From the NCBI RefSeq assembly GCF_001592735.1, contig NZ_LUKE01000001.1, forward strand, positions 62,001-126,000: 64,000 nucleotides of DNA. The letters run 5' to 3'. The position numbers and the translations under genes were made by a program. This stretch comes from Bdellovibrio bacteriovorus. Its GTDB lineage: Bacteria; Bdellovibrionota; Bdellovibrionia; Bdellovibrionales; Bdellovibrionaceae. Positions within the stretch are counted from its first letter, which is position 1; each line of letters begins with the position of its first letter. The notes beneath the pieces were generated by a model. That model was not told the origin of the DNA. It searched no databases and was given only the letters and a program-made list of their open reading frames with translations. Shown here in pieces: positions 1 through 64,000 of this stretch.

Positions 1-2
1 GT

Positions 3-1355
3 GACTTGCTAGCGACGAATGCCACGAAAAGACAAAGAATCTATTCGGAATCTTGTTTCACGGCGAGCACGGTGACGGATGCCTGCGTAAATACCTTCGT
101 CCAACGCTTTGGCAAAAAAGCCCTGCGCCGTCCAGTCACTGGTGGCGAGCAAAGTTTATTTCTAAATGCTTATCGCATTGGTGAAAATCACGCGGAGGGT
201 TCACGCTATTTAACGCGTGTTTTGCTTTTGCATCCAAGCTTCCTCTATCACACTGAATTTAACGGCACTTTGGCCGAAGGAAAATCGGATCTTTATAATT
301 TAAGTGCCTATGAGCTCGCCTCTCGTTTATCTTTTTTAATTACCGGCTCTATCCCTGATGCGGCTCTGACAGCCAAGGCGGATGATCAGTCGATTTTAAA
401 AGCCGAAGTTTTATCTCAAGAAGCCACGCGGTTACTTGCGAGCAACAAAGCAAAATCAAGTTTTCGCCGCTTTTATCGCAAATACTTAGTGCTTGATAAC
501 TTAAAAGCACCGACTTACTCCGCCGCTTTCAGAGAAAGCATTTCCACGTCAAACTTAAATGAAGACGCCGTCGAAGAAATGCTTTCATTCACGGACTATA
601 TCACTTTGAATAATCGCCCCTTGCCTGAAATGCTCAACTCGCGCGTGGCTTTCGTTAAGTCGGCCAATCTTGCCAGCGTTTATGGTATTGCGCCCTCTTC
701 CAGCGCCGATGGTCAAGTGACCTTGCCCGCCGGACGTGCGGGAATCATGACCCGTGTTGGATTTTTATTGTCAGGGAACGATACGACAAATCCTATTCAT
801 CGCGGCTTTGTCACCAGAAGTTCTTTACTTTGTGATGAGATCGGCTCTCCCGATCCGACAAAACTTCCACCGGGATCTTTAGAACATCCGCCTCTGGATC
901 CCAACTTAAGCACTCGTCAACGTTGGACCGTAAAAACATCAGCGCCCGCTTGTATCGGTTGCCACAGTCAAATCAATCCCCTGGGTTTTGCCTTAGAAGG
1001 CTTTGACGGTATGGGCCGCGCGCGCGCGCAAGAAACCGTGTTTAACTCTTCAGGCACGGTTATCGCCCGCATCCCGGTGGACACCAAAGTCAGCCCGAAT
1101 ATTGCTAGCGAAAGTGAACGCGGCGTTGATGGAGGCAGTGAATTGTCCGCCGCCGTGGCCGAAAGTCAAAAATTCAACGCCTGTTTTGTAAAAAAATGGC
1201 ATCAGTTTGCTATGCGCAAAAAAGTAGATCCACAAGATGGCTGCATGGCCTCACAACTTTATGAAGTTTTGCAGCGTCCTGACGGAACGCCTTTAGAAAT
1301 GATTAAGTCTTTGATCAATCACCCCAACTTCCGCCAACGCCGGCAGAGTCTGTAG
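3..1355 (+). CDS. DUF1592/DUF1588/DUF1585 protein, 5'-truncated by window
   Basis: The reading frame is open to the left edge, so the N-terminus lies outside the window. The visible part carries DUF1592-like sequence (ELASRLSFLITGSIPD), then a DUF1588-type segment with a CIGCHS haem-like motif followed by INPLGFALEGFDGMGR, and a short DUF1585-like end. This arrangement is known from Planctomycetes-type secreted cytochrome-like proteins of unknown function. The CxxCH motif is seen directly; covalent haem attachment is inferred. It lies 10 bp upstream of a DUF1552 gene, its usual partner, so the two probably form an operon. Confidence 0.8.
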   Translation, partial: DLLATNATKRQRIYSESCFTASTVTDACVNTFVQRFGKKALRRPVTGGEQSLFLNAYRIGENHAEGSRYLTRVLLLHPSFLYHTEFNGTLAEGKSDLYNLSAYELASRLSFLITGSIPDAALTAKADDQSILKAEVLSQEATRLLASNKAKSSFRRFYRKYLVLDNLKAPTYSAAFRESISTSNLNEDAVEEMLSFTDYITLNNRPLPEMLNSRVAFVKSANLASVYGIAPSSSADGQVTLPAGRAGIMTRVGFLLSGNDTTNPIHRGFVTRSSLLCDEIGSPDPTKLPPGSLEHPPLDPNLSTRQRWTVKTSAPACIGCHSQINPLGFALEGFDGMGRARAQETVFNSSGTVIARIPVDTKVSPNIASESERGVDGGSELSAAVAESQKFNACFVKKWHQFAMRKKVDPQDGCMASQLYEVLQRPDGTPLEMIKSLINHPNFRQRRQSL

Positions 1356-1365
1356 GAGATCCCAA

Positions 1366-2847
1366 ATGAAATACAATCCCATCACTCGCCGGTATTTTCT
1401 TAAAGGCCTAGGTTCTGCGGTTGTGTACTTGCCGATCTTGTCTTCCCTTTCTCCACGGGAAGCTTTCGCGCAAACCCGGGCTCACAGCCGCTTTATCGTG
1501 ATTGGACAAGATAACGGTTTTCATACGCCAAATTGGTTACCACCCACATCTAACAAATCACGCATGACTTTAAACGGAACCTTCCGCGAAATGCGCCTTA
1601 CAGATGTGACCGGTCCCCAAACTGGAGCTATTTCAAATATCTTAGGTCCTGAGTTTTCATCTTTAAGATCAAAAATGATGCTGCTTGAAAACTTAGACAC
1701 TGTTTGCCCCTGGACGCGGGGTCATCAAATGGCCACAATTTTATGTGGAAACTTCGGCCGTGTGTGGTCTGACGCCAAATATTTTGGACCGAGCATTGAT
1801 CGCGTGATGGCCAGATCCTCAAAAATTTACCCGACCGCTTCAAAAATTGATGGCCTGCACTTGCGTGTCGAGCAATTACAATCAGAACCTGAAATTGATT
1901 TATCCTGGGATTACCGCAACGGCCAGATGGTCTTCCCCACCGTCTATGATCAACCGCAAGCCGCCTTTGACGCGATCTTTGGCACCCAAACCACGGGCAA
2001 TGCTCAAGCCGCGCAAAAAGAAATTTTGCTGGTCGACCAAGTCAACGAACAGTTTAAGCTTTTACGCAACAATTCCCGCACCTCCAGTGCGGATAAAAAA
2101 GTACTCGATGAGCACATGGCGATGATTTTTGATCTACAAAAACGCTTAACGGCCTCCGCCCCGACTTGCACTCCGGGAACTCGTCCTTCACGCACTTATC
2201 GTAATTATGCTCCGGAAGATCGCTCGGCCCTGATTGATCTGCATACGCAAATTTTAGTCGCCGCGGTGAAATGCGGTCTGACTCGTATTGCGACTTTATC
2301 TATCTGTCGCGGAGTGGATGATCTCAATTACAACTCTTTAGTGGGTATTAATTTGCCTCACGGCTGGCATGAACAAAGTCATATCGACTATACCACGGCT
2401 GAAGTTTTAAAAATCTATCAGTTCTATTCAAAAAAAGTGGCGGCCTTACTCACCGCACTCGACGTTCCAGAATCGGGCACGGACGGCACTTACCTTGATA
2501 ATTCGATCGTCCTCTACGGCAATGGACAGTCTGAAGGCGACCATCGCTATTCCAACCGTCCGACCTTGATTGCGGGTGGCGGCGCTGGCGCCATCAATAT
2601 GAACAAATACATCGACTATGGGGGATTTAATAATGTCGCGGCTCCCTATGGACCGAACTATACGGGCCGCAATTACAATCAATTGCTGATTGCCATGATG
2701 CAGGCCATGGGCTTGTCAGAGGAAGATTATTATACATCCGACATGGTGGCTCGTGGTATTCAAGCGGGCTTTGGGGATGACCGTGCACCAAATAATTATA
2801 AATCAGATCGTCGCAATCCATTGCCCGGGATCTTAAAAGCGGCGTAA
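1366..2847 (+). CDS. DUF1552 secreted protein with Tat-like signal
   Basis: The 493-aa product begins with a Tat-like signal (TRRYFLKG followed by a hydrophobic stretch ending near AFA, about residue 35), which suggests folded export. The body matches the DUF1552 family by overall pattern (RGHQMATILCG, GQSEGDHRYSNRPTLIAGGG), a group related to the sulfatase/DUF1501 class. A GGAG-type ribosome site precedes the ATG. It follows the DUF1592/1588 gene directly, and this pairing is recurrent in Planctomycetes, Bdellovibrio and myxobacteria. The biochemical role is unknown. Confidence 0.8.
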   Translation: MKYNPITRRYFLKGLGSAVVYLPILSSLSPREAFAQTRAHSRFIVIGQDNGFHTPNWLPPTSNKSRMTLNGTFREMRLTDVTGPQTGAISNILGPEFSSLRSKMMLLENLDTVCPWTRGHQMATILCGNFGRVWSDAKYFGPSIDRVMARSSKIYPTASKIDGLHLRVEQLQSEPEIDLSWDYRNGQMVFPTVYDQPQAAFDAIFGTQTTGNAQAAQKEILLVDQVNEQFKLLRNNSRTSSADKKVLDEHMAMIFDLQKRLTASAPTCTPGTRPSRTYRNYAPEDRSALIDLHTQILVAAVKCGLTRIATLSICRGVDDLNYNSLVGINLPHGWHEQSHIDYTTAEVLKIYQFYSKKVAALLTALDVPESGTDGTYLDNSIVLYGNGQSEGDHRYSNRPTLIAGGGAGAINMNKYIDYGGFNNVAAPYGPNYTGRNYNQLLIAMMQAMGLSEEDYYTSDMVARGIQAGFGDDRAPNNYKSDRRNPLPGILKAA

Positions 2848-2975
2848 AGCTTTTTACATTAACCAAGGATGTTGTTAATTCTCATCACCTTCGCTATTTT
2901 TTTCCTATCTGGTTGCAGGTATCGTCTTTTAGAGAAAATTATCTCTATCATCTTCATCTAGAAAGGACATACTCC

Positions 2976-3227
2976 ATGCCCACAAGAAGAACTTCCACCG
3001 AAAAACCAAGCCGCACCAAAGTCAAATCGCCCGTACTTCCGGAGCCAACACCCTCACCATCGCAAGATGAACGCAAAGCTTCGTTTTCAGAGATCAGCCC
3101 GGAACAACGGGAGCAGATGATTCGCGAAACCGCTTATTACTTGGCCGAAAAAGATGGCTTCCCCGGTAAAGACGATCAGTACTGGCAACAAGCCGAAGAA
3201 CAAATTGATAAAATGTTAAAGGCTTAA
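2976..3227 (+). CDS. DUF2934 small protein
   Basis: An 83-aa basic protein. The ATG at 2976 is chosen over upstream in-frame starts because GAAAGGA lies about 9 bp before it. The N-terminal half is rich in Thr, Ser, Pro and Lys (low complexity). The C-terminal half (IRETAYYLAEKDGFPG, then DDQYWQQAEEQI) is the DUF2934 signature of short, often DNA-associated or stress-linked proteins. No signal peptide. Function unknown. Confidence 0.7.
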   Translation: MPTRRTSTEKPSRTKVKSPVLPEPTPSPSQDERKASFSEISPEQREQMIRETAYYLAEKDGFPGKDDQYWQQAEEQIDKMLKA

Positions 3228-3249
3228 AGTTCATCGTTCATTTACTCAT

Positions 3250-3278
3250 TTCGGAGCGTGTTTTCAAGGCGCTCCGAA
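3250..3278 (+). terminator. Hairpin after DUF2934 gene, no U-tract
   Basis: TTCGGAGCG and CGCTCCGAA form a perfect 9-bp stem with an 11-nt loop, 22 bp after the stop codon at 3227. There is no clear T-run after it, so it may be a transcript-end stabiliser rather than a canonical intrinsic terminator. Confidence 0.45.
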
Positions 3279-3451
3279 CAGCCCTTGATCTAGATGCCAA
3301 AAAATTAGTATTTTTGAATATTTAGAATTCACGCAAGCCCGCCCACTTGACAATTTTTTTGAAATTCGCAAAATATTTTTAAGCCCCCACAGCGGGGTTT
3401 AAAAAAAATAACTGTTTCAGCTTCAACGCCAAATGAAAGGAGTAATTGGTT

Positions 3452-3592
3452 ATGAAACAGCTAAATTCTCATCTCAATAATTCTCTAAAATTAAAAGCCC
3501 GTGATTTTTTAGAGCGCACCATCTTAGCTCTTGGCGCCACCGCTTTAATTGCGATTGCCACTGATGCTCACGCGCTAGTACGGCTTCTTTGA
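3452..3592 (+). CDS. Small ORF, 46 aa, with hydrophobic segment
   Basis: An ATG with an AAAGGAG site 11 bp upstream opens a 46-codon frame. The peptide has a polar N-terminus, then a hydrophobic stretch (TILALGATALIAIATDAHA) ending in an AHA-like signal-peptidase motif, then only five residues (LVRLL). It could be a leader peptide, a small secreted or membrane peptide, or a non-functional start. Its start codon lies in an 8-bp inverted repeat (3412-3419 with 3453-3460), which may limit translation. No family recognised. Confidence 0.4.
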   Translation: MKQLNSHLNNSLKLKARDFLERTILALGATALIAIATDAHALVRLL

Positions 3593-3638
3593 CTTGCCCT
3601 GGGAGGCATCGTTATACTGGACCCTTACGAGGTAAAAA

Positions 3639-4754
3639 GTGTTGCGCATGCAGAGTAAACTCACCGAGTGGCAAACCCAGGGACTGATTTCCCAAGAACA
3701 GGTCGACGCGATTCATCGCTATGAAGAATCCTTACCAAGGATAAATTGGACGCAAATTGGTTTTTTAATAATGGGTGTTGGCACGGTGGCCTTGGGTCTT
3801 GTGGCTTTGATTGGCTACAACTGGCACTTGATTCCAAATGCCGCGAAGCTTTCGGTGGGTTTTGCGATTCTTTTTGGTTTAGCGTACTTGATTTACTCCC
3901 CCCAAGGTCGCACCTCCGTCGCCTTACAAAACGGATTGATTTCCTTTTTTGGCCTTTATTGTTTTGCGATGATTGGTTTGATTGCGCAGATTTACAACTT
4001 AAGTGGGCCCGGCTATCAGACCGGGCTTTTTTGGTCGGCTATCACCTTGTTGATAGTCACCTGTGCCAGCCACATTATCGTGCCCGCGTTTTGGACGCTT
4101 GTTTTTACAACGTCCCTTCTGTGGGGTTGTTATGAGTGGCCACCAGTAAAAGAAAACTTGGTGACGCATTTTAATTTCTTTTTGATTTTTCTTTTGGTCA
4201 TAACCCTGACCAGTCGGAAGTTTTTTAAAGACACCGGTCTGCAAAACTGCCTTGAATATTCGACCCTCGTTTTTTGGGTTTTTGGGATATTGGCGGCGTC
4301 CCTGTCATTTGGAGCGAACTACAAACCTGGAGTGAGCTTCACGGCCATTATTCCACACCTGATTTTAAGCCTGGTGGCTTTAACTTTAGTACAGCTTTCC
4401 ATCTTAAAGAAGATAGTTAAAACCATGTTCAGCATTATAATCATTTTGATGGCTATTTGTTCTTATTTAGATTTTCAAGTCATCCGCATGGACACCGTCC
4501 TTGCGCTCTTAGGAATTTTGGGATTGCTGGCTGGGGCGATCGCTTTTTACGCTGAAGGATGGCGTAAGATGTTCAACCTGATGATGGTCTTTATCGCCTT
4601 TAAAATCTTTGAAATTTTCGTACAAAACTCGACAGGGCTTTTAGCGACGGGTTTAGGCCTTTCAGCCGCCGGAGCTTTGGTTTTATTCGGTGTCTATGCT
4701 TGGAACAAAAATAAGGTCGTCCTTGAAAGCCGCTTGCAGGAGTTGATCAAATGA
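3639..4754 (+). CDS. DUF2157 multi-pass membrane protein
   Basis: A 371-aa protein. The cytoplasmic N-terminus (residues 1-40; LTEWQTQGLISQEQVDAI) is the typical helical start of DUF2157 proteins, followed by about ten hydrophobic segments. The GTG at 3639 fits the GAGG site 6 bp upstream better than the ATG at 3648. The last codons overlap the next gene by 4 bp (ATGA), so it is translationally coupled to a GDYXXLXY protein, its standard partner. The molecular function of the pair is unknown. Confidence 0.8.
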   Translation: MLRMQSKLTEWQTQGLISQEQVDAIHRYEESLPRINWTQIGFLIMGVGTVALGLVALIGYNWHLIPNAAKLSVGFAILFGLAYLIYSPQGRTSVALQNGLISFFGLYCFAMIGLIAQIYNLSGPGYQTGLFWSAITLLIVTCASHIIVPAFWTLVFTTSLLWGCYEWPPVKENLVTHFNFFLIFLLVITLTSRKFFKDTGLQNCLEYSTLVFWVFGILAASLSFGANYKPGVSFTAIIPHLILSLVALTLVQLSILKKIVKTMFSIIIILMAICSYLDFQVIRMDTVLALLGILGLLAGAIAFYAEGWRKMFNLMMVFIAFKIFEIFVQNSTGLLATGLGLSAAGALVLFGVYAWNKNKVVLESRLQELIK

Positions 4755-5212
4755 AGAAATTATTGCTGGCCTTAGCCATCCCCTGCTTAGCCCTTTTGTC
4801 GATGGCCGCTTATCATCAGACTCTGATTATGACCGCGCCCGAACATGAATTTGAAATTGAAGGGTATGATCCCCGCGATCTTTTATCGGGCCATTACCTG
4901 CAATTTAGAATCAAGTACCCGACAGAGATTAAATGTGAATATCCACAGCCTGCCCATATGTGTGTCAGCCCCACTGTTCGATTGATGACAGGAAATAATT
5001 TTGAAGGGTGTCGCCAGTGGATTACGGGCACGTGCAACTATGGCGTTTTTTCTGACAACCTGACCCGCTTTTATATTCCCGCAGATCGGGCCGCAATTTT
5101 AGAAGCCGCTGTGCAAAAAGGTCGAGCGACTGTCAAAGTCGCCGTGGCCCAAGGCAATGCCGTGATTAAAGATCTGCTCATCGACGGCAAAAGCTGGCAA
5201 AACATCAAATAG
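4751..5212 (+). CDS. GDYXXLXY domain protein
   Basis: A 153-aa protein with one N-terminal hydrophobic segment (residues 3-20, signal or anchor) and an extracytoplasmic domain. The segment DPRDLLSGHYLQFRIKY matches the core of the GDYXXLXY family (here GHY rather than GDY). It overlaps the DUF2157 gene by 4 bp, the known arrangement of this pair. Four cysteines in the middle may form disulphides. Confidence 0.75.
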   Translation: MKKLLLALAIPCLALLSMAAYHQTLIMTAPEHEFEIEGYDPRDLLSGHYLQFRIKYPTEIKCEYPQPAHMCVSPTVRLMTGNNFEGCRQWITGTCNYGVFSDNLTRFYIPADRAAILEAAVQKGRATVKVAVAQGNAVIKDLLIDGKSWQNIK

Positions 5213-5311
5213 GCATTTTGATCCCACCATGTATTATGCCAAACTTGGCCGCAAAATATTGCGATCATAACAAGCTTTGCTCAAAATCGGGCCTAAGCTA
5301 GGAGGCTTGTC

Positions 5312-5647
5312 ATGAGATCTTTTATTGTGGGACTACTTGTTTTTAGCATGACCTTTTTGAACTCTGTCAGTGGGTATGCCGCAGGCATCGTGACCTTACA
5401 AGAGTTGCAACAACAAAACCGCCTTGCCACGCAAGCTTTGCGTGAATTAGATCGCCCCGAAGTGCAAGCTCAACTTGCCGCTTTTGGGATTACTCCCGAT
5501 GAAGCTAAAACTCGTCTGGCCGCTTTAAGTGATCAAGAAATCAAAGATTTGGTAAGCTCTCACACGGGTCAAAAAGCCGGTGGTGATATCGTTATCGGTC
5601 TGACGACGGTTCTTTTGATCATCATCATTATTTTGCTTTTAAGATAA
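5312..5647 (+). CDS. PA2779-like small membrane protein (DUF6627)
   Basis: A 111-aa product with a signal peptide ending near GYAAG, a helical middle (DRPEVQAQLAAFGITPDEAKTRL) and a C-terminal transmembrane helix of mostly Leu and Ile. This layout and the immediate downstream gene match the PA2779/PA2778 pair. Of the two genes only 1 bp separates them, so co-translation is likely. Function unknown; the pair is thought to act in the envelope. Confidence 0.75.
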   Translation: MRSFIVGLLVFSMTFLNSVSGYAAGIVTLQELQQQNRLATQALRELDRPEVQAQLAAFGITPDEAKTRLAALSDQEIKDLVSSHTGQKAGGDIVIGLTTVLLIIIIILLLR

Positions 5648-5648
5648 A

Positions 5649-6554
5649 ATGAAAATTTTAAGCCTGCTGTTGCCAGCCCTTTTACTTATGGGCTGCGCCA
5701 CCAGCAAACATCGTTGGGCCCAAGATCTTACCGAGGAAGTTCCGCAAGAAAAGGTCTTGGATATTCCGTTCTTGGCCCAAGAAAAAAACATGTGCGGGCC
5801 GGTCGTTTTAAAAATGGCCACGAATTTTTCTGCACCTGAATACACTTTAAGCGATCTTAAAGAAATGACCTTTCGCGAAGAAGTCCAAGGCACGTTTCAA
5901 AGTGACATCCTTTCTGCCGCTCGTCGCATGGGCTTAACCCCTTACCGGGTTCCTTCATCCAGCGCGATGTGGAGTCAAATCCGTGATGGACGTCCCGTCA
6001 TTGTTTTTCAAAACCTAGGGGTGTCATGGCTGCCGGCCTGGCATTTTTCGCTCTTAGTAGGATATGACTCGGTGAAAGACAAAGTTTACTTGCACACGGG
6101 CACCGAAGCCCTGCAAAGCATCGGGATTAAAAGATTTCAAAAAACCTGGGAGCGTGGCGGTTCATGGAGCTACGTGGTGACGGCCCCTGCAGATATTCCG
6201 GCCAACGCCTCTTTTGAAGAAGCCCTGCAAAACGCCATGCTTTTAGAAAAAATCGATCAGCAGAAACCAGCCGCTGAAGTTTATCAGCAAATGATCGTAA
6301 AATTCCCCACTCGCTTTGAACCTCACCTTGGATTAGCGCAAATCTATTACGCACAAGGAAACAAAAAAGCCGCTTTGAAAGAATCAGAAACCGCTTTAAC
6401 AAAAAGTCCGGGTCATATTGCCTTGCTCTTTAATTTATCGATTTTATATTTTGAAAATGGCGCGCTGGAAAAAGCGCGAGAGCTAAAAAGAGAAACTCTG
6501 GCTCACGCCTCCCCTGAAGAGCGCGCCGCTTACGAGAATCGCTTTACTTTTTAG
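5649..6554 (+). CDS. PA2778-like C39-type peptidase lipoprotein with TPRs
   Basis: A 301-aa lipoprotein (lipobox LLMGC, Cys at residue 16). The papain-like C39 domain spans about residues 35-180: catalytic Cys in NMCGPVVL and His in AWHFSLLVGYD. The C-terminus (190-300) carries two or three TPR-like helical repeats. It sits 1 bp after the PA2779-like gene; the two probably work together at the envelope. The 3' end overlaps a convergent gene by 11 bp. Confidence 0.8.
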   Translation: MKILSLLLPALLLMGCATSKHRWAQDLTEEVPQEKVLDIPFLAQEKNMCGPVVLKMATNFSAPEYTLSDLKEMTFREEVQGTFQSDILSAARRMGLTPYRVPSSSAMWSQIRDGRPVIVFQNLGVSWLPAWHFSLLVGYDSVKDKVYLHTGTEALQSIGIKRFQKTWERGGSWSYVVTAPADIPANASFEEALQNAMLLEKIDQQKPAAEVYQQMIVKFPTRFEPHLGLAQIYYAQGNKKAALKESETALTKSPGHIALLFNLSILYFENGALEKARELKRETLAHASPEERAAYENRFTF

Positions 6555-7593
6555 AAAATGAAAACCTAAAGTCCACCATGGCTTGCGCTTCGACCTGAAG
6601 ATTTTTTAAGTAAGTGACAATTTCTTTCATGGCTTGAGCTTGATCCGCCCAGCTTACCGGCTTAGATAAAATCACCTGATCATAATCAGGTCCCGGATCC
6701 CAGCCTTCGCGGGCTTTAATAAAATCACGCGCGGTTGTACTTGAAGCTTTCGCAAAAGAGCTGTCTAAATTATCTTGAAACTGTTTTCTAAGTTCAGGGT
6801 CCAACTGAGGGTCTTGGGCCTGATAATAAGCGATCATAACGGCGATTTTTAAATTATAGGCTGGAAAGGCCGCTAAGGACTTGCCTGGGAGATACTGTAT
6901 AAGCCCTCTCTCGGCATCAGTGAGTTCCCCGTAAAGCTCACCCCATTGCTGGTTCCAGTACAAAAGATCACGTGCGGTGGTATAATTTTTAGGATCTTGT
7001 AGCCAATTTTCTAAAGGACCGTACACCTTAAAAAACAATCCGCCTTGAGGGCCAGCAAGAAATGATTGATATTTTTTCTGGGTTTCAGAAAAATTCATTT
7101 GAGCAAAATCTTCTAGAGCCTTTTTTTGCAAAGAAACGGCTTCAGCTTCCGTGGTCCCAAAAAAATGAGAGAACTCGTGAATTATTAACGCCGCCAGTTC
7201 AGACTCGAAGTTACTTTTAGAAAGTTTTTTGCTAAGTAAAAGCGCACTGATACAAATCTGATTTTTTTGACTTGCATAGATGCTGCCATCTTTAGGCGTG
7301 CCGTTTTTATCAAAACAGGGCTCTGACAAACGAATCTCGATAGAGCCCTGCTTAAGAAGAACAACCAGTTGAGGGTTCAGGTCTGCTTGGTTTTTATAAA
7401 TCCATGGAAAAACCCAAAAGCTCAACTCAGGGATTTTATCTGCAATTTCTTGAGCACTGACGTTAGAAGCTCCGAGAGAGTTTCCTCCGCCATCACTGAC
7501 TCCACCTTGCCTTAAGGGATGGGCATCTGAGCGGATCGGCCCTAAAAAGGGTAACGTCACGAAAATCAAAACCAGCAAATGAGGGAATTTCAT
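6544..7593 (-). CDS. Secreted HEFSH putative metalloprotease
   Basis: A 349-aa product with an N-terminal signal peptide (residues 1-24) and a GGGNSLG motif soon after. An HExxH zinc-binding motif (HEFSH, residues 139-143) is followed by a Glu-rich helix (TTEAEA) that could give the third ligand, as in gluzincin-like peptidases. No named family recognised. The ATG has a GGAGG site 7 bp upstream. The gene lies 36 bp downstream of a second small secreted-protein gene on the same strand. Confidence 0.65.
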   Translation of the reverse strand: MKFPHLLVLIFVTLPFLGPIRSDAHPLRQGGVSDGGGNSLGASNVSAQEIADKIPELSFWVFPWIYKNQADLNPQLVVLLKQGSIEIRLSEPCFDKNGTPKDGSIYASQKNQICISALLLSKKLSKSNFESELAALIIHEFSHFFGTTEAEAVSLQKKALEDFAQMNFSETQKKYQSFLAGPQGGLFFKVYGPLENWLQDPKNYTTARDLLYWNQQWGELYGELTDAERGLIQYLPGKSLAAFPAYNLKIAVMIAYYQAQDPQLDPELRKQFQDNLDSSFAKASSTTARDFIKAREGWDPGPDYDQVILSKPVSWADQAQAMKEIVTYLKNLQVEAQAMVDFRFSFSKK

Positions 7594-7629
7594 TACGGAG
7601 CCTCCGAATAAAAAGCTTTTCCCACCGCT

Positions 7630-8022
7630 CTATTGGCAGGTCAAGTCTGTTGGGCTGATAGAACCAGTTTTTTCATTTTGCGCATTAGAAAACTGCACCG
7701 CGAGTATCAATTTTTTCGGATTTTCTAAAACCAAAACCACCGCCGTCACATCACCACTGTCAGGACTTGTAATCAAAGCGGGTTGAGAACCATCCAAAGC
7801 CACCGGGCCTGCGTAATAAATGGGGTCACCCCCAGCCTCAAGCGTGAACTCGCCGTTGCGGGCCTGATCCACACTTAATTCAAGATTCAGGGTTTTATAT
7901 AAAGGAAATGGCAGCATAGCAAAATGCACCCAGCCTTTGCCCGAACAATGAAGGGCACTCTTAGCGAACACTGGCGCTGCAAATACAGAAGCTAACAAAC
8001 CTAGAAGAACTGCTTTTTTCAT
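7630..8022 (-). CDS. Small secreted protein, unknown
   Basis: A 130-aa product with a clear signal peptide (cleavage near VFAKS, about residue 21). The mature part is about 110 aa, probably beta-rich, with two Cys that could form a disulphide. No family recognised. An AAGGAG-type site precedes the ATG. It is divergent from a TIGR02147 regulator 90 bp away, which may control it. Confidence 0.6.
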   Translation of the reverse strand: MKKAVLLGLLASVFAAPVFAKSALHCSGKGWVHFAMLPFPLYKTLNLELSVDQARNGEFTLEAGGDPIYYAGPVALDGSQPALITSPDSGDVTAVVLVLENPKKLILAVQFSNAQNEKTGSISPTDLTCQ

Positions 8023-8111
8023 AAAGACTCCTTTTAGAAGGAACCTATTTCAGCTCAGAATTTAAGAATAGATTTTTTTATTGCAGTTAAACCACTATAT
8101 TGGTAGTAACA

Positions 8112-8963
8112 ATGCCAATAATGTCTAAGACGGTTTTTGATTTTGACTCTTACAAGAACTATTTGAATTTTCTCGTGGGACCACGAGAAAAGCGTGCGGG
8201 CTTGCGCTCCACCATGGCAAAGACGTTAAACTGTCAACCCACTTACGTTTCCCAAGTTCTATACGGCCATGCTCATTTAAGTTTAGAGCAAGGTGACAGC
8301 TTAAGTGACTACTTTGGGCATTCACGCGACGAAAAACATTTCTTTCTTTTGCTGATTCAAAAAGAACGTGCTGGCACCAAACGGTTAGAAGCATTTTTTG
8401 ACGAGGAAATGCAGACCTTAAAAAATCGCCGTCTGGTTTTGACGGAACGCCTGGGGGCGAAAGGATCTTTAAATCAAGTTCAACAAGCAACCTATTATAG
8501 TTCTTGGCAATATGCCGCGATCCATATTGCGCTGACCATTCCTGATTTAAGACAGGTAACAAATTTATCTAAATTTTTTAATATCCCGCGAAAGCGTGTC
8601 GTGACGGTTTTGGATTTTCTTTGTTCCAGTGGTCTTGCCATTCAAAAAGGATCTGAATACCACGCCGGCAAAGTTCAAGTGCGTGTGGGAAACTCTTCCC
8701 CAGAAATTATCAAGCATCACACCCACTGGCGAATGCAGGCCATAGATTCTTTAGAGCGAGAAACTTTAAAGGAACTGCATTATTCCGGCATCGTCTCTTT
8801 AAGTAAAAAAGATGTTTTAAAAATCAAAGATCAGACCTTACAGTTCATTCAAGACGCTATCAAAGTCATTCGCGATTCCAAAGAAGAAGAGCTTTATTGC
8901 TTAAATATCGATTTTTTTAACGCTGGCAAAAACCCTGAGAAGATCACACTTGATGAACGATAG
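8112..8963 (+). CDS. TIGR02147-family regulator
   Basis: About 284 aa. The N-terminal part (FDFDSYKNYLNFLV...CQPTYVSQVLYG) and the C-terminal part (Y.SSW.YAAIH through DFF near the end) match the TIGR02147 family, predicted transcription regulators abundant in Bdellovibrio and Fibrobacter. Starts at TTG 8100, ATG 8112 and ATG 8121 are all in frame and none has a strong ribosome site. It is divergent from the small secreted-protein gene at 7630-8022. Confidence 0.75.
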   Translation: MPIMSKTVFDFDSYKNYLNFLVGPREKRAGLRSTMAKTLNCQPTYVSQVLYGHAHLSLEQGDSLSDYFGHSRDEKHFFLLLIQKERAGTKRLEAFFDEEMQTLKNRRLVLTERLGAKGSLNQVQQATYYSSWQYAAIHIALTIPDLRQVTNLSKFFNIPRKRVVTVLDFLCSSGLAIQKGSEYHAGKVQVRVGNSSPEIIKHHTHWRMQAIDSLERETLKELHYSGIVSLSKKDVLKIKDQTLQFIQDAIKVIRDSKEEELYCLNIDFFNAGKNPEKITLDER

Positions 8964-8971
8964 ATTCCTGA

Positions 8972-9079
8972 TTAAAGAAGAACAACCTTATATTCCGGAA
9001 GTTTTTTGGGCTCTTTCGGAGGTTCAAACATCTGCCAATACTGTTCTAAAAAATCAAAGTAGTCTTCAATTGTTTTCAT
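8972..9079 (-). CDS. 35-aa ORF coupled to nucleotidyltransferase
   Basis: A short frame whose ATG overlaps the TGA of the nucleotidyltransferase gene (ATGA), so it should be translated by coupling. The peptide is acidic at the start (MKTIEDYFDFLEQYWQ), proline/lysine-rich in the middle and hydrophobic at the end. No homologue recognised. Its exact stop/start overlap and protein-like composition argue that it is real. It may be a partner or antitoxin-like peptide of the enzyme, which is speculative. Confidence 0.5.
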   Translation of the reverse strand: MKTIEDYFDFLEQYWQMFEPPKEPKKLPEYKVVLL

Positions 9080-9591
9080 TTTAGAACGTCCTTTATCTTT
9101 TTAATAACTTCCCACTCACCAAAAAGATCTGCATATTTTTTAACCCTGTTCAGGTCAAGCTGAGGAACGGCAAGCAGCTGTTGAATATCGGCTTTATCTT
9201 GAAGTTCGCGCGAAGGATCGTTTTTGTAAGCTTGAATTTTCAGACCAATTATATCTTCTGCCTTAAGCACGTAGACCCCTAGGGCAGAGTTTAATACCGC
9301 TTCTTTAAGCATTTCTTGGCTTAAAGGGCGATTGGCAAGAAGAATATCAATAAAACCCGGTCCACTAAATTGCAAAACTTCGGCCGATTCGTACTGGAGC
9401 TTATAACCTTTTTTGGACAGCAGCGCTTTGATCGCCTCTTTCTTCGTACCATCAGCAAGAAAATCGATGTCCGCCGTCGCACGATGATAACCATATACGG
9501 CTAAAGCAAAACCGCCAATCAACGCGTGAGCAATCCCATCGGCTTCTAAAATTGCATGCGCTTCATTAAGAGTTTTTCTAAGGTTGATCAC
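9076..9591 (-). CDS. Nucleotidyltransferase (DUF6036 / AbiEii-like)
   Basis: A 171-aa protein with a pol-beta-type nucleotidyltransferase core: ALIGGFALAVYGYHRATADIDFL shows the GG helix and the DxD metal-binding pair; FIDILLA gives the third acidic residue. A Lys-rich helix follows (EDIIGLKIQAYKND). This matches the minimal nucleotidyltransferases grouped as DUF6036 or AbiEii-like, some of which are toxins in type IV toxin-antitoxin pairs. It is 9 bp downstream of the large propeller lipoprotein gene and overlaps a 35-aa ORF by 4 bp. Confidence 0.7.
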   Translation of the reverse strand: MINLRKTLNEAHAILEADGIAHALIGGFALAVYGYHRATADIDFLADGTKKEAIKALLSKKGYKLQYESAEVLQFSGPGFIDILLANRPLSQEMLKEAVLNSALGVYVLKAEDIIGLKIQAYKNDPSRELQDKADIQQLLAVPQLDLNRVKKYADLFGEWEVIKKIKDVLK

Positions 9592-9600
9592 TTTTAAATC

Positions 9601-12594
9601 CTACCAACGTCGTCCCGGAACATCAACCCGGAAGCTTTCAATAAATCCACCATCACGTTGCGTAACATAGACGGTTTTTCCATCAATGCCTCCAAATACA
9701 AGATTGGTTGGATGTTGGCCGTTGACGGAAATTTCTTGCACCAGTTCCCCTTGCGCAGAAATTTTGGCGATAACACCTTTGCGAATGCGCGCGACATAAA
9801 TATTATCTTCGGCATCCACCTTAAGACCGTCAATTTCATGGCCTTTGAATTGGATTAACACTTCCGGATCCGTCAATTTATCGGCAATTTTAAAGCGATA
9901 GATTTTATTTGTACGAGAATCACCTAAAATGAGGGATCTTTCATCGGCACTTAAATCAATGCCGTTAAAAACTTCTTTTCCCTCATAGATCACCTCGGCT
10001 TCGCCGTTTTCAACACGCCAAATGCGACTGGATTTGTTTTTCCAGTTTGGATCTGACAAATAAAGCACTTCATTTTTAGACACGACAATGTCATTGGGCT
10101 GGCTCATACCGACGTTCTCGACATACGTTTCGACTTCTTTTGTTTTTGGGTCGATCGTCAAAACTTTGTGCCCGACATAATCAGCCACATAAATACGACC
10201 TCGCGGTGAAATCGCCGTGGCGTTCCCGACACTTCCTTGCGGCAAGCTTACAAACTTTTGACCCTGGCCTGACGGATTTACGATACCCACTGTTCCCTTT
10301 TCGCCAAAGTTCACCGCGAAGATATTTCCTTGCAGATCCACCGAAGGCCCTTCGATCCCAAAACCAAACTGGCCCATTTCTGATAACGGTCTGCTGATAA
10401 AAAGATCTTGGGGTATTTCAACAAAGCTTGACGGATTTCTTTGCCCCACACGCTCTAAATACTGCTCGCCCAAATAATATTTAGTTCCCGGCGCACAATC
10501 GCCGTTCATGTATTTTTTTGCTGGCTTATAAATTTCATAATAGCCGGGCATTTCTGACGGACGAGTATTGATCACTAATACTTCGTCTTTATTAGGAATC
10601 GCCCCGCAAGAGTTTTTATTGCGATCACGGATTTTCAAACTGGGTGAAGATTGCAGTTTGATACGGTACACGTCCCCCGGGATGATGGTTTTAATTAAAG
10701 TGTCTAAGTCCGCCACCACTTGGCGATAGCCGGCATCATTAGCTAAAAGATCAGCGGCATTCCCGGGCATAGGACGATCCACCCCCAAAGCGTGAGTGCG
10801 CTGATGGATGCGGCTTTCTTTTAAGTTTCCGGGTAAAAACCAGCTGTCTTGTTTAAGCATGTAATGCGCAACCGTGTGATCTTTTTCATCCTCGCCCATT
10901 TCTGGGGCTAAGTTAAAGTTGGAGTGACAACCCATGCAGTGACGCTCCACTAAGTTCTTACGAATGTTTGTTAAAAGCGCCGCATTTTTAGAAGACGCTT
11001 TAATCAAACCAATAAGTTCTTGGATGTCTTCCTCACTGCGGCTGTCGCAAGGTTCAGGCATGCGCACGGTGGGTGAATCATCTTTATCAATTCTTAAGAT
11101 CGAAGCATTTTTATCTTCCACCACCCATAAAGAACCATCTTCAGCGACCGTCATCCCCACCGGTGCCCCTTGCGGGCGAACTCCCCCCACGCCGTACCAT
11201 CCGGTGATCAGCTCTTCAAACTGCACGCCTTTGACGGATTGTTCAACGTCGGAAGTGACAAGCTTACGTCCACTGCAGTTTTGTCCGTAACTAAGAGCAT
11301 TGGTATTGGCCACGGGAAAACCTTTGTCATCCACCCGCGCAAAAGCAATACGCGAACCTGTGGGCATATAACCATGCCATGTCACTAGCACCGTGCCTTT
11401 CAGCTCAGGAAAGCGGTCGGAGTTATAATATTTTAGATCCAGCGGTGAAGAATGCGGAGGAAACAACGTCAACGGTGGTTGATACGCGATCGATGCTTGG
11501 CCCGCACACAGATTTTTGTATTTGGTGTTTTTATTTAAGAAATCTTTAAAGTCCGGGCTGACACTGCGGTTGTTATAACAATACGGCCAACCATAGTTCA
11601 TGCCCTTTTTAATCGAATTAAGTTCTTCATTTGGTTGTGCGGGATCCGGAAAATCCCGCGCATTTTCTCCTTGCAGGAAAGCATAACCTTCATTGGGATA
11701 CATCGGATGAGTTAACATCGCGACACTGTTACGCAAACCCGTGGCTATCACTTCCATCGCGGGATTTTTATCCACCGCCGTGAGGGTTTTAAAAATCTTT
11801 CCCTGCTGTGGCGTGTATTTCCAAATCGCGGCGGTGGGCCGCGCTGATTCCGCCGCATAACAGCTTCCATCCGGACTTAAGTGCGCGCCACACGCATCCG
11901 TGGGTGCACCAATGTTAACGTAAATAGCGCCGTTGCGATCAAAGACGAATTGTTTTAAGGGATGAATGTTTTTAGCAATGGATTGTCCTGTCGGCATTGT
12001 AAAGGCCATGCCCGGCAGGTCTTTGATCACGACCTCCACAGTTTGCGCCGGCGTTCGTGAAAGTGGATTAAAGCGGAAGATCTTATCTTGAACGCCGACG
12101 TAAGCTTTACCATCGGGTCCAAATGCCAAGCCATGAGGGTAATCTAGTTTTTCTAAAAGGGTGCGCAAGGTGTATGTGCCACCTTCGCGTTTGATTAAGA
12201 TAATGCGTCCATTATTACGAACCCAACCACCAAAATCGGCGAGTAAAAAATCTTTCGTCCCCGTGATTGGGACAATCGTGCGTGGAGCAATCAAACCCTG
12301 CTCTTGCCCAGCCACGATCCCGACACAATATCCTGAACGCGTGCTGATCGAAACGCGCGGTAATTTAACTTCGCCCTGCCCGCAAGTTTCTTGAGTAATT
12401 TTATAACCACTGATGTGACTGCCACTGGCGACAAAGCGAGACTTATTATCCCAACCGCCGACAAAGTCCGTTTCATAGTACGGAGATACGGCCTCACCAC
12501 TAGCGAGCTCTTTTACAGGAGTCATTTTTGGGCCGGTGTGCGTGCAGGAAGCCAGGATAAAAATAGAGGCTAAAATCAGGTTCGTTTTTTTCAT
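9601..12594 (-). CDS. Propeller-haem-propeller lipoprotein (sugar dehydrogenase-like)
   Basis: About 997 aa. The ATG at 12594 is chosen because it opens a lipoprotein signal (FILASC lipobox, Cys 16); an upstream GTG adds only low-quality sequence. Order: a PQQ-dependent sugar-dehydrogenase-like beta-propeller (roughly 60-530; GLAFGPDGKAYVG, GMNYGWPYCY), a single c-type haem motif (CMGCHS, about 555), a linker, and a second NHL/SMP-30-like propeller (about 740-997; NATAISPRGRIYVADY). It probably oxidises a sugar-like or alcohol substrate at the cell surface and passes electrons through haem; substrate unknown. Confidence 0.7.
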   Translation of the reverse strand: MKKTNLILASIFILASCTHTGPKMTPVKELASGEAVSPYYETDFVGGWDNKSRFVASGSHISGYKITQETCGQGEVKLPRVSISTRSGYCVGIVAGQEQGLIAPRTIVPITGTKDFLLADFGGWVRNNGRIILIKREGGTYTLRTLLEKLDYPHGLAFGPDGKAYVGVQDKIFRFNPLSRTPAQTVEVVIKDLPGMAFTMPTGQSIAKNIHPLKQFVFDRNGAIYVNIGAPTDACGAHLSPDGSCYAAESARPTAAIWKYTPQQGKIFKTLTAVDKNPAMEVIATGLRNSVAMLTHPMYPNEGYAFLQGENARDFPDPAQPNEELNSIKKGMNYGWPYCYNNRSVSPDFKDFLNKNTKYKNLCAGQASIAYQPPLTLFPPHSSPLDLKYYNSDRFPELKGTVLVTWHGYMPTGSRIAFARVDDKGFPVANTNALSYGQNCSGRKLVTSDVEQSVKGVQFEELITGWYGVGGVRPQGAPVGMTVAEDGSLWVVEDKNASILRIDKDDSPTVRMPEPCDSRSEEDIQELIGLIKASSKNAALLTNIRKNLVERHCMGCHSNFNLAPEMGEDEKDHTVAHYMLKQDSWFLPGNLKESRIHQRTHALGVDRPMPGNAADLLANDAGYRQVVADLDTLIKTIIPGDVYRIKLQSSPSLKIRDRNKNSCGAIPNKDEVLVINTRPSEMPGYYEIYKPAKKYMNGDCAPGTKYYLGEQYLERVGQRNPSSFVEIPQDLFISRPLSEMGQFGFGIEGPSVDLQGNIFAVNFGEKGTVGIVNPSGQGQKFVSLPQGSVGNATAISPRGRIYVADYVGHKVLTIDPKTKEVETYVENVGMSQPNDIVVSKNEVLYLSDPNWKNKSSRIWRVENGEAEVIYEGKEVFNGIDLSADERSLILGDSRTNKIYRFKIADKLTDPEVLIQFKGHEIDGLKVDAEDNIYVARIRKGVIAKISAQGELVQEISVNGQHPTNLVFGGIDGKTVYVTQRDGGFIESFRVDVPGRRW

Positions 12595-12742
12595 AAAGTC
12601 ATCATTAGACGGGGTCGTTAACGGGTCATTAGATAATGCTGCGCTTCTTGGCACTGTCTAATGTTTTTACACCTTATAAGACACCTATTTGAGTCCTAGC
12701 GGTTAAGGAATTGCAGTGTTTTTAGGGTATATCGAGGTATTC

Positions 12743-13957
12743 ATGAATTTCAGGTTTTTATTCATCGCTATCGCTCTTTTGACTCTGTCTGCCTGTGGTG
12801 ACTCCGGCAGCAGTGCGCCCCCGGAAATTAAAGAATACGTGATCAAAGGCGACCCGGATGAGTTTATCGCAGGGGCCACGCTTGATACCACAAGCCCTTA
12901 TAATGCCGACAACGTCCAACAGCTTAGCAATTATTCGCTGATTTCGCTGATTGAATTTGCGCAAAAAGGCGCGCCAGATAAATACACTTCAAAAGAAGAG
13001 TTACAGGAAAAGAACTCAAACAAAGAAACAGACACTGCTCCGGAAAGAAAAACTTACCGCTTAAATATTAAACCCGGCCCGGGCACAAAGTTTATCGGCA
13101 CGGTCGAAAACCTAGGGGCAGAGTTTGAATTTACTCCTGATAACAACGGACACCTGCAACTCACCCAAGTAAAGGGCGATAAACAAACGATGGCGGTGAG
13201 AACCCTGCACTGGAGTCAAACCCCCGATAAATCCACTATCAGCATTCTTTTTTCCTATGAAAACGCAGACTCTGGTAAAGGGATCGCGGCCATTTACTTT
13301 AAAGCGGACTCTGTTCAAAAAAAGATTCCACTGTATGACAAAGTCTATCAATACCTAGCCGGAGCTGGTGTCGGCATTGCCTGGAATCAAGAAAAAACCT
13401 TAACGGTCAAATCCTGTGGTGCCAACGTCAATGAAGCTTGGGCAAAAATCGGTGTCGAAGCTTGGAGCAAAGCCTTAGGAAATCGCCTGAAGCTGAGTTA
13501 TGAAAAATCCACCACCTACGCGCCTTTTAGTGATTTAAATCAGCGCTGCATTTATGCGTTAAATATTTACGACAAATCCCCGGGCAACGCAAACCTTGGG
13601 ACCACGCCAAGTATTTTAGATCTAAACTCTGGCGAAATCATCGATAGCGATGTGATCATCTTTAATGCCGCCTTTAAAACTTTGGAACAGAAGTATAAAG
13701 ATGCTGGTTACCAAGATCTTCAAGTCCAAAGCGCACTAAAAAAAGACGAAAGCATCACCTACACGCATGAGTTGGGTCATTTGCTAGGTTTGCACCATAA
13801 ATTTGACGGAACTCAAAGTATTATGTCTTATGATTTTAACACCACGGTGTTAACAAATTACGACATCAAAGCTATTCAGACGCTTTATCCACGGGATGAG
13901 TACTCTGAGAGGACGAAGGTGACTTCGACGGGAAAGCCTCTAAATAAAAAGAAATAG
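12743..13957 (+). CDS. Metzincin zinc protease lipoprotein
   Basis: A 404-aa lipoprotein (LSAC lipobox). The ATG at 12743 is preferred since GAGG lies 6 bp upstream and it starts the signal directly. Near residue 342 is HELGHLLGLHH, the HExxHxxGxxH zinc site of metzincins, with a Met-turn SIMSYD after it, as in matrixin-type M10 peptidases. The first 200 residues are a non-catalytic domain of unknown type. It is likely a surface or periplasmic protease. Confidence 0.8.
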   Translation: MNFRFLFIAIALLTLSACGDSGSSAPPEIKEYVIKGDPDEFIAGATLDTTSPYNADNVQQLSNYSLISLIEFAQKGAPDKYTSKEELQEKNSNKETDTAPERKTYRLNIKPGPGTKFIGTVENLGAEFEFTPDNNGHLQLTQVKGDKQTMAVRTLHWSQTPDKSTISILFSYENADSGKGIAAIYFKADSVQKKIPLYDKVYQYLAGAGVGIAWNQEKTLTVKSCGANVNEAWAKIGVEAWSKALGNRLKLSYEKSTTYAPFSDLNQRCIYALNIYDKSPGNANLGTTPSILDLNSGEIIDSDVIIFNAAFKTLEQKYKDAGYQDLQVQSALKKDESITYTHELGHLLGLHHKFDGTQSIMSYDFNTTVLTNYDIKAIQTLYPRDEYSERTKVTSTGKPLNKKK

Positions 13958-13971
13958 CTCCCGCCGATACC

Positions 13972-14442
13972 TCAGTGCAAAATTTGGTTGCCGACGACGC
14001 TGATGGAATCTTCAATTTCTTCCGGGCTGGCATCGCGCACACTGATGGCTTCGATTTCAAAAATAAGATCTTGTCCCGCCAATGGATGATTACCATCAAG
14101 ATAGGCAAAAGAATCCATCAGCTGCAAAATTTTATAAGTGCGCATCGTCCCTGTTTTACTGCGGATGGTAACGCTAGTGCCAACTTTGAAATTGTTGGGC
14201 AATTTATTTTTAGGAAAAAGAATAACTTTTTTTGGATCATATAATCCGTAAGCTTCTTCTGCGGATAAAGAGATAGAGCGGCGTTCGCCCTTACGCAAGC
14301 CTTGCAAACCTTCGGCAAGACCTTTTAATACAACACCCTCGCTTGTCGAGGAATTTAAAACATCACGATTAAACGTGGTGCTGATAACCTGTCCTGCTTT
14401 GTTCTTTAAAAGACAATTGAAGGAAATGACCTGAACACTCAT
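13972..14442 (-). CDS. slyD: SlyD-like FKBP peptidyl-prolyl isomerase
   Basis: A 156-aa protein with a split FKBP domain (residues 1-68 and 125-150) and an inserted insert-in-flap chaperone domain between. The segment LDGNHPLAGQDLIFEIEAISVRDA closely follows the SlyD signature. The His/Cys-rich metal-binding tail of E. coli SlyD is absent; the protein ends at GNQILH. It acts as a cytoplasmic folding helper and proline isomerase. Convergent with the metzincin gene, 14 bp apart. Confidence 0.8.
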   Translation of the reverse strand: MSVQVISFNCLLKNKAGQVISTTFNRDVLNSSTSEGVVLKGLAEGLQGLRKGERRSISLSAEEAYGLYDPKKVILFPKNKLPNNFKVGTSVTIRSKTGTMRTYKILQLMDSFAYLDGNHPLAGQDLIFEIEAISVRDASPEEIEDSISVVGNQILH

Positions 14443-14739
14443 GCGTTTCCTTTCGATAGATTGTGAACACCTATAAAGACAGAGAACTCACAAATAAGAT
14501 AGTCCTAAAGCGACATTCTTAAAAGTTATGTAATATCTCGACGAAAAGCGGTCTTTAATGAGAATGCCTACGGCTCAAGTCGTTCTGGGACGATGTGGGT
14601 TTTATTTTTCAATAAAAGCATTCGGCTCTATCTATCGACGCGTGAATGTGGTCTTCTAGTTACACAAGTCGTTCACACAGTTCATTAGATGTCCTTTTGT
14701 CTTCTGCGAATGGCACCTGAAGCTTTCAAGGAGGCATAT
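14443..14739 (+). other. 297-bp gene-free leader before the RRM gene
   Basis: No protein-like frame on either strand. It must hold the divergent promoters of slyD and the RRM gene. A weak AT-only hairpin (TTTTAT...ATAAAA near 14610-14626) is visible. Long 5' leaders are common in cold-shock genes, but nothing here proves one. Confidence 0.3.
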
Positions 14740-15042
14740 ATGGGAAAAAAATTATACGTAGGAAACCTGTCTTTTAATGTTGATTCAAATCAATTAACAG
14801 ACGCATTTTCAGAGTTCGGTACAGTCGATTCAGCAAATGTTATCACCGACCGTGATACAGGTCGCAGCAAAGGTTTTGCATTCGTTGAGATGTCAACAGA
14901 TGGCGAAGCCCAAACTGTAATCCAAAAGCTAAATGGCATGGACCTTTCAGGCCGCGCCATGAACATCTCTGAAGCTAAACCACAAGCGCCTCGCGAAGGT
15001 GGTGGTGGCTACCGCGGTGGTTCTGGCGGACGTCGTTACTAA
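14740..15042 (+). CDS. RRM RNA-binding protein
   Basis: A 100-aa protein with a single RNA recognition motif: RNP2 is LYVGNL and RNP1 is KGFAFVEM. The tail is Gly/Arg-rich (GGGGYRGGSGGRRY), as in cyanobacterial and proteobacterial RRM proteins and eukaryotic glycine-rich RNA-binding proteins. The ATG at 14740 has AAGGAGG about 7 bp upstream, so upstream in-frame starts are rejected. The gene-free leader of about 300 bp and the strong terminator suggest a monocistronic, possibly temperature- or stress-regulated gene. Confidence 0.9.
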   Translation: MGKKLYVGNLSFNVDSNQLTDAFSEFGTVDSANVITDRDTGRSKGFAFVEMSTDGEAQTVIQKLNGMDLSGRAMNISEAKPQAPREGGGGYRGGSGGRRY

Positions 15043-15075
15043 ATTTTAAATTTCAAGAAACGTTGTTGTTTGCAG

Positions 15076-15108
15076 TGGTCGACCTAAAAAGTCGGCCATT
15101 GTTTTTTT
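15076..15108 (+). terminator. Intrinsic terminator of the RRM gene
   Basis: TGGTCGAC and GTCGGCCA pair as an 8-bp stem (one G-U) around a 7-nt loop and are followed by TTGTTTTTTT. It lies 34 bp after the RRM stop codon. Confidence 0.85.
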
Positions 15109-15121
15109 ATCTGGAATTGAC

Positions 15122-15877
15122 TCATGGGCACCCCGTCACGTCTGGAATTTCGTTTTGCTGTAAGCAGTCCTTATAATAAGGCGAGCAACGCAAGCGCAGA
15201 TGGAAATGCGTATCGTGTCCCGCGGTCGGCCAAAGGCGTCTTAGGATTTCTTTATCAATCGGGTTATTAATAATTCCGCGATCCTTCGCCCAGCCACATA
15301 AATACGCTTTAATAGTTGGATGCACAAATATCATATACACCGCAGGTAAAGACCGGCCGCCGACCTCCATCTCTTGTAAAATTAAAATGCGCCAGAAGTC
15401 CCAGTTTTTTTGCGGATCAAATTTTTCACTGACCGTGCCATCTGGATTTAAAACAGACCCATAGCGAGTTTGTCCCATGTAATAGACATCGCCATCGAGT
15501 CCATTTTGATGAGACTTGTGGGGACCATAGGCCCCGCCATGCTCTTGGGCGATACTGCCTATATGAATTTTATAATCGGGCGAAAAATATCTAACGTAAA
15601 AGGCACTGGCATTAGTTAAAAGTGAGATCATGATCCCCGCCCCCCAACTGGCGTCGGGCGAATTCACTCTGATAAAGCCATCCCCTTGTGCAGGCAAAAG
15701 CACTCCATTTTCTAAACTGCCATATTGGTAGCTGACGGTGCCGTCAGGATTACGAATCTCTCGGGTTTGTGCCGGACCGACAGCGTGCCCAGGACCGGTG
15801 AGATCCAACCATGGACTGTCTGCAAAGGTTGTGGAGGAAAAACTTATTATAAGGATGGCTGCAATCACACGCTTCAT
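15122..15877 (-). CDS. mepA: MepA-like penicillin-insensitive murein endopeptidase (M74)
   Basis: A 251-aa secreted protein (signal peptide 1-19). Zinc-ligand segments of peptidase family M74 are visible: GPHKSHQNGLDGDVYY (His and Asp) and GHDTHFHLRLRC. MepA cleaves D-alanyl-meso-diaminopimelyl cross-links in periplasmic peptidoglycan. In a predator it could serve wall remodelling of itself or of prey; that is inference. The Cys-rich end resembles other MepA proteins. Confidence 0.85.
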   Translation of the reverse strand: MKRVIAAILIISFSSTTFADSPWLDLTGPGHAVGPAQTREIRNPDGTVSYQYGSLENGVLLPAQGDGFIRVNSPDASWGAGIMISLLTNASAFYVRYFSPDYKIHIGSIAQEHGGAYGPHKSHQNGLDGDVYYMGQTRYGSVLNPDGTVSEKFDPQKNWDFWRILILQEMEVGGRSLPAVYMIFVHPTIKAYLCGWAKDRGIINNPIDKEILRRLWPTAGHDTHFHLRLRCSPYYKDCLQQNEIPDVTGCP

Positions 15878-15934
15878 GCAGCCATATTACTTTAAAACTT
15901 GGACCTTTGGGGTTTCATCTGGGAAATGTGTTAT

Positions 15935-16747
15935 CTACCAAAGTTTTGATTCCACCGAGAAATAAACAAACACTCCCCGCTCATGCTCTGTCGCTGAAGG
16001 CCCTAACCCTAAAATCGCGCCTAAACCGGGAACGATCTCGGTGTCTTCACCCACGTCAAAGGCGGTTCTGATTCCAGGCACCAAAAGATATGTGCTGGCG
16101 CTTTCTTTTTCCCCCTCACCGATCACGGACTCTTCGCCGTTCATGACAAACTCTAAAAGCAGATTGGTTTTGGGAGTGACGTTATAAACCGTGCTCGTGC
16201 CAAAGTTAAACCCGAATAAGGACGCTTTATTGTCTAAACTGTTTTTGGCATCCGGCGTATACGTAAAACCCATGTTCCAGTGATTTGTCCAACGATCATT
16301 GAGGGTGATCGATACCGATTGGTTGAACTGCATTCCGACAGCGCCGTTCCCTTGGCCTTTTTTATAATCACCCGTGGGAGTGATTAAAGAAATCCTGGGC
16401 GCCATGGCGATCATGTCGGTATTTACTAGTTGATAGCGATAATTTAAAAGCACGTCGCCCAGGCCGGTTTGCTCATCACCAGTTGCATCCATGGATTTTG
16501 CCACCGGAATGACGTAAGAAAACTGATGAGTCTGACCGCCCATAGGAATTTCATTCGTAAAAGAATAATTCCAATCTTTCGTCAGGTCAGACTGCTGCCA
16601 GCCCTGAATAAACTGCACCACGCCTGGATCTTGATTATAGGCTTCTTCGATAAGAAAAGAATTATCTTTCACCACCTCTGCCGCCAACGCCATCGATGCT
16701 GAACTTAAAATACCAAAAAGTCCTACAGCCAGAACGCCAAGATTCAT
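15935..16747 (-). CDS. Outer-membrane beta-barrel transporter-like protein
   Basis: A 270-aa protein with a signal peptide (cut near ALAAE). Alternating hydrophobic/aromatic strands (YSFTNEIPMGGQTHQFSY, VLLNYRYQLV, VSITLNDRWTNHWNMGF) and a terminal aromatic Trp suggest an outer-membrane barrel, of the kind annotated as MetA-pathway/phenol-degradation or generic transporter. GGAGG lies 5 bp before the ATG. It is 23 bp downstream of the histidine kinase start region only by convergent numbering; no functional link is claimed. Confidence 0.6.
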   Translation of the reverse strand: MNLGVLAVGLFGILSSASMALAAEVVKDNSFLIEEAYNQDPGVVQFIQGWQQSDLTKDWNYSFTNEIPMGGQTHQFSYVIPVAKSMDATGDEQTGLGDVLLNYRYQLVNTDMIAMAPRISLITPTGDYKKGQGNGAVGMQFNQSVSITLNDRWTNHWNMGFTYTPDAKNSLDNKASLFGFNFGTSTVYNVTPKTNLLLEFVMNGEESVIGEGEKESASTYLLVPGIRTAFDVGEDTEIVPGLGAILGLGPSATEHERGVFVYFSVESKLW

Positions 16748-16770
16748 ATCGCCTCCACGCTATATCTATA

Positions 16771-19155
16771 TCAGTTTTTCCCCGAATACTGACCGACAAA
16801 TTTAATAAGCTGATCAAAATCAATGGGCTTAGTCAGGTAATCATCACAACCCACATTCAAACATTCTAATCGCACTTCATTCATCGCATGCGCACTTAAA
16901 GCGATAATCGGTTTTTCAAATCCGCGTTCACGCAATTTTTGGGTGGCCGTATAACCATCCATCACCGGCATCTGTAAGTCCATTAAGACAAGGTCGTAAT
17001 TTCCCTGAAGAGCTTTTTCTATCCCCAACATGCCGTCACTAGCAAGATCGACGGTCGCATTTTGTTCAGTCAAAACTTTAGAAATAAGCTCTTGGTTATC
17101 CGGAGTGTCTTCGACCAACAAAACTCTCACTCCCGAGATATCTGTTGCCATCCCAGATTCATTTTTACGCGCACTTTCTTCAGCCGTGTTGCGACTTAAA
17201 GTTCCTGACGTCAGCGTGATTAAAAACGAACTGCCCTTGCCCTTCACAGATTTTTCTAAAACGACGTCGCCGTTTAAAGCGCGCGCCAGTTTTCTTGATA
17301 ATGCAAGGCCCAAGCCCGTACCGCCAAATTTGCGTGTCACGGAATTATCGGCCTGACAAAAGACTTGAAATAGTTTTTTCTGATCCTCAAGTGCGATACC
17401 TTCGCCGGTGTCTTCCACTCTAATGCCTACAGCCGCTCGTCCGGATTCATTTTTTTCGGCCAAAAGCGTGACCTTGACATCACCTTCAATGGTGAACTTC
17501 ACGGCGTTGCCGATGATGTTCGTCAGGATTTGTCGCAACCTTAAGGGATCAGTCACGATCTTGGCAGGAACATTGTCTTTCACCGTCAAAGAAAGCTTAA
17601 TTCCTTTTTCTTTGGCATTCAGACTTAAAAGTGACATGACTTCTTCGGTGACGGCTCTTGGGTCAGTTTCTAAGTTTTCAACTGTAAACTGCCCGGACTC
17701 CACTTTAGAAATATCTAAGATGTCATTAATGATATGAGACAGCTGATGCCCGTTGCGAGTGATGACGTTGGCATACGACAAGCGCTCTTCATCGGAAATG
17801 GTTTCATCCTTGAGTAAATCGGCAAACCCAATCATTGCGCCCAACGGCGTTCTTATTTCATGGGACATATTAGCTAAGAAGGAGGACTTCAGCTCATTGG
17901 CTTTTTCGGCGGCCTCTTTAGCTTGGCGCAAGTCCTCTTCATAGGCGCGCTGCTGACTGACGTCTAAGGTGATCCCGTCAAAACGAATCGCTTCACCGGC
18001 GTCGTTATAATCCGTCCAACCGATGGCGCGAATATATTTAATGTCGTTAGGATTTTCAGGATTCACCGTGCGGTAAACCACATCATACGGCGTTTTATTT
18101 TGGATCGAGGTTTCAATAGCCAAACGCGCGGGCTCACGATCTTCGGGGTGAATGATTTCATAAAAGGTCTCAATCGTAACGTAGGCATCTGGCGGTAAAA
18201 AGAAATGTCCTTTAACTTCTTTATTCCAGATCAGATCTGAAAACGGCAGATTGCAATACCAAACACCAAGGTCGGTGGCTTCGGCTGACCGAGAAAAGCG
18301 AGTTTCTAGCGCAGCTAAATTAATTTCGGCATTTTTTCTGGCCGTAACATCCCAAATCAAGCCGGAAAGCTGATAAGGCTGTCCACGAAAATCATACCGT
18401 GCGCGGCCCCGGGCATTGATCCAACGGATCTCACCGTCGGGACGAATGATCTGATATTCATCATTATACAAAGATCCCGAAGCAATGGCGTCTGCTAAAA
18501 CTTCGCGCGCCTGTTCCCGAAAATCGGGATGAATAAATTCATCAATCGCGGCATCAGACGTGTCATAGGTTTTTGCAAAGCCAAAGATACTACGAGCCTC
18601 TTCGCTTAAAACCACATGACCTGAAGGTAAAGCCACCGTCCACATCCCCATGTTGGCACTGGATAAGGCAAACTTTAGTTTTTCTTCACTCTGTTCAACG
18701 GCGCGATGGGTGGACATCAAGTCATCTTGCCAATGAAGTTGAATGTCTTTAGCCACCTGCAAATCGAGATAATATTTAAGCTTCGTTACCAAAATACGCG
18801 GAGAGATCTTGGCACATACGATATCCGTCGCCCCCGATTCATAGGCGATAACTTCATGATCTTGATCCATAGGTTTTTGGGTGACCAGAATCAAAGGGAC
18901 TAATCCGCTTAAAGATCTTAGTTGTTTAAGAGTTTTAAAATCATTTTCTTCTAGCACCTGATAACACAATAAAATGGCGGCAAAGTCCGACGTCGCCAAT
19001 CGTTTAAAAACATCCGTCGCAGATTCGGCATAAGAGATATTAAATCCGGAATGACTGAACTCCGGTTGGGCGCAAATTTTTTTGCCCAGCTCTCCGACGG
19101 CAAGAACTTGCGGCGAGATTTTTTTCAGATGAGGGGTGACATACGTAAAATCCAA
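16771..19155 (-). CDS. Hybrid sensor histidine kinase (REC-like, PAS, PAS, HK, REC)
   Basis: A 794-aa cytoplasmic protein. Order: an N-terminal receiver-like domain (about 10-130) that lacks a convincing phospho-acceptor Asp, two PAS domains (about 160-275 and 285-400; HPDFREQA and HPEDREPA with a DG/NxWTDYND end), HisKA (MSHEIRTPLG), HATPase (GTGLGLALSRKL) and a C-terminal receiver (VLLVEDTPDN, LVLMDLQMPVMDG). No transmembrane segment. The start is a TTG: no ATG precedes an in-frame stop 54 bp upstream. Input signal unknown. Confidence 0.85.
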   Translation of the reverse strand: MDFTYVTPHLKKISPQVLAVGELGKKICAQPEFSHSGFNISYAESATDVFKRLATSDFAAILLCYQVLEENDFKTLKQLRSLSGLVPLILVTQKPMDQDHEVIAYESGATDIVCAKISPRILVTKLKYYLDLQVAKDIQLHWQDDLMSTHRAVEQSEEKLKFALSSANMGMWTVALPSGHVVLSEEARSIFGFAKTYDTSDAAIDEFIHPDFREQAREVLADAIASGSLYNDEYQIIRPDGEIRWINARGRARYDFRGQPYQLSGLIWDVTARKNAEINLAALETRFSRSAEATDLGVWYCNLPFSDLIWNKEVKGHFFLPPDAYVTIETFYEIIHPEDREPARLAIETSIQNKTPYDVVYRTVNPENPNDIKYIRAIGWTDYNDAGEAIRFDGITLDVSQQRAYEEDLRQAKEAAEKANELKSSFLANMSHEIRTPLGAMIGFADLLKDETISDEERLSYANVITRNGHQLSHIINDILDISKVESGQFTVENLETDPRAVTEEVMSLLSLNAKEKGIKLSLTVKDNVPAKIVTDPLRLRQILTNIIGNAVKFTIEGDVKVTLLAEKNESGRAAVGIRVEDTGEGIALEDQKKLFQVFCQADNSVTRKFGGTGLGLALSRKLARALNGDVVLEKSVKGKGSSFLITLTSGTLSRNTAEESARKNESGMATDISGVRVLLVEDTPDNQELISKVLTEQNATVDLASDGMLGIEKALQGNYDLVLMDLQMPVMDGYTATQKLRERGFEKPIIALSAHAMNEVRLECLNVGCDDYLTKPIDFDQLIKFVGQYSGKN

Positions 19156-19342
19156 AAAATAGCTTTCACCGGTGCGAGGTTTAAAATATTTAAGCTGCCA
19201 CGGATATTAGCCATAAGCTTCAATTTACTGCATTAAAAAAACTCCACGTTCTGCAAAATCTTGTTTAATCTGTCGCCAGACAACTCGCCGCACAAACTAA
19301 GGGAGCCTATCGCCACGTGTTGGGCCAAAAGGTCCTGGAATT

Positions 19343-19364
19343 CTCGCCTAAGAGCGAGTTTTTT
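19343..19364 (+). terminator. Weak orphan terminator-like hairpin
   Basis: CTCGC and GCGAG form a 5-bp stem with a 6-nt loop, followed by TTTTTT. No protein gene ends upstream on this strand. It lies in the 320-bp gap between the two histidine kinases (19156-19475), where nothing else is seen. It could end a small RNA or be chance. Confidence 0.3.
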
Positions 19365-19475
19365 CCTCTAAATCTGGTTTAATCCAGCCTAATAATCCAG
19401 CCTCGAAAACTCGCGTCAAAAACCGATAAAAAGATGAGCATCATAAGAATGAAAAATGGGCGAGGGAATGCATCA

Positions 19476-21872
19476 ATGAATTCTGAAAAAAAGGGAAGCA
19501 TTGCGGGTAAATCGGATCGACGTTTGGTGGTGGGCCTTATTTCCGCTATTTTCGGTTTGATCTTTATTGGTTTCTTCGTACAAAAAGGACTTCAAGATAT
19601 TCGCACGGTCAGTGACTCTCGAACTGAAGCTCGCGAAAACTCCTTTAAGTTAAAAACTCTTTTTAATCTTTTAGTTCAAGCCGAATCCGGCCAACGGGGC
19701 TATTTGCTTACCGGCGAAAGAAAGTATCTTGAACCCTATTATGACTCGTTAAAAAGGGTTCCCGCGGCACTGGAAGAATTGACCGTGCACCTTGAAAAAC
19801 AGGACATGCAAACCGCACGCTTCACCGAAGCCAAAGACCTTGTTCACAAAAAATGGGCGGAACTTGCAAAAACTATTGAACTTAAGCATGCCGGTAAAGC
19901 GAGCGCGGCTTTGCATTTGGTGGAAACGGGTGAAGGTAAAGCCTTAGCCGATAAGATCCTAACCATCTTTCAAACGATGGAACAAGAACAGCAAAGACAA
20001 ATTGAAGCTTATACCAATAAAATCAACTTCATTATTGAGCGCGCCAAGTATGTAGTTTTAGGCGGAAGTGCCTTTGCCATTTTGTTGGTGATCATCTTTT
20101 CTTGGATATTAGACAGCAATCAAAGACAACGTGCGGTCACGAACCTGGCCTTAGAAAAACGTCGAGAGATGTCGCAAAAAATGATCGAGATGCAAAATAA
20201 AATTGCGACGGCTCCGCTTAACTCTGATTCTTTAATGAACCTAGTTGCCGAGCTTTCTTTAGATCTTACTCAGGCCGACGGTTCTTTAATCGAAATTCAT
20301 GAAGGTGATCATCTCATTTATCGCCATGTCGCCGGAGCTGCGACGGGATTTCTGGGGATGAAAGTAAATCGCCTCAACAGCTTTTCAGGCTTATGCTTAG
20401 AAATGGGCGCGACGCTAGTTTGTCATGATTCCGAAATCGACAATCGCGTGGACCGTGAGGCGTGCCGTCGCGTGAACTTAAGATCCATGATTGTATCTCC
20501 TTTACAATACCAGGGTCAAAACATCGGCGTGTTGAAAAATTATTCTGCTAAGGCTCATTATTTTGACGAAGACACCGCAAATTCAATTTCGGTGATCACC
20601 GCATTATTGTCTTCAGCCCTAGGGCAAGCCCGCGAATTCGAAGAAAAGAATGCGGCCATCCGCGACCTGCAAAAAACTAAGAGCGAACTGACGGTATCCA
20701 GAGACGTGGCGCAATCCGCAACCGAAGCTAAATCAAGATTCCTAGCCAGCATGAGCCACGAAATCCGCACCCCTTTAAACGGTATCTTAGGAATGAGTGG
20801 GATCTTGCTGGATGGACAGCTTTCAGCCGAACAACGCGACTATGCCAATACCATCAAAGTTTCCGGTGAATCGTTATTACGTCTGGTGAACGACGTGCTT
20901 GATTTTTCTAAAATCGAAGCCGGAAAATTGGAATTTGAAAACGTTGATTTTGGCCTGGTCAGTACTCTGCAAGATGTGATGAAGTCTTTTGGTTTTGCCG
21001 CTCGCCAAAAAAATTTGAAAATAAATTTAAATATTGATTCAGGCGTGCCCCACCTCATTAATGGCGACCCCGGGCGCATTCGGCAGATCGTGATGAATCT
21101 TATCGGGAATGCGATTAAATTCACCCCGGAAGGAGAGATTTCCCTGAATGTGAAATCCCAGGACTTACCGCGTGACAAGGTTCAATTGCGCTTTGATGTG
21201 CGTGACACCGGTATCGGGATTTCTCAAGAAGCAATCGGAAGTCTTTTCCAAGAATTCGTGCAAGCAGATACCTCGACGACAAGACGCTATGGAGGCTCAG
21301 GTTTAGGTCTATCAATTTGTAAGGGGTTGGTTGAAAAGATGTCCGGCTCTATTGGTGTAGAATCCGAGGAAGGCAAAGGCTCTAATTTTTGGTTTACGAT
21401 TGTGGTGCCAAAGGGATTGAATGCTCAGACCTCTTCCACGGAAGCCGCCCCGGTCCCAAATACGCCGACAAAAGCTTGGCGCATTTTGGTGGCTGAAGAC
21501 AATCAGGTGAATCAATTAGTCATCAGTAAAATCTTAGAAAAGATGGGTTACCGCGCTGACGTCGTCGCTAACGGCAAAGAGGCCATCGAAGCCTTACAAA
21601 ATCGTCCCTATGATTTGGTTTTAATGGATTGCAATATGCCCGAAATGGATGGCTTTGATGCGACACATTTTATTCGCACCAATAAGTCTATCCCGAATAA
21701 CCAGATCCCTATTATCGCCATGACCGCCAATGCAATGCCGGCCGATCGCCAGCGCGCCCTTGATTCCGGGATGAGCGATTATCTTTCAAAGCCCTTAGAT
21801 CTTAAAAAAGTGGGCGCCGTTCTTACTAAATGGTTTGAACGAATTGAAGCCGACGCGAGCCGATCGGCTTAA
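19476..21872 (+). CDS. Hybrid histidine kinase with CHASE3-like and GAF domains
   Basis: About 798 aa. The ATG at 19476 is preferred (CGAGGGA 8 bp upstream) over ATGs at 19434 and 19449. Order: TM helix (LISAIFGLIFIGFFV), CHASE3-like helical sensor (AESGQRGYLLTGERKYL), second TM, a GAF domain (SLDLTQADGSL...HDSEIDNRVD), HisKA (MSHEIRTPLNG), HATPase (GGSGLGLSICKG) and a receiver (VAEDNQVNQ, DLVLMDCNMPEMDG). The GAF and receiver are intact by eye. It overlaps a convergent gene by 4 bp. Confidence 0.9.
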   Translation: MNSEKKGSIAGKSDRRLVVGLISAIFGLIFIGFFVQKGLQDIRTVSDSRTEARENSFKLKTLFNLLVQAESGQRGYLLTGERKYLEPYYDSLKRVPAALEELTVHLEKQDMQTARFTEAKDLVHKKWAELAKTIELKHAGKASAALHLVETGEGKALADKILTIFQTMEQEQQRQIEAYTNKINFIIERAKYVVLGGSAFAILLVIIFSWILDSNQRQRAVTNLALEKRREMSQKMIEMQNKIATAPLNSDSLMNLVAELSLDLTQADGSLIEIHEGDHLIYRHVAGAATGFLGMKVNRLNSFSGLCLEMGATLVCHDSEIDNRVDREACRRVNLRSMIVSPLQYQGQNIGVLKNYSAKAHYFDEDTANSISVITALLSSALGQAREFEEKNAAIRDLQKTKSELTVSRDVAQSATEAKSRFLASMSHEIRTPLNGILGMSGILLDGQLSAEQRDYANTIKVSGESLLRLVNDVLDFSKIEAGKLEFENVDFGLVSTLQDVMKSFGFAARQKNLKINLNIDSGVPHLINGDPGRIRQIVMNLIGNAIKFTPEGEISLNVKSQDLPRDKVQLRFDVRDTGIGISQEAIGSLFQEFVQADTSTTRRYGGSGLGLSICKGLVEKMSGSIGVESEEGKGSNFWFTIVVPKGLNAQTSSTEAAPVPNTPTKAWRILVAEDNQVNQLVISKILEKMGYRADVVANGKEAIEALQNRPYDLVLMDCNMPEMDGFDATHFIRTNKSIPNNQIPIIAMTANAMPADRQRALDSGMSDYLSKPLDLKKVGAVLTKWFERIEADASRSA

Positions 21873-22333
21873 GGCGCGTCAGATTTTCCTTCGGTGTCTG
21901 CATCAGCGTCTTCGGAAGCCGCGTGAGGTGCGTCGTCGTCCGCTTCGTCATCGGGCGGAAGTTCAACCTTAGGGGTTTTCTTCTTTTCTTCCTCCAGGGA
22001 CGAAGGCGTTTTTGCTAAGACCGAATTGCAGGAAGCTTTAGCTCTAAAGAAATGCTTCCACATTTCTCCTTCGATTTTTCCTTTTAATTCAGGATCTTGA
22101 AGTTCAGAGCCCATGTATGAAGAGTATTTATTGAACTCTTTAATGCGTTTAAGTCTTGGAATTTTACGTTCCCCGTCGCATTCGCCTTGAGAGGCTTTGC
22201 CGCCTTCAGCAATAAAACTAAATGCTTTCGGTGGAGATCTTTTTCGGGCGTGGGCGAACGAACCTGGATTTAAAACAGGTTGAAGAAGTAAGACACACGC
22301 AACAGCAATAATTTTTTTAAATGTAGAATTCAT
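21869..22333 (-). CDS. Small secreted protein with acidic tail
   Basis: A 154-aa product with a signal peptide (VACVLLLQPVLNPGSFAHA) and a strongly acidic C-terminus (DDEADDDAPHAASEDADADTEG). The middle contains Cys residues near CDGERK and CNSVL. No known family. A low-complexity acidic tail may bind cations or a partner. Convergent 4-bp overlap with the hybrid kinase. Confidence 0.55.
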   Translation of the reverse strand: MNSTFKKIIAVACVLLLQPVLNPGSFAHARKRSPPKAFSFIAEGGKASQGECDGERKIPRLKRIKEFNKYSSYMGSELQDPELKGKIEGEMWKHFFRAKASCNSVLAKTPSSLEEEKKKTPKVELPPDDEADDDAPHAASEDADADTEGKSDAP

Positions 22334-22409
22334 AACAAAAATGCTAGCAGGAAAATACGAGCGAAGAAAACGAAAGCGTCACCTAGACTAACGCAATCCG
22401 TCGACAAGC

Positions 22410-23846
22410 TTAACTTGCCTCCTTAACCGCCAAGCCCTCCGCCGCGGCCTGATATTCTTCGATTTTGCCGTTTAAATAGTTCTGCGCTCGGTATTTATTG
22501 AAGTCCTGCACATCACTTTTAAACATGTGCACGTGCCTAACCCCTTGGTCTGCGAGCTTATCAATCTGCTTTTGATAGATTTTCCCGCCTCGCGGAGTGT
22601 ACAAAACGTATTTCTGATTGCGCTCTAAATAAACATACAGATTAAACTCAACGGATTCATCGGCTTTGATGTCCCCCAAAGAAATCGCTAGCATCATTTC
22701 GCTAGCGGATTCTTGAAAGTGAGCCTTGATATCGGCATGGGGAAAAAATGCCATGGCAACTTCTTCGCCGTTGTGAACGGATTTTCTTAAAAACTCGGCA
22801 CACTCCACGGCCCAATCTTCAAACGGCACCTGCTTGATTTTAATTTGCATGGTGTCTTTGCCGTTATCGACTTGCTCCCCATTATCCGAAAGGAATTTAA
22901 ATAATTTTTCGCGGACACGATCAATAAACTTTTCATCCATTTTTCTATCTTGAGCCATCGCCGCGACCAGATACCCCGAAAATCGGGTGGATTCAATCAC
23001 GATGCAGGCCACGTTGCTAGCCTGTTCGATAAATTGAACTTCCTCTGTGGTTTTGGCGCCTCTTACGACCGATTTCTCTAAGGCCTCTTTGGTTCCTTTT
23101 AAAATAATCGAATCGCGTTGATTTTTTGTTGTCGGTGAAAGCTCATCATCCGAAGGAAGGTATCCACCTTGCTTGAGCCCTTCATGGGGTGGACGATATC
23201 CGGGAGGTTTATTTTTACCTGCATTGGGATCTTGGGAGTTGTGATGAAGCGGCCCTTGAGTTTGACGGCCCCCCGCTTGAGGATTGTAATGTCCGACATG
23301 CGAAGGATCATAATAGGAACCACCGTTATCAACATCATCACCCATTAACTGCGCCAGCAGACTTTGCGCGCTGACGTTTTCACCTTTGATGCTGATGACT
23401 TTCTCTTCGCTCTCACCAAATTTACCGCGTTCCAAGTTTTGGCCAGCGGCAAGCTTGCGTGATTGATCTTTATAGAATTTATTGACGGTTCTTTCGACCG
23501 CAGGACCCGTCGCCGGCGGGTTTAACATATACTCGGCACGAGTTTCTGCTAAGGCTTTAATAGAAGCCGGAATCGTCTGTTCAGCAAACATAATCACGCA
23601 ACAGGGAAATGCTTGCGGTAACACCTTTGCAAGTTTGCGCACTTTTTTATTGGGATGATCGACACTGATCATGACAAAGGCCGGTTGATTTTGCACCATA
23701 TAGGCCAGAGCATCTTTGAGCGCAATGGTGGAAAAGAGTTTCCACTCGCGGTTTTTTAAAAAGTTCTCTACGCCCGTCAAGCCTTGCGCCTGAGACTTGA
23801 TGATTAATAAGGATTTATTTTCGCTGCCGCCCGAAGAGTCCACCAC
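22410..23846 (-). CDS. Pseudo-receiver protein with PilZ/DUF3391-like end
   Basis: A 478-aa protein starting at GTG with AAGGA just upstream. The N-terminus (10-115) folds like a receiver: LLIIKSQ, a central FVMISVDHPNKKVRKLAKV and a VIMFAEQ strand, but the phospho-Asp is replaced within ISVDHP. Next is a disordered Gly/Asn/Pro/His-rich linker (about 170-235), then a conserved C-terminal half ending in LYTPRGGKIYQKQIDKL, a fold sometimes seen in signalling proteins. No enzyme motif seen. It may be a scaffold for signalling; uncertain. Confidence 0.5.
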   Translation of the reverse strand: MVDSSGGSENKSLLIIKSQAQGLTGVENFLKNREWKLFSTIALKDALAYMVQNQPAFVMISVDHPNKKVRKLAKVLPQAFPCCVIMFAEQTIPASIKALAETRAEYMLNPPATGPAVERTVNKFYKDQSRKLAAGQNLERGKFGESEEKVISIKGENVSAQSLLAQLMGDDVDNGGSYYDPSHVGHYNPQAGGRQTQGPLHHNSQDPNAGKNKPPGYRPPHEGLKQGGYLPSDDELSPTTKNQRDSIILKGTKEALEKSVVRGAKTTEEVQFIEQASNVACIVIESTRFSGYLVAAMAQDRKMDEKFIDRVREKLFKFLSDNGEQVDNGKDTMQIKIKQVPFEDWAVECAEFLRKSVHNGEEVAMAFFPHADIKAHFQESASEMMLAISLGDIKADESVEFNLYVYLERNQKYVLYTPRGGKIYQKQIDKLADQGVRHVHMFKSDVQDFNKYRAQNYLNGKIEEYQAAAEGLAVKEAS

Positions 23847-24071
23847 AACGTCCTTAAGTTAAAAAGTCTTTACTAATAACAGAGAACTTATCGGGATTTG
23901 AGGCTGAATATTCAGCCTTGCGAAGAATATTTCCAATTATTAAAATTCTTGAATATTTTTTCTTGGGATGAAGGTCTGGGTTTTCAAGTTTCTCAACAAC
24001 TAGCTTTAATTTTGTTTATAGTTTTACAACTTCGGCATTAACTCCCTCATTTTAAGACCCGAAAAGATAGC

Positions 24072-26048
24072 ATGATAAACATTAAGTACTTTTCTATTTT
24101 GCCCGTCCTTTTACTATCATTAACTCCACCTGCCTTCGCCACGGACCCCTTTGCTGCCGTTGAGCACATTCAAATGCCAAATGGATTGCAAATCTTCTTA
24201 GCCCCCAGCAAAGAAGCCACCTTAACGTCGATACGCTTAGAGGTGGGTGTAGGTACGCAAGCCGAAGAGGGCGATCTTATTGGCGTATCTCATTTACTAG
24301 AACATGTTTTGTTTCGCGATAAAAATCTTGCCGATGAAATGAGTTACCTACAGCTTATTAAAGAAGCTGGCGGAAGTGCGAATGGTTCTACAAACTATCG
24401 AGAGACGGCTTACTTTGGCTCCATCCCCGCAGCCAAAGGCACTTGGCTTTTTGAAACTTTCAGCAAAATGATTTTGCAGCCTAACTTTGAAGATCGATAC
24501 GTTCAAAAAGAAAAGTCCACCATAGAGCTAGAACGGGGACGCCCCAGTCCAATTGAGGAAACTATTGGTTTTAGTCTGTGGTCACTACTGCGCCCCTCTT
24601 ACTTAGATAAAAAGGGCTTTTGGGAGTCTGAATTTAATTATCCCAGCAATAAAGACTATACCCTTTTGCAAGAACAGCTTTCCACGCGCAAGTTAACAGC
24701 TGAACAAGTCGAAAATCACTATCATGACTATTACTATGCAAAAAACATGAAGCTTTATATTGCCGGCAAATTTGACCGCGCGCAGATCATAAAAGAAATC
24801 GATAAAAATTGGCGCTATCTGCAGGCAACAGAAGGGAAAATCTTACCGCCCTTACCTACAGGTTCCCCGCGCAAGTCCCCTTACGTTCGCACATCTATTA
24901 GTCCTGAGCCCAACGTCTCCTTAGGATCTAAAATCTGGGGTGCAACGGCAGAAGAGACCGCCGTGCTTGAGTCCTTTTCAAGCTATCTTGCCCACCGGAT
25001 GATGAAAGAAATCCGCAACTCTAAAGGTCAAACTTACACCGCGTATGATAGCAATAACATGCACCGCGGGGCGGGATATATTTCTGTAAGTTTTGTCACG
25101 CCGAAGGAGTTCTTTAAAGAGAATTTAAAGATCGCCCGCGATTATTTCGATGAAGGGCGTAACGGCAAAGTCTCTGAAGCGCACGTGAAAGAAGCGCTAA
25201 ACCTGGCAGTTTCTGAATACAATCTGCGCGGCAAAGAGGCTGAGGATATGTTAAAAACAGCTAAAGCCTATGCCGATCAACTGACTGATTTTGGAAGCTT
25301 TCAATCACCTTATGCGGCTCTTCTCACGATGACTCCAGAAAAATACAATCAGATATTAACAAAGCATCTCGTCCCCGAAATGAAGTACGAGTCGCTGACA
25401 GAACCGCCATTGTTTTTCCATTATGATCAGTATCTCTTATATGCTCTTTCGCTCGTATTTATTTTTATGGGTTTCCGGGCTTTGCTAACACAACAATTCC
25501 AACACGACAAAATTCGATGGGTGCGTAAGGTCGCTTACCCCTCCATTAAGATCGCAGAAGGAATTGCATTTGCTATCGCGATTGTCATGTATTTGCATGT
25601 TCAATACTTAGTGGATCTGGCCTTTGAAAAAGATTTTATGCAAAAGCATATTTTCACCAGTCAGTACCTTTACATTGTGGTTTCAGTGTTTGCGCTACTG
25701 GCCGTCGCTCAAGGGGTGTATTCATTGATGCCCCGTAAGCTCATGGTTCACGATCAAGCTTTGTGGATTAAAAGTGTGACTTATTACTCTCAACAAATTC
25801 CTTTAAGCGAAATTTCTAAGGTCGAAGACGTACGTTTAATCACTTCACCATCACTCAAATTATTTTGGGCCATCAAGTATCGCTTTTATAACTTCTCTCC
25901 GAAATTTTGGAAGAAGGGACTGGCGATCACCTTAAAAAATGGCAAGGCCTACTACTTTAGCATGAATGATGCGGGCAAGGCGGCGGCAGAGCTTAAAGGC
26001 CTTATGCAACCACAACCGTCCCTGGACCGGTTGCAAAAAGCTTCCTAA
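24072..26048 (+). CDS. M16 peptidase with C-terminal membrane region
   Basis: A 658-aa protein with signal peptide (residues 1-23). The M16 zinc motif HxxEH is HLLEH (74-78) and a candidate third ligand is Glu152 or Glu154. A second M16-like lobe covers about 200-450. After this come three hydrophobic segments (about 455-475, 495-520, 530-550) and a soluble tail with DUF-like PH-type sequence. Unlike usual periplasmic M16 pairs it has one module, anchored to the membrane. It may process small membrane-delivered peptides. It overlaps nhaA by 4 bp, convergently. Confidence 0.75.
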   Translation: MINIKYFSILPVLLLSLTPPAFATDPFAAVEHIQMPNGLQIFLAPSKEATLTSIRLEVGVGTQAEEGDLIGVSHLLEHVLFRDKNLADEMSYLQLIKEAGGSANGSTNYRETAYFGSIPAAKGTWLFETFSKMILQPNFEDRYVQKEKSTIELERGRPSPIEETIGFSLWSLLRPSYLDKKGFWESEFNYPSNKDYTLLQEQLSTRKLTAEQVENHYHDYYYAKNMKLYIAGKFDRAQIIKEIDKNWRYLQATEGKILPPLPTGSPRKSPYVRTSISPEPNVSLGSKIWGATAEETAVLESFSSYLAHRMMKEIRNSKGQTYTAYDSNNMHRGAGYISVSFVTPKEFFKENLKIARDYFDEGRNGKVSEAHVKEALNLAVSEYNLRGKEAEDMLKTAKAYADQLTDFGSFQSPYAALLTMTPEKYNQILTKHLVPEMKYESLTEPPLFFHYDQYLLYALSLVFIFMGFRALLTQQFQHDKIRWVRKVAYPSIKIAEGIAFAIAIVMYLHVQYLVDLAFEKDFMQKHIFTSQYLYIVVSVFALLAVAQGVYSLMPRKLMVHDQALWIKSVTYYSQQIPLSEISKVEDVRLITSPSLKLFWAIKYRFYNFSPKFWKKGLAITLKNGKAYYFSMNDAGKAAAELKGLMQPQPSLDRLQKAS

Positions 26049-27229
26049 GGCTTGATTTGATCTCGTGGCAACGCAAAAAATAGAATCACACTTCCGATGA
26101 GGGCTGCCACCAAAGAGCCAAAAACAATGCCTGTTTTTGAATACACCTCAATACTCTCAGGCAATGCCAGGGCCGAGATAAATAAGGCCATGGTAAATCC
26201 CACGCCGCCCAAAAATCCAAGTCCCAACATTTGCGACCAATTCACGCCCTGCGGCAATGAGGCCCATTTCGTCTGCACGAAAATTCTTGAAAAAAGAACG
26301 ATGCCCAAAGGCTTCCCGACGACCAGTCCCAACAATACTCCTAAGTGAACTGGATGCCTCACCATTTCCGACATGGAAAAACCCGAAAGGGAAATTCCCG
26401 CGTTGGCAAAGGCAAATACCGGCATGATGGCGTAACTCACCCACGGATGCAGCCAGTGCACCAGTTGATCCAGGGGTGAATAAGTCGCTTGATAGTCTTT
26501 AGAAATTTTAAACGTCAGCGGTGTGGCAAGCCCCAACAGCACCCCCGCGATGGTTGCATGAACGCCGGAATACAAAACACATCCCCAAGCGATGACTCCA
26601 AGGACGGCATAAAAGAAGTAATTTTTAACCCCACTTTTTTGCGCGCCAAAAACAAAAGCAAAAATAACCAGCGCGCCCAGTAAACCTGCAAAACGGATTT
26701 CATGAGTGTAGAATATGGCAATAACTAAAATAGCCCCCAGATCATCCACGATGGCCAGCGCTAATAAAAAAACTTTTAACGCCAAGGGCACTCTTTTGCC
26801 GAACAGACTTAAGATACCGATCGCAAACGCAATGTCTGTTGCCATCGGAATTCCCCAACCCGTAACGCCGCCCCCTTGCAGATTAAAGATTAAATATACC
26901 GCGGCCGGAATCAGCATTCCGCCCACAGCGGCGGCCATGGGTAAAGCCGCTTTTTTTAAAGAGCTCAACTCGCCCGCGACAAATTCTTTTTTTAGCTCCA
27001 TCCCGATCACAAAAAAGAATATCACCATCAAACCGTCATTGATCCAATGCTGCAGGCTAAGGCCCAAGATATCCATTTTTAAAAAATCAAAATACGTGCT
27101 TGCCAAAGAACTATTGGCGACCACCAAAGCCAATACCGCGGCCATCGCCAGGATAATTCCTGATGACGCTTCCATTTTTAAGAATGTCTCGATGGGTCTT
27201 CTCACAATTTTAATCACTGAACGGCGCAT
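26045..27229 (-). CDS. nhaA: Na+/H+ antiporter NhaA
   Basis: A 394-aa integral membrane protein with about 12 helices and NhaA signatures: FFFVIGMELKKEF, the GWGIPMATDIAFA segment carrying the key Asp residues, and LALAIVDDLGAILVIA with the catalytic Asp pair. It exports Na+ in exchange for H+ and controls cytoplasmic pH and sodium. It starts 3 bp after a 34-aa membrane peptide gene, so the two are likely co-translated. Confidence 0.95.
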   Translation of the reverse strand: MRRSVIKIVRRPIETFLKMEASSGIILAMAAVLALVVANSSLASTYFDFLKMDILGLSLQHWINDGLMVIFFFVIGMELKKEFVAGELSSLKKAALPMAAAVGGMLIPAAVYLIFNLQGGGVTGWGIPMATDIAFAIGILSLFGKRVPLALKVFLLALAIVDDLGAILVIAIFYTHEIRFAGLLGALVIFAFVFGAQKSGVKNYFFYAVLGVIAWGCVLYSGVHATIAGVLLGLATPLTFKISKDYQATYSPLDQLVHWLHPWVSYAIMPVFAFANAGISLSGFSMSEMVRHPVHLGVLLGLVVGKPLGIVLFSRIFVQTKWASLPQGVNWSQMLGLGFLGGVGFTMALFISALALPESIEVYSKTGIVFGSLVAALIGSVILFFALPRDQIKP

Positions 27230-27232
27230 AAG

Positions 27233-27337
27233 TTACTTCTTTCTTCTTTTTTCAAGAAAGATAAAAAGAATGATAAATATGATAGCGGGAATAATAATAA
27301 AAAGAAGCGGAATCAGCTTGGCGCTAATATCGGGCAT
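27233..27337 (-). CDS. 34-aa single-pass membrane peptide upstream of nhaA
   Basis: The ATG at 27337 has GGAG about 6 bp upstream. The peptide is a short polar N-terminus, one strong hydrophobic helix (mostly Leu, Ile, Phe) and a basic tail (EKRRKK), giving an N-out/C-in orientation by the positive-inside rule. It ends 3 bp before the nhaA ATG, so it may be a regulatory subunit or leader of NhaA. No homologue recalled. Confidence 0.6.
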   Translation of the reverse strand: MPDISAKLIPLLFIIIPAIIFIILFIFLEKRRKK

Positions 27338-27439
27338 AGGAGTCTCCATTTTTTTATAAAATGGCGACCCTACCATCGAACTTACTTTTGACTTGGATAA
27401 GTCAAAACCCTTTTATTCAATTAGTCATATTATGGCTGA

Positions 27440-28603
27440 TCAGAGGTAATTTGTCATCCCAAATCCGATGATCGCACCTGCAAGGACCAACCAAGCCGAG
27501 TTCACCTTAAATCGCACTAATAATATTGCAGAGAAACATGCCAAAAGAGCCGTGGTGACATCAATGACCGAACTTTTTGCCAAGAAAAAGGCCGTCACTG
27601 TCATGACCGCTAAAGAAGCGACATTGACGGCATCAAGAACTGACGAAGCCAATCGCGATGCGCGCAAGCGCGGTATGAAGGGAGCTGATATCGCCACGAA
27701 AAAAAAGGCCGGAAAAAATATTCCTAAAGTGGCAAGGACTGCGCCCGCGGGACCGGATAAAACGTAACCAATAAATGTCGCCGTGGTAAAAACCGGCCCC
27801 GGAGTAAACTGTCCCACCGCCACCGCGTCTAACAATTGGGCTTCGGTCAACCAATGCCAGTTATCAACCAAATCAGCTCTTAAAAAAGCCAATAGCACAT
27901 AACCACTGCCAAACAGAACCGATCCGACTTTCAGAAAAAATAAAAAAAGTTTTTCATTTGAAAATGGCAAGAGAGCCGCTGATGAAACAGCTAGCGACGC
28001 CGCCGCCAGCGTGCCTTCATTTTTTCCCGGGATAAATGCAAAACCTGAAAGAGCCCCTTTGCTTCGATATAAATAAAACGCGCCAGCAATAACACCAGCG
28101 CCAAAGATGGTCGTAAGCTCCCCGACCCCGGCGGCATTTAAAACAATGGCGGTCACACCTAAAGCCGCTAAAAAGCCGGATTTAACTGCGGACTTACTTA
28201 AGCTCCAAATCGCTTGGAGGACAACGGCGATGATCACGGGCTTAATGCCATACATGATGGAATGTAAAGCCGGCAGATTTCCGTAAGTGACATAAACCCA
28301 CGCAACGGCGGACACGATCATGACGGCCGGAAAAATAAATGCGACACCTGCCACGATCAATCCACGCCATCCGGCCCGTTTGTGGCCGATATGAATCGCA
28401 AGTTCAGTGGAGTTTGGGCCAGGAATAAAATTGGTGGCGCTTAAAAGATCTAAGAACTCTTCTTGACTGAGCCACTTGCGCCGAACGACCACTTCATTTT
28501 GCATCATCGCAATGTGCGCCGCCGGACCGCCAAAAGCGGTGGTGCCCAGCTTTAAAAAGAGCCAAAATAATTCTTTTAAAATTTTCGTATTAGTGCGCAC
28601 CGA
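27440..28603 (-). CDS. chrA: Chromate transporter ChrA
   Basis: Two homologous halves with the CHR family hallmark FGGPAAHIAMM near the start and a second copy-like segment GSGYVLLAFL in the other half; about 388 aa, a long-chain ChrA. About ten membrane helices. The GTG at 28603 is chosen over an upstream TTG, because it overlaps the stop of the upstream small gene by only 14 bp; the start is not certain. ChrA exports chromate by proton-driven antiport. Confidence 0.85.
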   Translation of the reverse strand, partial: SVRTNTKILKELFWLFLKLGTTAFGGPAAHIAMMQNEVVVRRKWLSQEEFLDLLSATNFIPGPNSTELAIHIGHKRAGWRGLIVAGVAFIFPAVMIVSAVAWVYVTYGNLPALHSIMYGIKPVIIAVVLQAIWSLSKSAVKSGFLAALGVTAIVLNAAGVGELTTIFGAGVIAGAFYLYRSKGALSGFAFIPGKNEGTLAAASLAVSSAALLPFSNEKLFLFFLKVGSVLFGSGYVLLAFLRADLVDNWHWLTEAQLLDAVAVGQFTPGPVFTTATFIGYVLSGPAGAVLATLGIFFPAFFFVAISAPFIPRLRASRLASSVLDAVNVASLAVMTVTAFFLAKSSVIDVTTALLACFSAILLVRFKVNSAWLVLAGAIIGFGMTNYL

Positions 28604-28877
28604 TCGCCAGATTGAAATCAAATTCTGAAATCGCTTCAATGCCTTCTTCTTCCAGAATGTCCTGCACCACGATTTCAGCATCTAACAACTGGTTTACGTT
28701 GTCGCTGACAAAGCTCGTTTTAAAGATGACTTTCTTTTTAGAATCTTCCGCGCCGATCACGGCCACACAGCCTTCAAGGCCTGTTATAAAAACCCCACCC
28801 AGCTCTTCGGCTGCGGCGTTAAGTTCTTTTAAATGCGTCTTAATAAGTTTTGTGGCTTCGGCTTTGAATGCTTGCAT
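28590..28877 (-). CDS. Small 95-aa alpha/beta protein, unknown
   Basis: A soluble 95-aa protein, no signal. The pattern (helix, VFITGLEGCVAVIGAED, KKKVIFKTSFVSD, then an acidic helix) suggests a small alpha/beta fold of about Roadblock size, but this is only a resemblance. It overlaps the chrA start by 14 bp, so co-translation is likely. Function unknown. Confidence 0.55.
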   Translation of the reverse strand: MQAFKAEATKLIKTHLKELNAAAEELGGVFITGLEGCVAVIGAEDSKKKVIFKTSFVSDNVNQLLDAEIVVQDILEEEGIEAISEFDFNLAIGAH

Positions 28878-28972
28878 GCGGGGTAATATACCTGGCTTGG
28901 TTTTATTTGCAATATGCGCGGCGCATTGTTTTTGAGTCTATCTCCTTTAAAAATGCATTAAAAGGAGTTTTC

Positions 28973-29524
28973 ATGACCCCGTATGTTTACCACTTTAAGC
29001 CTCAAGGCATGTTTGGTGATCGCCTTTTTCCTTTAAACCGATTGAAAGACCAGCACCCGGCCGTGTACGAAGAGCACGTCAAAAAATACAAAGGCCGCGA
29101 ACGCCTTCTTAGCCGAGAAATTCCTTTACTGAATTGCCTATGGAATGACGTCCTTCATATCTCCCCGATCCATCCACAACTCGTCATGGATACCTGGCGC
29201 GCCGAAGGACTTTATCCTGCGACCCGCCCCGCAGTGCAAATCGAAGTCTACAAGATCCCGGTGGATCTTTTGACTGAAGACACCACCGCTTGTTACCAGT
29301 CCTTTAATTTTGATTATGAAAACTACCAACCAGAAAATGAAAAGTTTTGGGCGTTTAAAAAGTCTGATTATGCAGAACAAACCGAAGTCTCTGCAAAACA
29401 GATTGAAATTTGGACATCCGACACCGCCAAGGGTCGACGATTGTTTTGGTACAGCCATACGATGCACGTCCTAGCGATGCAGGAGATTGACGTGGCAAAT
29501 TGTGAGCTCATTACCTGCACTTAG
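28973..29524 (+). CDS. Uncharacterised 183-aa protein
   Basis: ATG at 28973 with AAAAGGAG 5 bp upstream (the in-frame start at 28868 is rejected). The sequence (YHFKPQGMFGDRLFPLNRL, LLNCLWNDVLHISPIHP) resembles a family often called a group-specific protein in Bacillus, from memory and without a search. Soluble, no signal. Function unknown. Confidence 0.55.
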   Translation: MTPYVYHFKPQGMFGDRLFPLNRLKDQHPAVYEEHVKKYKGRERLLSREIPLLNCLWNDVLHISPIHPQLVMDTWRAEGLYPATRPAVQIEVYKIPVDLLTEDTTACYQSFNFDYENYQPENEKFWAFKKSDYAEQTEVSAKQIEIWTSDTAKGRRLFWYSHTMHVLAMQEIDVANCELITCT

Positions 29525-29566
29525 TCCTGCCTGTGTATCATCGCGAGCCAATAACAATCTAACGTA

Positions 29567-29595
29567 TTGACAAAATTTCTATCTCGGACAATAAT
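29567..29595 (+). promoter_or_regulatory. Sigma-70 promoter of the AhpD/Rrf2 operon
   Basis: TTGACA at 29567-29572 is followed after exactly 17 bp by AATAAT (29590-29595), a near-consensus -35/-10 pair 26 bp before the ATG at 29621. The -10 box lies inside the operator palindrome. Confidence 0.75.
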
Positions 29596-29606
29596 TATCC
29601 GAGATA
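29580..29606 (+). promoter_or_regulatory. Perfect 9-9-9 palindrome, likely Rrf2 operator
   Basis: TATCTCGGA, a 9-bp spacer and TCCGAGATA form a perfect inverted repeat. It covers the -10 box of the promoter in front of the AhpD-like and Rrf2 genes. Rrf2 regulators bind dyads of about this size, so autorepression by the downstream Rrf2 gene is the simplest reading. Confidence 0.75.
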
Positions 29607-29620
29607 GAAATGGAGACAAA

Positions 29621-30097
29621 ATGCCAAGACTTAATTATTTCGCCCTTGCTATGCCGGCCTTTCAACACTTAGGAGCGTTGGATCAATACTGCAAAAAAAG
29701 CTCTGTCGATCAGACCATCATGCGCCTGGTGCAGATTTATGCGTCTCAGCTTAACGGCTGCGCTTTTTGCGTGGACATTCATTGTAAGGAAGCTAAAATT
29801 GCAGGCGAGCGCGAGCTAAGAATTTACCATGTGCCCGTGTGGGAAGAGTCCCCGCTTTTTTCGGATAAAGAAAAGGCCGCTTTCGAGTGGACCAAAGCGG
29901 TGACTTTAATTAATCAAGGGCCGGTTTCTGATGAGTTGTTTCAAAAAATGCAACAGCACTTTAGCGATCAGGAGATTGTAGATCTTAATATGCAAATCGC
30001 ATTTATTAATTTATTCAATCGCTTTGCCGCGACCTTCAAATCAGTCCCAGGTGAAAGAGATAAAGTTTTAGGCCTGGAGAAAGCGAATCTTTCGTGA
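29621..30097 (+). CDS. AhpD-like carboxymuconolactone decarboxylase family protein
   Basis: A 158-aa CMD/AhpD-type protein; the in-frame TTG at 29567 is rejected because GGAG precedes the ATG at 29621. The redox motif is CAFC in NGCAFCVDIHCKEA, with the His of the AhpD proton relay. Members are peroxidase or alkylhydroperoxide-reductase partners. The stop overlaps the Rrf2 start (GTGA). It is probably redox- or peroxide-responsive and controlled by that regulator. Confidence 0.85.
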   Translation: MPRLNYFALAMPAFQHLGALDQYCKKSSVDQTIMRLVQIYASQLNGCAFCVDIHCKEAKIAGERELRIYHVPVWEESPLFSDKEKAAFEWTKAVTLINQGPVSDELFQKMQQHFSDQEIVDLNMQIAFINLFNRFAATFKSVPGERDKVLGLEKANLS

Positions 30098-30579
30098 TTT
30101 TAGGAAATCAGGTCGAGTGGGCCCTTCACTGCATCATGATCTTAGGGAGTGTCCCTGAGGGCAAACTGTTAAATTCAAAAGCCCTCGCCGAATTTCACGG
30201 AGTTCCTAAGGAATATCTTTCAAAATGTTTGCAACTATTATCGCAGGCCGGATTGGTGAAAACCACTTCCGGCCCTTATGGTGGATACAGCTTGGCAAAA
30301 ACCCCGGATAAGATTTCTTTTTTGGATGTGGTTGAAGCGGTAGAAGGCACGACCAAAACTTTTAAATGCAACGAAATCCGCAGAAACAATCCCTGCCTTG
30401 CAAAGTCCGACCGCAAGTTTTCAGGCCTATGCGGTATCGCCGCCGTCATGCACGAAGCCGACGAAGCCTGGAGGCAATCGCTTCGTAAACGAAAACTTTC
30501 TGATATCACTGATTATCTTGCCGATGGGGTTAGCAAGGAAACCATGAAGAATTTCGCAGTGTGGATTGAGGAGCATTGA
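30094..30579 (+). CDS. Rrf2-family transcriptional regulator
   Basis: A 161-aa winged-helix regulator: HTH region LAEFHGVPKEYLSKCLQLLSQAGLV and wing PYGGYSLAKT. Cys92, Cys101 and Cys113 lie in the dimer region (KC...PC...LCG), the pattern of Fe-S binding or redox-sensing Rrf2 proteins such as NsrR and IscR. It starts at GTG inside the stop of the AhpD-like gene. The palindrome at 29580-29606 is its likely operator. Confidence 0.9.
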   Translation: MILGNQVEWALHCIMILGSVPEGKLLNSKALAEFHGVPKEYLSKCLQLLSQAGLVKTTSGPYGGYSLAKTPDKISFLDVVEAVEGTTKTFKCNEIRRNNPCLAKSDRKFSGLCGIAAVMHEADEAWRQSLRKRKLSDITDYLADGVSKETMKNFAVWIEEH

Positions 30580-30581
30580 TC

Positions 30582-31673
30582 TTAAAAAATGCGGCGGCAC
30601 AATGAAGGTGTTCGCGCGATGATGCCTGGTAAGAACACCCGTTGAGCTGGCGTTAAAAACTTCACATAGGGATCAAAGGCCAATCCTGTTTCGGTGACAT
30701 ACTTGTAAAACGCCTCGGCCTTGGCTTCTTCGCTCATATACACGTTAGGAATTTTAACCTCGATAGATTTTCCAAGTGATTGGATGTGTTTGATACGTGC
30801 CTCTAAAAGTTCGGTTTGAATTAAAAAATCCAAGCTGCTTTCTTGCCCACGCATTGCGCGGATTTCAAATGTCTGAATAAGCAAATCAAAAGCTCGGTCT
30901 CCGATGCGATTGACGTTAAATGCCTGGTACTTAGTAGAAGGTGCCCAATCCTGCATGATCGTGACATTATAAACTTCTTTACGAACGCGTCTGGCAAAAG
31001 TATTGATGGATCTAATTTTACCGGCATCGACATCCGCACAGATTTGCGCAAACGCATCACGCTGGGCTTGCGGCAACATTCCCAACGGCGGAGCATTCGC
31101 CCGGTCGGCAGAAAAAATACCCATCGCAAGTTCCGGATGGTTAGAAAAATCCACCATAAAATTCTTTAAAAGTTTCACCGCCGCAACGCCATCCCCCAGG
31201 GCTGATACTGCCCCAATATGGATGTGACTGCCTGCCCAGTGTGTTCCCATGATTTCTGAAGCCGGCAATAAATCAACCGACGCCGCCGTATCAAAAATAT
31301 GTTTTTGAATGCGATCCTGGTATAATTTGATTTCCGCAACGGTTGAAGGTTTTGTTTGAACTTCAACCACCGCGGGGTCGGTCGCGATATCAAAGTACCA
31401 ACCATCGGGATAAGTGACGCGATAAGTTTTAACACCGTAACCGTTTTCTTTGGCTTGAATATAGCAATTAGCACAAGCGTTTCTAACCGCTTTCATCATA
31501 CGATCCCGGGCCGCTTCGCTTTCAGGACTGTTCACATAGCTGCCTTGGGCCGTTCGGTCGATAAGGTCATTGGTAAAATTAAACTCGGCCCCGAAGGTGG
31601 CTTGCGCCCAGGCGCTTGAGCTAAAGCTTGAAAAAGCTAAAATAAAGCTAAGCAGGGATTTTGGGCGAAACAT
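30582..31673 (-). CDS. Secreted amidoligase-like protein
   Basis: A 363-aa product with signal peptide (SSAWAQ). The ATG at 31673 has GGAGG 7 bp upstream. Near the N-terminus is FGAEFNF and near the middle GSHIHIGAVSALGDG; the E-x-N and HIH(I/V)G patterns recall the COOH-NH2 ligase (amidoligase) superfamily of the glutamine synthetase fold. A secreted amidoligase would be unusual. This is a tentative motif match. Confidence 0.45.
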   Translation of the reverse strand: MFRPKSLLSFILAFSSFSSSAWAQATFGAEFNFTNDLIDRTAQGSYVNSPESEAARDRMMKAVRNACANCYIQAKENGYGVKTYRVTYPDGWYFDIATDPAVVEVQTKPSTVAEIKLYQDRIQKHIFDTAASVDLLPASEIMGTHWAGSHIHIGAVSALGDGVAAVKLLKNFMVDFSNHPELAMGIFSADRANAPPLGMLPQAQRDAFAQICADVDAGKIRSINTFARRVRKEVYNVTIMQDWAPSTKYQAFNVNRIGDRAFDLLIQTFEIRAMRGQESSLDFLIQTELLEARIKHIQSLGKSIEVKIPNVYMSEEAKAEAFYKYVTETGLAFDPYVKFLTPAQRVFLPGIIARTPSLCRRIF

Positions 31674-31826
31674 GGAGCCTCCGGTTACCGTTCTTAGAAG
31701 CAAGAAGTATGCTGTTAATCGGGTCCATGGGGTCATCTGTGGTGGATTTCGATGTTTCGCTTTGAGACTGTGCCGAAAAGGGCGTTGGCGTGTCTAATGC
31801 TTGGGGTTTTTTGAGCAAAAAGGAAA
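31674..31826. other. Left boundary of the defence island
   Basis: A 153-bp gap with no gene. It carries the promoter of the amidoligase-like gene and the 3' flank of mcrC. No direct repeat, transposase remnant or copy of the tRNA-Met 3' end is seen here. Base composition turns more AT-rich to the right. Confidence 0.4.
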
Positions 31827-33146
31827 CTAAGGGCAATCTATCACACTTCTGATGGAGTCAACTAAAGCATTTTCGTCTGTCCTGAGATCTAAATGCAGAT
31901 TTATCGTTTTAACTAAAACACTTTCATCAGAACCGGAGATCCTAAACATCTTACTAACCTCAAACCCTTCCTGAGGATAAAGAAGAATCGGAATGATCTT
32001 GGAGCTCTCGGAGTGAATTTTGGTATATGCAAGTATCTGATATACGTCTGAGTTACGAATTCCATAATGAGCCTTAGAATTGGTTAGAATTTTATACTTT
32101 GTGTCTAATATAAATCGTCGTCCACCTTTAGTCTCAAGATAGATATCACTGAACGTCGAAAATCCTGACTTTCTTATGAATCCATTCTCAGAAAGCAAAT
32201 CACGTTCATGCGAGACAAGCTTTTTGTGCTTTTGATAAATCACATTATCAAGGCCAAGGGCTTTTTTATTGGCGACAATGACCTTGTAAATATATTCTTC
32301 AAACAAATCATTCATATCAAAAACAAAAGAGAACATTTCTGTGCTCTTTTGTCTAAAGGTGCATACGGACCTTTGCACAAACATTTTAGCCAACTCAAAC
32401 ACCTCCTGAAACGCTCTTTGGTGATTTGGCAAAACAACGGCCTCTACCGAGGAACGATCAAAAGTGCGTTCACTTACATCCGGAAGAAGTTTTATGACCT
32501 TATTAAGATTTCTGTACGAATCTGACGAGCGCGTTATATCTTTCAAAAAATTCGCGACAAATAAAAATAACTGATTCAATGGTGTATCTTGATTAACTTC
32601 ATCGAAACGGCAATACACTCGGGACTTATTAACTAAATTTCTCTTACGATCTTCTTTAAATAGAATCTTCCCCCTGATAAATGGAAGATTTTCTTCGACC
32701 GATGAGTACCCCAAAGGTCTTTCGAACAATAAAAGACTTAACAAATCATCGGCAAATATTTTAATAAAAAATTCTAAAAAATTTCCTATGTCTTTTTCAA
32801 GTAACGCCAGAGCCGACTTGTGATATTTGAAGTCATGGCATACCGAAAGCATATGAATCAAATTATTTCGAATGTGCGAATCACCTTCTCCATTGGAAAT
32901 GAGCTTAGGAAGAATCTCAAACTGAATATCACGGGAAACAACCACTCCTACATAATTTTTGGCCTTTATCGAAGTTGGTGAAACACTAAAAATAGATTCA
33001 TTCGGTACTATAGCTGTGGATAGCTTCTCCATCGCCTTAGGAAAAGAATGATGATTGCTAATTTCACTCAAAGATGTGGATATACGTCCATCAAACTTAG
33101 ATATGAATCCTGAGTATTCATAAAAGGTGTAAAGTTTAGGGTTCAA
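31827..33146 (-). CDS. mcrC: McrC nuclease subunit of McrBC system
   Basis: A 439-aa protein. N-terminal domain with VVVSRDIQFEILPKL, typical of McrC. The PD-(D/E)xK nuclease core is near the end: SDIYLE then FILDTKYK (acidic residues and Lys). McrBC cuts DNA containing methylcytosine or other modified bases and is a type IV restriction system. The ATG overlaps the mcrB stop by 4 bp. Confidence 0.9.
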   Translation of the reverse strand: MNPKLYTFYEYSGFISKFDGRISTSLSEISNHHSFPKAMEKLSTAIVPNESIFSVSPTSIKAKNYVGVVVSRDIQFEILPKLISNGEGDSHIRNNLIHMLSVCHDFKYHKSALALLEKDIGNFLEFFIKIFADDLLSLLLFERPLGYSSVEENLPFIRGKILFKEDRKRNLVNKSRVYCRFDEVNQDTPLNQLFLFVANFLKDITRSSDSYRNLNKVIKLLPDVSERTFDRSSVEAVVLPNHQRAFQEVFELAKMFVQRSVCTFRQKSTEMFSFVFDMNDLFEEYIYKVIVANKKALGLDNVIYQKHKKLVSHERDLLSENGFIRKSGFSTFSDIYLETKGGRRFILDTKYKILTNSKAHYGIRNSDVYQILAYTKIHSESSKIIPILLYPQEGFEVSKMFRISGSDESVLVKTINLHLDLRTDENALVDSIRSVIDCP

Positions 33147-35608
33147 GATGCCAGTTTCCTTATTAGTTCAGAAAATTTCTCATCTGACACGTCTTCCATT
33201 CTGATCCAATCGTAGCTTCTGCCGTCGTCTTCTTCTCCCCAGATAGATTCATCGACAAAATCATTAACTATTTCCTTAAGCTTGTTCCAGTCTCCGTGAA
33301 AATACTCTGACAGCATGGGCATAATTTCTGTGAACCAAACTTTTTTGAAATCCGTTAGATCACTAATCCGCTCTTTCATCAAAAAGCTATGGCCTAAACG
33401 ATAATCTCTACCTATGAACATTGCGATCGACCTATTTAGGTTATTAAGAACCTGCCTAATGGGCAAACCATCAACTTGCTCAGGCACTAGAGAATAATTA
33501 GGATTTAGCTCTACAAAAGAGAAGCGTCTTCTCAAAGCGATATCCATCATTGCGATCGACCGATCCGCGGTATTCATTGTCCCAATTATGTGTAGATTCT
33601 TGGGCACCACAAACTTTTGCTTTGAGTACGGCAGCTGAACTTTTACGCAGTTAGCCTCACCTTCCCGCTTACTTGACTCTATTACGGTAAGCAGCTCCCC
33701 AAAAACTTTCGAAATATTTGCCCTATTAATTTCATCGATGATGAAGACATACTTATCTTCGTCCACGGCCTTACTTGGGGACTTACCGACCAATGCAAGC
33801 ACGTCTGAGACCTTAGCACTTTTCATCCTATGAACAGATGGCGTCATTAATTTATTGCCACCATTTAGATGAAGAACTTCGTGAACCTGTTGATCAATCC
33901 ACTTCACTTTTCTTGTATGAGGATACCCAGGATTATCAGGTCTAAATTCATAGTCTCCAGTCACAATACCGATAGCTCTAATAGATGTTTGAGAATTAAA
34001 AACACAAATAATATCATTGATTTTCATCTCTTCAACAAACATCGTAAGTTGCTGTCTTCCTGCCGAATCGGGATGAGCATCGTAATATTCATTTATATCG
34101 TTTCTAGAAAAGTCGACATGATCAAAGCTCAGCATCGCGAGCCCCTTGCGCATCGCATTTTCAAACGTAGCGGGCTCAGTTCGACTTCCCAACGAAAGAC
34201 GCCAAACTTCAGATGATTCAGTTACCCCCTCAAAACGGCCCGCAATAGACCTGTTTCGCATGTTATCCACAAAATCTTTAAAAACTCCGTCTCGAAGTTC
34301 ATACTGGATAGACTTGTCCTCGCCGAAGCTTGGAAAGATACCTTCCATAAACTCTTCATACGAATATGAAGAGTGAAAAGTTACAAAACCAATTTTTTTA
34401 AGTTCTCTAAGGTCTTCAAACCGACTCATAACCGCTCTGTGAAGCTCTTTAGGGTCACTGATCTGTGGCAATCTACCATCGATAATTTCCACAGCTTCAT
34501 AAGCAGTACGAAAAGTCTTTCCTGTTCCTGGGGGGCCATAGAATATTTGATTCAGCGGTTTCTTCATTTGATTTTCTACTCTTTCTTGAGGAGCTATCTC
34601 ATTTGGTTTCACACCTCCTGGGATTGGGGTTAGTACCGACCCAGTGCTTTCTTGGTAAAGAGTATTTAGAATATTCACGAGTTCCCGAGGAGCTTCTGTT
34701 AAATAGGCACCTTGATTCAAGGAAAGGTTTTTATTGAAAAATAGGTTTTTGTGCTTGTCTAATAACATTCGAAGGATTGACTCAAATCGTTTGCTTAAAA
34801 TGAGCCCCCTAGAAATCGGTGGCTTTAGTCTTTCAAAGCCCTTAAGAGGGATGCGATACGCCTCCTCGCCCTGCCACTCTGTGCCCTCTATCCCTTCAAA
34901 CGTATCATCAACTACATTGGCAACCTGAGATATACCCGTTACGGCTTCATTATTCGTCAAATGAAATACAATATCCCCAGGTTGAACTTCTCTCATTACA
35001 CTGTAAATATCGCGACCATCCTTAGAGAGCTGAGGCGACCAGAGCGCCTTGCCAACTGCATCTGGCCCTACTACGCGATCAGGCCTATCCTTCGTTATAG
35101 TTTTCTCAACCCAATAACGTCTAGAAGGTGTCGCACCAAAGTCAAAACTGTCCACCTCATCTCGGGTCAAAATGAGGTCTCCAAATTGCCGCAAAAATTT
35201 TGGCAGCTCATTGGTACTTTTAGGAATTTCAAAGAAAACATTATCACTTCCCATTTTCTCTGAAAATTTGGAAATTCGATCGCTGTTCCAAACGTCTCTT
35301 TTCTTCGGAGCATAGTTCCAGATCAATTTACCATTTTCGACTTCATGAATTTCAAAGAGTGGCCCTATTTTTTTCCCTGTGTAAGCTACCAGATAATAGT
35401 TCCCATCTTCACGCCACTCGATGAAAAGAATATGAAATATCTGATTGCCACTTGTTACCTTTACCGCCCCCATAAGCGGCTTATCGTCAGCCCAGGTATG
35501 AAAGCCTTTTAAAGGCCGACCTTCTTGGATAACTTCCACAGCTAACTCGGGTGTGTTTTTATGTCTTTTAATTAGTTGGAAAATCTCTGATGCTTTTTTG
35601 TGATCCAT
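33143..35608 (-). CDS. mcrB: McrB-type AAA+ GTPase with EVE-like sensor modules
   Basis: An 821-aa protein. Order: an N-terminal domain of unknown type (1-145), an EVE/PUA-like module (about 164-270; PGDIVFHLTNNEAVTGISQV), then the McrB AAA+ motor: Walker A GPPGTGKT (358-365), Walker B VFIIDEINR (620-628) and the McrB-specific MNTADRS (678-684). Inside the motor a second PUA-like insertion lies at about 465-580 (INDIICVFNSQTSIRAIG). EVE domains read modified bases, so the module probably sets the specificity of McrC. No SD is visible at the ATG. Confidence 0.9.
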   Translation of the reverse strand: MDHKKASEIFQLIKRHKNTPELAVEVIQEGRPLKGFHTWADDKPLMGAVKVTSGNQIFHILFIEWREDGNYYLVAYTGKKIGPLFEIHEVENGKLIWNYAPKKRDVWNSDRISKFSEKMGSDNVFFEIPKSTNELPKFLRQFGDLILTRDEVDSFDFGATPSRRYWVEKTITKDRPDRVVGPDAVGKALWSPQLSKDGRDIYSVMREVQPGDIVFHLTNNEAVTGISQVANVVDDTFEGIEGTEWQGEEAYRIPLKGFERLKPPISRGLILSKRFESILRMLLDKHKNLFFNKNLSLNQGAYLTEAPRELVNILNTLYQESTGSVLTPIPGGVKPNEIAPQERVENQMKKPLNQIFYGPPGTGKTFRTAYEAVEIIDGRLPQISDPKELHRAVMSRFEDLRELKKIGFVTFHSSYSYEEFMEGIFPSFGEDKSIQYELRDGVFKDFVDNMRNRSIAGRFEGVTESSEVWRLSLGSRTEPATFENAMRKGLAMLSFDHVDFSRNDINEYYDAHPDSAGRQQLTMFVEEMKINDIICVFNSQTSIRAIGIVTGDYEFRPDNPGYPHTRKVKWIDQQVHEVLHLNGGNKLMTPSVHRMKSAKVSDVLALVGKSPSKAVDEDKYVFIIDEINRANISKVFGELLTVIESSKREGEANCVKVQLPYSKQKFVVPKNLHIIGTMNTADRSIAMMDIALRRRFSFVELNPNYSLVPEQVDGLPIRQVLNNLNRSIAMFIGRDYRLGHSFLMKERISDLTDFKKVWFTEIMPMLSEYFHGDWNKLKEIVNDFVDESIWGEEDDGRSYDWIRMEDVSDEKFSELIRKLAS

Positions 35609-35907
35609 TTCTTGTTTATCGGAATTCGGGCCAGATTATATATAGGACCTACGTCGATCAGAGTTTAAATACAAAACAGTCGATCAAGAAATACAATATT
35701 AGGAATAGCTCCTAGATATTTAGACCATCGCGAAGAATAAATATCTTATGCTTAGAGAAGAATTAAAATAACCGTGTCCGTTTTTTATTTCTAGAATCAA
35801 TAACCAAAACAAAATGTTAAATTTCAGTTAAATAATAATTTGAACCAAACTTTGTTAAAACCTTAAAAAATGCTAAAGCAAAAATTGATTAATCCGATAA
35901 ATTCTTA
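35609..35907. other. AT-rich divergent intergenic region
   Basis: Between mcrB and the ncRNA candidate. No gene. It should contain the mcrB promoter and that of the SLATT-RT locus; neither has an obvious consensus -35/-10. A short TAGGA...TCCTA dyad is near 35700. Confidence 0.4.
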
Positions 35908-36018
35908 GTGACGGGCTTTCACGAAAGTGAATTCCGTAGGAAGTTTCTAATGGCGAAATATGTTCCAAGTATTTAGACAATTGCTTTTTGCATTTAATGA
36001 TATTAGCAAGCCCGTCAC
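35908..36018 (+). ncRNA. Candidate structured ncRNA of the SLATT-RT system
   Basis: GTGACGGGCTT (35908-35918) and AAGCCCGTCAC (36008-36018) are perfectly complementary over 11 bp and enclose about 89 nt. Just inside the 5' arm TTCAC-GAAA-GTGAA (35918-35931) forms a hairpin closed by a GNRA tetraloop, and TTCC...GGAA (35932-35942) may add a small stem. The element lies 8 bp before the SLATT ATG. Many defence reverse transcriptases use an ncRNA of about this size encoded beside the RT. That it serves as template here is inferred. Confidence 0.6.
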
Positions 36019-36026
36019 ACCAAATT

Positions 36027-36599
36027 ATGAAGACAGAACAACTCACTAATCGCATCTGGCTGACAAAAAAAGCACGAATGAATGCAGAAAATAGACTACT
36101 TAGAGTTGACTTTATTTTGTCGTACCTTTTGGTTTACTATAGTACTTCACTTGCCGCTCTTCAACTATCTCCCCTTTACTTTGAAATCAACAATGAGGGG
36201 CAGTTCAATTGGATCACTACCACAATGTCAATTTTTGTGCTTCTATTTTCTACAATTATGGCGAGCAGCAACTTTAAATTAAGAGCAGATAAAATGAAGT
36301 CCTCATATATTCTTCTTACGCAGCTAGAGTACGATTTATCGTATGGTTCAAGTGCTTCCGACATAGCAAGCAGATATACCTTAATTCTGGATAGAACTGA
36401 CAACCATTCGCAGAGAGACTACGAAAAAGCCCAACTCTGGTCAAAAGCTCACCCAGATGAGACCGTATTTTCAACAATATATAGACACCTAAAATATGCA
36501 GGGATAACGGCTGCCATCTATATTGTTGTAATCGCTAGTTTAGCTATTCCCTTCCTGTTACTAATAAAATTTATCTACCCAGAACTTAAGAATGTTTGA
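36027..36599 (+). CDS. SLATT-domain membrane effector
   Basis: A 190-aa membrane protein: TM helices about 27-47, 62-81 and 159-182, with a soluble helical segment between (LEYDLSYGSSASDIASRYTLILD). This matches the SLATT family (SMODS and SLOG-associating two-TM effector); I recall SLATT_5 as the branch linked to reverse transcriptases. SLATT proteins are expected to form pores or membrane-disrupting assemblies upon activation. It overlaps the RT gene by 8 bp, so it is translationally coupled. No clear SD; the candidate ncRNA ends 8 bp upstream. Confidence 0.8.
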   Translation: MKTEQLTNRIWLTKKARMNAENRLLRVDFILSYLLVYYSTSLAALQLSPLYFEINNEGQFNWITTTMSIFVLLFSTIMASSNFKLRADKMKSSYILLTQLEYDLSYGSSASDIASRYTLILDRTDNHSQRDYEKAQLWSKAHPDETVFSTIYRHLKYAGITAAIYIVVIASLAIPFLLLIKFIYPELKNV

Positions 36600-37917
36600 A
36601 GTTCTGAAAAAAATTTTTCTTAATAAAGTTCGTCACAAACCTACAGCAGGAATTGATCGCATCCGACCCGATCGATTCGAAAAAAATTTAGATTCAGAAC
36701 TGGAAACGATCTGCAAAAAAATAATGGAAGGCAGTTTCCGATTCCGGCCCTATAAGGAAGTTTTAATCAGTAAAGGAAAGGGCAAAGCTCCTCGAGTGGT
36801 CTCAATTCCTACCGTACGCGACAAATTGGTTCTAAACTGGCTTCTAATACACTTGCAAAATGAATTCAGAATTGATGACAATTTTGTGTACACAACAATC
36901 GATAAGGTTAGGTCAGCACTTCTATCTTCGAAATATTACTATTGCAAACTCGATATTTCCGGCTTTTACGACAATATAAATCACGATTTACTTTTGACCA
37001 GTTTGCAAGAAAAAATTAGCTCTAAAAATTTGATTGAGCTAACTAGCAAAGCCATAACCAATCCTACTACTCCACAAAACGCGAGAACTGATGAAACCAA
37101 CCGATTAGGTGTTCCACAGGGAATCCCTGTATCAAACTATCTCGCCAACTTCTTCGGAAAAAGAATAGATGTAGCTCTAGAAAACAACCCGGAGGTTTTT
37201 TATATCCGCTATGTCGACGACTTACTCTTACTTGCAGAAGATAAGGCTACACTAGAAAAATGTAAAAAAATTCTAACCGACAGAGTGCGCTCGGCTGGCC
37301 TCTTAGTAAATGGCGAAAAAACTCGCGAGGGTCACCTTCGAAGCACCGGTATCGACTTTCTGGGCTATCATTTTACATCACATACCGATGGGAAAGTTAA
37401 CCTCAGCGTCCGCCGCAGCTCCTATCAAAAACATTACTTATCAATTTTGAGAGTCTTTTCCCAATATGCTCGACAAAAGAAATCTCTCAAAGAAATAAAT
37501 ATGAAAAAATTTATTTGGGATTTAAACCTTAAGATTACGGGAGCCATCATTGATGGCGACCGCTATGGCTGGCTATTCTTTTTTTCACAAATAGATGAAT
37601 CTTGTCACCAGATTTTCGCGTTAGACGAGTTCGTGGATGCACAACTTAGAAAAAACGGCCTTTCGCGAAATGACCTCAAAATAAAAAGGCACTCAAGAAC
37701 ACTTAAAGAAATTAAAAAAAATCTAAAAAATACGGACTATATACCTAAAGATCATAACTTTAATGCTGATCAAAAAAGGAGTTTTCTGATTGAAGTATGC
37801 AATGTCTCAATAGAAGAAATAGGCCTAATGAGCGACGACCAGATAAACATCACCTTTAAAAAGGCTATCTACCTCGATGCTCGACAGCTCGAAAAAGACC
37901 GCGGATCAACCTCCTAG
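36592..37917 (+). CDS. Reverse transcriptase of a SLATT-associated defence system
   Basis: A 441-aa RT with all catalytic motifs: KLDISGFYDNI (Asp121), VPQGIPVSNYLANF (174-187) and RYVDD (206-210). After the palm and thumb comes an about 150-aa C-terminal helical part without a recognisable enzyme domain. It has no intron maturase, HNH or integrase domain, so it is not a group II intron RT. The retron VTG and NAxxH signatures were not seen. Best placed with the unknown-group/Abi defence RTs; a DRT10-like type is possible (from memory, unverified). It is likely to make cDNA from the upstream ncRNA. Confidence 0.9.
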   Translation: MFEVLKKIFLNKVRHKPTAGIDRIRPDRFEKNLDSELETICKKIMEGSFRFRPYKEVLISKGKGKAPRVVSIPTVRDKLVLNWLLIHLQNEFRIDDNFVYTTIDKVRSALLSSKYYYCKLDISGFYDNINHDLLLTSLQEKISSKNLIELTSKAITNPTTPQNARTDETNRLGVPQGIPVSNYLANFFGKRIDVALENNPEVFYIRYVDDLLLLAEDKATLEKCKKILTDRVRSAGLLVNGEKTREGHLRSTGIDFLGYHFTSHTDGKVNLSVRRSSYQKHYLSILRVFSQYARQKKSLKEINMKKFIWDLNLKITGAIIDGDRYGWLFFFSQIDESCHQIFALDEFVDAQLRKNGLSRNDLKIKRHSRTLKEIKKNLKNTDYIPKDHNFNADQKRSFLIEVCNVSIEEIGLMSDDQINITFKKAIYLDARQLEKDRGSTS

Positions 37918-38107
37918 ATAAAAAATTTGTTATTGGTTCAGAATATAAACTATTAGCAACCGATATTAGCCTCGCAATGCTCTTCCGAGTTATTCCACAT
38001 CACCGAATTGGCTCTTAGAAAGTCATTCAAAGGGAATCTCGTTCGTCGAGCCTAAGCGCAAGGCACTTTAATGCACTAGACACTTCTCTCACGACATAAT
38101 GCGAGGC

Positions 38108-38123
38108 GCCAAAATGGCTTTTT
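38108..38123 (+). terminator. Weak terminator-like hairpin after the RT gene
   Basis: GCCA-AAA-TGGC (4-bp stem) followed by TTTTT, 190 bp after the RT stop. Too short to be certain. Confidence 0.25.
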
Positions 38124-38161
38124 GATTGATAGTCAAGGCGATAGTCCTTAAAAGTTTCAAA

Positions 38162-38374
38162 ATGACCTCAACTATTTTGACCAATTTTGAGCTCCATCAG
38201 ATCGAAAGAAAAATCGAAGAGATTTTCGCCGTTCTCGATGATTTAGATCCAGAAGTTCTTGAGCACGCTGATAAATTGGCTCGTCATCATGAGATTCTGG
38301 ACCATTACGAAAGCCTTCTTAAGCTTTCGTATAAGAAGGCCCGAATCACGGAGAGTGGATTAAAGCTCGTTTAA
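38162..38374 (+). CDS. Small helical protein, 70 aa
   Basis: A 70-aa protein, probably helical (QIERKIEEIFAVLDDLDPEVLEH, then a basic tail). The start is weak: ATG at 38162 or TTG at 38126, neither with a strong SD. It is convergent with the methyltransferase fusion, overlapping by 4 bp. It may be a small accessory gene of the island. No family recognised. Confidence 0.4.
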   Translation: MTSTILTNFELHQIERKIEEIFAVLDDLDPEVLEHADKLARHHEILDHYESLLKLSYKKARITESGLKLV

Positions 38375-39939
38375 CCCGCTTCTACATGACGTTTTTTACG
38401 CACCGGCTTATTCCTCTTAGTTTCCAAGTTATCGATAGCTTTTTTTAATGCCTCCGCCTTCACTAAATCTTTAGCCCAATTTTTTGGTCTTTTCTCGAGA
38501 TATAACCTTTCAATTTCCTTTCCTTTGGTACTATCCAGAAGAAGCCCGCCGAATATATCCCGGCATTCCATCGCTACAATTTCAACTTTATTATCTCGTT
38601 TTTTTTCAGCAATGTATTCCTTGGCATCTTTGGAAAACTCCCACGCAACAAAAATACCCTTTTTCTTTTTACCCAATGCCCCAAAAAACCTTTGTAAATC
38701 TGGGCGACCGACTGAAGTTTTTTCGTAGTTCTTGATCTGGATCGGAGTTCCATCATCGGTCCATCCGTCAACTCCTTTGTCGCCAGATTTTCGATCATTC
38801 ACTTTCCAACCCTGAACTTCACAGACTTTTTCAGCGAATAAATGACCATTCATTTTTTTGAGTTCAATATCAGTTTGCGGAAGATTTTTGACTTCAAGTC
38901 TCATTTTTCCCTCTCGAATTGCTGGAACATCAAAGTACAATCGCTCGGTCATAATCTTCACAGATACAGGTGAAACGTCGCCCGTGATAAATGCCCTACC
39001 AAGGTCAGCACAAACTTTTGCAGTGGTTCCTCCGCCTCCAAAGCAATCAAGTACGATATCACCTTTGTTGGAAGCGCACTCGATAATCCTTTTAATTAAC
39101 GCCTCAGGTTTTTGAGTTGGATAGCCCAAACTCTCATCAGCTTTCGACCCGATGAGTTTAATATCATCCCAGATATCTGAAACAGCCACGCCTTTATTTT
39201 CTTCCAAATAATATTTCAAATTTGGAATACCATTCTTTGACCATACTATTAGCTTTTTCCTATCGTATTCTTCTAAATGTTTATGAATAGTAACCCAGTG
39301 AGCTCCCGATTTTCCACGTCTATTCGGGTCGACGCCCCTCCAAGGTTTCCCGGTTTCTCCATTCCTCTTTCCACTAACAAGCAACGGAACAAGTCGGTAT
39401 CGACCTTTGTGATCCGTGTAACGATAGTTTTTTAATGAACTTTCAGACAAGGCTTGCCTCTGAATGTGGTATGTATATTTATCTGATTTTGAATAGAAAA
39501 AGATTGTATCGTGAGCTCTTTTATAGATCCCATTGATACTTGAGGTGTTAGAACTTCGTTTCCATATGATTTCATTCCGAAAATTATTTTCTCCGAAGAC
39601 ATCATCGAGGACACATCTCAACCGATGAGATGCATGCCAGTCACAATGTAGAAAAATACTTCCAGTCTTTTTTAATTTTTGATGGATGAGCTCAACTCTT
39701 GGCCTCATCCATTCAATATAATGGGAAATCCCGCCCGCGAAGCGATCACCGAATGAACGGACTTCGTATCCATTGCCCCAAATAATTTCATACTGCTTAT
39801 TAGAAAAAAAGGGCGGGTCGATGTAACATAGATCAACACTTTCGTCTTCGAGTTGCTTAAGCCATTCAAGGTTATCTCCACAAATAATATAATTTCCGGC
39901 CTTATCGTTCCTAAAAGCCCACGCCCCCTTTACACCCAT
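38371..39939 (-). CDS. DNA methyltransferase fused to Mrr-like nuclease
   Basis: A 522-aa protein. Residues 1-345 are a beta-class amino-methyltransferase: catalytic motif IV DPPF (41-44) comes before SAM motif I DCFGGGGTT (298-306), with the target-recognition region between. Residues about 365-470 resemble the Mrr/PD-(D/E)xK core: GDKGVDGW ... PIQIKNY (D, QxK). One polypeptide thus combines modification and cleavage, as in type IIG or IIS-like enzymes. No separate R, M or S gene is near. Start ATG follows a weak site. Target sequence cannot be read. Confidence 0.8.
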   Translation of the reverse strand: MGVKGAWAFRNDKAGNYIICGDNLEWLKQLEDESVDLCYIDPPFFSNKQYEIIWGNGYEVRSFGDRFAGGISHYIEWMRPRVELIHQKLKKTGSIFLHCDWHASHRLRCVLDDVFGENNFRNEIIWKRSSNTSSINGIYKRAHDTIFFYSKSDKYTYHIQRQALSESSLKNYRYTDHKGRYRLVPLLVSGKRNGETGKPWRGVDPNRRGKSGAHWVTIHKHLEEYDRKKLIVWSKNGIPNLKYYLEENKGVAVSDIWDDIKLIGSKADESLGYPTQKPEALIKRIIECASNKGDIVLDCFGGGGTTAKVCADLGRAFITGDVSPVSVKIMTERLYFDVPAIREGKMRLEVKNLPQTDIELKKMNGHLFAEKVCEVQGWKVNDRKSGDKGVDGWTDDGTPIQIKNYEKTSVGRPDLQRFFGALGKKKKGIFVAWEFSKDAKEYIAEKKRDNKVEIVAMECRDIFGGLLLDSTKGKEIERLYLEKRPKNWAKDLVKAEALKKAIDNLETKRNKPVRKKRHVEAG

Positions 39940-40030
39940 TCAAACTCTCCCCAATTTAGTAATTAATCATTAGTTTATTTCTAATCAAATTTTGTTTGTT
40001 TTTTTGAAAGCCAGCTAGTGTTTTCAAAAA

Positions 40031-40088
40031 GGCAGGTCCTCTTAGATTTGAGCAGGGGAAGTTATTTCCTCTGCTCAAATAGGCCTGC
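40031..40088 (+). ncRNA. Long hairpin, candidate structured RNA
   Basis: TTTGAGCAGGGGAA (40047-40060) pairs with TTCCTCTGCTCAAA (40066-40079): 14 bp with one G-U, 5-nt loop. An outer GCAGG/CCTGC (40032-40036 with 40084-40088) extends the stem. No U-tract follows. A second hairpin, GTCCGG/CCGGAC, is at 40107-40128. Function unknown; could be an RNA, a protein-binding site or an island-end structure. Confidence 0.45.
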
Positions 40089-40331
40089 AAACATTTTAGT
40101 TAGAAAGTCCGGGCACATTTTTCCGGACATGTAGATTCTTTGACGATCCGTTAGGTTGAGGGCAGATTATCTCCCGAGAAAATCCCACGTCTTCAATGGG
40201 TGGGGCACGACGCTCGCTAATTTAAAAATAGCTATCCCATCTTAATGCGCTTGGAAGTTGTCTAAACTTAGCAGAGGGAGTTTAAATTACAATAAACTGC
40301 ATGAGAACTAGAGAAGCAAAGATGCGAAAAC

Positions 40332-40357
40332 AAAAAAACCCGCCTTCCAGCGGGTTT
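40332..40357 (-). terminator. Intrinsic terminator of tRNA-Met
   Basis: On the minus strand AACCCGC and GCGGGTT pair around a 6-nt loop, followed by TTTTTG. It lies 65 bp downstream of the tRNA 3' end. Confidence 0.85.
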
Positions 40358-40421
40358 AATATTTCACTCAGAGGCTCATTTCCGGTGAAACTTCCTTCGA
40401 TTCACGATCGAAGAACAAAAT

Positions 40422-40498
<77 letters not shown>

Positions 40499-40534
40499 AC
40501 ACGAACGCTTATCTTTTGAATTTGCGTAGGAATG

Positions 40535-40563
40535 TTTTTAGGGTTTGGGGCGCGTTATGTCAA
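40535..40563 (-). promoter_or_regulatory. Probable sigma-70 promoter of tRNA-Met
   Basis: On the minus strand TTGACA (40558-40563) and TAAAAA (40535-40540) are 17 bp apart, 36 bp upstream of the mature tRNA 5' end. A short leader would be removed by RNase P. Confidence 0.5.
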
Positions 40564-40689
40564 TAATGGGCTTTGCGTTAAGTACACTTTTTTAAGTGAT
40601 TGCCCAATAAATTAGCTCTTTCACCCCTCCCCAGACCTTCCTATATTGGATTTGGCTTTAGGGACGCCGTCATTTATGAATATAACTAT

Positions 40690-41196
40690 ATGAAAAAGAC
40701 CCTGCTTCTAACTATGTCCCTGTGCCTTTTACTTTCAGCCTGCGCCACGGACTATAAAGGACCGCTTCCGGATTTAAATAAAAAAGGCCCTGCGGCCCAA
40801 GAAGAATTCCGTCAGTTTTACATCAACGACGACTTTTGGGATCAAGCCGCCTTTTACCAAATGGGACCAAACAAAGAACAATATTGGCTAAAATCTATGG
40901 AGCCCGTCCTGGAACACGTGTCTCCCGAAAGCAGGGCGCGCTTAGAAAAAGCTTATAAACTGCAACTGGCTTCGCAAATTTTAATCTGGGGTGCTGTTGC
41001 CGCCATTTTCTTAATCCCCACCCAAGATGATGCTCAGACCAAATCACAGCTATGGGGCGCATATTTTGTGGGGTTTGGCGGATCTGTCGCCACGGGAATG
41101 ATGTCAGCCCATGAACGTGCAGAGGCCGCCAAAATCTATAACCGCGACCTAAAAAACAAACTCATCCCCGACGTGAATCTGACTTGGAGCTTTTAA
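40690..41196 (+). CDS. Lipoprotein of unknown function
   Basis: A 168-aa lipoprotein (LLSAC lipobox); the ATG at 40690 is chosen to open it. The C-terminal half has a hydrophobic helix (ILIWGAVAAIFLI) and a glycine-rich segment (YFVGFGGSVATGMM), possibly membrane-embedded. No known domain. Confidence 0.6.
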   Translation: MKKTLLLTMSLCLLLSACATDYKGPLPDLNKKGPAAQEEFRQFYINDDFWDQAAFYQMGPNKEQYWLKSMEPVLEHVSPESRARLEKAYKLQLASQILIWGAVAAIFLIPTQDDAQTKSQLWGAYFVGFGGSVATGMMSAHERAEAAKIYNRDLKNKLIPDVNLTWSF

Positions 41197-41276
41197 GCCC
41201 ATCCCACCGTCAAATGACAAACTGACTTTTGATTATTGCAGACTAAAATAAAGACTTCTTTTCGCAGGAGGTCTTT

Positions 41277-41963
41277 ATGGCATGGAATCCAGTTGGCAAT
41301 GACACCGGAGTTTTCATTCACGAATACCAAGTCGAAGAATACGGGCGCACCAACTGTGTCGCCGTAAAAACCCCGAAAGGGTTGCTGATTTTAAGTCCTT
41401 CGCAAAAAACTTCGCCCGAAGATTTTGAATGGGTGCGTGCTCAAGGTGGTGTTGCCGGATTTGTAGCCCCCCACGGAGGGCACACCTTGGGATTTGCAGA
41501 ATGGGTGAAGCAATTCCCCAACTGCCCCATTTACACCGCCCCCGGATCCATCCCACGCATTAAAGAAGTCACACACCTTCATGCCCGGTCGATTGTGGAA
41601 ATCGCAAACCTGGATGAAACTGTGCGCTGGATTGTGCCGGAAGGTTCTAAAAACGACAGCCTGCTTTTAGAAGTGCGTCGTGGCGCGCGGCCCGTGGTTT
41701 ATATTAACGAAACATTGGCGGATCTTGAAAAACAACCAGGGCATAATTTTTTATCGCGCCTGTTTTTTAAGCTTTTGGGATTGCATGAAGGCTTTAGTGT
41801 TAACCGCGCGTATTTAAGAATTTACGTCAAAGACACGCAAACTTTGCGCGATGAAACTTTGCAGCTTTTAAAATCAAATCCTTACGTGATTTTGGCTCAC
41901 GGCCCCGTGCGGTCTTCGGCGCAAGACCTGCAAAGATCAAAGGAATTGCTGGCACAAATCTAG
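41277..41963 (+). CDS. DUF4336-like protein (MBL-fold related)
   Basis: A 228-aa soluble protein. VAPHGGHTLGFAEWVKQFPN followed by IYTAPGS resembles DUF4336 and degenerate metallo-beta-lactamase-fold proteins, where a metal site may be partly lost. AGGAGG is 7 bp before the ATG. Its 3' end overlaps the convergent AIPR gene by 4 bp. Function unknown. Confidence 0.5.
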   Translation: MAWNPVGNDTGVFIHEYQVEEYGRTNCVAVKTPKGLLILSPSQKTSPEDFEWVRAQGGVAGFVAPHGGHTLGFAEWVKQFPNCPIYTAPGSIPRIKEVTHLHARSIVEIANLDETVRWIVPEGSKNDSLLLEVRRGARPVVYINETLADLEKQPGHNFLSRLFFKLLGLHEGFSVNRAYLRIYVKDTQTLRDETLQLLKSNPYVILAHGPVRSSAQDLQRSKELLAQI

Positions 41964-43744
41964 GCCTCGTTTTTCTCTTGGCTTACATAGGCTCTGATGT
42001 CGTCCATAAGGTGACTAGAAACCATCCATCCACCCACATTAAAATGCGTTATAGTTTCACCGGATTGCCTATCAATAAAAGTCGAAATCAGATTAGGATT
42101 TTTCCTCTCTCCGAACGAAATAAATGCCTCCCAATCGTGAGTCAGTGCCTTAACGGCGCTGGAAGCTACTTCCTTATATTCAGAAATATTGTGAGGTTTG
42201 TATTTCTCGATCAAAAATAGTAGCTTCACAAAAGTCCCGCGCTTCCTGTGAATAGATACCGTGTTGGTCATACCTAAAAGACATAAATATCCGAAATAAA
42301 TTCGATCGAGAGAATCAAGATCACCCACTAGCTGCTCAACATCATCAAAACGCAAGAATGGCCTTTTACCCGTACAATTAGATATACGTCCAAGGGACGC
42401 ATAGTACAATCGAACTAAAAGATTTCGCTCGATGACCTGCTCGTCGGCTATGTATCCATTAGAAATTCCGTCTCCGAACTCACCTCTTTTCCTCTCAAAT
42501 AGCAGGCCAAAACGATCATATATTACTCGCTGCAACTCAATAATTTTCTTCTCGTTTGATCTCCGATCTGCGGAGCTAACGGTGGTTTGTTGATTTGTAG
42601 CAGTCGATATTTTATCTATCAATTGAACCGCTGAATTTTCAAACTCACTTCCCAGGGGATTATTCAAAGTAATAATTTTGACCAAAACCTCCTTGTTTTC
42701 AAAGATCTTTTCAGCTTTCGAGTAGTCATTTTCTTGAAGTAACTTACTTAAGGTATATGCGGTCTGCCCTCCATTAATAATTTGAGGATTTTTTAGCATC
42801 AATTTCGCCTTACTTTTTTGGCCAATGCGCTCATTGATCGAAGTTTCGTTCGAAACAAAAGTTATTCCGTTATTGAAGAGTGCAAACTCATTAGTTTCCT
42901 GAGATACAATTGTATCTCTAATAGCTATGTTTACCTTTTTCCCTTCAAGCTCTAAATAACTACGAGGATTAAATTTCAATATTGAATTTTTATACTTAGT
43001 CAGAATTTTGGCAATTTCAATTGTAGGAACGAACAAAACGGTAATTTCGGCCTCCCCTAAAGAGGTATTTACCGGATAGCTAATCTTAGATCCTGCATTT
43101 TTATTGCTCAAGTCAATCTGAATACTTAAATCGGATGCATTAAAAAATGTCCCCGATATCACAGGAAACACCAAACGCTGGTAACACTTATCAAAATCAA
43201 AAATTATAACTGGCAACTTGCCAAATAGCTTGTTGGCAACTAATTTTAAGCCTTTGTCGACATTTGCTATCAAAATCACCTGATATTTGTATCTGGCAAC
43301 ATCCTCAATTTTTCCTATCTCTCGAACCAATTGAAGAACTTTTCCAGAATAGTCATTGCCTTTTTCGTCAGTTGTTTCCCCATTCAATATTCGATCTACA
43401 TCCATAGAAAGCAACTCTTCTAAGGTAATATGTTTTTGCTCAAAATTACTTTGGCTTGTTCTAAATTTGGACTGTATTAAGGAAATTACTTTTTTATCCG
43501 TATCAATGTAGTACCCATCTATTCCGCCATCTTGCGTACCATCTGTAATAAAATGCTCTCTTTCGGTGAAGTCCAAAATGCCATGGCTCACTAATAAATA
43601 TAAATGGATGAAGGCACGAGATCTTGCCTGATTAACTTTCTCTATATCCGCTTTGTCGGGTTGGTATTTTTGTTTGAATTTTGTTTCAATAGATTCATCT
43701 CGAATCTTATCCAAGATATTAAGGAGAGTTTGATATTTACTCAT
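41960..43744 (-). CDS. AIPR abortive-infection phage-resistance protein
   Basis: A 594-aa protein; the ATG at 43744 has GGAGG 5 bp upstream. The N-terminal domain (residues about 65-95; DGTQDGGIDGYYID ... LIQSKFR) has the D-x(n)-QxK pattern of Mrr-like PD-(D/E)xK nucleases, and the middle carries the AIPR hallmark INGGQTAYTL and FALFNNGITF. AIPR proteins give phage resistance by abortive infection; the mechanism is poorly known. It sits alone between backbone genes, AT-richer than they are. Confidence 0.85.
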   Translation of the reverse strand: MSKYQTLLNILDKIRDESIETKFKQKYQPDKADIEKVNQARSRAFIHLYLLVSHGILDFTEREHFITDGTQDGGIDGYYIDTDKKVISLIQSKFRTSQSNFEQKHITLEELLSMDVDRILNGETTDEKGNDYSGKVLQLVREIGKIEDVARYKYQVILIANVDKGLKLVANKLFGKLPVIIFDFDKCYQRLVFPVISGTFFNASDLSIQIDLSNKNAGSKISYPVNTSLGEAEITVLFVPTIEIAKILTKYKNSILKFNPRSYLELEGKKVNIAIRDTIVSQETNEFALFNNGITFVSNETSINERIGQKSKAKLMLKNPQIINGGQTAYTLSKLLQENDYSKAEKIFENKEVLVKIITLNNPLGSEFENSAVQLIDKISTATNQQTTVSSADRRSNEKKIIELQRVIYDRFGLLFERKRGEFGDGISNGYIADEQVIERNLLVRLYYASLGRISNCTGKRPFLRFDDVEQLVGDLDSLDRIYFGYLCLLGMTNTVSIHRKRGTFVKLLFLIEKYKPHNISEYKEVASSAVKALTHDWEAFISFGERKNPNLISTFIDRQSGETITHFNVGGWMVSSHLMDDIRAYVSQEKNEA

Positions 43745-43969
43745 TGATGCCTCCAACTACCATATCGCAATTAACAAATGGATCTGACTTTATACATTAT
43801 TTTATGTTTATTACATTTTTTAACGCAAAGAGGTTTTTCATATTCCAAGAGACCAACGACAAAGGTCGATTTAAGAATTCTTCCCAAAGAGACCGACAAA
43901 AATATGACCCGCCTCAGCGCTTTAATGACTTCACAAAACCCAGACACGGCTGGTATGATTGAAAAAGAT

Positions 43970-44482
43970 ATGAGAAATGATGGGTTGAAATCGTCAAAAA
44001 TTCTTTTACTTTCTGCCTTAACACTAACTAATGGTTTTTTGGTCAGCTGCAGTCTTTTTGATAAAAAACCACCCGCTCACACCCGCATGGCTCAGATCAC
44101 AAAGCAGAAAGTCTTTTTTGCTAATTCTGACGCCGTTTGGAGAGCCGCGCACAACGTGATCAAGTACCCCATCGCCGTGGAAAACCAAGACAACGGCGTG
44201 ATGGAAACAGAATACATCAAAGGCATTGATGGATGGCTTGCGCCGGGGGAACAACGCTCCCCTTCAAGTGGGATTCGTTACAAGCTGACCCTGACCTTTG
44301 CTAAAGGGAAGGCCGATGGACGCGATTCCACGCGAGTTACGATCGACAAAAAAATGGAAATTTTAAGGGACTTCTTTTCTGAACCAGAAACGATGGAAAC
44401 AGACGGCTTAGAAGAAAAAATCATCTTTTACCGTATCGAGCGCGAGCTTGTGATCGCCGACGCCTTGAAACGCGCCAATTAA
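43970..44482 (+). CDS. BamC-like lipoprotein
   Basis: About 170 aa with a lipoprotein signal (LVSC lipobox). The body, FANSDAVWRAAHNVIKYPIAVE ... VMETEYIKG, resembles BamC (NlpB/DapX) of the outer-membrane beta-barrel assembly machine. The ATG at 43970 is a choice among in-frame starts (43904, 43925, 43955), with no strong SD. The 225-bp gap upstream holds the divergent promoters. Confidence 0.6.
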   Translation: MRNDGLKSSKILLLSALTLTNGFLVSCSLFDKKPPAHTRMAQITKQKVFFANSDAVWRAAHNVIKYPIAVENQDNGVMETEYIKGIDGWLAPGEQRSPSSGIRYKLTLTFAKGKADGRDSTRVTIDKKMEILRDFFSEPETMETDGLEEKIIFYRIERELVIADALKRAN

Positions 44483-44484
44483 TC

Positions 44485-45216
44485 TTATAATTGAATATTT
44501 TCTTTACGAACGTAGTCTTTCCAAAGACCGACGGACTTAGCCACGTTGGCTTCTTCGCCCAATTTCACGCCGGTCAGTTTTTCTAAACCACGGATGGCGT
44601 TGGCCTGAACTTGGATATCGTTGTCCGATAAAAGCTGAGCAAAGATCTTTAACTCACGATCCAAAGGTTTCTTATTTAAAATGCCAATGATCTGAGGACG
44701 GATCCACAGGCTTTGGGTGTTTTTAAAGTTATAGTTTTGATTGAGCTCATCCCATAAAAGATCACGTGTTGTCGGGTTCGTGCTTTTTTCTAAAGCTTGC
44801 ACGGCTGCGGAACGAACAACTAAGGCCTTATCTTTTAAAAGCTGCTTTGCTAAAACTTCGCCTTGCGCGGGGTTGACTTCATTTAACGCCACAAGCGCGG
44901 CATTGCGCATGTACCACTCGCGATTCGATCCGGCTTTCATCAAATCAGCCGTCGCTCTTTCACGGCGAGATTCTGCCGCCGCAGTTAAAGCTCTCCAACG
45001 AACGGACATCGGTTGCTTGTCGTTAAAGGCTAAAGTGATAAAGCTTTCATAGTGTTTTTCGCCCACCTCGCCAATCAGCATGCGACGGTTTTCTGCGGGC
45101 AAATTAAGAACTTCCATGGCCGAAGTTAAAGTACTAGATGAAGGTCTTGTGTTGGCTGCCAAAACACTTGAACAAAGTAGAGTAAACCCAAGAGATGCCA
45201 CGAAGATCTGTTTCAT
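44485..45216 (-). CDS. HEAT-repeat periplasmic protein
   Basis: A 243-aa protein with signal peptide (SSVLAAN). Several about 30-residue helical repeats (e.g. VVRSAAVQALEKSTN, IQVQANAIRGLEKLTG) fit HEAT/PBS lyase-type repeats, which serve as binding platforms. It lies 2 bp after the coiled-coil gene, so both are co-translated. Partner unknown. Confidence 0.65.
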   Translation of the reverse strand: MKQIFVASLGFTLLCSSVLAANTRPSSSTLTSAMEVLNLPAENRRMLIGEVGEKHYESFITLAFNDKQPMSVRWRALTAAAESRRERATADLMKAGSNREWYMRNAALVALNEVNPAQGEVLAKQLLKDKALVVRSAAVQALEKSTNPTTRDLLWDELNQNYNFKNTQSLWIRPQIIGILNKKPLDRELKIFAQLLSDNDIQVQANAIRGLEKLTGVKLGEEANVAKSVGLWKDYVRKENIQL

Positions 45217-45218
45217 AT

Positions 45219-46244
45219 TTAGCTCTTTTTGTTGCCAACGAAGTCTTCAAACTGATCCATCAGCTTGTCGGTGTCGTCAGGGTTGGAGGTTGCTTTGGCT
45301 GTCCCGTCACCCGCTTTTTCGGCGGCTTTATCCAAGGCTGCCTTTTGCTGGCCTTCAACGGCCGCGGCGAATTCTTTCATCAAGTCATCATCAATAACGC
45401 TGGCTTCTTCAGGAGTGAGCGAATCAGGTTGCGCGGCCAATTCGGCTAATGCTTCGGGAGCTGGCTCAGGATCTGGCACCGCCGCTAATTTTGGAGCCAC
45501 CGGTTCTGAAACTGGTTCCGGCGCCGGGGGCGCTGCGGCCGGTGTCGGAGCTTCGGGAGCCGCCGTGGCTGGAGCTTGTGCTCCCGACTTTAAAGACTCG
45601 ATCTGTTTTTTAAGATCATCATTTTCTTCGCGGTATTTTGAAAGATCGGCGATGTCTTCACTGATGATTTCATATTCCGCTAAACGAGCTTCAAGATCTT
45701 TAATTTTATTATCAAACTCGTTGCGCTCTTCCGCACTCATCCCCGCAGCAGCTGGAGCGGCCGGTGCAGCAGCGGCACCCCCCGCACTTGCGGCGGCGGC
45801 AGCCTCATTTTTAGCGGCCGTCAATTGCTCTTGGGCTTGGGCTAACTGAGTTCTTAGGATTTCCATTTTCTTCGTACTTTCAGAAAGACTTGCACGAAGT
45901 TGAGCGGCCTCGGCCGTGGCTTCACCGCCCCCTGCGCTCGAGGCATCACCCGATGCGGGTGCATGTTCCGGAACTTCGACAGGCACACTGAGGTCGTCGG
46001 AGTTTGCTGAAAGCTTTGCACCCAGGGATTGATTTTCTAAAATTTTTTGCAGCGTTTTTTCTAACTGAGCCGCGTCAAGATTTTGATTTCCAGCAGTCGC
46101 GTGGCCTTCCGCCCCTTCGGACTTGTTACCAAAAAAGCTGCGATACGCCAAAAACAGCGAAAGCAAAACAACCAAGGCGATAAGGCCTTCAATAATAGAG
46201 GTATTGTGATGATCCCAGAACAGGAGAAATTTTTCGATTGTCAC
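45219..46244 (-). CDS. Membrane-anchored coiled-coil, Ala/Pro-rich protein
   Basis: About 341 aa. One N-terminal TM helix (LIALVVLLSLFLAYRSFF), then a Glu-rich linker, a coiled coil (about 115-215), a proline/alanine-rich stretch (PAAAPPAPEPVSEP) and a basic/acidic end. The first start at 46265 is TTG; GTG at 46244 is taken because of an upstream purine-rich site, with doubt. Such TM-coiled-coil-Pro/Ala proteins resemble envelope spacers. The opposite-strand Ser/Ala frame is an artefact. Confidence 0.55.
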   Translation of the reverse strand: MTIEKFLLFWDHHNTSIIEGLIALVVLLSLFLAYRSFFGNKSEGAEGHATAGNQNLDAAQLEKTLQKILENQSLGAKLSANSDDLSVPVEVPEHAPASGDASSAGGGEATAEAAQLRASLSESTKKMEILRTQLAQAQEQLTAAKNEAAAAASAGGAAAAPAAPAAAGMSAEERNEFDNKIKDLEARLAEYEIISEDIADLSKYREENDDLKKQIESLKSGAQAPATAAPEAPTPAAAPPAPEPVSEPVAPKLAAVPDPEPAPEALAELAAQPDSLTPEEASVIDDDLMKEFAAAVEGQQKAALDKAAEKAGDGTAKATSNPDDTDKLMDQFEDFVGNKKS

Positions 46245-46342
46245 CAGGTAATTCTCTCTTACCAAGTAGCTGCCGTCAACGCTAAGAGCTGACTAGACCT
46301 AGGGAGGTCCATACGATATGGTGACGCTGATAGGGCGGTGAT

Positions 46343-47692
46343 ATGAAAACCTATGATTTAATTCTTAAAGGCGGAACCTGTTTACTTCCCAACCCTTCGG
46401 GAACAGGTCTTATCGAACAACTGGCCGACGTTGCGATTTCAAACGGACGCATCGAAAAAATAGCGGACCTCATTAACGAACCTGCCGCTAAAGTCATGAA
46501 CCTGAAAGGCCTTCATGTCCTGCCTGGAGTGATCGATAGCCAAGTTCATTTTCGCGAACCCGGTCTTGAACACAAAGAAGACCTTGAAACCGGCACTCGA
46601 GCCGCAGTTTTAGGTGGTGTCACCACGATTTTTGAAATGCCTAACACCAATCCTTCAACGACGACGAAAGAAGCCTTTGAAGACAAATTAAATCGCGCTA
46701 AAAATCGCGCGCATGCCAATTACGCGTTTTTTATGGGCGGCGCTCACGATAACGTTGATAAAATCGCGCAGCTTGAAATGCTGCCACATTGTTCGGGTGT
46801 CAAAATATTTATGGGCAGCTCCACCGGAACATTGCTGGTCGAAGACGACGACACCTTAGAAAAAATCTTAATGCAAGGCCATCGTCGAGTCATCTTTCAC
46901 AGCGAAGATGAAATGCGCTTAAGAGAGCGCAAACACATCGCTGTCGAAAAAGCCGATCCGCATTTCCATCACGTGTGGAGAGACGTAGAAACGGCCGTGA
47001 ATTCCACCCGAAGACTTTTGCGCTTGGCTCGAAAAACCGGTCGCCGTATTCACGTGCTGCATATTTCAACAGGCGATGAAATGGAGATGTTAAAAGAGGC
47101 CAAAGACATCGCCACTGTTGAAGTTCTTCCTCAGCATCTGACTTTATTTGCGCCGGACTGTTACGACAAGCTGGGCACATACGCTCAACAAAATCCGCCC
47201 ATCCGTGAAAAGCATCATCTTGAACGCATCTGGAAAGCCGTTCTTGATGGCACGGTGGACGTGATTGGTTCCGATCACGCGCCACACACTAAGGAAGAAA
47301 AAAATCGTCCCTACCCTGCCAGTCCTTCGGGCGTTCCGGGAGTGCAAACCTTAGTGCCAATTATGTTAAATCATGTCCATGAAGGCCGTATGCCATTAAA
47401 ACGTTTTGTAGAAATGGTGACCGAAAATCCACGGAAAGTTTTTGGTGTCAAAAACAAAGGCCGCTTAGAAGTGGGCTATGATGCCGACATCACCGTGGTG
47501 GATTTAAAGAAAAAGAAAACCATCACCAATGATTGGATTGCCAGCCGTTGCGGATGGACACCGTTTGATGGCATGCAAGTCACCGGTTGGCCCACGCACA
47601 CGATTGTCGGCGGTCACATTGTGATGGAAAATGATCAGGTCGTTATGCCGTCGATGGGTCAAGCCGTGGACTTTATAGAGACTTCGAAATGA
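46343..47692 (+). CDS. pyrC: Dihydroorotase (class I type)
   Basis: A 449-aa amidohydrolase: SQVHFREPG near residue 65, GVKIFMG with the carboxylatable Lys, FHSEDE, HVLHIST and the catalytic GSDHAPH. It closes carbamoyl-aspartate to dihydroorotate in pyrimidine synthesis. The usual metal-binding DxHxH is DSQVH here, so the first His is Gln, a variant I recall in some dihydroorotases. It overlaps the next gene by 4 bp (ATGA). Confidence 0.8.
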   Translation: MKTYDLILKGGTCLLPNPSGTGLIEQLADVAISNGRIEKIADLINEPAAKVMNLKGLHVLPGVIDSQVHFREPGLEHKEDLETGTRAAVLGGVTTIFEMPNTNPSTTTKEAFEDKLNRAKNRAHANYAFFMGGAHDNVDKIAQLEMLPHCSGVKIFMGSSTGTLLVEDDDTLEKILMQGHRRVIFHSEDEMRLRERKHIAVEKADPHFHHVWRDVETAVNSTRRLLRLARKTGRRIHVLHISTGDEMEMLKEAKDIATVEVLPQHLTLFAPDCYDKLGTYAQQNPPIREKHHLERIWKAVLDGTVDVIGSDHAPHTKEEKNRPYPASPSGVPGVQTLVPIMLNHVHEGRMPLKRFVEMVTENPRKVFGVKNKGRLEVGYDADITVVDLKKKKTITNDWIASRCGWTPFDGMQVTGWPTHTIVGGHIVMENDQVVMPSMGQAVDFIETSK

Positions 47693-48249
47693 ATTCGAAA
47701 GCCCTAGGATTTTTCTTTGGCGGGTTATTACCCGTCATCGCCTTTACGGTGATTGAAGAATATTACGGTGTGATGGCCGGTCTTCTGGCCGGAATGGTTT
47801 TTGGCTGTGGCGAGATTATTTTTGAACTTTATAAATATAAAAAAATTCAGCGCATCACTTTGATTGGCAATGGCCTTTTAATTGGCCTGGGTGTGATCTC
47901 GCTGATTTCTTCAGAAGGCATTTGGTTTAAACTGCAGCCTGCCATCATGGAAGGCATTTTTGCGATCGTGCTGTGGGGCTCATGGGCCCTAAAAAAGCCA
48001 TTATTAGTGTATTTAGCCGAACAACAAGGACATCAATTTCCCTTGATCATTAAAGAAAAAATGAGTGGGTTCACATTCCGAATCGGAGTCTTCTTCGCTA
48101 TCCATGCGGCTTTAGCGACCTGGGCCGCGTTTTCGTGGAGCACGCGCGACTGGGCGCTGTTAAAGGGAGTTGGACTGACGGTTAGTTTTGTCCTGTATCT
48201 TGTCATTGAGGGTTTCATCCTGCGGCGGTCTATTCGTAAAATAGACTGA
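47689..48249 (+). CDS. YciB/septation protein A-like membrane protein
   Basis: A 186-aa integral membrane protein with six hydrophobic segments. The pattern (LGFFFGGLLPVIAFTVIEEYYG, IGNGLLIGLG, RDWALLKGVGLTVSFVLYLV) resembles the YciB/intracellular septation A family, which affects envelope synthesis and division. It is in an overlapping operon with dihydroorotase and a DUF6279 lipoprotein. Confidence 0.6.
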   Translation: MNSKALGFFFGGLLPVIAFTVIEEYYGVMAGLLAGMVFGCGEIIFELYKYKKIQRITLIGNGLLIGLGVISLISSEGIWFKLQPAIMEGIFAIVLWGSWALKKPLLVYLAEQQGHQFPLIIKEKMSGFTFRIGVFFAIHAALATWAAFSWSTRDWALLKGVGLTVSFVLYLVIEGFILRRSIRKID

Positions 48250-49076
48250 TGAAAAGAATTATATTTTCGTTATTCGCCGTTTTTATTTTATCCACCACCG
48301 CCTGCTCCCGCGGGGAATTCCTGTTCCGCTTTGCGGATGATTATGCCGCATCTAAGGCCGATCGTTATTTTGATTTAACATCGGCTCAGAAAAAAGAATT
48401 TAAAATAGAAATCCGTAAAGATATTGATACTGGCAAAAAAGAAGCTTTTCCTAAAATGGCAAATCGCCTTCGTCAGTTAGAAAAAGATATCAAATCTGAT
48501 GATGTGGATCCCGCAGTTTTCACCAAGGCCTTTAACGAAATTGAAAAACAAGTCAAAGGCATTGGCGTGTACTTTCAAGACACCGCGATTAAAACATCGT
48601 TAAATCTATCCCAAGCTCAAGTGGAACACTTTGCCAATGAAGTGCGCGAAGATATCGCCAAAGAAGAAAAAGATCCCGCAGAGGCTACCGAGAAAGTTGA
48701 AAAACGCTATCGCAAAAATATTGAATACTTTGTCGGCAGCGTGACTCGCGAACAAAATAAAATGATCCAAAGCTTTTTAGATAAAAATCCTTACCCTTGG
48801 CGCTTACAGAACCGCAGCCAAGAACATGTGGTGAAACAATTCGTGGTCGCAGCCCAAAGCCCCGATACGCGCAAGGCCTTCGTTGAAAAGTTCGCCAAAG
48901 ACTATGAATCTGTGCGCTTGCCAGAATACAGAAAAGCCTTGAGTGAACATCAAGCGGCATTTATTAGCTTCCTGACAAATGATTTTTGGAAATCGATGTC
49001 TAAAGAACAAAAAAAGACTTTCAAAGAAAACCTGATAGCGCGGGCCGAACAGTTAGAGCGTATTGCAAAGCAATAG
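48249..49076 (+). CDS. DUF6279-type lipoprotein
   Basis: A 275-aa lipoprotein (lipobox TTAC). All helical and charged, starting GEFLFRFADDYAASKADRYFDLTSAQK, matching DUF6279. It overlaps the upstream gene by 1 bp (TGATG). Function unknown. Confidence 0.7.
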   Translation: MKRIIFSLFAVFILSTTACSRGEFLFRFADDYAASKADRYFDLTSAQKKEFKIEIRKDIDTGKKEAFPKMANRLRQLEKDIKSDDVDPAVFTKAFNEIEKQVKGIGVYFQDTAIKTSLNLSQAQVEHFANEVREDIAKEEKDPAEATEKVEKRYRKNIEYFVGSVTREQNKMIQSFLDKNPYPWRLQNRSQEHVVKQFVVAAQSPDTRKAFVEKFAKDYESVRLPEYRKALSEHQAAFISFLTNDFWKSMSKEQKKTFKENLIARAEQLERIAKQ

Positions 49077-49115
49077 ATAGCAACAAAACACAGGCTTGAT
49101 AATCGAAACAAGACA

Positions 49116-49154
49116 AGCCATATTTAAACCCTCGATGGAGATTTAAATATGGCT
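49116..49154 (+). promoter_or_regulatory. Perfect 13-bp inverted repeat enclosing the start codon
   Basis: AGCCATATTTAAA (49116-49128), a 13-nt loop (49129-49141) and TTTAAATATGGCT (49142-49154). The GGAG ribosome site is in the loop and the ATG (49149) in the 3' arm. On RNA this would hide the start codon while leaving the Shine-Dalgarno accessible, a possible thermosensor or control hairpin. Confidence 0.6.
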
Positions 49155-50225
49155 CGGTTTTTTTGGATTATTCTCACTCTATTTTCCCCGTCTGCTTTTG
49201 CCCACGTGAAGTGGTTTACACGCGAAAGTTTCGCTAAACCGCCGATCACTTTTGCGGATTTAAATACTCCGACCTTTTGGAATCTTTTTGTCCTTTCCAT
49301 GTTCACTTTGGCGTCTTTAGTGTGGTTAGATCGCAGGCTTGAATCTTGGGGCACTTACCGCAAGATGAACGAATACTTTGATCAGTTTACTTCGCGCGCG
49401 ACTTTGATTTTGCGTGTCTTTACGGGTGCTTCGATTTTACTTTCTTGGCAGGTGGATTCGATGATCGCGCCTGAATTGCATCTATATTCCAGTGGCTGGG
49501 GTTGGTATCAATTCGCCTTGGCCTTGTTGTTATTATTCCGTGTCACCACGCCCGTTGCTGGTGCAGGCATGGTGGTCCTTTATATTTTTGCCGCGACCCA
49601 GTACGGCATTTATCACCTGCTTGATTACGTCGTTTATTTGGCGATTGGTATTTTCTTATTTCTTTCAAACAGCACCGACAAGCGCATTAAAGACCTGCGC
49701 ATTCCGGTTTTATACTCAGGCCTTGGATTTTCACTTTGCTGGGTGGCGATGGAAAAACTGTTCTTCCCCAATTGGGGATTAGACGTTTTACAACAACAGC
49801 CCGCTTTAACCATGGGCTTGCCGCCAGAATTTTTCTTAATGGCTTGCGCGTTTGTGGAAATGAGCTTGGGTTATTTGTTAATTATTTGCTTATTGCAAAG
49901 ACCTTTGGCTCTAGTGATCACGATCGTGTTCTTTACGACCACTGCTTTTTTTGGAAAAACGGAAGTGGTGGGCCACACCTTACTGCACGGCGCCTTGTTG
50001 GTTTTCGTCGTTGTCGGTCAACGCGGGACTTATCAGCCGCCGATTGCCTTTCATAAAAACTTGGGCCTGCGCATGGCCTTTGCCTCGGTGAACTTTGCCA
50101 TTCTTTTTGCGCTACTCGCGTATCCGTATCATAGGCTTTCACAACAAGCTTACGATAAACACCAGCACATGATGCAAGAAGCTCACGGCCATGCCGAAGA
50201 AAGCCATTCTGACGGAAGCCGTTAA
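49149..50225 (+). CDS. Multi-pass membrane protein, unknown
   Basis: A 358-aa protein with a signal-like first segment (PSAFAHVKW) and about eight more TM helices. The middle (LRVFTGASILLSWQVDSMIAP) resembles DoxX/DUF-type membrane proteins, and the C-terminus is His-rich (DKHQHMMQEAHGHAEESH), which may bind metal. Start codon lies in the 49116-49154 hairpin. No family confidently assigned. Confidence 0.6.
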   Translation: MARFFWIILTLFSPSAFAHVKWFTRESFAKPPITFADLNTPTFWNLFVLSMFTLASLVWLDRRLESWGTYRKMNEYFDQFTSRATLILRVFTGASILLSWQVDSMIAPELHLYSSGWGWYQFALALLLLFRVTTPVAGAGMVVLYIFAATQYGIYHLLDYVVYLAIGIFLFLSNSTDKRIKDLRIPVLYSGLGFSLCWVAMEKLFFPNWGLDVLQQQPALTMGLPPEFFLMACAFVEMSLGYLLIICLLQRPLALVITIVFFTTTAFFGKTEVVGHTLLHGALLVFVVVGQRGTYQPPIAFHKNLGLRMAFASVNFAILFALLAYPYHRLSQQAYDKHQHMMQEAHGHAEESHSDGSR

Positions 50226-50234
50226 ACGGCAATA

Positions 50235-50266
50235 AAAAAGCCTTCTCTTTTATGAGAAGGCTTTTT
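50235..50266. terminator. Bidirectional terminator
   Basis: AAAAAGCCTTCTC and GAGAAGGCTTTTT form a 13-bp stem with a 6-nt loop. It lies between convergent genes: the upstream membrane protein on + and the lipoprotein on -. T-tracts are at both ends. Confidence 0.9.
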
Positions 50267-50300
50267 AGTTTTAAGTTTTAGGGCTTAAATTTTAAAAATT

Positions 50301-51491
50301 TTAAAGTTCGTGACCATTGCGGATGATTTCTAAGATTTCATCGGCATCTTTACCGTGAGAACAACCGGCGTGATCGTCGACCGGGATTGAGATCTCTGGA
50401 TCAGCTTCAGAAACGACCGCAACGCCATTATAATCCAAACCTTTAGAACTTAGATAATCTTTGGCCCGGCTGCGAAGGCGTGACATTTGCGATCTTAGAT
50501 CTTGAAACTTCGTCGAGTATACCGACAATGCCGAATAATCTGCGTAATCAAGATCTTCATAATAAGATCGCTTGAAAGTCGAAATTTCCACATCCAATTG
50601 ATCAATAAAATCTGCCGTCTTTTTAGCTGAAGAAATCACGTAAGCCGCACCATTTAAACGCTGCTTATCTAAAACCATTTTCAATTGGCCGTTTTCAAGT
50701 TTTTCGCCCAGGATGGTTTCAATTGTCATTTCTTCTAAGAAATACTGTTTCACCAGTTCGATCATGGCGTCATTCATGTTTTTCAAAGTGACGTAAGTTT
50801 CTTTCACCGCCGTTTTTCGACTTGTGCCCGTCTTATAATCAATTGATCTTTTTTGCGAACCGTAAGTTGAATACAAGCTTAAAGCTTTTGTTTTAATCGC
50901 GTCACCCGAAAGGCCTTCTTCTTGAACTTGCGAATCAAACAAGTGATGCATGTATTCATGAACTAAAACCCACTTATTCGCATCAGAACGAACGATGATG
51001 GCAGCAAGGCCCTTTGTTGACGGCAGGCTGGTGGAGTTTTTAGAAAGATACAGGCCTAAAACGCCATTGTTTTGGTTAGCTTCACTGAATTTATTTTCTA
51101 AGTCAGACGGAGCCGACGGCAGCGCACTTGAAAATCCACACGTGCCCTCTTTGTAAGGACTTGTCTTATAAAAACGCACACCCGTGGTTTCTGCAAAACG
51201 AACGACTTCCGAACCGTTGGCCGCTAAAACTGGATTTAGTAAACTGACGTCGTATTTTTTACCGAAGTAGCTGGCTTGAATCTGTTTGTTCGCAGGCTTT
51301 ACTAAGGCGTTAGGACCTTCACTATATCCATAAAGACAAGAGGCCTCGATGTAACCCGTAAGATCGTCCTTAGGTTTGGTTTCTTTTTTTGAACCACCCA
51401 AAGCCGCCATCAAAACTAGTGTATTCGGCGCGCACGCCGTCCCCGATAAACCCACCACAGCAGCCAACGCCATCACTAAAGACTTCGTCAT
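50301..51491 (-). CDS. HEYMHH lipoprotein, putative metalloprotease
   Basis: About 396 aa with a lipoprotein signal (GTAC). Around the middle a zinc site VLVHEYMHHLFD (HExxH) is followed by helices with Glu residues; a metalloprotease role is likely but the third ligand is not clear. AAGGA is 7 bp before the ATG at 51491. The gene ends 35 bp from a shared terminator. Confidence 0.65.
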   Translation of the reverse strand: MTKSLVMALAAVVGLSGTACAPNTLVLMAALGGSKKETKPKDDLTGYIEASCLYGYSEGPNALVKPANKQIQASYFGKKYDVSLLNPVLAANGSEVVRFAETTGVRFYKTSPYKEGTCGFSSALPSAPSDLENKFSEANQNNGVLGLYLSKNSTSLPSTKGLAAIIVRSDANKWVLVHEYMHHLFDSQVQEEGLSGDAIKTKALSLYSTYGSQKRSIDYKTGTSRKTAVKETYVTLKNMNDAMIELVKQYFLEEMTIETILGEKLENGQLKMVLDKQRLNGAAYVISSAKKTADFIDQLDVEISTFKRSYYEDLDYADYSALSVYSTKFQDLRSQMSRLRSRAKDYLSSKGLDYNGVAVVSEADPEISIPVDDHAGCSHGKDADEILEIIRNGHEL

Positions 51492-51632
51492 ATCCATCCT
51501 TCATCCACCTTACATAAATTCGACCGGACGAGTTTTATCGCAAAGTCCGGCCGTTCGGGGAACGAAGTGAGGCGTAAGCATTCTTTTCTTAAGCTGTCCA
51601 ACGGTTGGACATGAGATCGGCTTTAAAGTCCT

Positions 51633-52448
51633 TTATTTTCCAGTATAGGCCGTTGTCGATTTATTAGTCATAGCCTCTAAGGCCGTGAAGTGGTCTTGGG
51701 TTCTTTGGGTAATACCTTGATAGGCCGCTGAAAGTTCCAAAATCGTTGAAAGATCTGAACGCTGCGCCAGCTTCACCGCTTTTTTAGTCATTTGAACTGC
51801 GATCGGTGGGTTTTCAGCAATCTTTACGGCGATCCTTTGAGTTTCGGCTTCAAGATGGGCGGCCTCGGTAAAGTAATTAACCAAGCCCCAATTCTTCACC
51901 TCTTCGCCTGAAACCATTTCGCCGGTTAAAGACATTTGCATGGCCTTAGAATAGCCAATCACACGCTGTAAGAAAAAGGCTCCCCCATCACCTGGGACCA
52001 GGCCCAATTTCACAAACGTCTCACCAAATTTAGAGTTTTCACACCCCACACGCAGATCACACATCATCGCCAGATCACAACCTGCCCCAATAGCCGCCCC
52101 GTTCACCATCGCAATTAAGGGCTTAGAAAACTCTTCCATCACTTTCGGGATTTGCTGGATGCCGTGAATATAGCGCAAGCGCAGCTCGTTGCTTTCACCG
52201 GCAAACATACCAGTTTGTGCTTTCATGGCTTTCACATCGCCACCGGCGCAAAAGACATTCCCCTGCCCACGAATCACGACCACGCGAATGTTGGGATCTT
52301 GATCGGCTTCACGCAAAACTGTGGTTAACGAGGTCACCATTTCTAACGAAATAGCATTGCTAAATTCTTGGTTATCAAGACTGAGCCACAAAACAGAGTC
52401 GGCACGACTCGCTTTAAGATGAGTAAAAATCTGCGAATAAAATCCCAT
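51633..52448 (-). CDS. Enoyl-CoA hydratase/isomerase family protein
   Basis: A 271-aa crotonase-fold enzyme: VVVIRGQGNVFCAGGDVKAMK (oxyanion/active-site helix) and MVNGAAIGAGCDLAMMCDLRVG. In the second catalytic position a Glu is in FGETFVKLGLVPGDGG. It acts in fatty-acid or side-chain degradation; the precise substrate is unknown. It lies alone on the minus strand. Confidence 0.85.
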   Translation of the reverse strand: MGFYSQIFTHLKASRADSVLWLSLDNQEFSNAISLEMVTSLTTVLREADQDPNIRVVVIRGQGNVFCAGGDVKAMKAQTGMFAGESNELRLRYIHGIQQIPKVMEEFSKPLIAMVNGAAIGAGCDLAMMCDLRVGCENSKFGETFVKLGLVPGDGGAFFLQRVIGYSKAMQMSLTGEMVSGEEVKNWGLVNYFTEAAHLEAETQRIAVKIAENPPIAVQMTKKAVKLAQRSDLSTILELSAAYQGITQRTQDHFTALEAMTNKSTTAYTGK

Positions 52449-52533
52449 TGAAAAACTCCGACACGTTCAAAGTTTGTTTTCAGTTGTATCTTAAGTCCTA
52501 AACCATATTTTATTCAAGGAACTAAAAAATAAA

Positions 52534-52560
52534 AAAAGGCCCCCTTTATGGGAGCCTTTT
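52534..52560 (-). terminator. Terminator of the subtilisin-like gene
   Basis: On the minus strand AAAAGGCTCCC and GGGGGCCTTTT form an 11-bp stem (one G-U) with a 5-nt loop, followed by more T. It lies 28 bp after the protease stop codon. Confidence 0.85.
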
Positions 52561-52587
52561 AGACTTCTTATTTCTGTCTCTGATTTA

Positions 52588-54126
52588 CTATTGGCAGAAC
52601 GGAAGATCTGGTTGGATTTGGCAGATGATTTGGCAAAGTTGTGGATCGCCAAGTGGGCATTCGCCGGGTTCACCTGGGTTGCCTGGATCGCCACCACCCG
52701 GAGGTTGTGAAGGTGGATTTGAAGATTTAGCACCCACGTTCATATTCAATGTCGAAGCCGTTTTTCCGTCAGCATCAGTCACTGTGATCACAGTGGAACC
52801 GTTAGATACTGCCGTGAAAGTTCCGTTGTCAGAAACTGTGGCTACAGAAGCATTGCTAGAAGCAAACTTAAATGGCGCTTTACCATTTAGAACTTGCAAC
52901 GGCAAAGTTTCAGAAGTTTTAACAGTCGCTGCAGAAGGAACGATCGTCATTTTTTTAGACATAACTGCATCAACCGCACCGTAAGCGTCTACGCGGCAGT
53001 TACAAGCCGTTTCGATAGCTACTTTAGCACCTGTTGTTTGCAAGATCGCGCGGATCTGTGCACCAGTTAGTGATTTATCTTGAGACTTCATCAAAGCCAC
53101 AAGACCCGAAACTAGCGGAGTTGCCATTGAAGTCCCAGAAAGGTTTCCGTACTTATTGTTTGGCAAAGTGGACATGATGTTTTCGCCTGGAGCTGCTACG
53201 TGAACAGTCGCTGTTCCATAGTTTGACCAAGATGGTTTCGCGTCACCTGAACCAGAAGCTGCTACGGTGATAGAGTTCGGGAATCCGTTGTTTGCTGGAT
53301 ACATTTCAGTCACGTCGTTGTTTTTACCATCGTTCGCCGCTGCCGCTACGAAGATGATACCCGCGTCGTCAGCACGTTTCACGGCTTCAACTAGTGGTTG
53401 AGCTTGTGAACGAGACACTGCTGCACCCCAAGAAGCAGAGATCACGTCAACTTTTTTCTCAATCGCGTAATCGATCGCTTTGATCGCGTTGTTAAGGTCA
53501 CCAGAACCACGCTCATCTAAGAAACGCAAAGGCATCATAGAGATGTCTGGAGCCAAACCAACGATACCACCGTCGATCAAACCCGTCGCGCCAACAGCAC
53601 CGGCACAGTGAGTACCGTGACCAGGATTTTGGAAACCCGTTTTATCCATTGGATCTGCATCGTTTTCAGCAAAGTCGTAACCTGGAACCATGTTTGGAGC
53701 CAAGTTCGGATGGCGATAATCAACGCCCGTGTCAATAACTGCAACTAGAACAGATTTGTTCCCTTTGTTACCAGCACGTTGCCAAGCTTTTTCAGCTTGA
53801 ACTTTAGAAATCGCCCATTGTTCTTTCAAAGCCGCCGCATCAACTGGTGCGGTGAAAGCATGGATCTTAAAGTTCGGCACAACATACTCAACACCTGGTT
53901 GAGACAGAAGACTTGCTAAGGCTTGAGCTTCGTGTTTTTTGTTGATGTCTACTTTTACAAGATTTGCACGTTCGTTGTGATCCGTCATTTGGATCGTCGC
54001 TACTTTCGTAGCTGTCATTGTAGTGATCATGTTAAGAGCGCCAGTATTGGTGTATTTCACCAAATACTCTCCGGCAAAAGCCTGAGACCCTAACAACAAT
54101 GCACCTAAAAATAATGCACGTTTCAT
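52588..54126 (-). CDS. Subtilisin-like serine protease (S8)
   Basis: About 512 aa with a signal peptide. The ATG at 54126 has GGAGGGGG upstream. Order: inhibitor-I9-like propeptide (about 20-95), S8 domain with catalytic Asp (VAVIDTGVDY), His (GHGTHCAGA), Asn (AAAAND) and Ser (SGTSMATPLV), then a BIG2-like Ig domain (VKTSETLPLQVLNG) and a Pro/Gly/Cys end (PPGGGDPGNPGEPGECP). It is exported and probably digests prey protein or surface. Confidence 0.9.
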   Translation of the reverse strand: MKRALFLGALLLGSQAFAGEYLVKYTNTGALNMITTMTATKVATIQMTDHNERANLVKVDINKKHEAQALASLLSQPGVEYVVPNFKIHAFTAPVDAAALKEQWAISKVQAEKAWQRAGNKGNKSVLVAVIDTGVDYRHPNLAPNMVPGYDFAENDADPMDKTGFQNPGHGTHCAGAVGATGLIDGGIVGLAPDISMMPLRFLDERGSGDLNNAIKAIDYAIEKKVDVISASWGAAVSRSQAQPLVEAVKRADDAGIIFVAAAANDGKNNDVTEMYPANNGFPNSITVAASGSGDAKPSWSNYGTATVHVAAPGENIMSTLPNNKYGNLSGTSMATPLVSGLVALMKSQDKSLTGAQIRAILQTTGAKVAIETACNCRVDAYGAVDAVMSKKMTIVPSAATVKTSETLPLQVLNGKAPFKFASSNASVATVSDNGTFTAVSNGSTVITVTDADGKTASTLNMNVGAKSSNPPSQPPGGGDPGNPGEPGECPLGDPQLCQIICQIQPDLPFCQ

Positions 54127-54299
54127 ATTAAACCCCCTCCGTGGTGAAAAAATCATATTCAGATTTGCAACGCGATGGACAGGAAAATCTTTTAAAATCT
54201 TAAATTACTTTGACACGAACCAGCGAACATTGAACCCAGCGCTGATGTTTTTAAGAATGAATAACTTTGATTTTCAATACGACAACGCTAGAGGTCACG

Positions 54300-55097
54300 A
54301 TGGATTTTGTTCACGCAATTATACTTGGAATAGTGGAAGGGATTACCGAATTTCTTCCGATCTCATCGACCGGCCACATGATTATTGCCAGCTCCTTGAT
54401 GGGAATTGAAGACAATCAATTCACCAAAGCTTTTGAAGTCATCATTCAATTCGGAGCCATTTTGTCCGTTCTGGTTTTATACTGGAAACGCTTTTTACCG
54501 AACTGGAGCTTCTATAAAAAACTCTTCGTGGCATTTTTGCCGATCGCGATTATTGGTTTTTTTGCCAAAGATCTCGTCGAACATATGTTAGGAAGTGTTC
54601 AAGTTGTTGCGTGGTCCTTAATTATCGGTGGTGTTATTTTAGTGTGGTCTGACAGATGGTTTTCTCATCTGACCACCGAAGGGCAAGGGCGTACATTTAA
54701 GGACATGAATTACTTTGATTCCGTTAAACTGGGACTTTTTCAAGCCATCGCCATGATCCCCGGTGTGTCCAGATCAGGAGCCACTATTATGGGTGGCCTG
54801 ACACTTGGCATGAACAAAAAAGAAGCAGCTGAATTTTCATTTTTCTTAGCTGTCCCCACAATGGCCGCAGCCTGCGGATACAAACTTTTAAAAATCTATA
54901 AGACCATCGACGCCGCACAAATCAATCTGCTTTTGGTCGGTGGATTTGTGGCTTTTGTGGTGGCGATGCTTGCGATCAAATTTTTTATCGGTATAGTAGC
55001 TCGCTATGGATTTCGCGGGTTTGGCTATTACCGCATTGTTCTGGGTCTCGTGATTTTGGTCATGATTTATTCTGGAATCGAGTTAAAGCTTACATAA
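54300..55097 (+). CDS. uppP: Undecaprenyl-diphosphatase UppP
   Basis: A 265-aa integral membrane protein with EGITEFLPISSTGHM and PGVSRSGATI, the two BacA/UppP catalytic motifs. It removes a phosphate from undecaprenyl diphosphate to recycle the lipid carrier for peptidoglycan. AGAGGT is 5 bp before the ATG at 54300. It is followed 21 bp later by an MscS-like gene. Confidence 0.95.
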   Translation: MDFVHAIILGIVEGITEFLPISSTGHMIIASSLMGIEDNQFTKAFEVIIQFGAILSVLVLYWKRFLPNWSFYKKLFVAFLPIAIIGFFAKDLVEHMLGSVQVVAWSLIIGGVILVWSDRWFSHLTTEGQGRTFKDMNYFDSVKLGLFQAIAMIPGVSRSGATIMGGLTLGMNKKEAAEFSFFLAVPTMAAACGYKLLKIYKTIDAAQINLLLVGGFVAFVVAMLAIKFFIGIVARYGFRGFGYYRIVLGLVILVMIYSGIELKLT

Positions 55098-55118
55098 CAC
55101 TTAATAAGGGAGCACACG

Positions 55119-56285
55119 ATGGATAAGGGGTTGGTCAAAGAATCTTCGGTTGTAAGTCATGATTTAGCAGAGCTCTTTAATCAAACAGCCTTCCTTATGC
55201 CGAACTGGAAATGGTTCGGTTTAGCCCTTGTTATTGTCCTCGGTTTTTTTCTTCATCCCGTCTTTAAGTTTGTCCTGCGACAAATTAAAAATCACAATCC
55301 CATTGCACGACGTTTCCCGGACAGCTTTACCGGGCACATCGTGACTCAACCCATTGAACGTCCTATCGCGTGGTTATTAACCATCGCCCTTTGGCTGATC
55401 GGCGGCAATGCTATCGGGTTGCCGGAAAAATTAAATCGCTATTACGACAATACACTGACCTTCTTTTTAGCGATCAACATCATCGTCCTTTTATTTTACT
55501 GCGTGGATGCGATGAAAGATGTACTGACTAAAGTCAGCATCAAAAACTCAAGCTCTTACAACTATGGCGGGCAGCTGATCCCCTATGCCTCAAAGGCCTT
55601 GAAGGTTTTAATTTTTGTTCTAGGAGTCCTGATCGCGTTGCAAAGCTTCGGACTGAATGTGATGTCACTGCTAGCGGGTCTTGGTTTAGGGGGCTTGGCT
55701 TTAGCTCTGGCCGCCCAAGACACGGCCGCCAATGTGTTTGGTTCGGTCTCTATCATGCTGGACAATCCCTTTAAGGTGGGGGACTGGATCAAAACAAAAG
55801 ACACCGAAGGAACCGTTGAAGAAATCGGTTTTCGTTCCACTCGCATTCGCACGTTTTATAACTCGGTGGTGACTTTACCTAATGCCACTATCGCAAAAGA
55901 ACTTATCGACAACATGGGCGTTCGGCCCGCTCGCCGCATTCGTCAGGTTTTAGGCATTACCTACGAAACACCCATCCCGATGATCACAAAGTTCTGCGAT
56001 CAAGTGCGAGAGAAAATTAAGTCTCACGATAAGGTAAATCCCGACACGGTCACCGTGGCGTTTAATAATTTTAATCAGTCGTCCTTAGATGTTTTAGTGA
56101 ATTTTCACATTCATGTGTACACGGGGCCTGAGGAGCTTGAACTGCAGCAGAACATTTTCTTAGAAATTCTGCAAATCGCCGCAGACTTGAATGTCGAGTT
56201 TGCTTACCCAACTCAAACGACTTACTCAAAAGATGCGCCACCGCCGATGGCCAAAAATGATTTCGTCCCCTCGCCTCAAGCTTAG
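55119..56285 (+). CDS. MscS-family mechanosensitive channel
   Basis: A 388-aa protein with four to five TM helices, the TM3-like pore segment GLGLGGLALALAAQDTAANVFGS, and the conserved beta domain NPFKVGDWIKTKDTEGTVEEIG. It opens on membrane tension to release solutes. It likely shares an operon with uppP. Confidence 0.9.
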   Translation: MDKGLVKESSVVSHDLAELFNQTAFLMPNWKWFGLALVIVLGFFLHPVFKFVLRQIKNHNPIARRFPDSFTGHIVTQPIERPIAWLLTIALWLIGGNAIGLPEKLNRYYDNTLTFFLAINIIVLLFYCVDAMKDVLTKVSIKNSSSYNYGGQLIPYASKALKVLIFVLGVLIALQSFGLNVMSLLAGLGLGGLALALAAQDTAANVFGSVSIMLDNPFKVGDWIKTKDTEGTVEEIGFRSTRIRTFYNSVVTLPNATIAKELIDNMGVRPARRIRQVLGITYETPIPMITKFCDQVREKIKSHDKVNPDTVTVAFNNFNQSSLDVLVNFHIHVYTGPEELELQQNIFLEILQIAADLNVEFAYPTQTTYSKDAPPPMAKNDFVPSPQA

Positions 56286-56300
56286 TTTGTAAAAGAAAAC

Positions 56301-56355
56301 GCACACTGTGACCGCTCATCTTGCGCAATGCGCCGATGCAGGACGGTGTGCTTTT
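56301..56355 (+). terminator. Imperfect terminator-like structure after MscS gene
   Basis: GCACACTGT (56301-56309) and ACGGTGTGC (56343-56351) pair with one G-U, followed by TTTTCG; the large loop contains an inner TTGCGCAA dyad. If real it makes the ClC start downstream of 56355 likely. Confidence 0.4.
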
Positions 56356-56383
56356 CGTTCTCAAAGCTCTTAGTATCGTGGGA

Positions 56384-57700
56384 ATGCGACCCTACGAAAT
56401 ACTCCGCCATCCACGAATTCGAAGTGCTCAAGATAAATTATTACTCAATTTGCCGTTTTGGATCGCCGCCGGACTGACGGCTTTGATCTCGGTCTTTTAC
56501 ACCCAAGTTTTTAAAATCTGCGAAGAATGGGCTATCGAAAATGCACATTCACCTTGGATTTATGCCACCGCCCCGCTCGCCCTTTTGGCGTCATTTTTAA
56601 TCGGTCACTTTTTTTCTAAAGAAGCCCTGGGCAGCGGAATTCCTCAAGTCATCGCGGCGGTTGAGATGTCGCCCACAAGACATCCTTATCTGGAAAAACT
56701 CTTAAGCATTAAAATGGTGATCGTCAAAATCGTGGGTTCTTGTGTGTGTGTTTTAGGAGGCGGCGTTTCGGGGCGCGAAGGGCCGACTTTACAAATTTCC
56801 ACCGCCGTATTTTATCAACTGTCGCGCTTTTGGCCCAAAAAACTTCCTCAACCTCAACTTCCCGCAATGATTTTGGCCGGCGGTGCGGGGGGACTAGCTT
56901 CGGCCTTTAATACTCCCTTGGGCGGTATCGTCTTTGCGATCGAAGAACTTTCAAAGTCGCACATCAGCCTTGTGCGAACCGCCGTCTTTCAAGCGGTCAT
57001 CATCGCGGGTTTATCGGCACAACTTTTTTTAGGGAATTATCTTTACCTGGGAGATTCCAGTTTTGGAACTTTCCCGGCCGCCGTCTTATACCAAACCGTC
57101 ATCATCGCGGGCCTGGTCGGCCTTACGGGAGCGGCCTTTGCTGAAGGCCTTTTTCGTATTGCGACATGGAGGGCGCAAAAATCTTTATCATTTAAAATTA
57201 TCATGACCCTGGCCTGCGGTCTGCTGCTAAGCCTGACCATCTATCTTTGTGGTGCTCATACGGTCGGCGCGGGAAAAGGAGTGATGGTTGAACTTTTAAA
57301 AAATCCCACGGCCACCGCCGATCCTCTTTTACCGATAGCGCGCATTTTCGGGAATTTCTTTACTTATATTGGGGGAGTCATCGGTGGCGTCTTTGCTCCC
57401 GCACTCGCAAGTGGTGCGACGATGGGACAATTTTTAAGTCAACTTTTTGGCTTTGCAAATGTCAAACTGATGATCATGGTGGGGATGGTGGCTTTTTTGA
57501 CAGGCATCACTCGCACGCCTTTTACTTCCTTTGTGTTAGTTTTAGAAATGAGCGATTCCCATGAGATCATTCTTTATTTAATGATCTCTTCGATGGTGGC
57601 CAACGTGGCCGCCCGAGCGGTCAACAACAAAGGCTTTTATGAAATGGCGGCTCACGGGATTATTTCAGCCAACCCACCTCCGGCGGCTGAAAAAGCATAA
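56384..57700 (+). CDS. ClC-type chloride channel/antiporter
   Basis: About 438 aa with about ten hydrophobic segments and ClC signatures: GSGIPQ, GREGP with the gating Glu (GGGVSGREGPTLQ), and a conserved segment GGVFAPALASGATMGQ. No CBS domains. It is a H+/Cl- exchanger or channel. The ATG at 56384 is preferred to an earlier TTG at 56321, which would lie inside a terminator-like hairpin; the site is not certain. Confidence 0.85.
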   Translation: MRPYEILRHPRIRSAQDKLLLNLPFWIAAGLTALISVFYTQVFKICEEWAIENAHSPWIYATAPLALLASFLIGHFFSKEALGSGIPQVIAAVEMSPTRHPYLEKLLSIKMVIVKIVGSCVCVLGGGVSGREGPTLQISTAVFYQLSRFWPKKLPQPQLPAMILAGGAGGLASAFNTPLGGIVFAIEELSKSHISLVRTAVFQAVIIAGLSAQLFLGNYLYLGDSSFGTFPAAVLYQTVIIAGLVGLTGAAFAEGLFRIATWRAQKSLSFKIIMTLACGLLLSLTIYLCGAHTVGAGKGVMVELLKNPTATADPLLPIARIFGNFFTYIGGVIGGVFAPALASGATMGQFLSQLFGFANVKLMIMVGMVAFLTGITRTPFTSFVLVLEMSDSHEIILYLMISSMVANVAARAVNNKGFYEMAAHGIISANPPPAAEKA

Positions 57701-57795
57701 AAGCAGTGCTTTGACGGTATTGTCCAAAAAATTGACACTTTTTGCGGGGGTCGCGAATGTTTTTCAAGCGACCCACAAAGCTTCCACATCTGTGC

Positions 57796-57801
57796 TATAA
57801 A
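57796..57801 (+). promoter_or_regulatory. Extended -10 promoter of the following lipoprotein gene
   Basis: TGC directly followed by TATAAA, 26 bp upstream of the ATG at 57827. A 7-bp inverted repeat GGGTCGC/GCGACCC (57748-57774) lies just upstream and may be an operator. Confidence 0.4.
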
Positions 57802-57826
57802 GACCTTCGCTTCGGAGGTTTTATAA

Positions 57827-58798
57827 ATGAAAAATTCCTTCCAAAAATTCTTGGGTGTTCTTTTAGTTACCACCACGATCGTGGCTTGTAATAAAGACGA
57901 CTCTAAAAACGGTGGTGATTTACGCCCCTTAAATGTCACGACGGCAAATATTGTCGGCGCTTGGGAGATCGAAACGCAAACCGCCGATGTTCGCACCAGC
58001 GTTCCTAACACCAAATCACAATTTGAAATTACGGACACCACCATTGCGGCGATTCAAAGCTCCGGCAATCGCGTCCTGTGGAATCGCAGTGCGGATTACG
58101 TTTTACAAAACGGACGTATCATCACCCAAAACGTCGATAAAAATATCTTACCTGATTTAGATATTCTAAAAATCACGGAAAGCACGATGCAAGTACGTGC
58201 CTTGGTGACAAACGGATCAGCAAATCAAGAATTAATCTGGTCATTGAAGCGTATTGATCCCTCACTGCTTGTGGGGGGTTCAACAGGTCCGACCCGTCCC
58301 GGCGGTTCTTGGGAAGAATCCGTGCAAATGGAAATGGTCACGCCGACTTTGAAGTTCAACTATCAGGATTCATTCAAAGGCCGTCGCCAACAAAGAAGTC
58401 CTTTGAGTTGTTCTTATGATCGTGAAACTAGCACTTTTGATCTTGATTTAACGGCCTACCGCCGCGGTTCAGATCGTCGTGATGACCGCGACGTCGAAGC
58501 GCAAGTGTCGCTCACGGGCCGTGATGTGGTGTTTGATTTTTCAAGACGTCATGAATCAGTGAACTTTTCAATCGTGAATCCCCGTCGCCAACAACGACCG
58601 GCGTTTGTGGCGACTTACAATCCCCAAGGTGGCAGAAAAATTTATTTCAGCACCACACGCGAGAGCCGTTGCAACGTAACCCTGACTCGCCAAGGTAAGA
58701 TGGTCAGCTTCGAAGCCATGTGCCGCGAGCTTGACGCCAATGGCGACCGCTTAGAGGGCCGTGCGCGCATCAGCTTGAAAGGTTCTTGTTCATTGTAA
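57827..58798 (+). CDS. Lipoprotein of unknown function
   Basis: A 323-aa lipoprotein (lipobox VAC, Cys 21). Residues 40-150 resemble a lipocalin-like beta barrel (IVGAWEIETQTADV ... LIWSLKRID), and the rest is Arg-rich (RRGSDRRDDRDVE). GGAGG is 9 bp before the ATG. Its stop overlaps the convergent DUF488 gene by 29 bp. No known family. Confidence 0.6.
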   Translation: MKNSFQKFLGVLLVTTTIVACNKDDSKNGGDLRPLNVTTANIVGAWEIETQTADVRTSVPNTKSQFEITDTTIAAIQSSGNRVLWNRSADYVLQNGRIITQNVDKNILPDLDILKITESTMQVRALVTNGSANQELIWSLKRIDPSLLVGGSTGPTRPGGSWEESVQMEMVTPTLKFNYQDSFKGRRQQRSPLSCSYDRETSTFDLDLTAYRRGSDRRDDRDVEAQVSLTGRDVVFDFSRRHESVNFSIVNPRRQQRPAFVATYNPQGGRKIYFSTTRESRCNVTLTRQGKMVSFEAMCRELDANGDRLEGRARISLKGSCSL

Positions 58799-59267
58799 GA
58801 TTAAAAAGTCGTGGGCTTTCTGGTTTTAAAACCAGGTTCACGACTTTGATTTTTTTCTTTTTTTGCATCTCTTGCACCAGGTAATGCCGATGACAGTCTG
58901 ATTCATCGGCTTCATAACAAAGTAATACCAGCTTTTTTTTAAGTATCAGCTTTTTGAGCTCTGCGATTTCTTCTGAAACTTCAGGCAACACTTTCTTAAC
59001 ATAGTCCTTAAACATTTTATCGCGCGTGATGATCTTCGCCTTAGCTTCTTTACGCCATAAAGTTGGCACCCCCAAGGAAGGCCAATGAGTGTACTCAATG
59101 CCTTCTTTAGCTAGCTCCTCTGCCAGGCGTTTCTTGGAAAAACCTTTTTTACCGCTCACAGGATTTTTTCGAATATCTGCCAGGTGCTCAATGCCGTTTT
59201 CCTTAAGCCCCGCTACAAATTGGTTAATATCGCAGCCTTCGTATCCCACGGTGAAAAGTTTTGCCAT
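58770..59267 (-). CDS. DUF488 family protein
   Basis: A 165-aa protein. LFTVGYEGCDINQFV, LADIRKNPVSGKKGF, HWPSLGVP and LLCYEADESDCHRHYL are DUF488 hallmarks; the conserved Cys-His-His cluster is intact. Function unknown (some members are DNA- or RNA-linked). ATG at 59267 has AGGAG 8 bp upstream. It overlaps the convergent lipoprotein gene. Confidence 0.8.
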   Translation of the reverse strand: MAKLFTVGYEGCDINQFVAGLKENGIEHLADIRKNPVSGKKGFSKKRLAEELAKEGIEYTHWPSLGVPTLWRKEAKAKIITRDKMFKDYVKKVLPEVSEEIAELKKLILKKKLVLLCYEADESDCHRHYLVQEMQKKKKIKVVNLVLKPESPRLFNLTMNKNLSS

Positions 59268-59346
59268 GCCCGACACTCCTACACTCTTGAGATCATAGCT
59301 CTGATTGTGTCCCGGCGCGGAATAAAACTTTGAGGTCTTTTAACAA

Positions 59347-59373
59347 AAAACCCCGGGATTCTCCCCGAGGTTT
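59347..59373 (-). terminator. Terminator of the coiled-coil gene
   Basis: On the minus strand AAAACCTCGGG and CCCGGGGTTTT form an 11-bp stem (one G-U) followed by TTTGT. It is 30 bp after the stop of the 59405 gene. Confidence 0.85.
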
Positions 59374-59404
59374 TAATCGAAATTAATTTAACTGTGTCTT
59401 CTGA

Positions 59405-60607
59405 CTATTTTTTCTTTTTCTTAGTTTTATCCGTCAAACCAGATTCAGCACGAATCTTCGCGGTTTCAAGTTTCGCTTTTTCTGTTTCGGTTTCGGCTCT
59501 GGCCGTTTCAAGCTTCACTTTTGATTCATCCGCTTTATCTGCGGCGGCTTCGGCCAGCTTTTCTAACTTCGCTGCTTCGGATTTAGCTTTTTCCGCTTCT
59601 TCACGCAAACGCTTCATTTCGGCTTCACCACGGGCTGTTTCCGCCTCGTGATCGGCGATGGCTTTTTTAGATTTCGCGATCGCCATAGTAGCCTCTGCTT
59701 GCTCTTTACGAAGAGTATTGCGGTTGGCTTCTAATTCTTGGCGGATTTTCGCTGCGGCTTGACGCGCTTTTTCTTCTTCTTTGCGGATCTCTTCTGATTT
59801 TTTTCTTTCGGACTCTGCTTGTTTCACCGCTTCTTTAGAAGCTTCTTGAGAAGCCGCTAATTCTTTTTGTAACTTTTCAGTCATCGCCTTGGCTTGTTCG
59901 TCTTGAACTTTCAAGCGCGCTATTTCGGCCTCCGCTTTGGCTTTATCCGCTTCCGCACGAGCGATATCTTGTTTTGCTTTCGCTTCGCGAGATTTAGCTT
60001 CCGCCACCGCTTTTTCCGTCAGCAGTTTCGTTTTCGCTAAATTCTGCTCAGCTTTTTGCAATTCCATTTTAGCGTTATCAGCTTCTTTAGTGGCCTTGGC
60101 TCCCTCTTCGTGAGCCGCATTGGCTTTTTTCTCTTGGTCTTTCGCTTGATCGCCAATTTCCTTGGCTTTGCTTTCAGCGTCTTTGCGCGCTTTTAAAGCT
60201 TCATCTTTATCTTTTTGTGCTTTTTGAGTTTTTTCTTGAGCGGCTTTAATACGCGCCTCGGAAGAAGCTTGTTCTTTTTCGGCAACGGCTTTTTGGCGTT
60301 CGAAATCGGCGATCTCGGCCTTCATCTTAGCCACATCACGCTCACCTTCAGCTTGTTCCTTTTTTGCTTCCGCTTCCATAGAGCGAGCTTTGGCAATTTG
60401 GCTTTGCGCCTCAGAACGAATTTTATCGCGCTTACGACGTTCATCGTCGGCTCTTTTTTTAGCCTCAATAGCTTCAGCTTTGGCAGATTCTGCGTCGGCC
60501 ATGGCCTCTTCCGCGTCGATCTGTGCGCTGTCTGCTTGTGCGTGGGCAAACTGTGGTGTTTGCGCCATCAATGCTGCCAAAATCAAAATCCCAAAAGCTT
60601 TAAACAT
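59405..60607 (-). CDS. Secreted long coiled-coil protein (Ala/Lys/Glu-rich)
   Basis: A 400-aa protein: signal peptide (QFAHAQ), then one almost unbroken coiled coil from about residue 25 to 395, built from Ala, Lys, Glu and Gln, and a Lys-only end (KKKKK). AAGGAG precedes the ATG at 60607. It may be a periplasmic rod or spacer. Low-complexity content makes homology claims unsafe. Confidence 0.65.
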   Translation of the reverse strand: MFKAFGILILAALMAQTPQFAHAQADSAQIDAEEAMADAESAKAEAIEAKKRADDERRKRDKIRSEAQSQIAKARSMEAEAKKEQAEGERDVAKMKAEIADFERQKAVAEKEQASSEARIKAAQEKTQKAQKDKDEALKARKDAESKAKEIGDQAKDQEKKANAAHEEGAKATKEADNAKMELQKAEQNLAKTKLLTEKAVAEAKSREAKAKQDIARAEADKAKAEAEIARLKVQDEQAKAMTEKLQKELAASQEASKEAVKQAESERKKSEEIRKEEEKARQAAAKIRQELEANRNTLRKEQAEATMAIAKSKKAIADHEAETARGEAEMKRLREEAEKAKSEAAKLEKLAEAAADKADESKVKLETARAETETEKAKLETAKIRAESGLTDKTKKKKK

Positions 60608-60983
60608 CAGATGTCTCCTTAAGATGTAAAACAACAGAACTAAGACTATATTGATTTTTGGGAAAAAAAAAGACGACCAGGATTGGGGGGGAGGGTCCTG
60701 GCCGCCATGGGGGGGTATCTTTCCTTATTGCAAGGGGGCTGCCATGATCAAATATTCGTCAAAACCCCTTAAATTCGCTCTTAGCCCAATACCTCTGTCG
60801 AGCTTTTTTACAGAAAGCGCCCAAGGCCGTCCCCGGTTTGCTTATTTCGAAAGCAAGAAATCTAGCCGAGGGTCTCGCTTAAGAATTCGCCTAAATCTTC
60901 AAATAATTTTAAACCTGTCTCATTACCAATGTCCCATTGCTGGACTCGACATAAACGACCTTCATTCCCTAACCTGTAAAGAC
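60608..60983 (+). other. 376-bp region with G-rich leader before the amidase
   Basis: No convincing gene. It has four G-tracts (60685-60691, 60693-60695, 60709-60715, 60734-60738) and an in-frame but unusual-looking extension of the amidase ORF (ATG 60744). A G-quadruplex is possible. Confidence 0.4.
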
Positions 60984-61763
60984 ATGACATTTATCTTAAA
61001 GACTCTTTTTTGCTTCCTGGTCACCACCTCACCTGCTTGGGCATTGCATATCATGTTAGACCCTGGCCATGGTGGCATCGATACGGGAGCCGTGTATGGT
61101 TCGGCCAAAGAAGCCGATCTGGTTTTAAAAGTCGCCCAACGTCTTAAAACTTTGTTAGAGCAAGATCCTGACTTTAAGGTCTCTATCACCCGCACCGCAG
61201 ATCGCGTGGTGGCTCTGCCCGCTCGGGTGAAGTTGGCGGAACAAGTCAAAGCCGAACTGTTTGTGAGCTTACACGCTAACGCGGCCACCGACCCCCGAGC
61301 CAAAGGAGTGGAGTTCTTTTTTCAGAATCATTTACCCCCCGATGAAGAAAGTCTTTTTTTAGCCAGCCAAGAAAATCAGTTGATGATCAACGCCAAAGAA
61401 ATCAATGAAATTTCAGGGGGCGATGATCTGTCAAAAAAAGGCGACGTCGCCGCCATCGTGGAAGACTTGCAACGACAAAATCGCATCAACAGCAGCTTGC
61501 GTTTAACCCAAACTTTGACACGCGTATGGCGCCAGGACAAAGACTCAACCCATGCGGCCATCAAGCAAGCACCGTTTTACGTGATCTCTAAAACTTCGAT
61601 GCCTTCAGTTTTAATTGAAATTGGTTTTTTAAGTAATCCGCGTGAAGCCAAAAAACTTTTAAACGCGGACTATCAGAAGGATTTAGCGCAGAAGATTTAT
61701 TCTGCGCTCGTGAGCTATAAAGAAAAGATCGAAAAAGTTCCCGCAAAAATCACCGTGAACTAA
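60984..61763 (+). CDS. N-acetylmuramoyl-L-alanine amidase (Amidase_3)
   Basis: A 259-aa secreted protein (signal FLVTTSPAWA). Amidase_3 zinc/catalytic residues: LDPGHGGIDTGAV (His), LFVSLHANA (His) and LIEIGFLSNP (Glu). It cleaves the sugar-peptide bond of murein in the periplasm. The ATG at 60984 is chosen because it opens the signal peptide; earlier in-frame starts give no protein-like sequence. Confidence 0.9.
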   Translation: MTFILKTLFCFLVTTSPAWALHIMLDPGHGGIDTGAVYGSAKEADLVLKVAQRLKTLLEQDPDFKVSITRTADRVVALPARVKLAEQVKAELFVSLHANAATDPRAKGVEFFFQNHLPPDEESLFLASQENQLMINAKEINEISGGDDLSKKGDVAAIVEDLQRQNRINSSLRLTQTLTRVWRQDKDSTHAAIKQAPFYVISKTSMPSVLIEIGFLSNPREAKKLLNADYQKDLAQKIYSALVSYKEKIEKVPAKITVN

Positions 61764-61766
61764 TTC

Positions 61767-62150
61767 TTAATAATATTCGTCGTAGACTTTCCACTTACCG
61801 TTCGTGCAAATCACACGGCGGTAAACGTTGCGATCATTCGCGTTGTCGCGCTCTTGCCATAACTCTTTACGACCCTCCGCACAGCGCGATTTAGGATTGT
61901 AAACATAATCTGACAAATCATAATAGCTGCCATTTTGACAGGTGCGTACGATGGTGACTGATTGGTCGTTGATATTATCACGTTCTGTGAAACTAGCGCG
62001 TTGGCCTTCCACGCAGCGACGTGGGGCCGCGTAAGCAGCGCGCTGACGAAGTCCGCCCCCGCCAGAGCCCCCACCACCTACTGTTTGGGCGAATGTGCTT
62101 GGAATAATAAACATCACCAATAAAATCGGTAATAAGATCTTTGCGATCAT
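61767..62150 (-). CDS. Secreted protein with two RDN/ND repeats
   Basis: A 127-aa product with a signal peptide (PSTFAQ), a Gly-rich linker and two copies of a repeat: Cys-x-Glu-Gly, about 10 aa, RDN-x-ND, about 9 aa, Cys, x, Asn-Gly. The same repeat fills the 63217 gene. The start overlaps the upstream stop (ATGA), so it is coupled to the 62147 gene. Function unknown. Confidence 0.7.
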   Translation of the reverse strand: MIAKILLPILLVMFIIPSTFAQTVGGGGSGGGGLRQRAAYAAPRRCVEGQRASFTERDNINDQSVTIVRTCQNGSYYDLSDYVYNPKSRCAEGRKELWQERDNANDRNVYRRVICTNGKWKVYDEYY

Positions 62151-62755
62151 GTGAGGTCTTCCTTTTCGGCGTTACGAGCCATTTTCTTTTTCATTTCCAT
62201 TTCAATAACGCCGGTGTGAGTCCATGAGAACAGGACATCATTGTCTTCGCGAGTCGTTAATGAGTTTTCGTGTAAATCCCGCAAAGCGCTATTCACCTTG
62301 CTAACAAACTGTCGGATATGCTGACGGCTTGTCACCAACGACAGCGTGTCGTATTCATACGATCTAGCATCGGAAAGATGCGCGATAATACTGATGGTCA
62401 TGGCTAAGTAGTCTTTAACGGAGATATCACCCAGACTTAAAAATTCGAAATGAGTTTCTATGCGACCGTCAGCGCGCAAGTGCCATAACCCTGAACGCAA
62501 TAAACGTGTCGTGAAGTCATGATAGGCTTCCTCATCAATTCCTAATTTTTTGGCCGCTTTTTTTAACGCTTCGGTTTCTGGTGCAAGTCCCGGCAAAATA
62601 CTAAACAGCGAGAACTGATAGTTCTGGCGAATCATCTCTTTGGTCGACTCTAGAATTTCTTCTGTCGTCTGGCCCTCGAAAGCGAGTGTGCTGGGGATAT
62701 TACTTAGACCCCAAGACGTTAACGATTCGGAGGATGGATTGTTTTTTGTATTCAT
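62147..62755 (-). CDS. Unknown protein, TIGR02147-like C-terminal half
   Basis: A 202-aa soluble protein. It resembles the non-HTH half of TIGR02147 regulators (LKKAAKKLGIDEEAY, RLLRSGLWHL), from pattern alone. Start ATG at 62755 has AGGA 8 bp upstream and overlaps the XRE gene by 56 bp; a frameshift was considered and rejected. It sits between the XRE regulator and the repeat protein in one operon. Confidence 0.6.
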   Translation of the reverse strand: MNTKNNPSSESLTSWGLSNIPSTLAFEGQTTEEILESTKEMIRQNYQFSLFSILPGLAPETEALKKAAKKLGIDEEAYHDFTTRLLRSGLWHLRADGRIETHFEFLSLGDISVKDYLAMTISIIAHLSDARSYEYDTLSLVTSRQHIRQFVSKVNSALRDLHENSLTTREDNDVLFSWTHTGVIEMEMKKKMARNAEKEDLT

Positions 62756-63062
62756 CAAGTCGTCCTATCGTAGCTAACATGCGACTTTCAGTCCCTGGTG
62801 CTTTCAAAGCGGAACCACCCAGTTCTTTGATACGCTCTTCTAACATTCCTTCCACGTCCACGCCCAAAATACCCAATAACATGAGCAATCGGTCGGAACG
62901 CATCTCAACCTTCCCTTGAAAGTAAAGATTCATTTGGCTGGGTTGGATATCCAAACTGTCGGCCAAATCTTTCTGACGAATCCCCATTAAGGAACAAGCC
63001 TCGCGCACGCGCGCCATAAACTCATCACCCCTAGAAGGAGATTTAAAAGATTCTCGATTCAT
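62700..63062 (-). CDS. XRE-family regulator
   Basis: A 120-aa protein with an XRE helix-turn-helix: IRQKDLADSLDIQPSQMNLYFQGKVEM (about residues 28-54). The last 56 bp overlap the next gene. It likely controls the operon with the 62147 and 61767 genes. Confidence 0.75.
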   Translation of the reverse strand: MNRESFKSPSRGDEFMARVREACSLMGIRQKDLADSLDIQPSQMNLYFQGKVEMRSDRLLMLLGILGVDVEGMLEERIKELGGSALKAPGTESRMLATIGRLDEYKKQSILRIVNVLGSK

Positions 63063-63145
63063 CCGACACCCATTAGCGATGTTTACTCGCAAACACAACT
63101 GTAAAATTTTCTAATCCATCGCAGAATTGCCTAAGATCGAAAATA

Positions 63146-63174
63146 GAAAAGGGAGAAGTGGCTTCTCCCTTTTC
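63146..63174 (-). terminator. Terminator of the three-repeat protein gene
   Basis: GAAAAGGGAGAA and TTCTCCCTTTTC form a perfect 12-bp stem with a 5-nt loop, 43 bp after the stop of the 63217 gene. Confidence 0.8.
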
Positions 63175-63216
63175 TTTGCAAAAAGCTAATAATTGAACTT
63201 TGCAGGTAACGATCAA

Positions 63217-63666
63217 TTAGTTTGCTTTGACCCATTTGCCAGCGCGGCAAACTTTAGACACATAAACCGTGTTGTCTGTTGAATTATCACGGTAAGAGTC
63301 AAGGAAACGAGCGCCTTCTTTGCAACGGTTTTTTGGAACGCGAACGTAAGCCGCGCGCTCTTCAGCCGTCATGTATGAGCCGTTAACACAAACACGGTGT
63401 GTAGTGACGTTTTGGTCGTTAACATTGTCACGCTCTGTGAAAGAAGTTGTTTGACCTTCTTTACAAGCAGGACCTGGATTGCGAACGTAAGCCGCACGTT
63501 CAGCATCCGTCATGTAAGAACCGTTTTTGCAAACGCGGAACTCGGTCACTGTTTGGTCGTTGATGTTGTCACGGTGAGTGAAAGTCGCTTTTGTACCTTC
63601 AACACATGGTTTTGCCATCGCTACAGAAGCTCCGAAAAGAGCCATTACTAGAACTAGTGCTTTCAT
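63217..63666 (-). CDS. Secreted protein with three RDN/ND repeats
   Basis: A 149-aa protein: signal peptide (ASVAMA) and three about 42-aa tandem repeats, each with Cys-x-Glu-Gly, then RDN-x-x-D, and Cys-x-x-Gly; two repeats carry the insert GSYMTxxERAAYVR. GGGAGAAG precedes the ATG at 63666. Two Cys per repeat suggest disulphide-stabilised modules. Function unknown; paralogue at 61767. Confidence 0.75.
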   Translation of the reverse strand: MKALVLVMALFGASVAMAKPCVEGTKATFTHRDNINDQTVTEFRVCKNGSYMTDAERAAYVRNPGPACKEGQTTSFTERDNVNDQNVTTHRVCVNGSYMTAEERAAYVRVPKNRCKEGARFLDSYRDNSTDNTVYVSKVCRAGKWVKAN

Positions 63667-63886
63667 TTTACTTCTCCCATTAGGTTGGTTTGTTTGTTCT
63701 CTTCTTTGTGAGGAAAGGTTTATTCCCGAAAAATGGAACTCACAAACGCAGACACGCAGCTGCAAAATAATCGAAAACGATAACGAAAAATGCCTAAACC
63801 ACTGATTTGACTCGATGTCGGTTTAAGAAATGATAGACACTTTGGCCACCAAGCATTAGATTGTGAGCATTACACAAGGATAATAC

Positions 63887-64000
63887 ATGCGCACTGACGG
63901 ACGTCTCTTTGATCAATTACGTGAAATTAAAATCACCCCGAATGTTTCTGAATATGCAGAAGGTTCTTGCATTGTCGAGTTCGGCAGAACTCGCGTTTTG
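63887..64000 (+). CDS. rph: Ribonuclease PH, 3' cut by window
   Basis: The visible 38 residues begin with MRTDGR, then a proline/valine-poor variable segment and [15 protein letters not shown], the conserved start of RNase PH. AAGGA is 6 bp before the ATG. The enzyme trims the 3' end of tRNA precursors phosphorolytically. The rest lies beyond the window. Confidence 0.85.

Follow-up and report, generated by a model that had tools for sequence, protein, structure and literature searches.

A perfect inverted repeat over the start codon of a DoxX-like gene in Bdellovibrio bacteriovorus: a possible guard against translation of read-through RNA

The transposase leaders of IS10, IS50, and IS200 hide the start site of translation in read-through RNA. 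A related arrangement is described for phage T4, where long read-through transcripts of the genes e, soc, 49, and I-TevI fold so that a helix encloses the Shine-Dalgarno (SD) sequence and/or the AUG (PMC3014915). In gene e, the hairpin silences the long early transcripts about 100-fold, while late transcripts start inside it: the promoter lies in the DNA encoding the 5' strand, yielding short, translated transcripts without this strand (PMC3014915). Zipper RNA thermometers (ROSE, fourU, Yersinia ompA) likewise place a hairpin over SD or AUG. Mismatches and bulges make these stems labile, and they melt at physiological temperatures. The Yersinia ompA thermometer is locked shut when one bulge is removed or one pair is added (PMC8245352).

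The following sections concentrate on a perfect 13-bp inverted repeat (49116-49154) that covers the start of a gene for a DoxX-like membrane protein (Table 1). It lies in the window, i.e. the whole 64,000-nucleotide stretch of B. bacteriovorus DNA that was analysed (contig NZ_LUKE01000001.1, positions 62,001 to 126,000). The locus resembles T4 gene e in that, on long transcripts, a helix would cover SD and AUG, with a computed 19-20 kcal/mol required to open it. A second resemblance may lie in a promoter-like site whose -10 hexamer falls within the 5' arm and whose RNA start is predicted inside the structure, its score being reached by 2.8% of shuffles. Unlike gene e, this is a bacterial chromosomal gene encoding a membrane protein, its putative promoter is sigma-70-like instead of a T4 late promoter, and it is described here from sequence and computation alone. 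As in the IS10, IS50, and IS200 leaders, an inverted repeat here marks the border of a putatively mobile segment and would protect the first gene from outside transcription; unlike in these elements, no transposase or element ends were found here, and the gene is not one for mobility. The best account of the repeat appears to be that it guards against read-through in the manner of T4 lysozyme (gene e), a tentative reading judged somewhat less likely than not. If true, a type of control familiar chiefly from phage T4 would have an example on a bacterial chromosome, where a newly acquired gene is shielded from the transcription of its neighbours without a terminator.

The start-codon repeat and its rarity

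The arms of the repeat are exact complements bracketing a 13-nt loop with the GGAG site, and the ATG lies in the 3' arm, as already described in the initial annotation and confirmed by the sequence. This ATG is the sole possible in-frame start of the gene: 24 bases before it begins an in-frame TAA (49125-49127), and no other start-type codon follows until HVKWF, beyond the signal peptide. The product is predicted to be a multi-pass membrane protein, as had been proposed, with a DoxX assignment (PF07681) just above the cut-off. The hairpin loop and arm also contain a minimal frame, ATG GAG ATT TAA (49134-49145), without an SD, which ends 3 bases ahead of the real start.

Table 1. Features at and around the start-codon repeat (positions in the window)
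Feature	Position	Strand	Remarks
DUF6279 gene (PF19795)	48249..49076	+	upstream gene, last in three-gene overlapping set
Extra segment	49077..51632	.	DoxX-like gene and minus-strand gene 50301-51497; missing here in about 12 relatives
-35-like hexamer TTGATA	49096..49101	+	17-nt spacer; prediction only
Outer imperfect palindrome extension	49099..49171	.	30-nt arms, 25/30 complementary
5' arm, AGCCATATTTAAA	49116..49128	+	exact complement of 3' arm
-10-like hexamer CATATT	49119..49124	+	within 5' arm; RNA start at about 49131, in loop; both prediction only
Loop, CCCTCGATGGAGA	49129..49141	+	contains Shine-Dalgarno and predicted RNA start
Shine-Dalgarno GGAG	49137..49140	+	in loop; ATG 8 nt further on
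3' arm, TTTAAATATGGCT	49142..49154	+	start codon within
DoxX-like gene	49149..50225	+	multi-pass membrane protein, signal peptide, 358 aa
ATG start codon of DoxX-like gene	49149..49151	+	in 3' arm
Seven-T run	49158..49164	+	separated from stem by CGG (3 bases); codons 4-5 (FF) and first base of codon 6
Ordinary intrinsic terminator after DoxX-like gene	50235..50266	+	d score +20.9

The repeat was compared with a background of 1.27 Mb including the window, about a third of the genome, for which 1.2 Mb was fetched from the same genome. Background genes were called by a simple ORF rule, so that some of their starts are wrong. Perfect repeats of at least 12 bp number 60 in this background vs 5 in Markov sequence, and those of at least 13 bp number 40 vs 3. 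Four of the repeats of at least 12 bp were flagged as covering a start; judged by eye, a credible start codon is found only in the 49116-49154 repeat. Taken alone, a single perfect 13-bp repeat on one start codon per genome is not wildly improbable. With 25 of 30 pairs, the extension to 30-nt arms is the top case of the 1.27 Mb, and four Markov sequences contain none at that level, the threshold being the repeat's own value. At arms of 18-24 nt, the repeat is unexceptional in the same background; for this reason, and owing to the self-set threshold, the core carries more evidential weight than the outer extension. No second copy of the palindrome or of its paired arms was found in the genome, in which the half-site is common as background.

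RNA folding and start-site occlusion

The hairpin alone has a computed energy of -17.1 kcal/mol. For the 111-nt region, the folding energy is -29.3 kcal/mol vs -15.0 +/- 2.9 kcal/mol for its shuffles (z -4.95), none of 200 being as low. When the 5' arm is present, opening the SD-AUG region at 30 C is calculated to cost 17-20 kcal/mol (mostly 19-20) vs a genome median of 7, which places the ribosome site of the DoxX-like gene 4th among 907 in the cost of freeing SD-AUG; ranked by plain folding energy, its start is 14th of 1171. The proposal that the start codon is hidden is thereby supported for any transcript with both arms. An RNA starting at 49131 and lacking the 5' arm frees SD-AUG at a computed 5-6 kcal/mol, below the genome median.

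The initial annotation had further assumed that the stem opens on warming, which the calculation contradicts. All 13 of 13 pairs are Watson-Crick, without mismatches or bulges, and the computed probability of an unpaired AUG does not exceed 0.011 at any temperature between 4 and 60 C, so that more than 98% remains paired even at 60 C. At low temperature, the AUG is paired and the SD partly paired in the loop. In contrast to the imperfect stems of the zipper thermometers, this one has no defects and is calculated to remain closed up to 60 C; an RNA thermometer was rejected on the melting calculation together with the perfect pairing.

Another form of regulation would require that the hairpin is part of the gene's own mRNA, starting at about 49110, and conceals the start codon until an sRNA, a protein, or a helicase opens it. 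The strong occlusion of the start site (4th of 907 genes) would fit, and a second, weaker promoter-like site, TAGATA/GATAAT, would start RNA at about 49110 and thus include the whole hairpin. This explanation is nevertheless decidedly unlikely: no trigger is known, warming is excluded by calculation, the homologues show no conservation of the repeat, and the Rfam search at this place yielded no family at its gathering score. All Rfam matches were sub-threshold; the one across the hairpin, to an animal microRNA on the minus strand, was discarded.

Promoter-like sites, terminators, and read-through

TTGATA-17-CATATT, which matches the consensus at 9 of 12 positions, 4 of 6 in the -10 hexamer, is the best promoter-like site of the region. 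With E. coli promoter weights, a score at least as high occurs in 7% of divergent upstream regions, in 1.6% of gene interiors, and in the above-mentioned 2.8% of region shuffles; this modest score is suggestive, and a chance site is possible. As the -10-like hexamer sits in the 5' arm, the own mRNA of the DoxX-like gene may never carry the hairpin, a point missed by the initial annotation. A start-codon hairpin should hence be checked against a promoter map before it is named a thermosensor. The literature search found no paper mapping transcription starts for the group.

Upstream, genes for a dihydroorotase, an IspA-like protein, and DUF6279 form a set of overlapping neighbours, the last with its stop codon 40 nt from the hairpin. 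Between this operon and the DoxX-like gene there is no convincing terminator, the score d being about -55, as in gene interiors. The repeat itself was tried as an intrinsic terminator and rejected: its stem is AT-rich, the T run stands 3 bases off (CGG), and d is -55 on the plus and -31 on the minus strand. A role in terminating the DUF6279 operon, in overlap with the start of the next gene, would agree with the location of the repeat 40 nt past a stop codon, with the seven-T run nearby, and with the fact that 48 of the 60 perfect repeats of at least 12 bp in the 1.27 Mb stand 3' of genes, mostly as terminators. Its gene-interior score, the AT-rich stem separated by CGG from the T run, and a consensus scan that does not list it on the plus strand all argue against this function, which is very improbable.

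In the favoured read-through guard, the repeat would make the position of the RNA start decide on translation. RNA from the gene's own putative promoter (-35 TTGATA at 49096, -10 CATATT at 49119) would begin in the loop at about 49131, leaving GGAG and ATG free, and would be translated. Read-through RNA from the dihydroorotase-IspA-DUF6279 operon would comprise both arms, fold into the 13-bp hairpin, and remain untranslated. The outcome would be a DoxX-like gene insulated from its upstream neighbours. Promoter, read-through, and translation effect are the parts of this model that we infer. A ribosome terminating on DUF6279 would probably not melt the stem, with its stop codon 40 nt distant.

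The guard is favoured on account of its gene e geometry and the contrast in opening cost between short and long RNA (5-6 kcal/mol from 49131 vs 17-20 kcal/mol with the 5' arm). The region's best promoter-like site, suggestive as it is, also speaks for it, as does a terminator score d of about -55 ahead of the gene, with a real terminator (+21) after it. In addition, the segment that carries the gene appears to be a new arrival downstream of an operon. Several points count against the guard: the promoter score is modest and possibly due to chance, the weaker second site would include the whole hairpin, and two other perfect repeats beside start codons in this genome resemble DNA operators. Moreover, selection for the repeat is unsupported, since it is not conserved in homologues. 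A more far-reaching version, which we regard as doubtful, is that of a horizontally placed chromosomal gene equipped with a translational insulator, where one DNA arm would provide both the promoter -10 and the RNA strand silencing read-through, so that the gene could be placed after any operon and still escape expression from it.

The inserted segment and possible operators

In about 12 relatives of the genus, the 3' end of the DUF6279 gene abuts or overlaps a convergent enoyl-CoA hydratase gene. The 2.5-kb two-gene segment between these genes was seen only in this genome, and the repeat sits at its edge. The second gene of the segment (50301-51497, minus strand) encodes a protein of 398 residues that begins like a lipoprotein and contains a motif of the HExxHH type (HEYMHH); it has no Pfam or NCBIfam match and only weak (25-29%) relatives in the genus. 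In genome G017, other genes occupy the DUF6279/enoyl-CoA hydratase junction, and its DoxX homologue is located elsewhere, beside a gene that we take to be LysR-type by reading of its sequence. With different extra genes here (49077-51632) and in G017 (L022), the junction is a recurrent insertion place. DoxX homologues of this type are patchily distributed (2 of 24 genus genomes, 11 of 369 genomes of the phylum sample), which fits horizontal movement. Terminal repeats of an insertion were considered and rejected, as the left palindrome has no partner at the right end of the segment; a mobile palindrome repeated in the genome was dismissed as well, only one copy being found.

No comparable repeat was found at the starts of the 8 homologues with a located start (L002, L003, L043, L045-L049; 54-59% identity; L042 was left out), the longest perfect repeats there being 4-7 bp. 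The initial annotation had regarded loss of the repeat in close relatives, along with arm mutations lacking an effect, as speaking against its proposal; among these 8 distant homologues (up to about 59% protein identity) the repeat is missing. Its restriction to this genome and its location at the edge of the inserted segment would also suit a functionless by-product, arisen by inverted duplication or a copying slip at that edge, or by chance in the AT-rich leader (35% GC); the imperfect 30-nt arms are the expected leftover of a template switch. This origin is unlikely in view of the perfect 13-bp core. Furthermore, both arms in RNA would silence the gene, yet the gene is open and has kept its signal peptide and full-length homology.

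The main rival of the read-through guard is a function of the repeat as DNA, which is somewhat unlikely. A dimeric repressor, which would be encoded at an unlinked site, would bind both arms, cover the -10 and the RNA start, and shut the promoter, the RNA hairpin being irrelevant. The predicted -10-like hexamer CATATT in the 5' arm would fit such an operator, and so would two other perfect repeats of this genome, each beside an SD and ATG and surrounding the -10 of a good promoter, in gene sets with a repressor-type gene. Against the operator stand the missing regulator gene in the inserted segment, the paired arms, which are unique in the genome while the half-site is common background, and the geometry: simple dimer sites do not usually have arms whose centres are 26 bp apart and which continue, more weakly, to 30 nt.

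The first of the two other repeats, a perfect 14-bp repeat at 29575-29611, surrounds the promoter TTGACA N17 AATAAT. Immediately after it come GGAG and the ATG (29621) of a gene of the carboxymuconolactone decarboxylase family, and the gene that follows (30094) encodes an Rrf2 regulator; the repeat looks like an autoregulated operator. The second (G000:C1:293271-293308; locus L070, 7271-7308), a perfect 17-bp AT-rich repeat, covers a promoter just before GGAGGG-ATG and precedes a two-gene set whose last gene encodes an ArsR-type regulator; it looks like the operator of this gene set. These palindromes share with the 49116-49154 repeat a perfect repeat over a -10 near SD and ATG. In the Rrf2 and ArsR cases, the arms flank the -10 and the regulator belongs to the gene set, whereas at 49116-49154 one arm contains the ATG and there is no regulator close by.

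Two further repeats of this genome were recorded. Between two same-strand genes stands a perfect repeat (G000:C1:878136-878172, locus L099) with AT-rich arms of 13 bp and a loop of 11 bases, which resembles the 49116-49154 repeat in its composition. On the minus strand at G000:C1:426623-429067 (locus L077), a start codon is enclosed in an interrupted inverted repeat, GCATCG AAAA TAGAACCC ... GGGTTCTA CGATGC, and the ribosome site of this gene ranks 2nd of 907 in opening cost.
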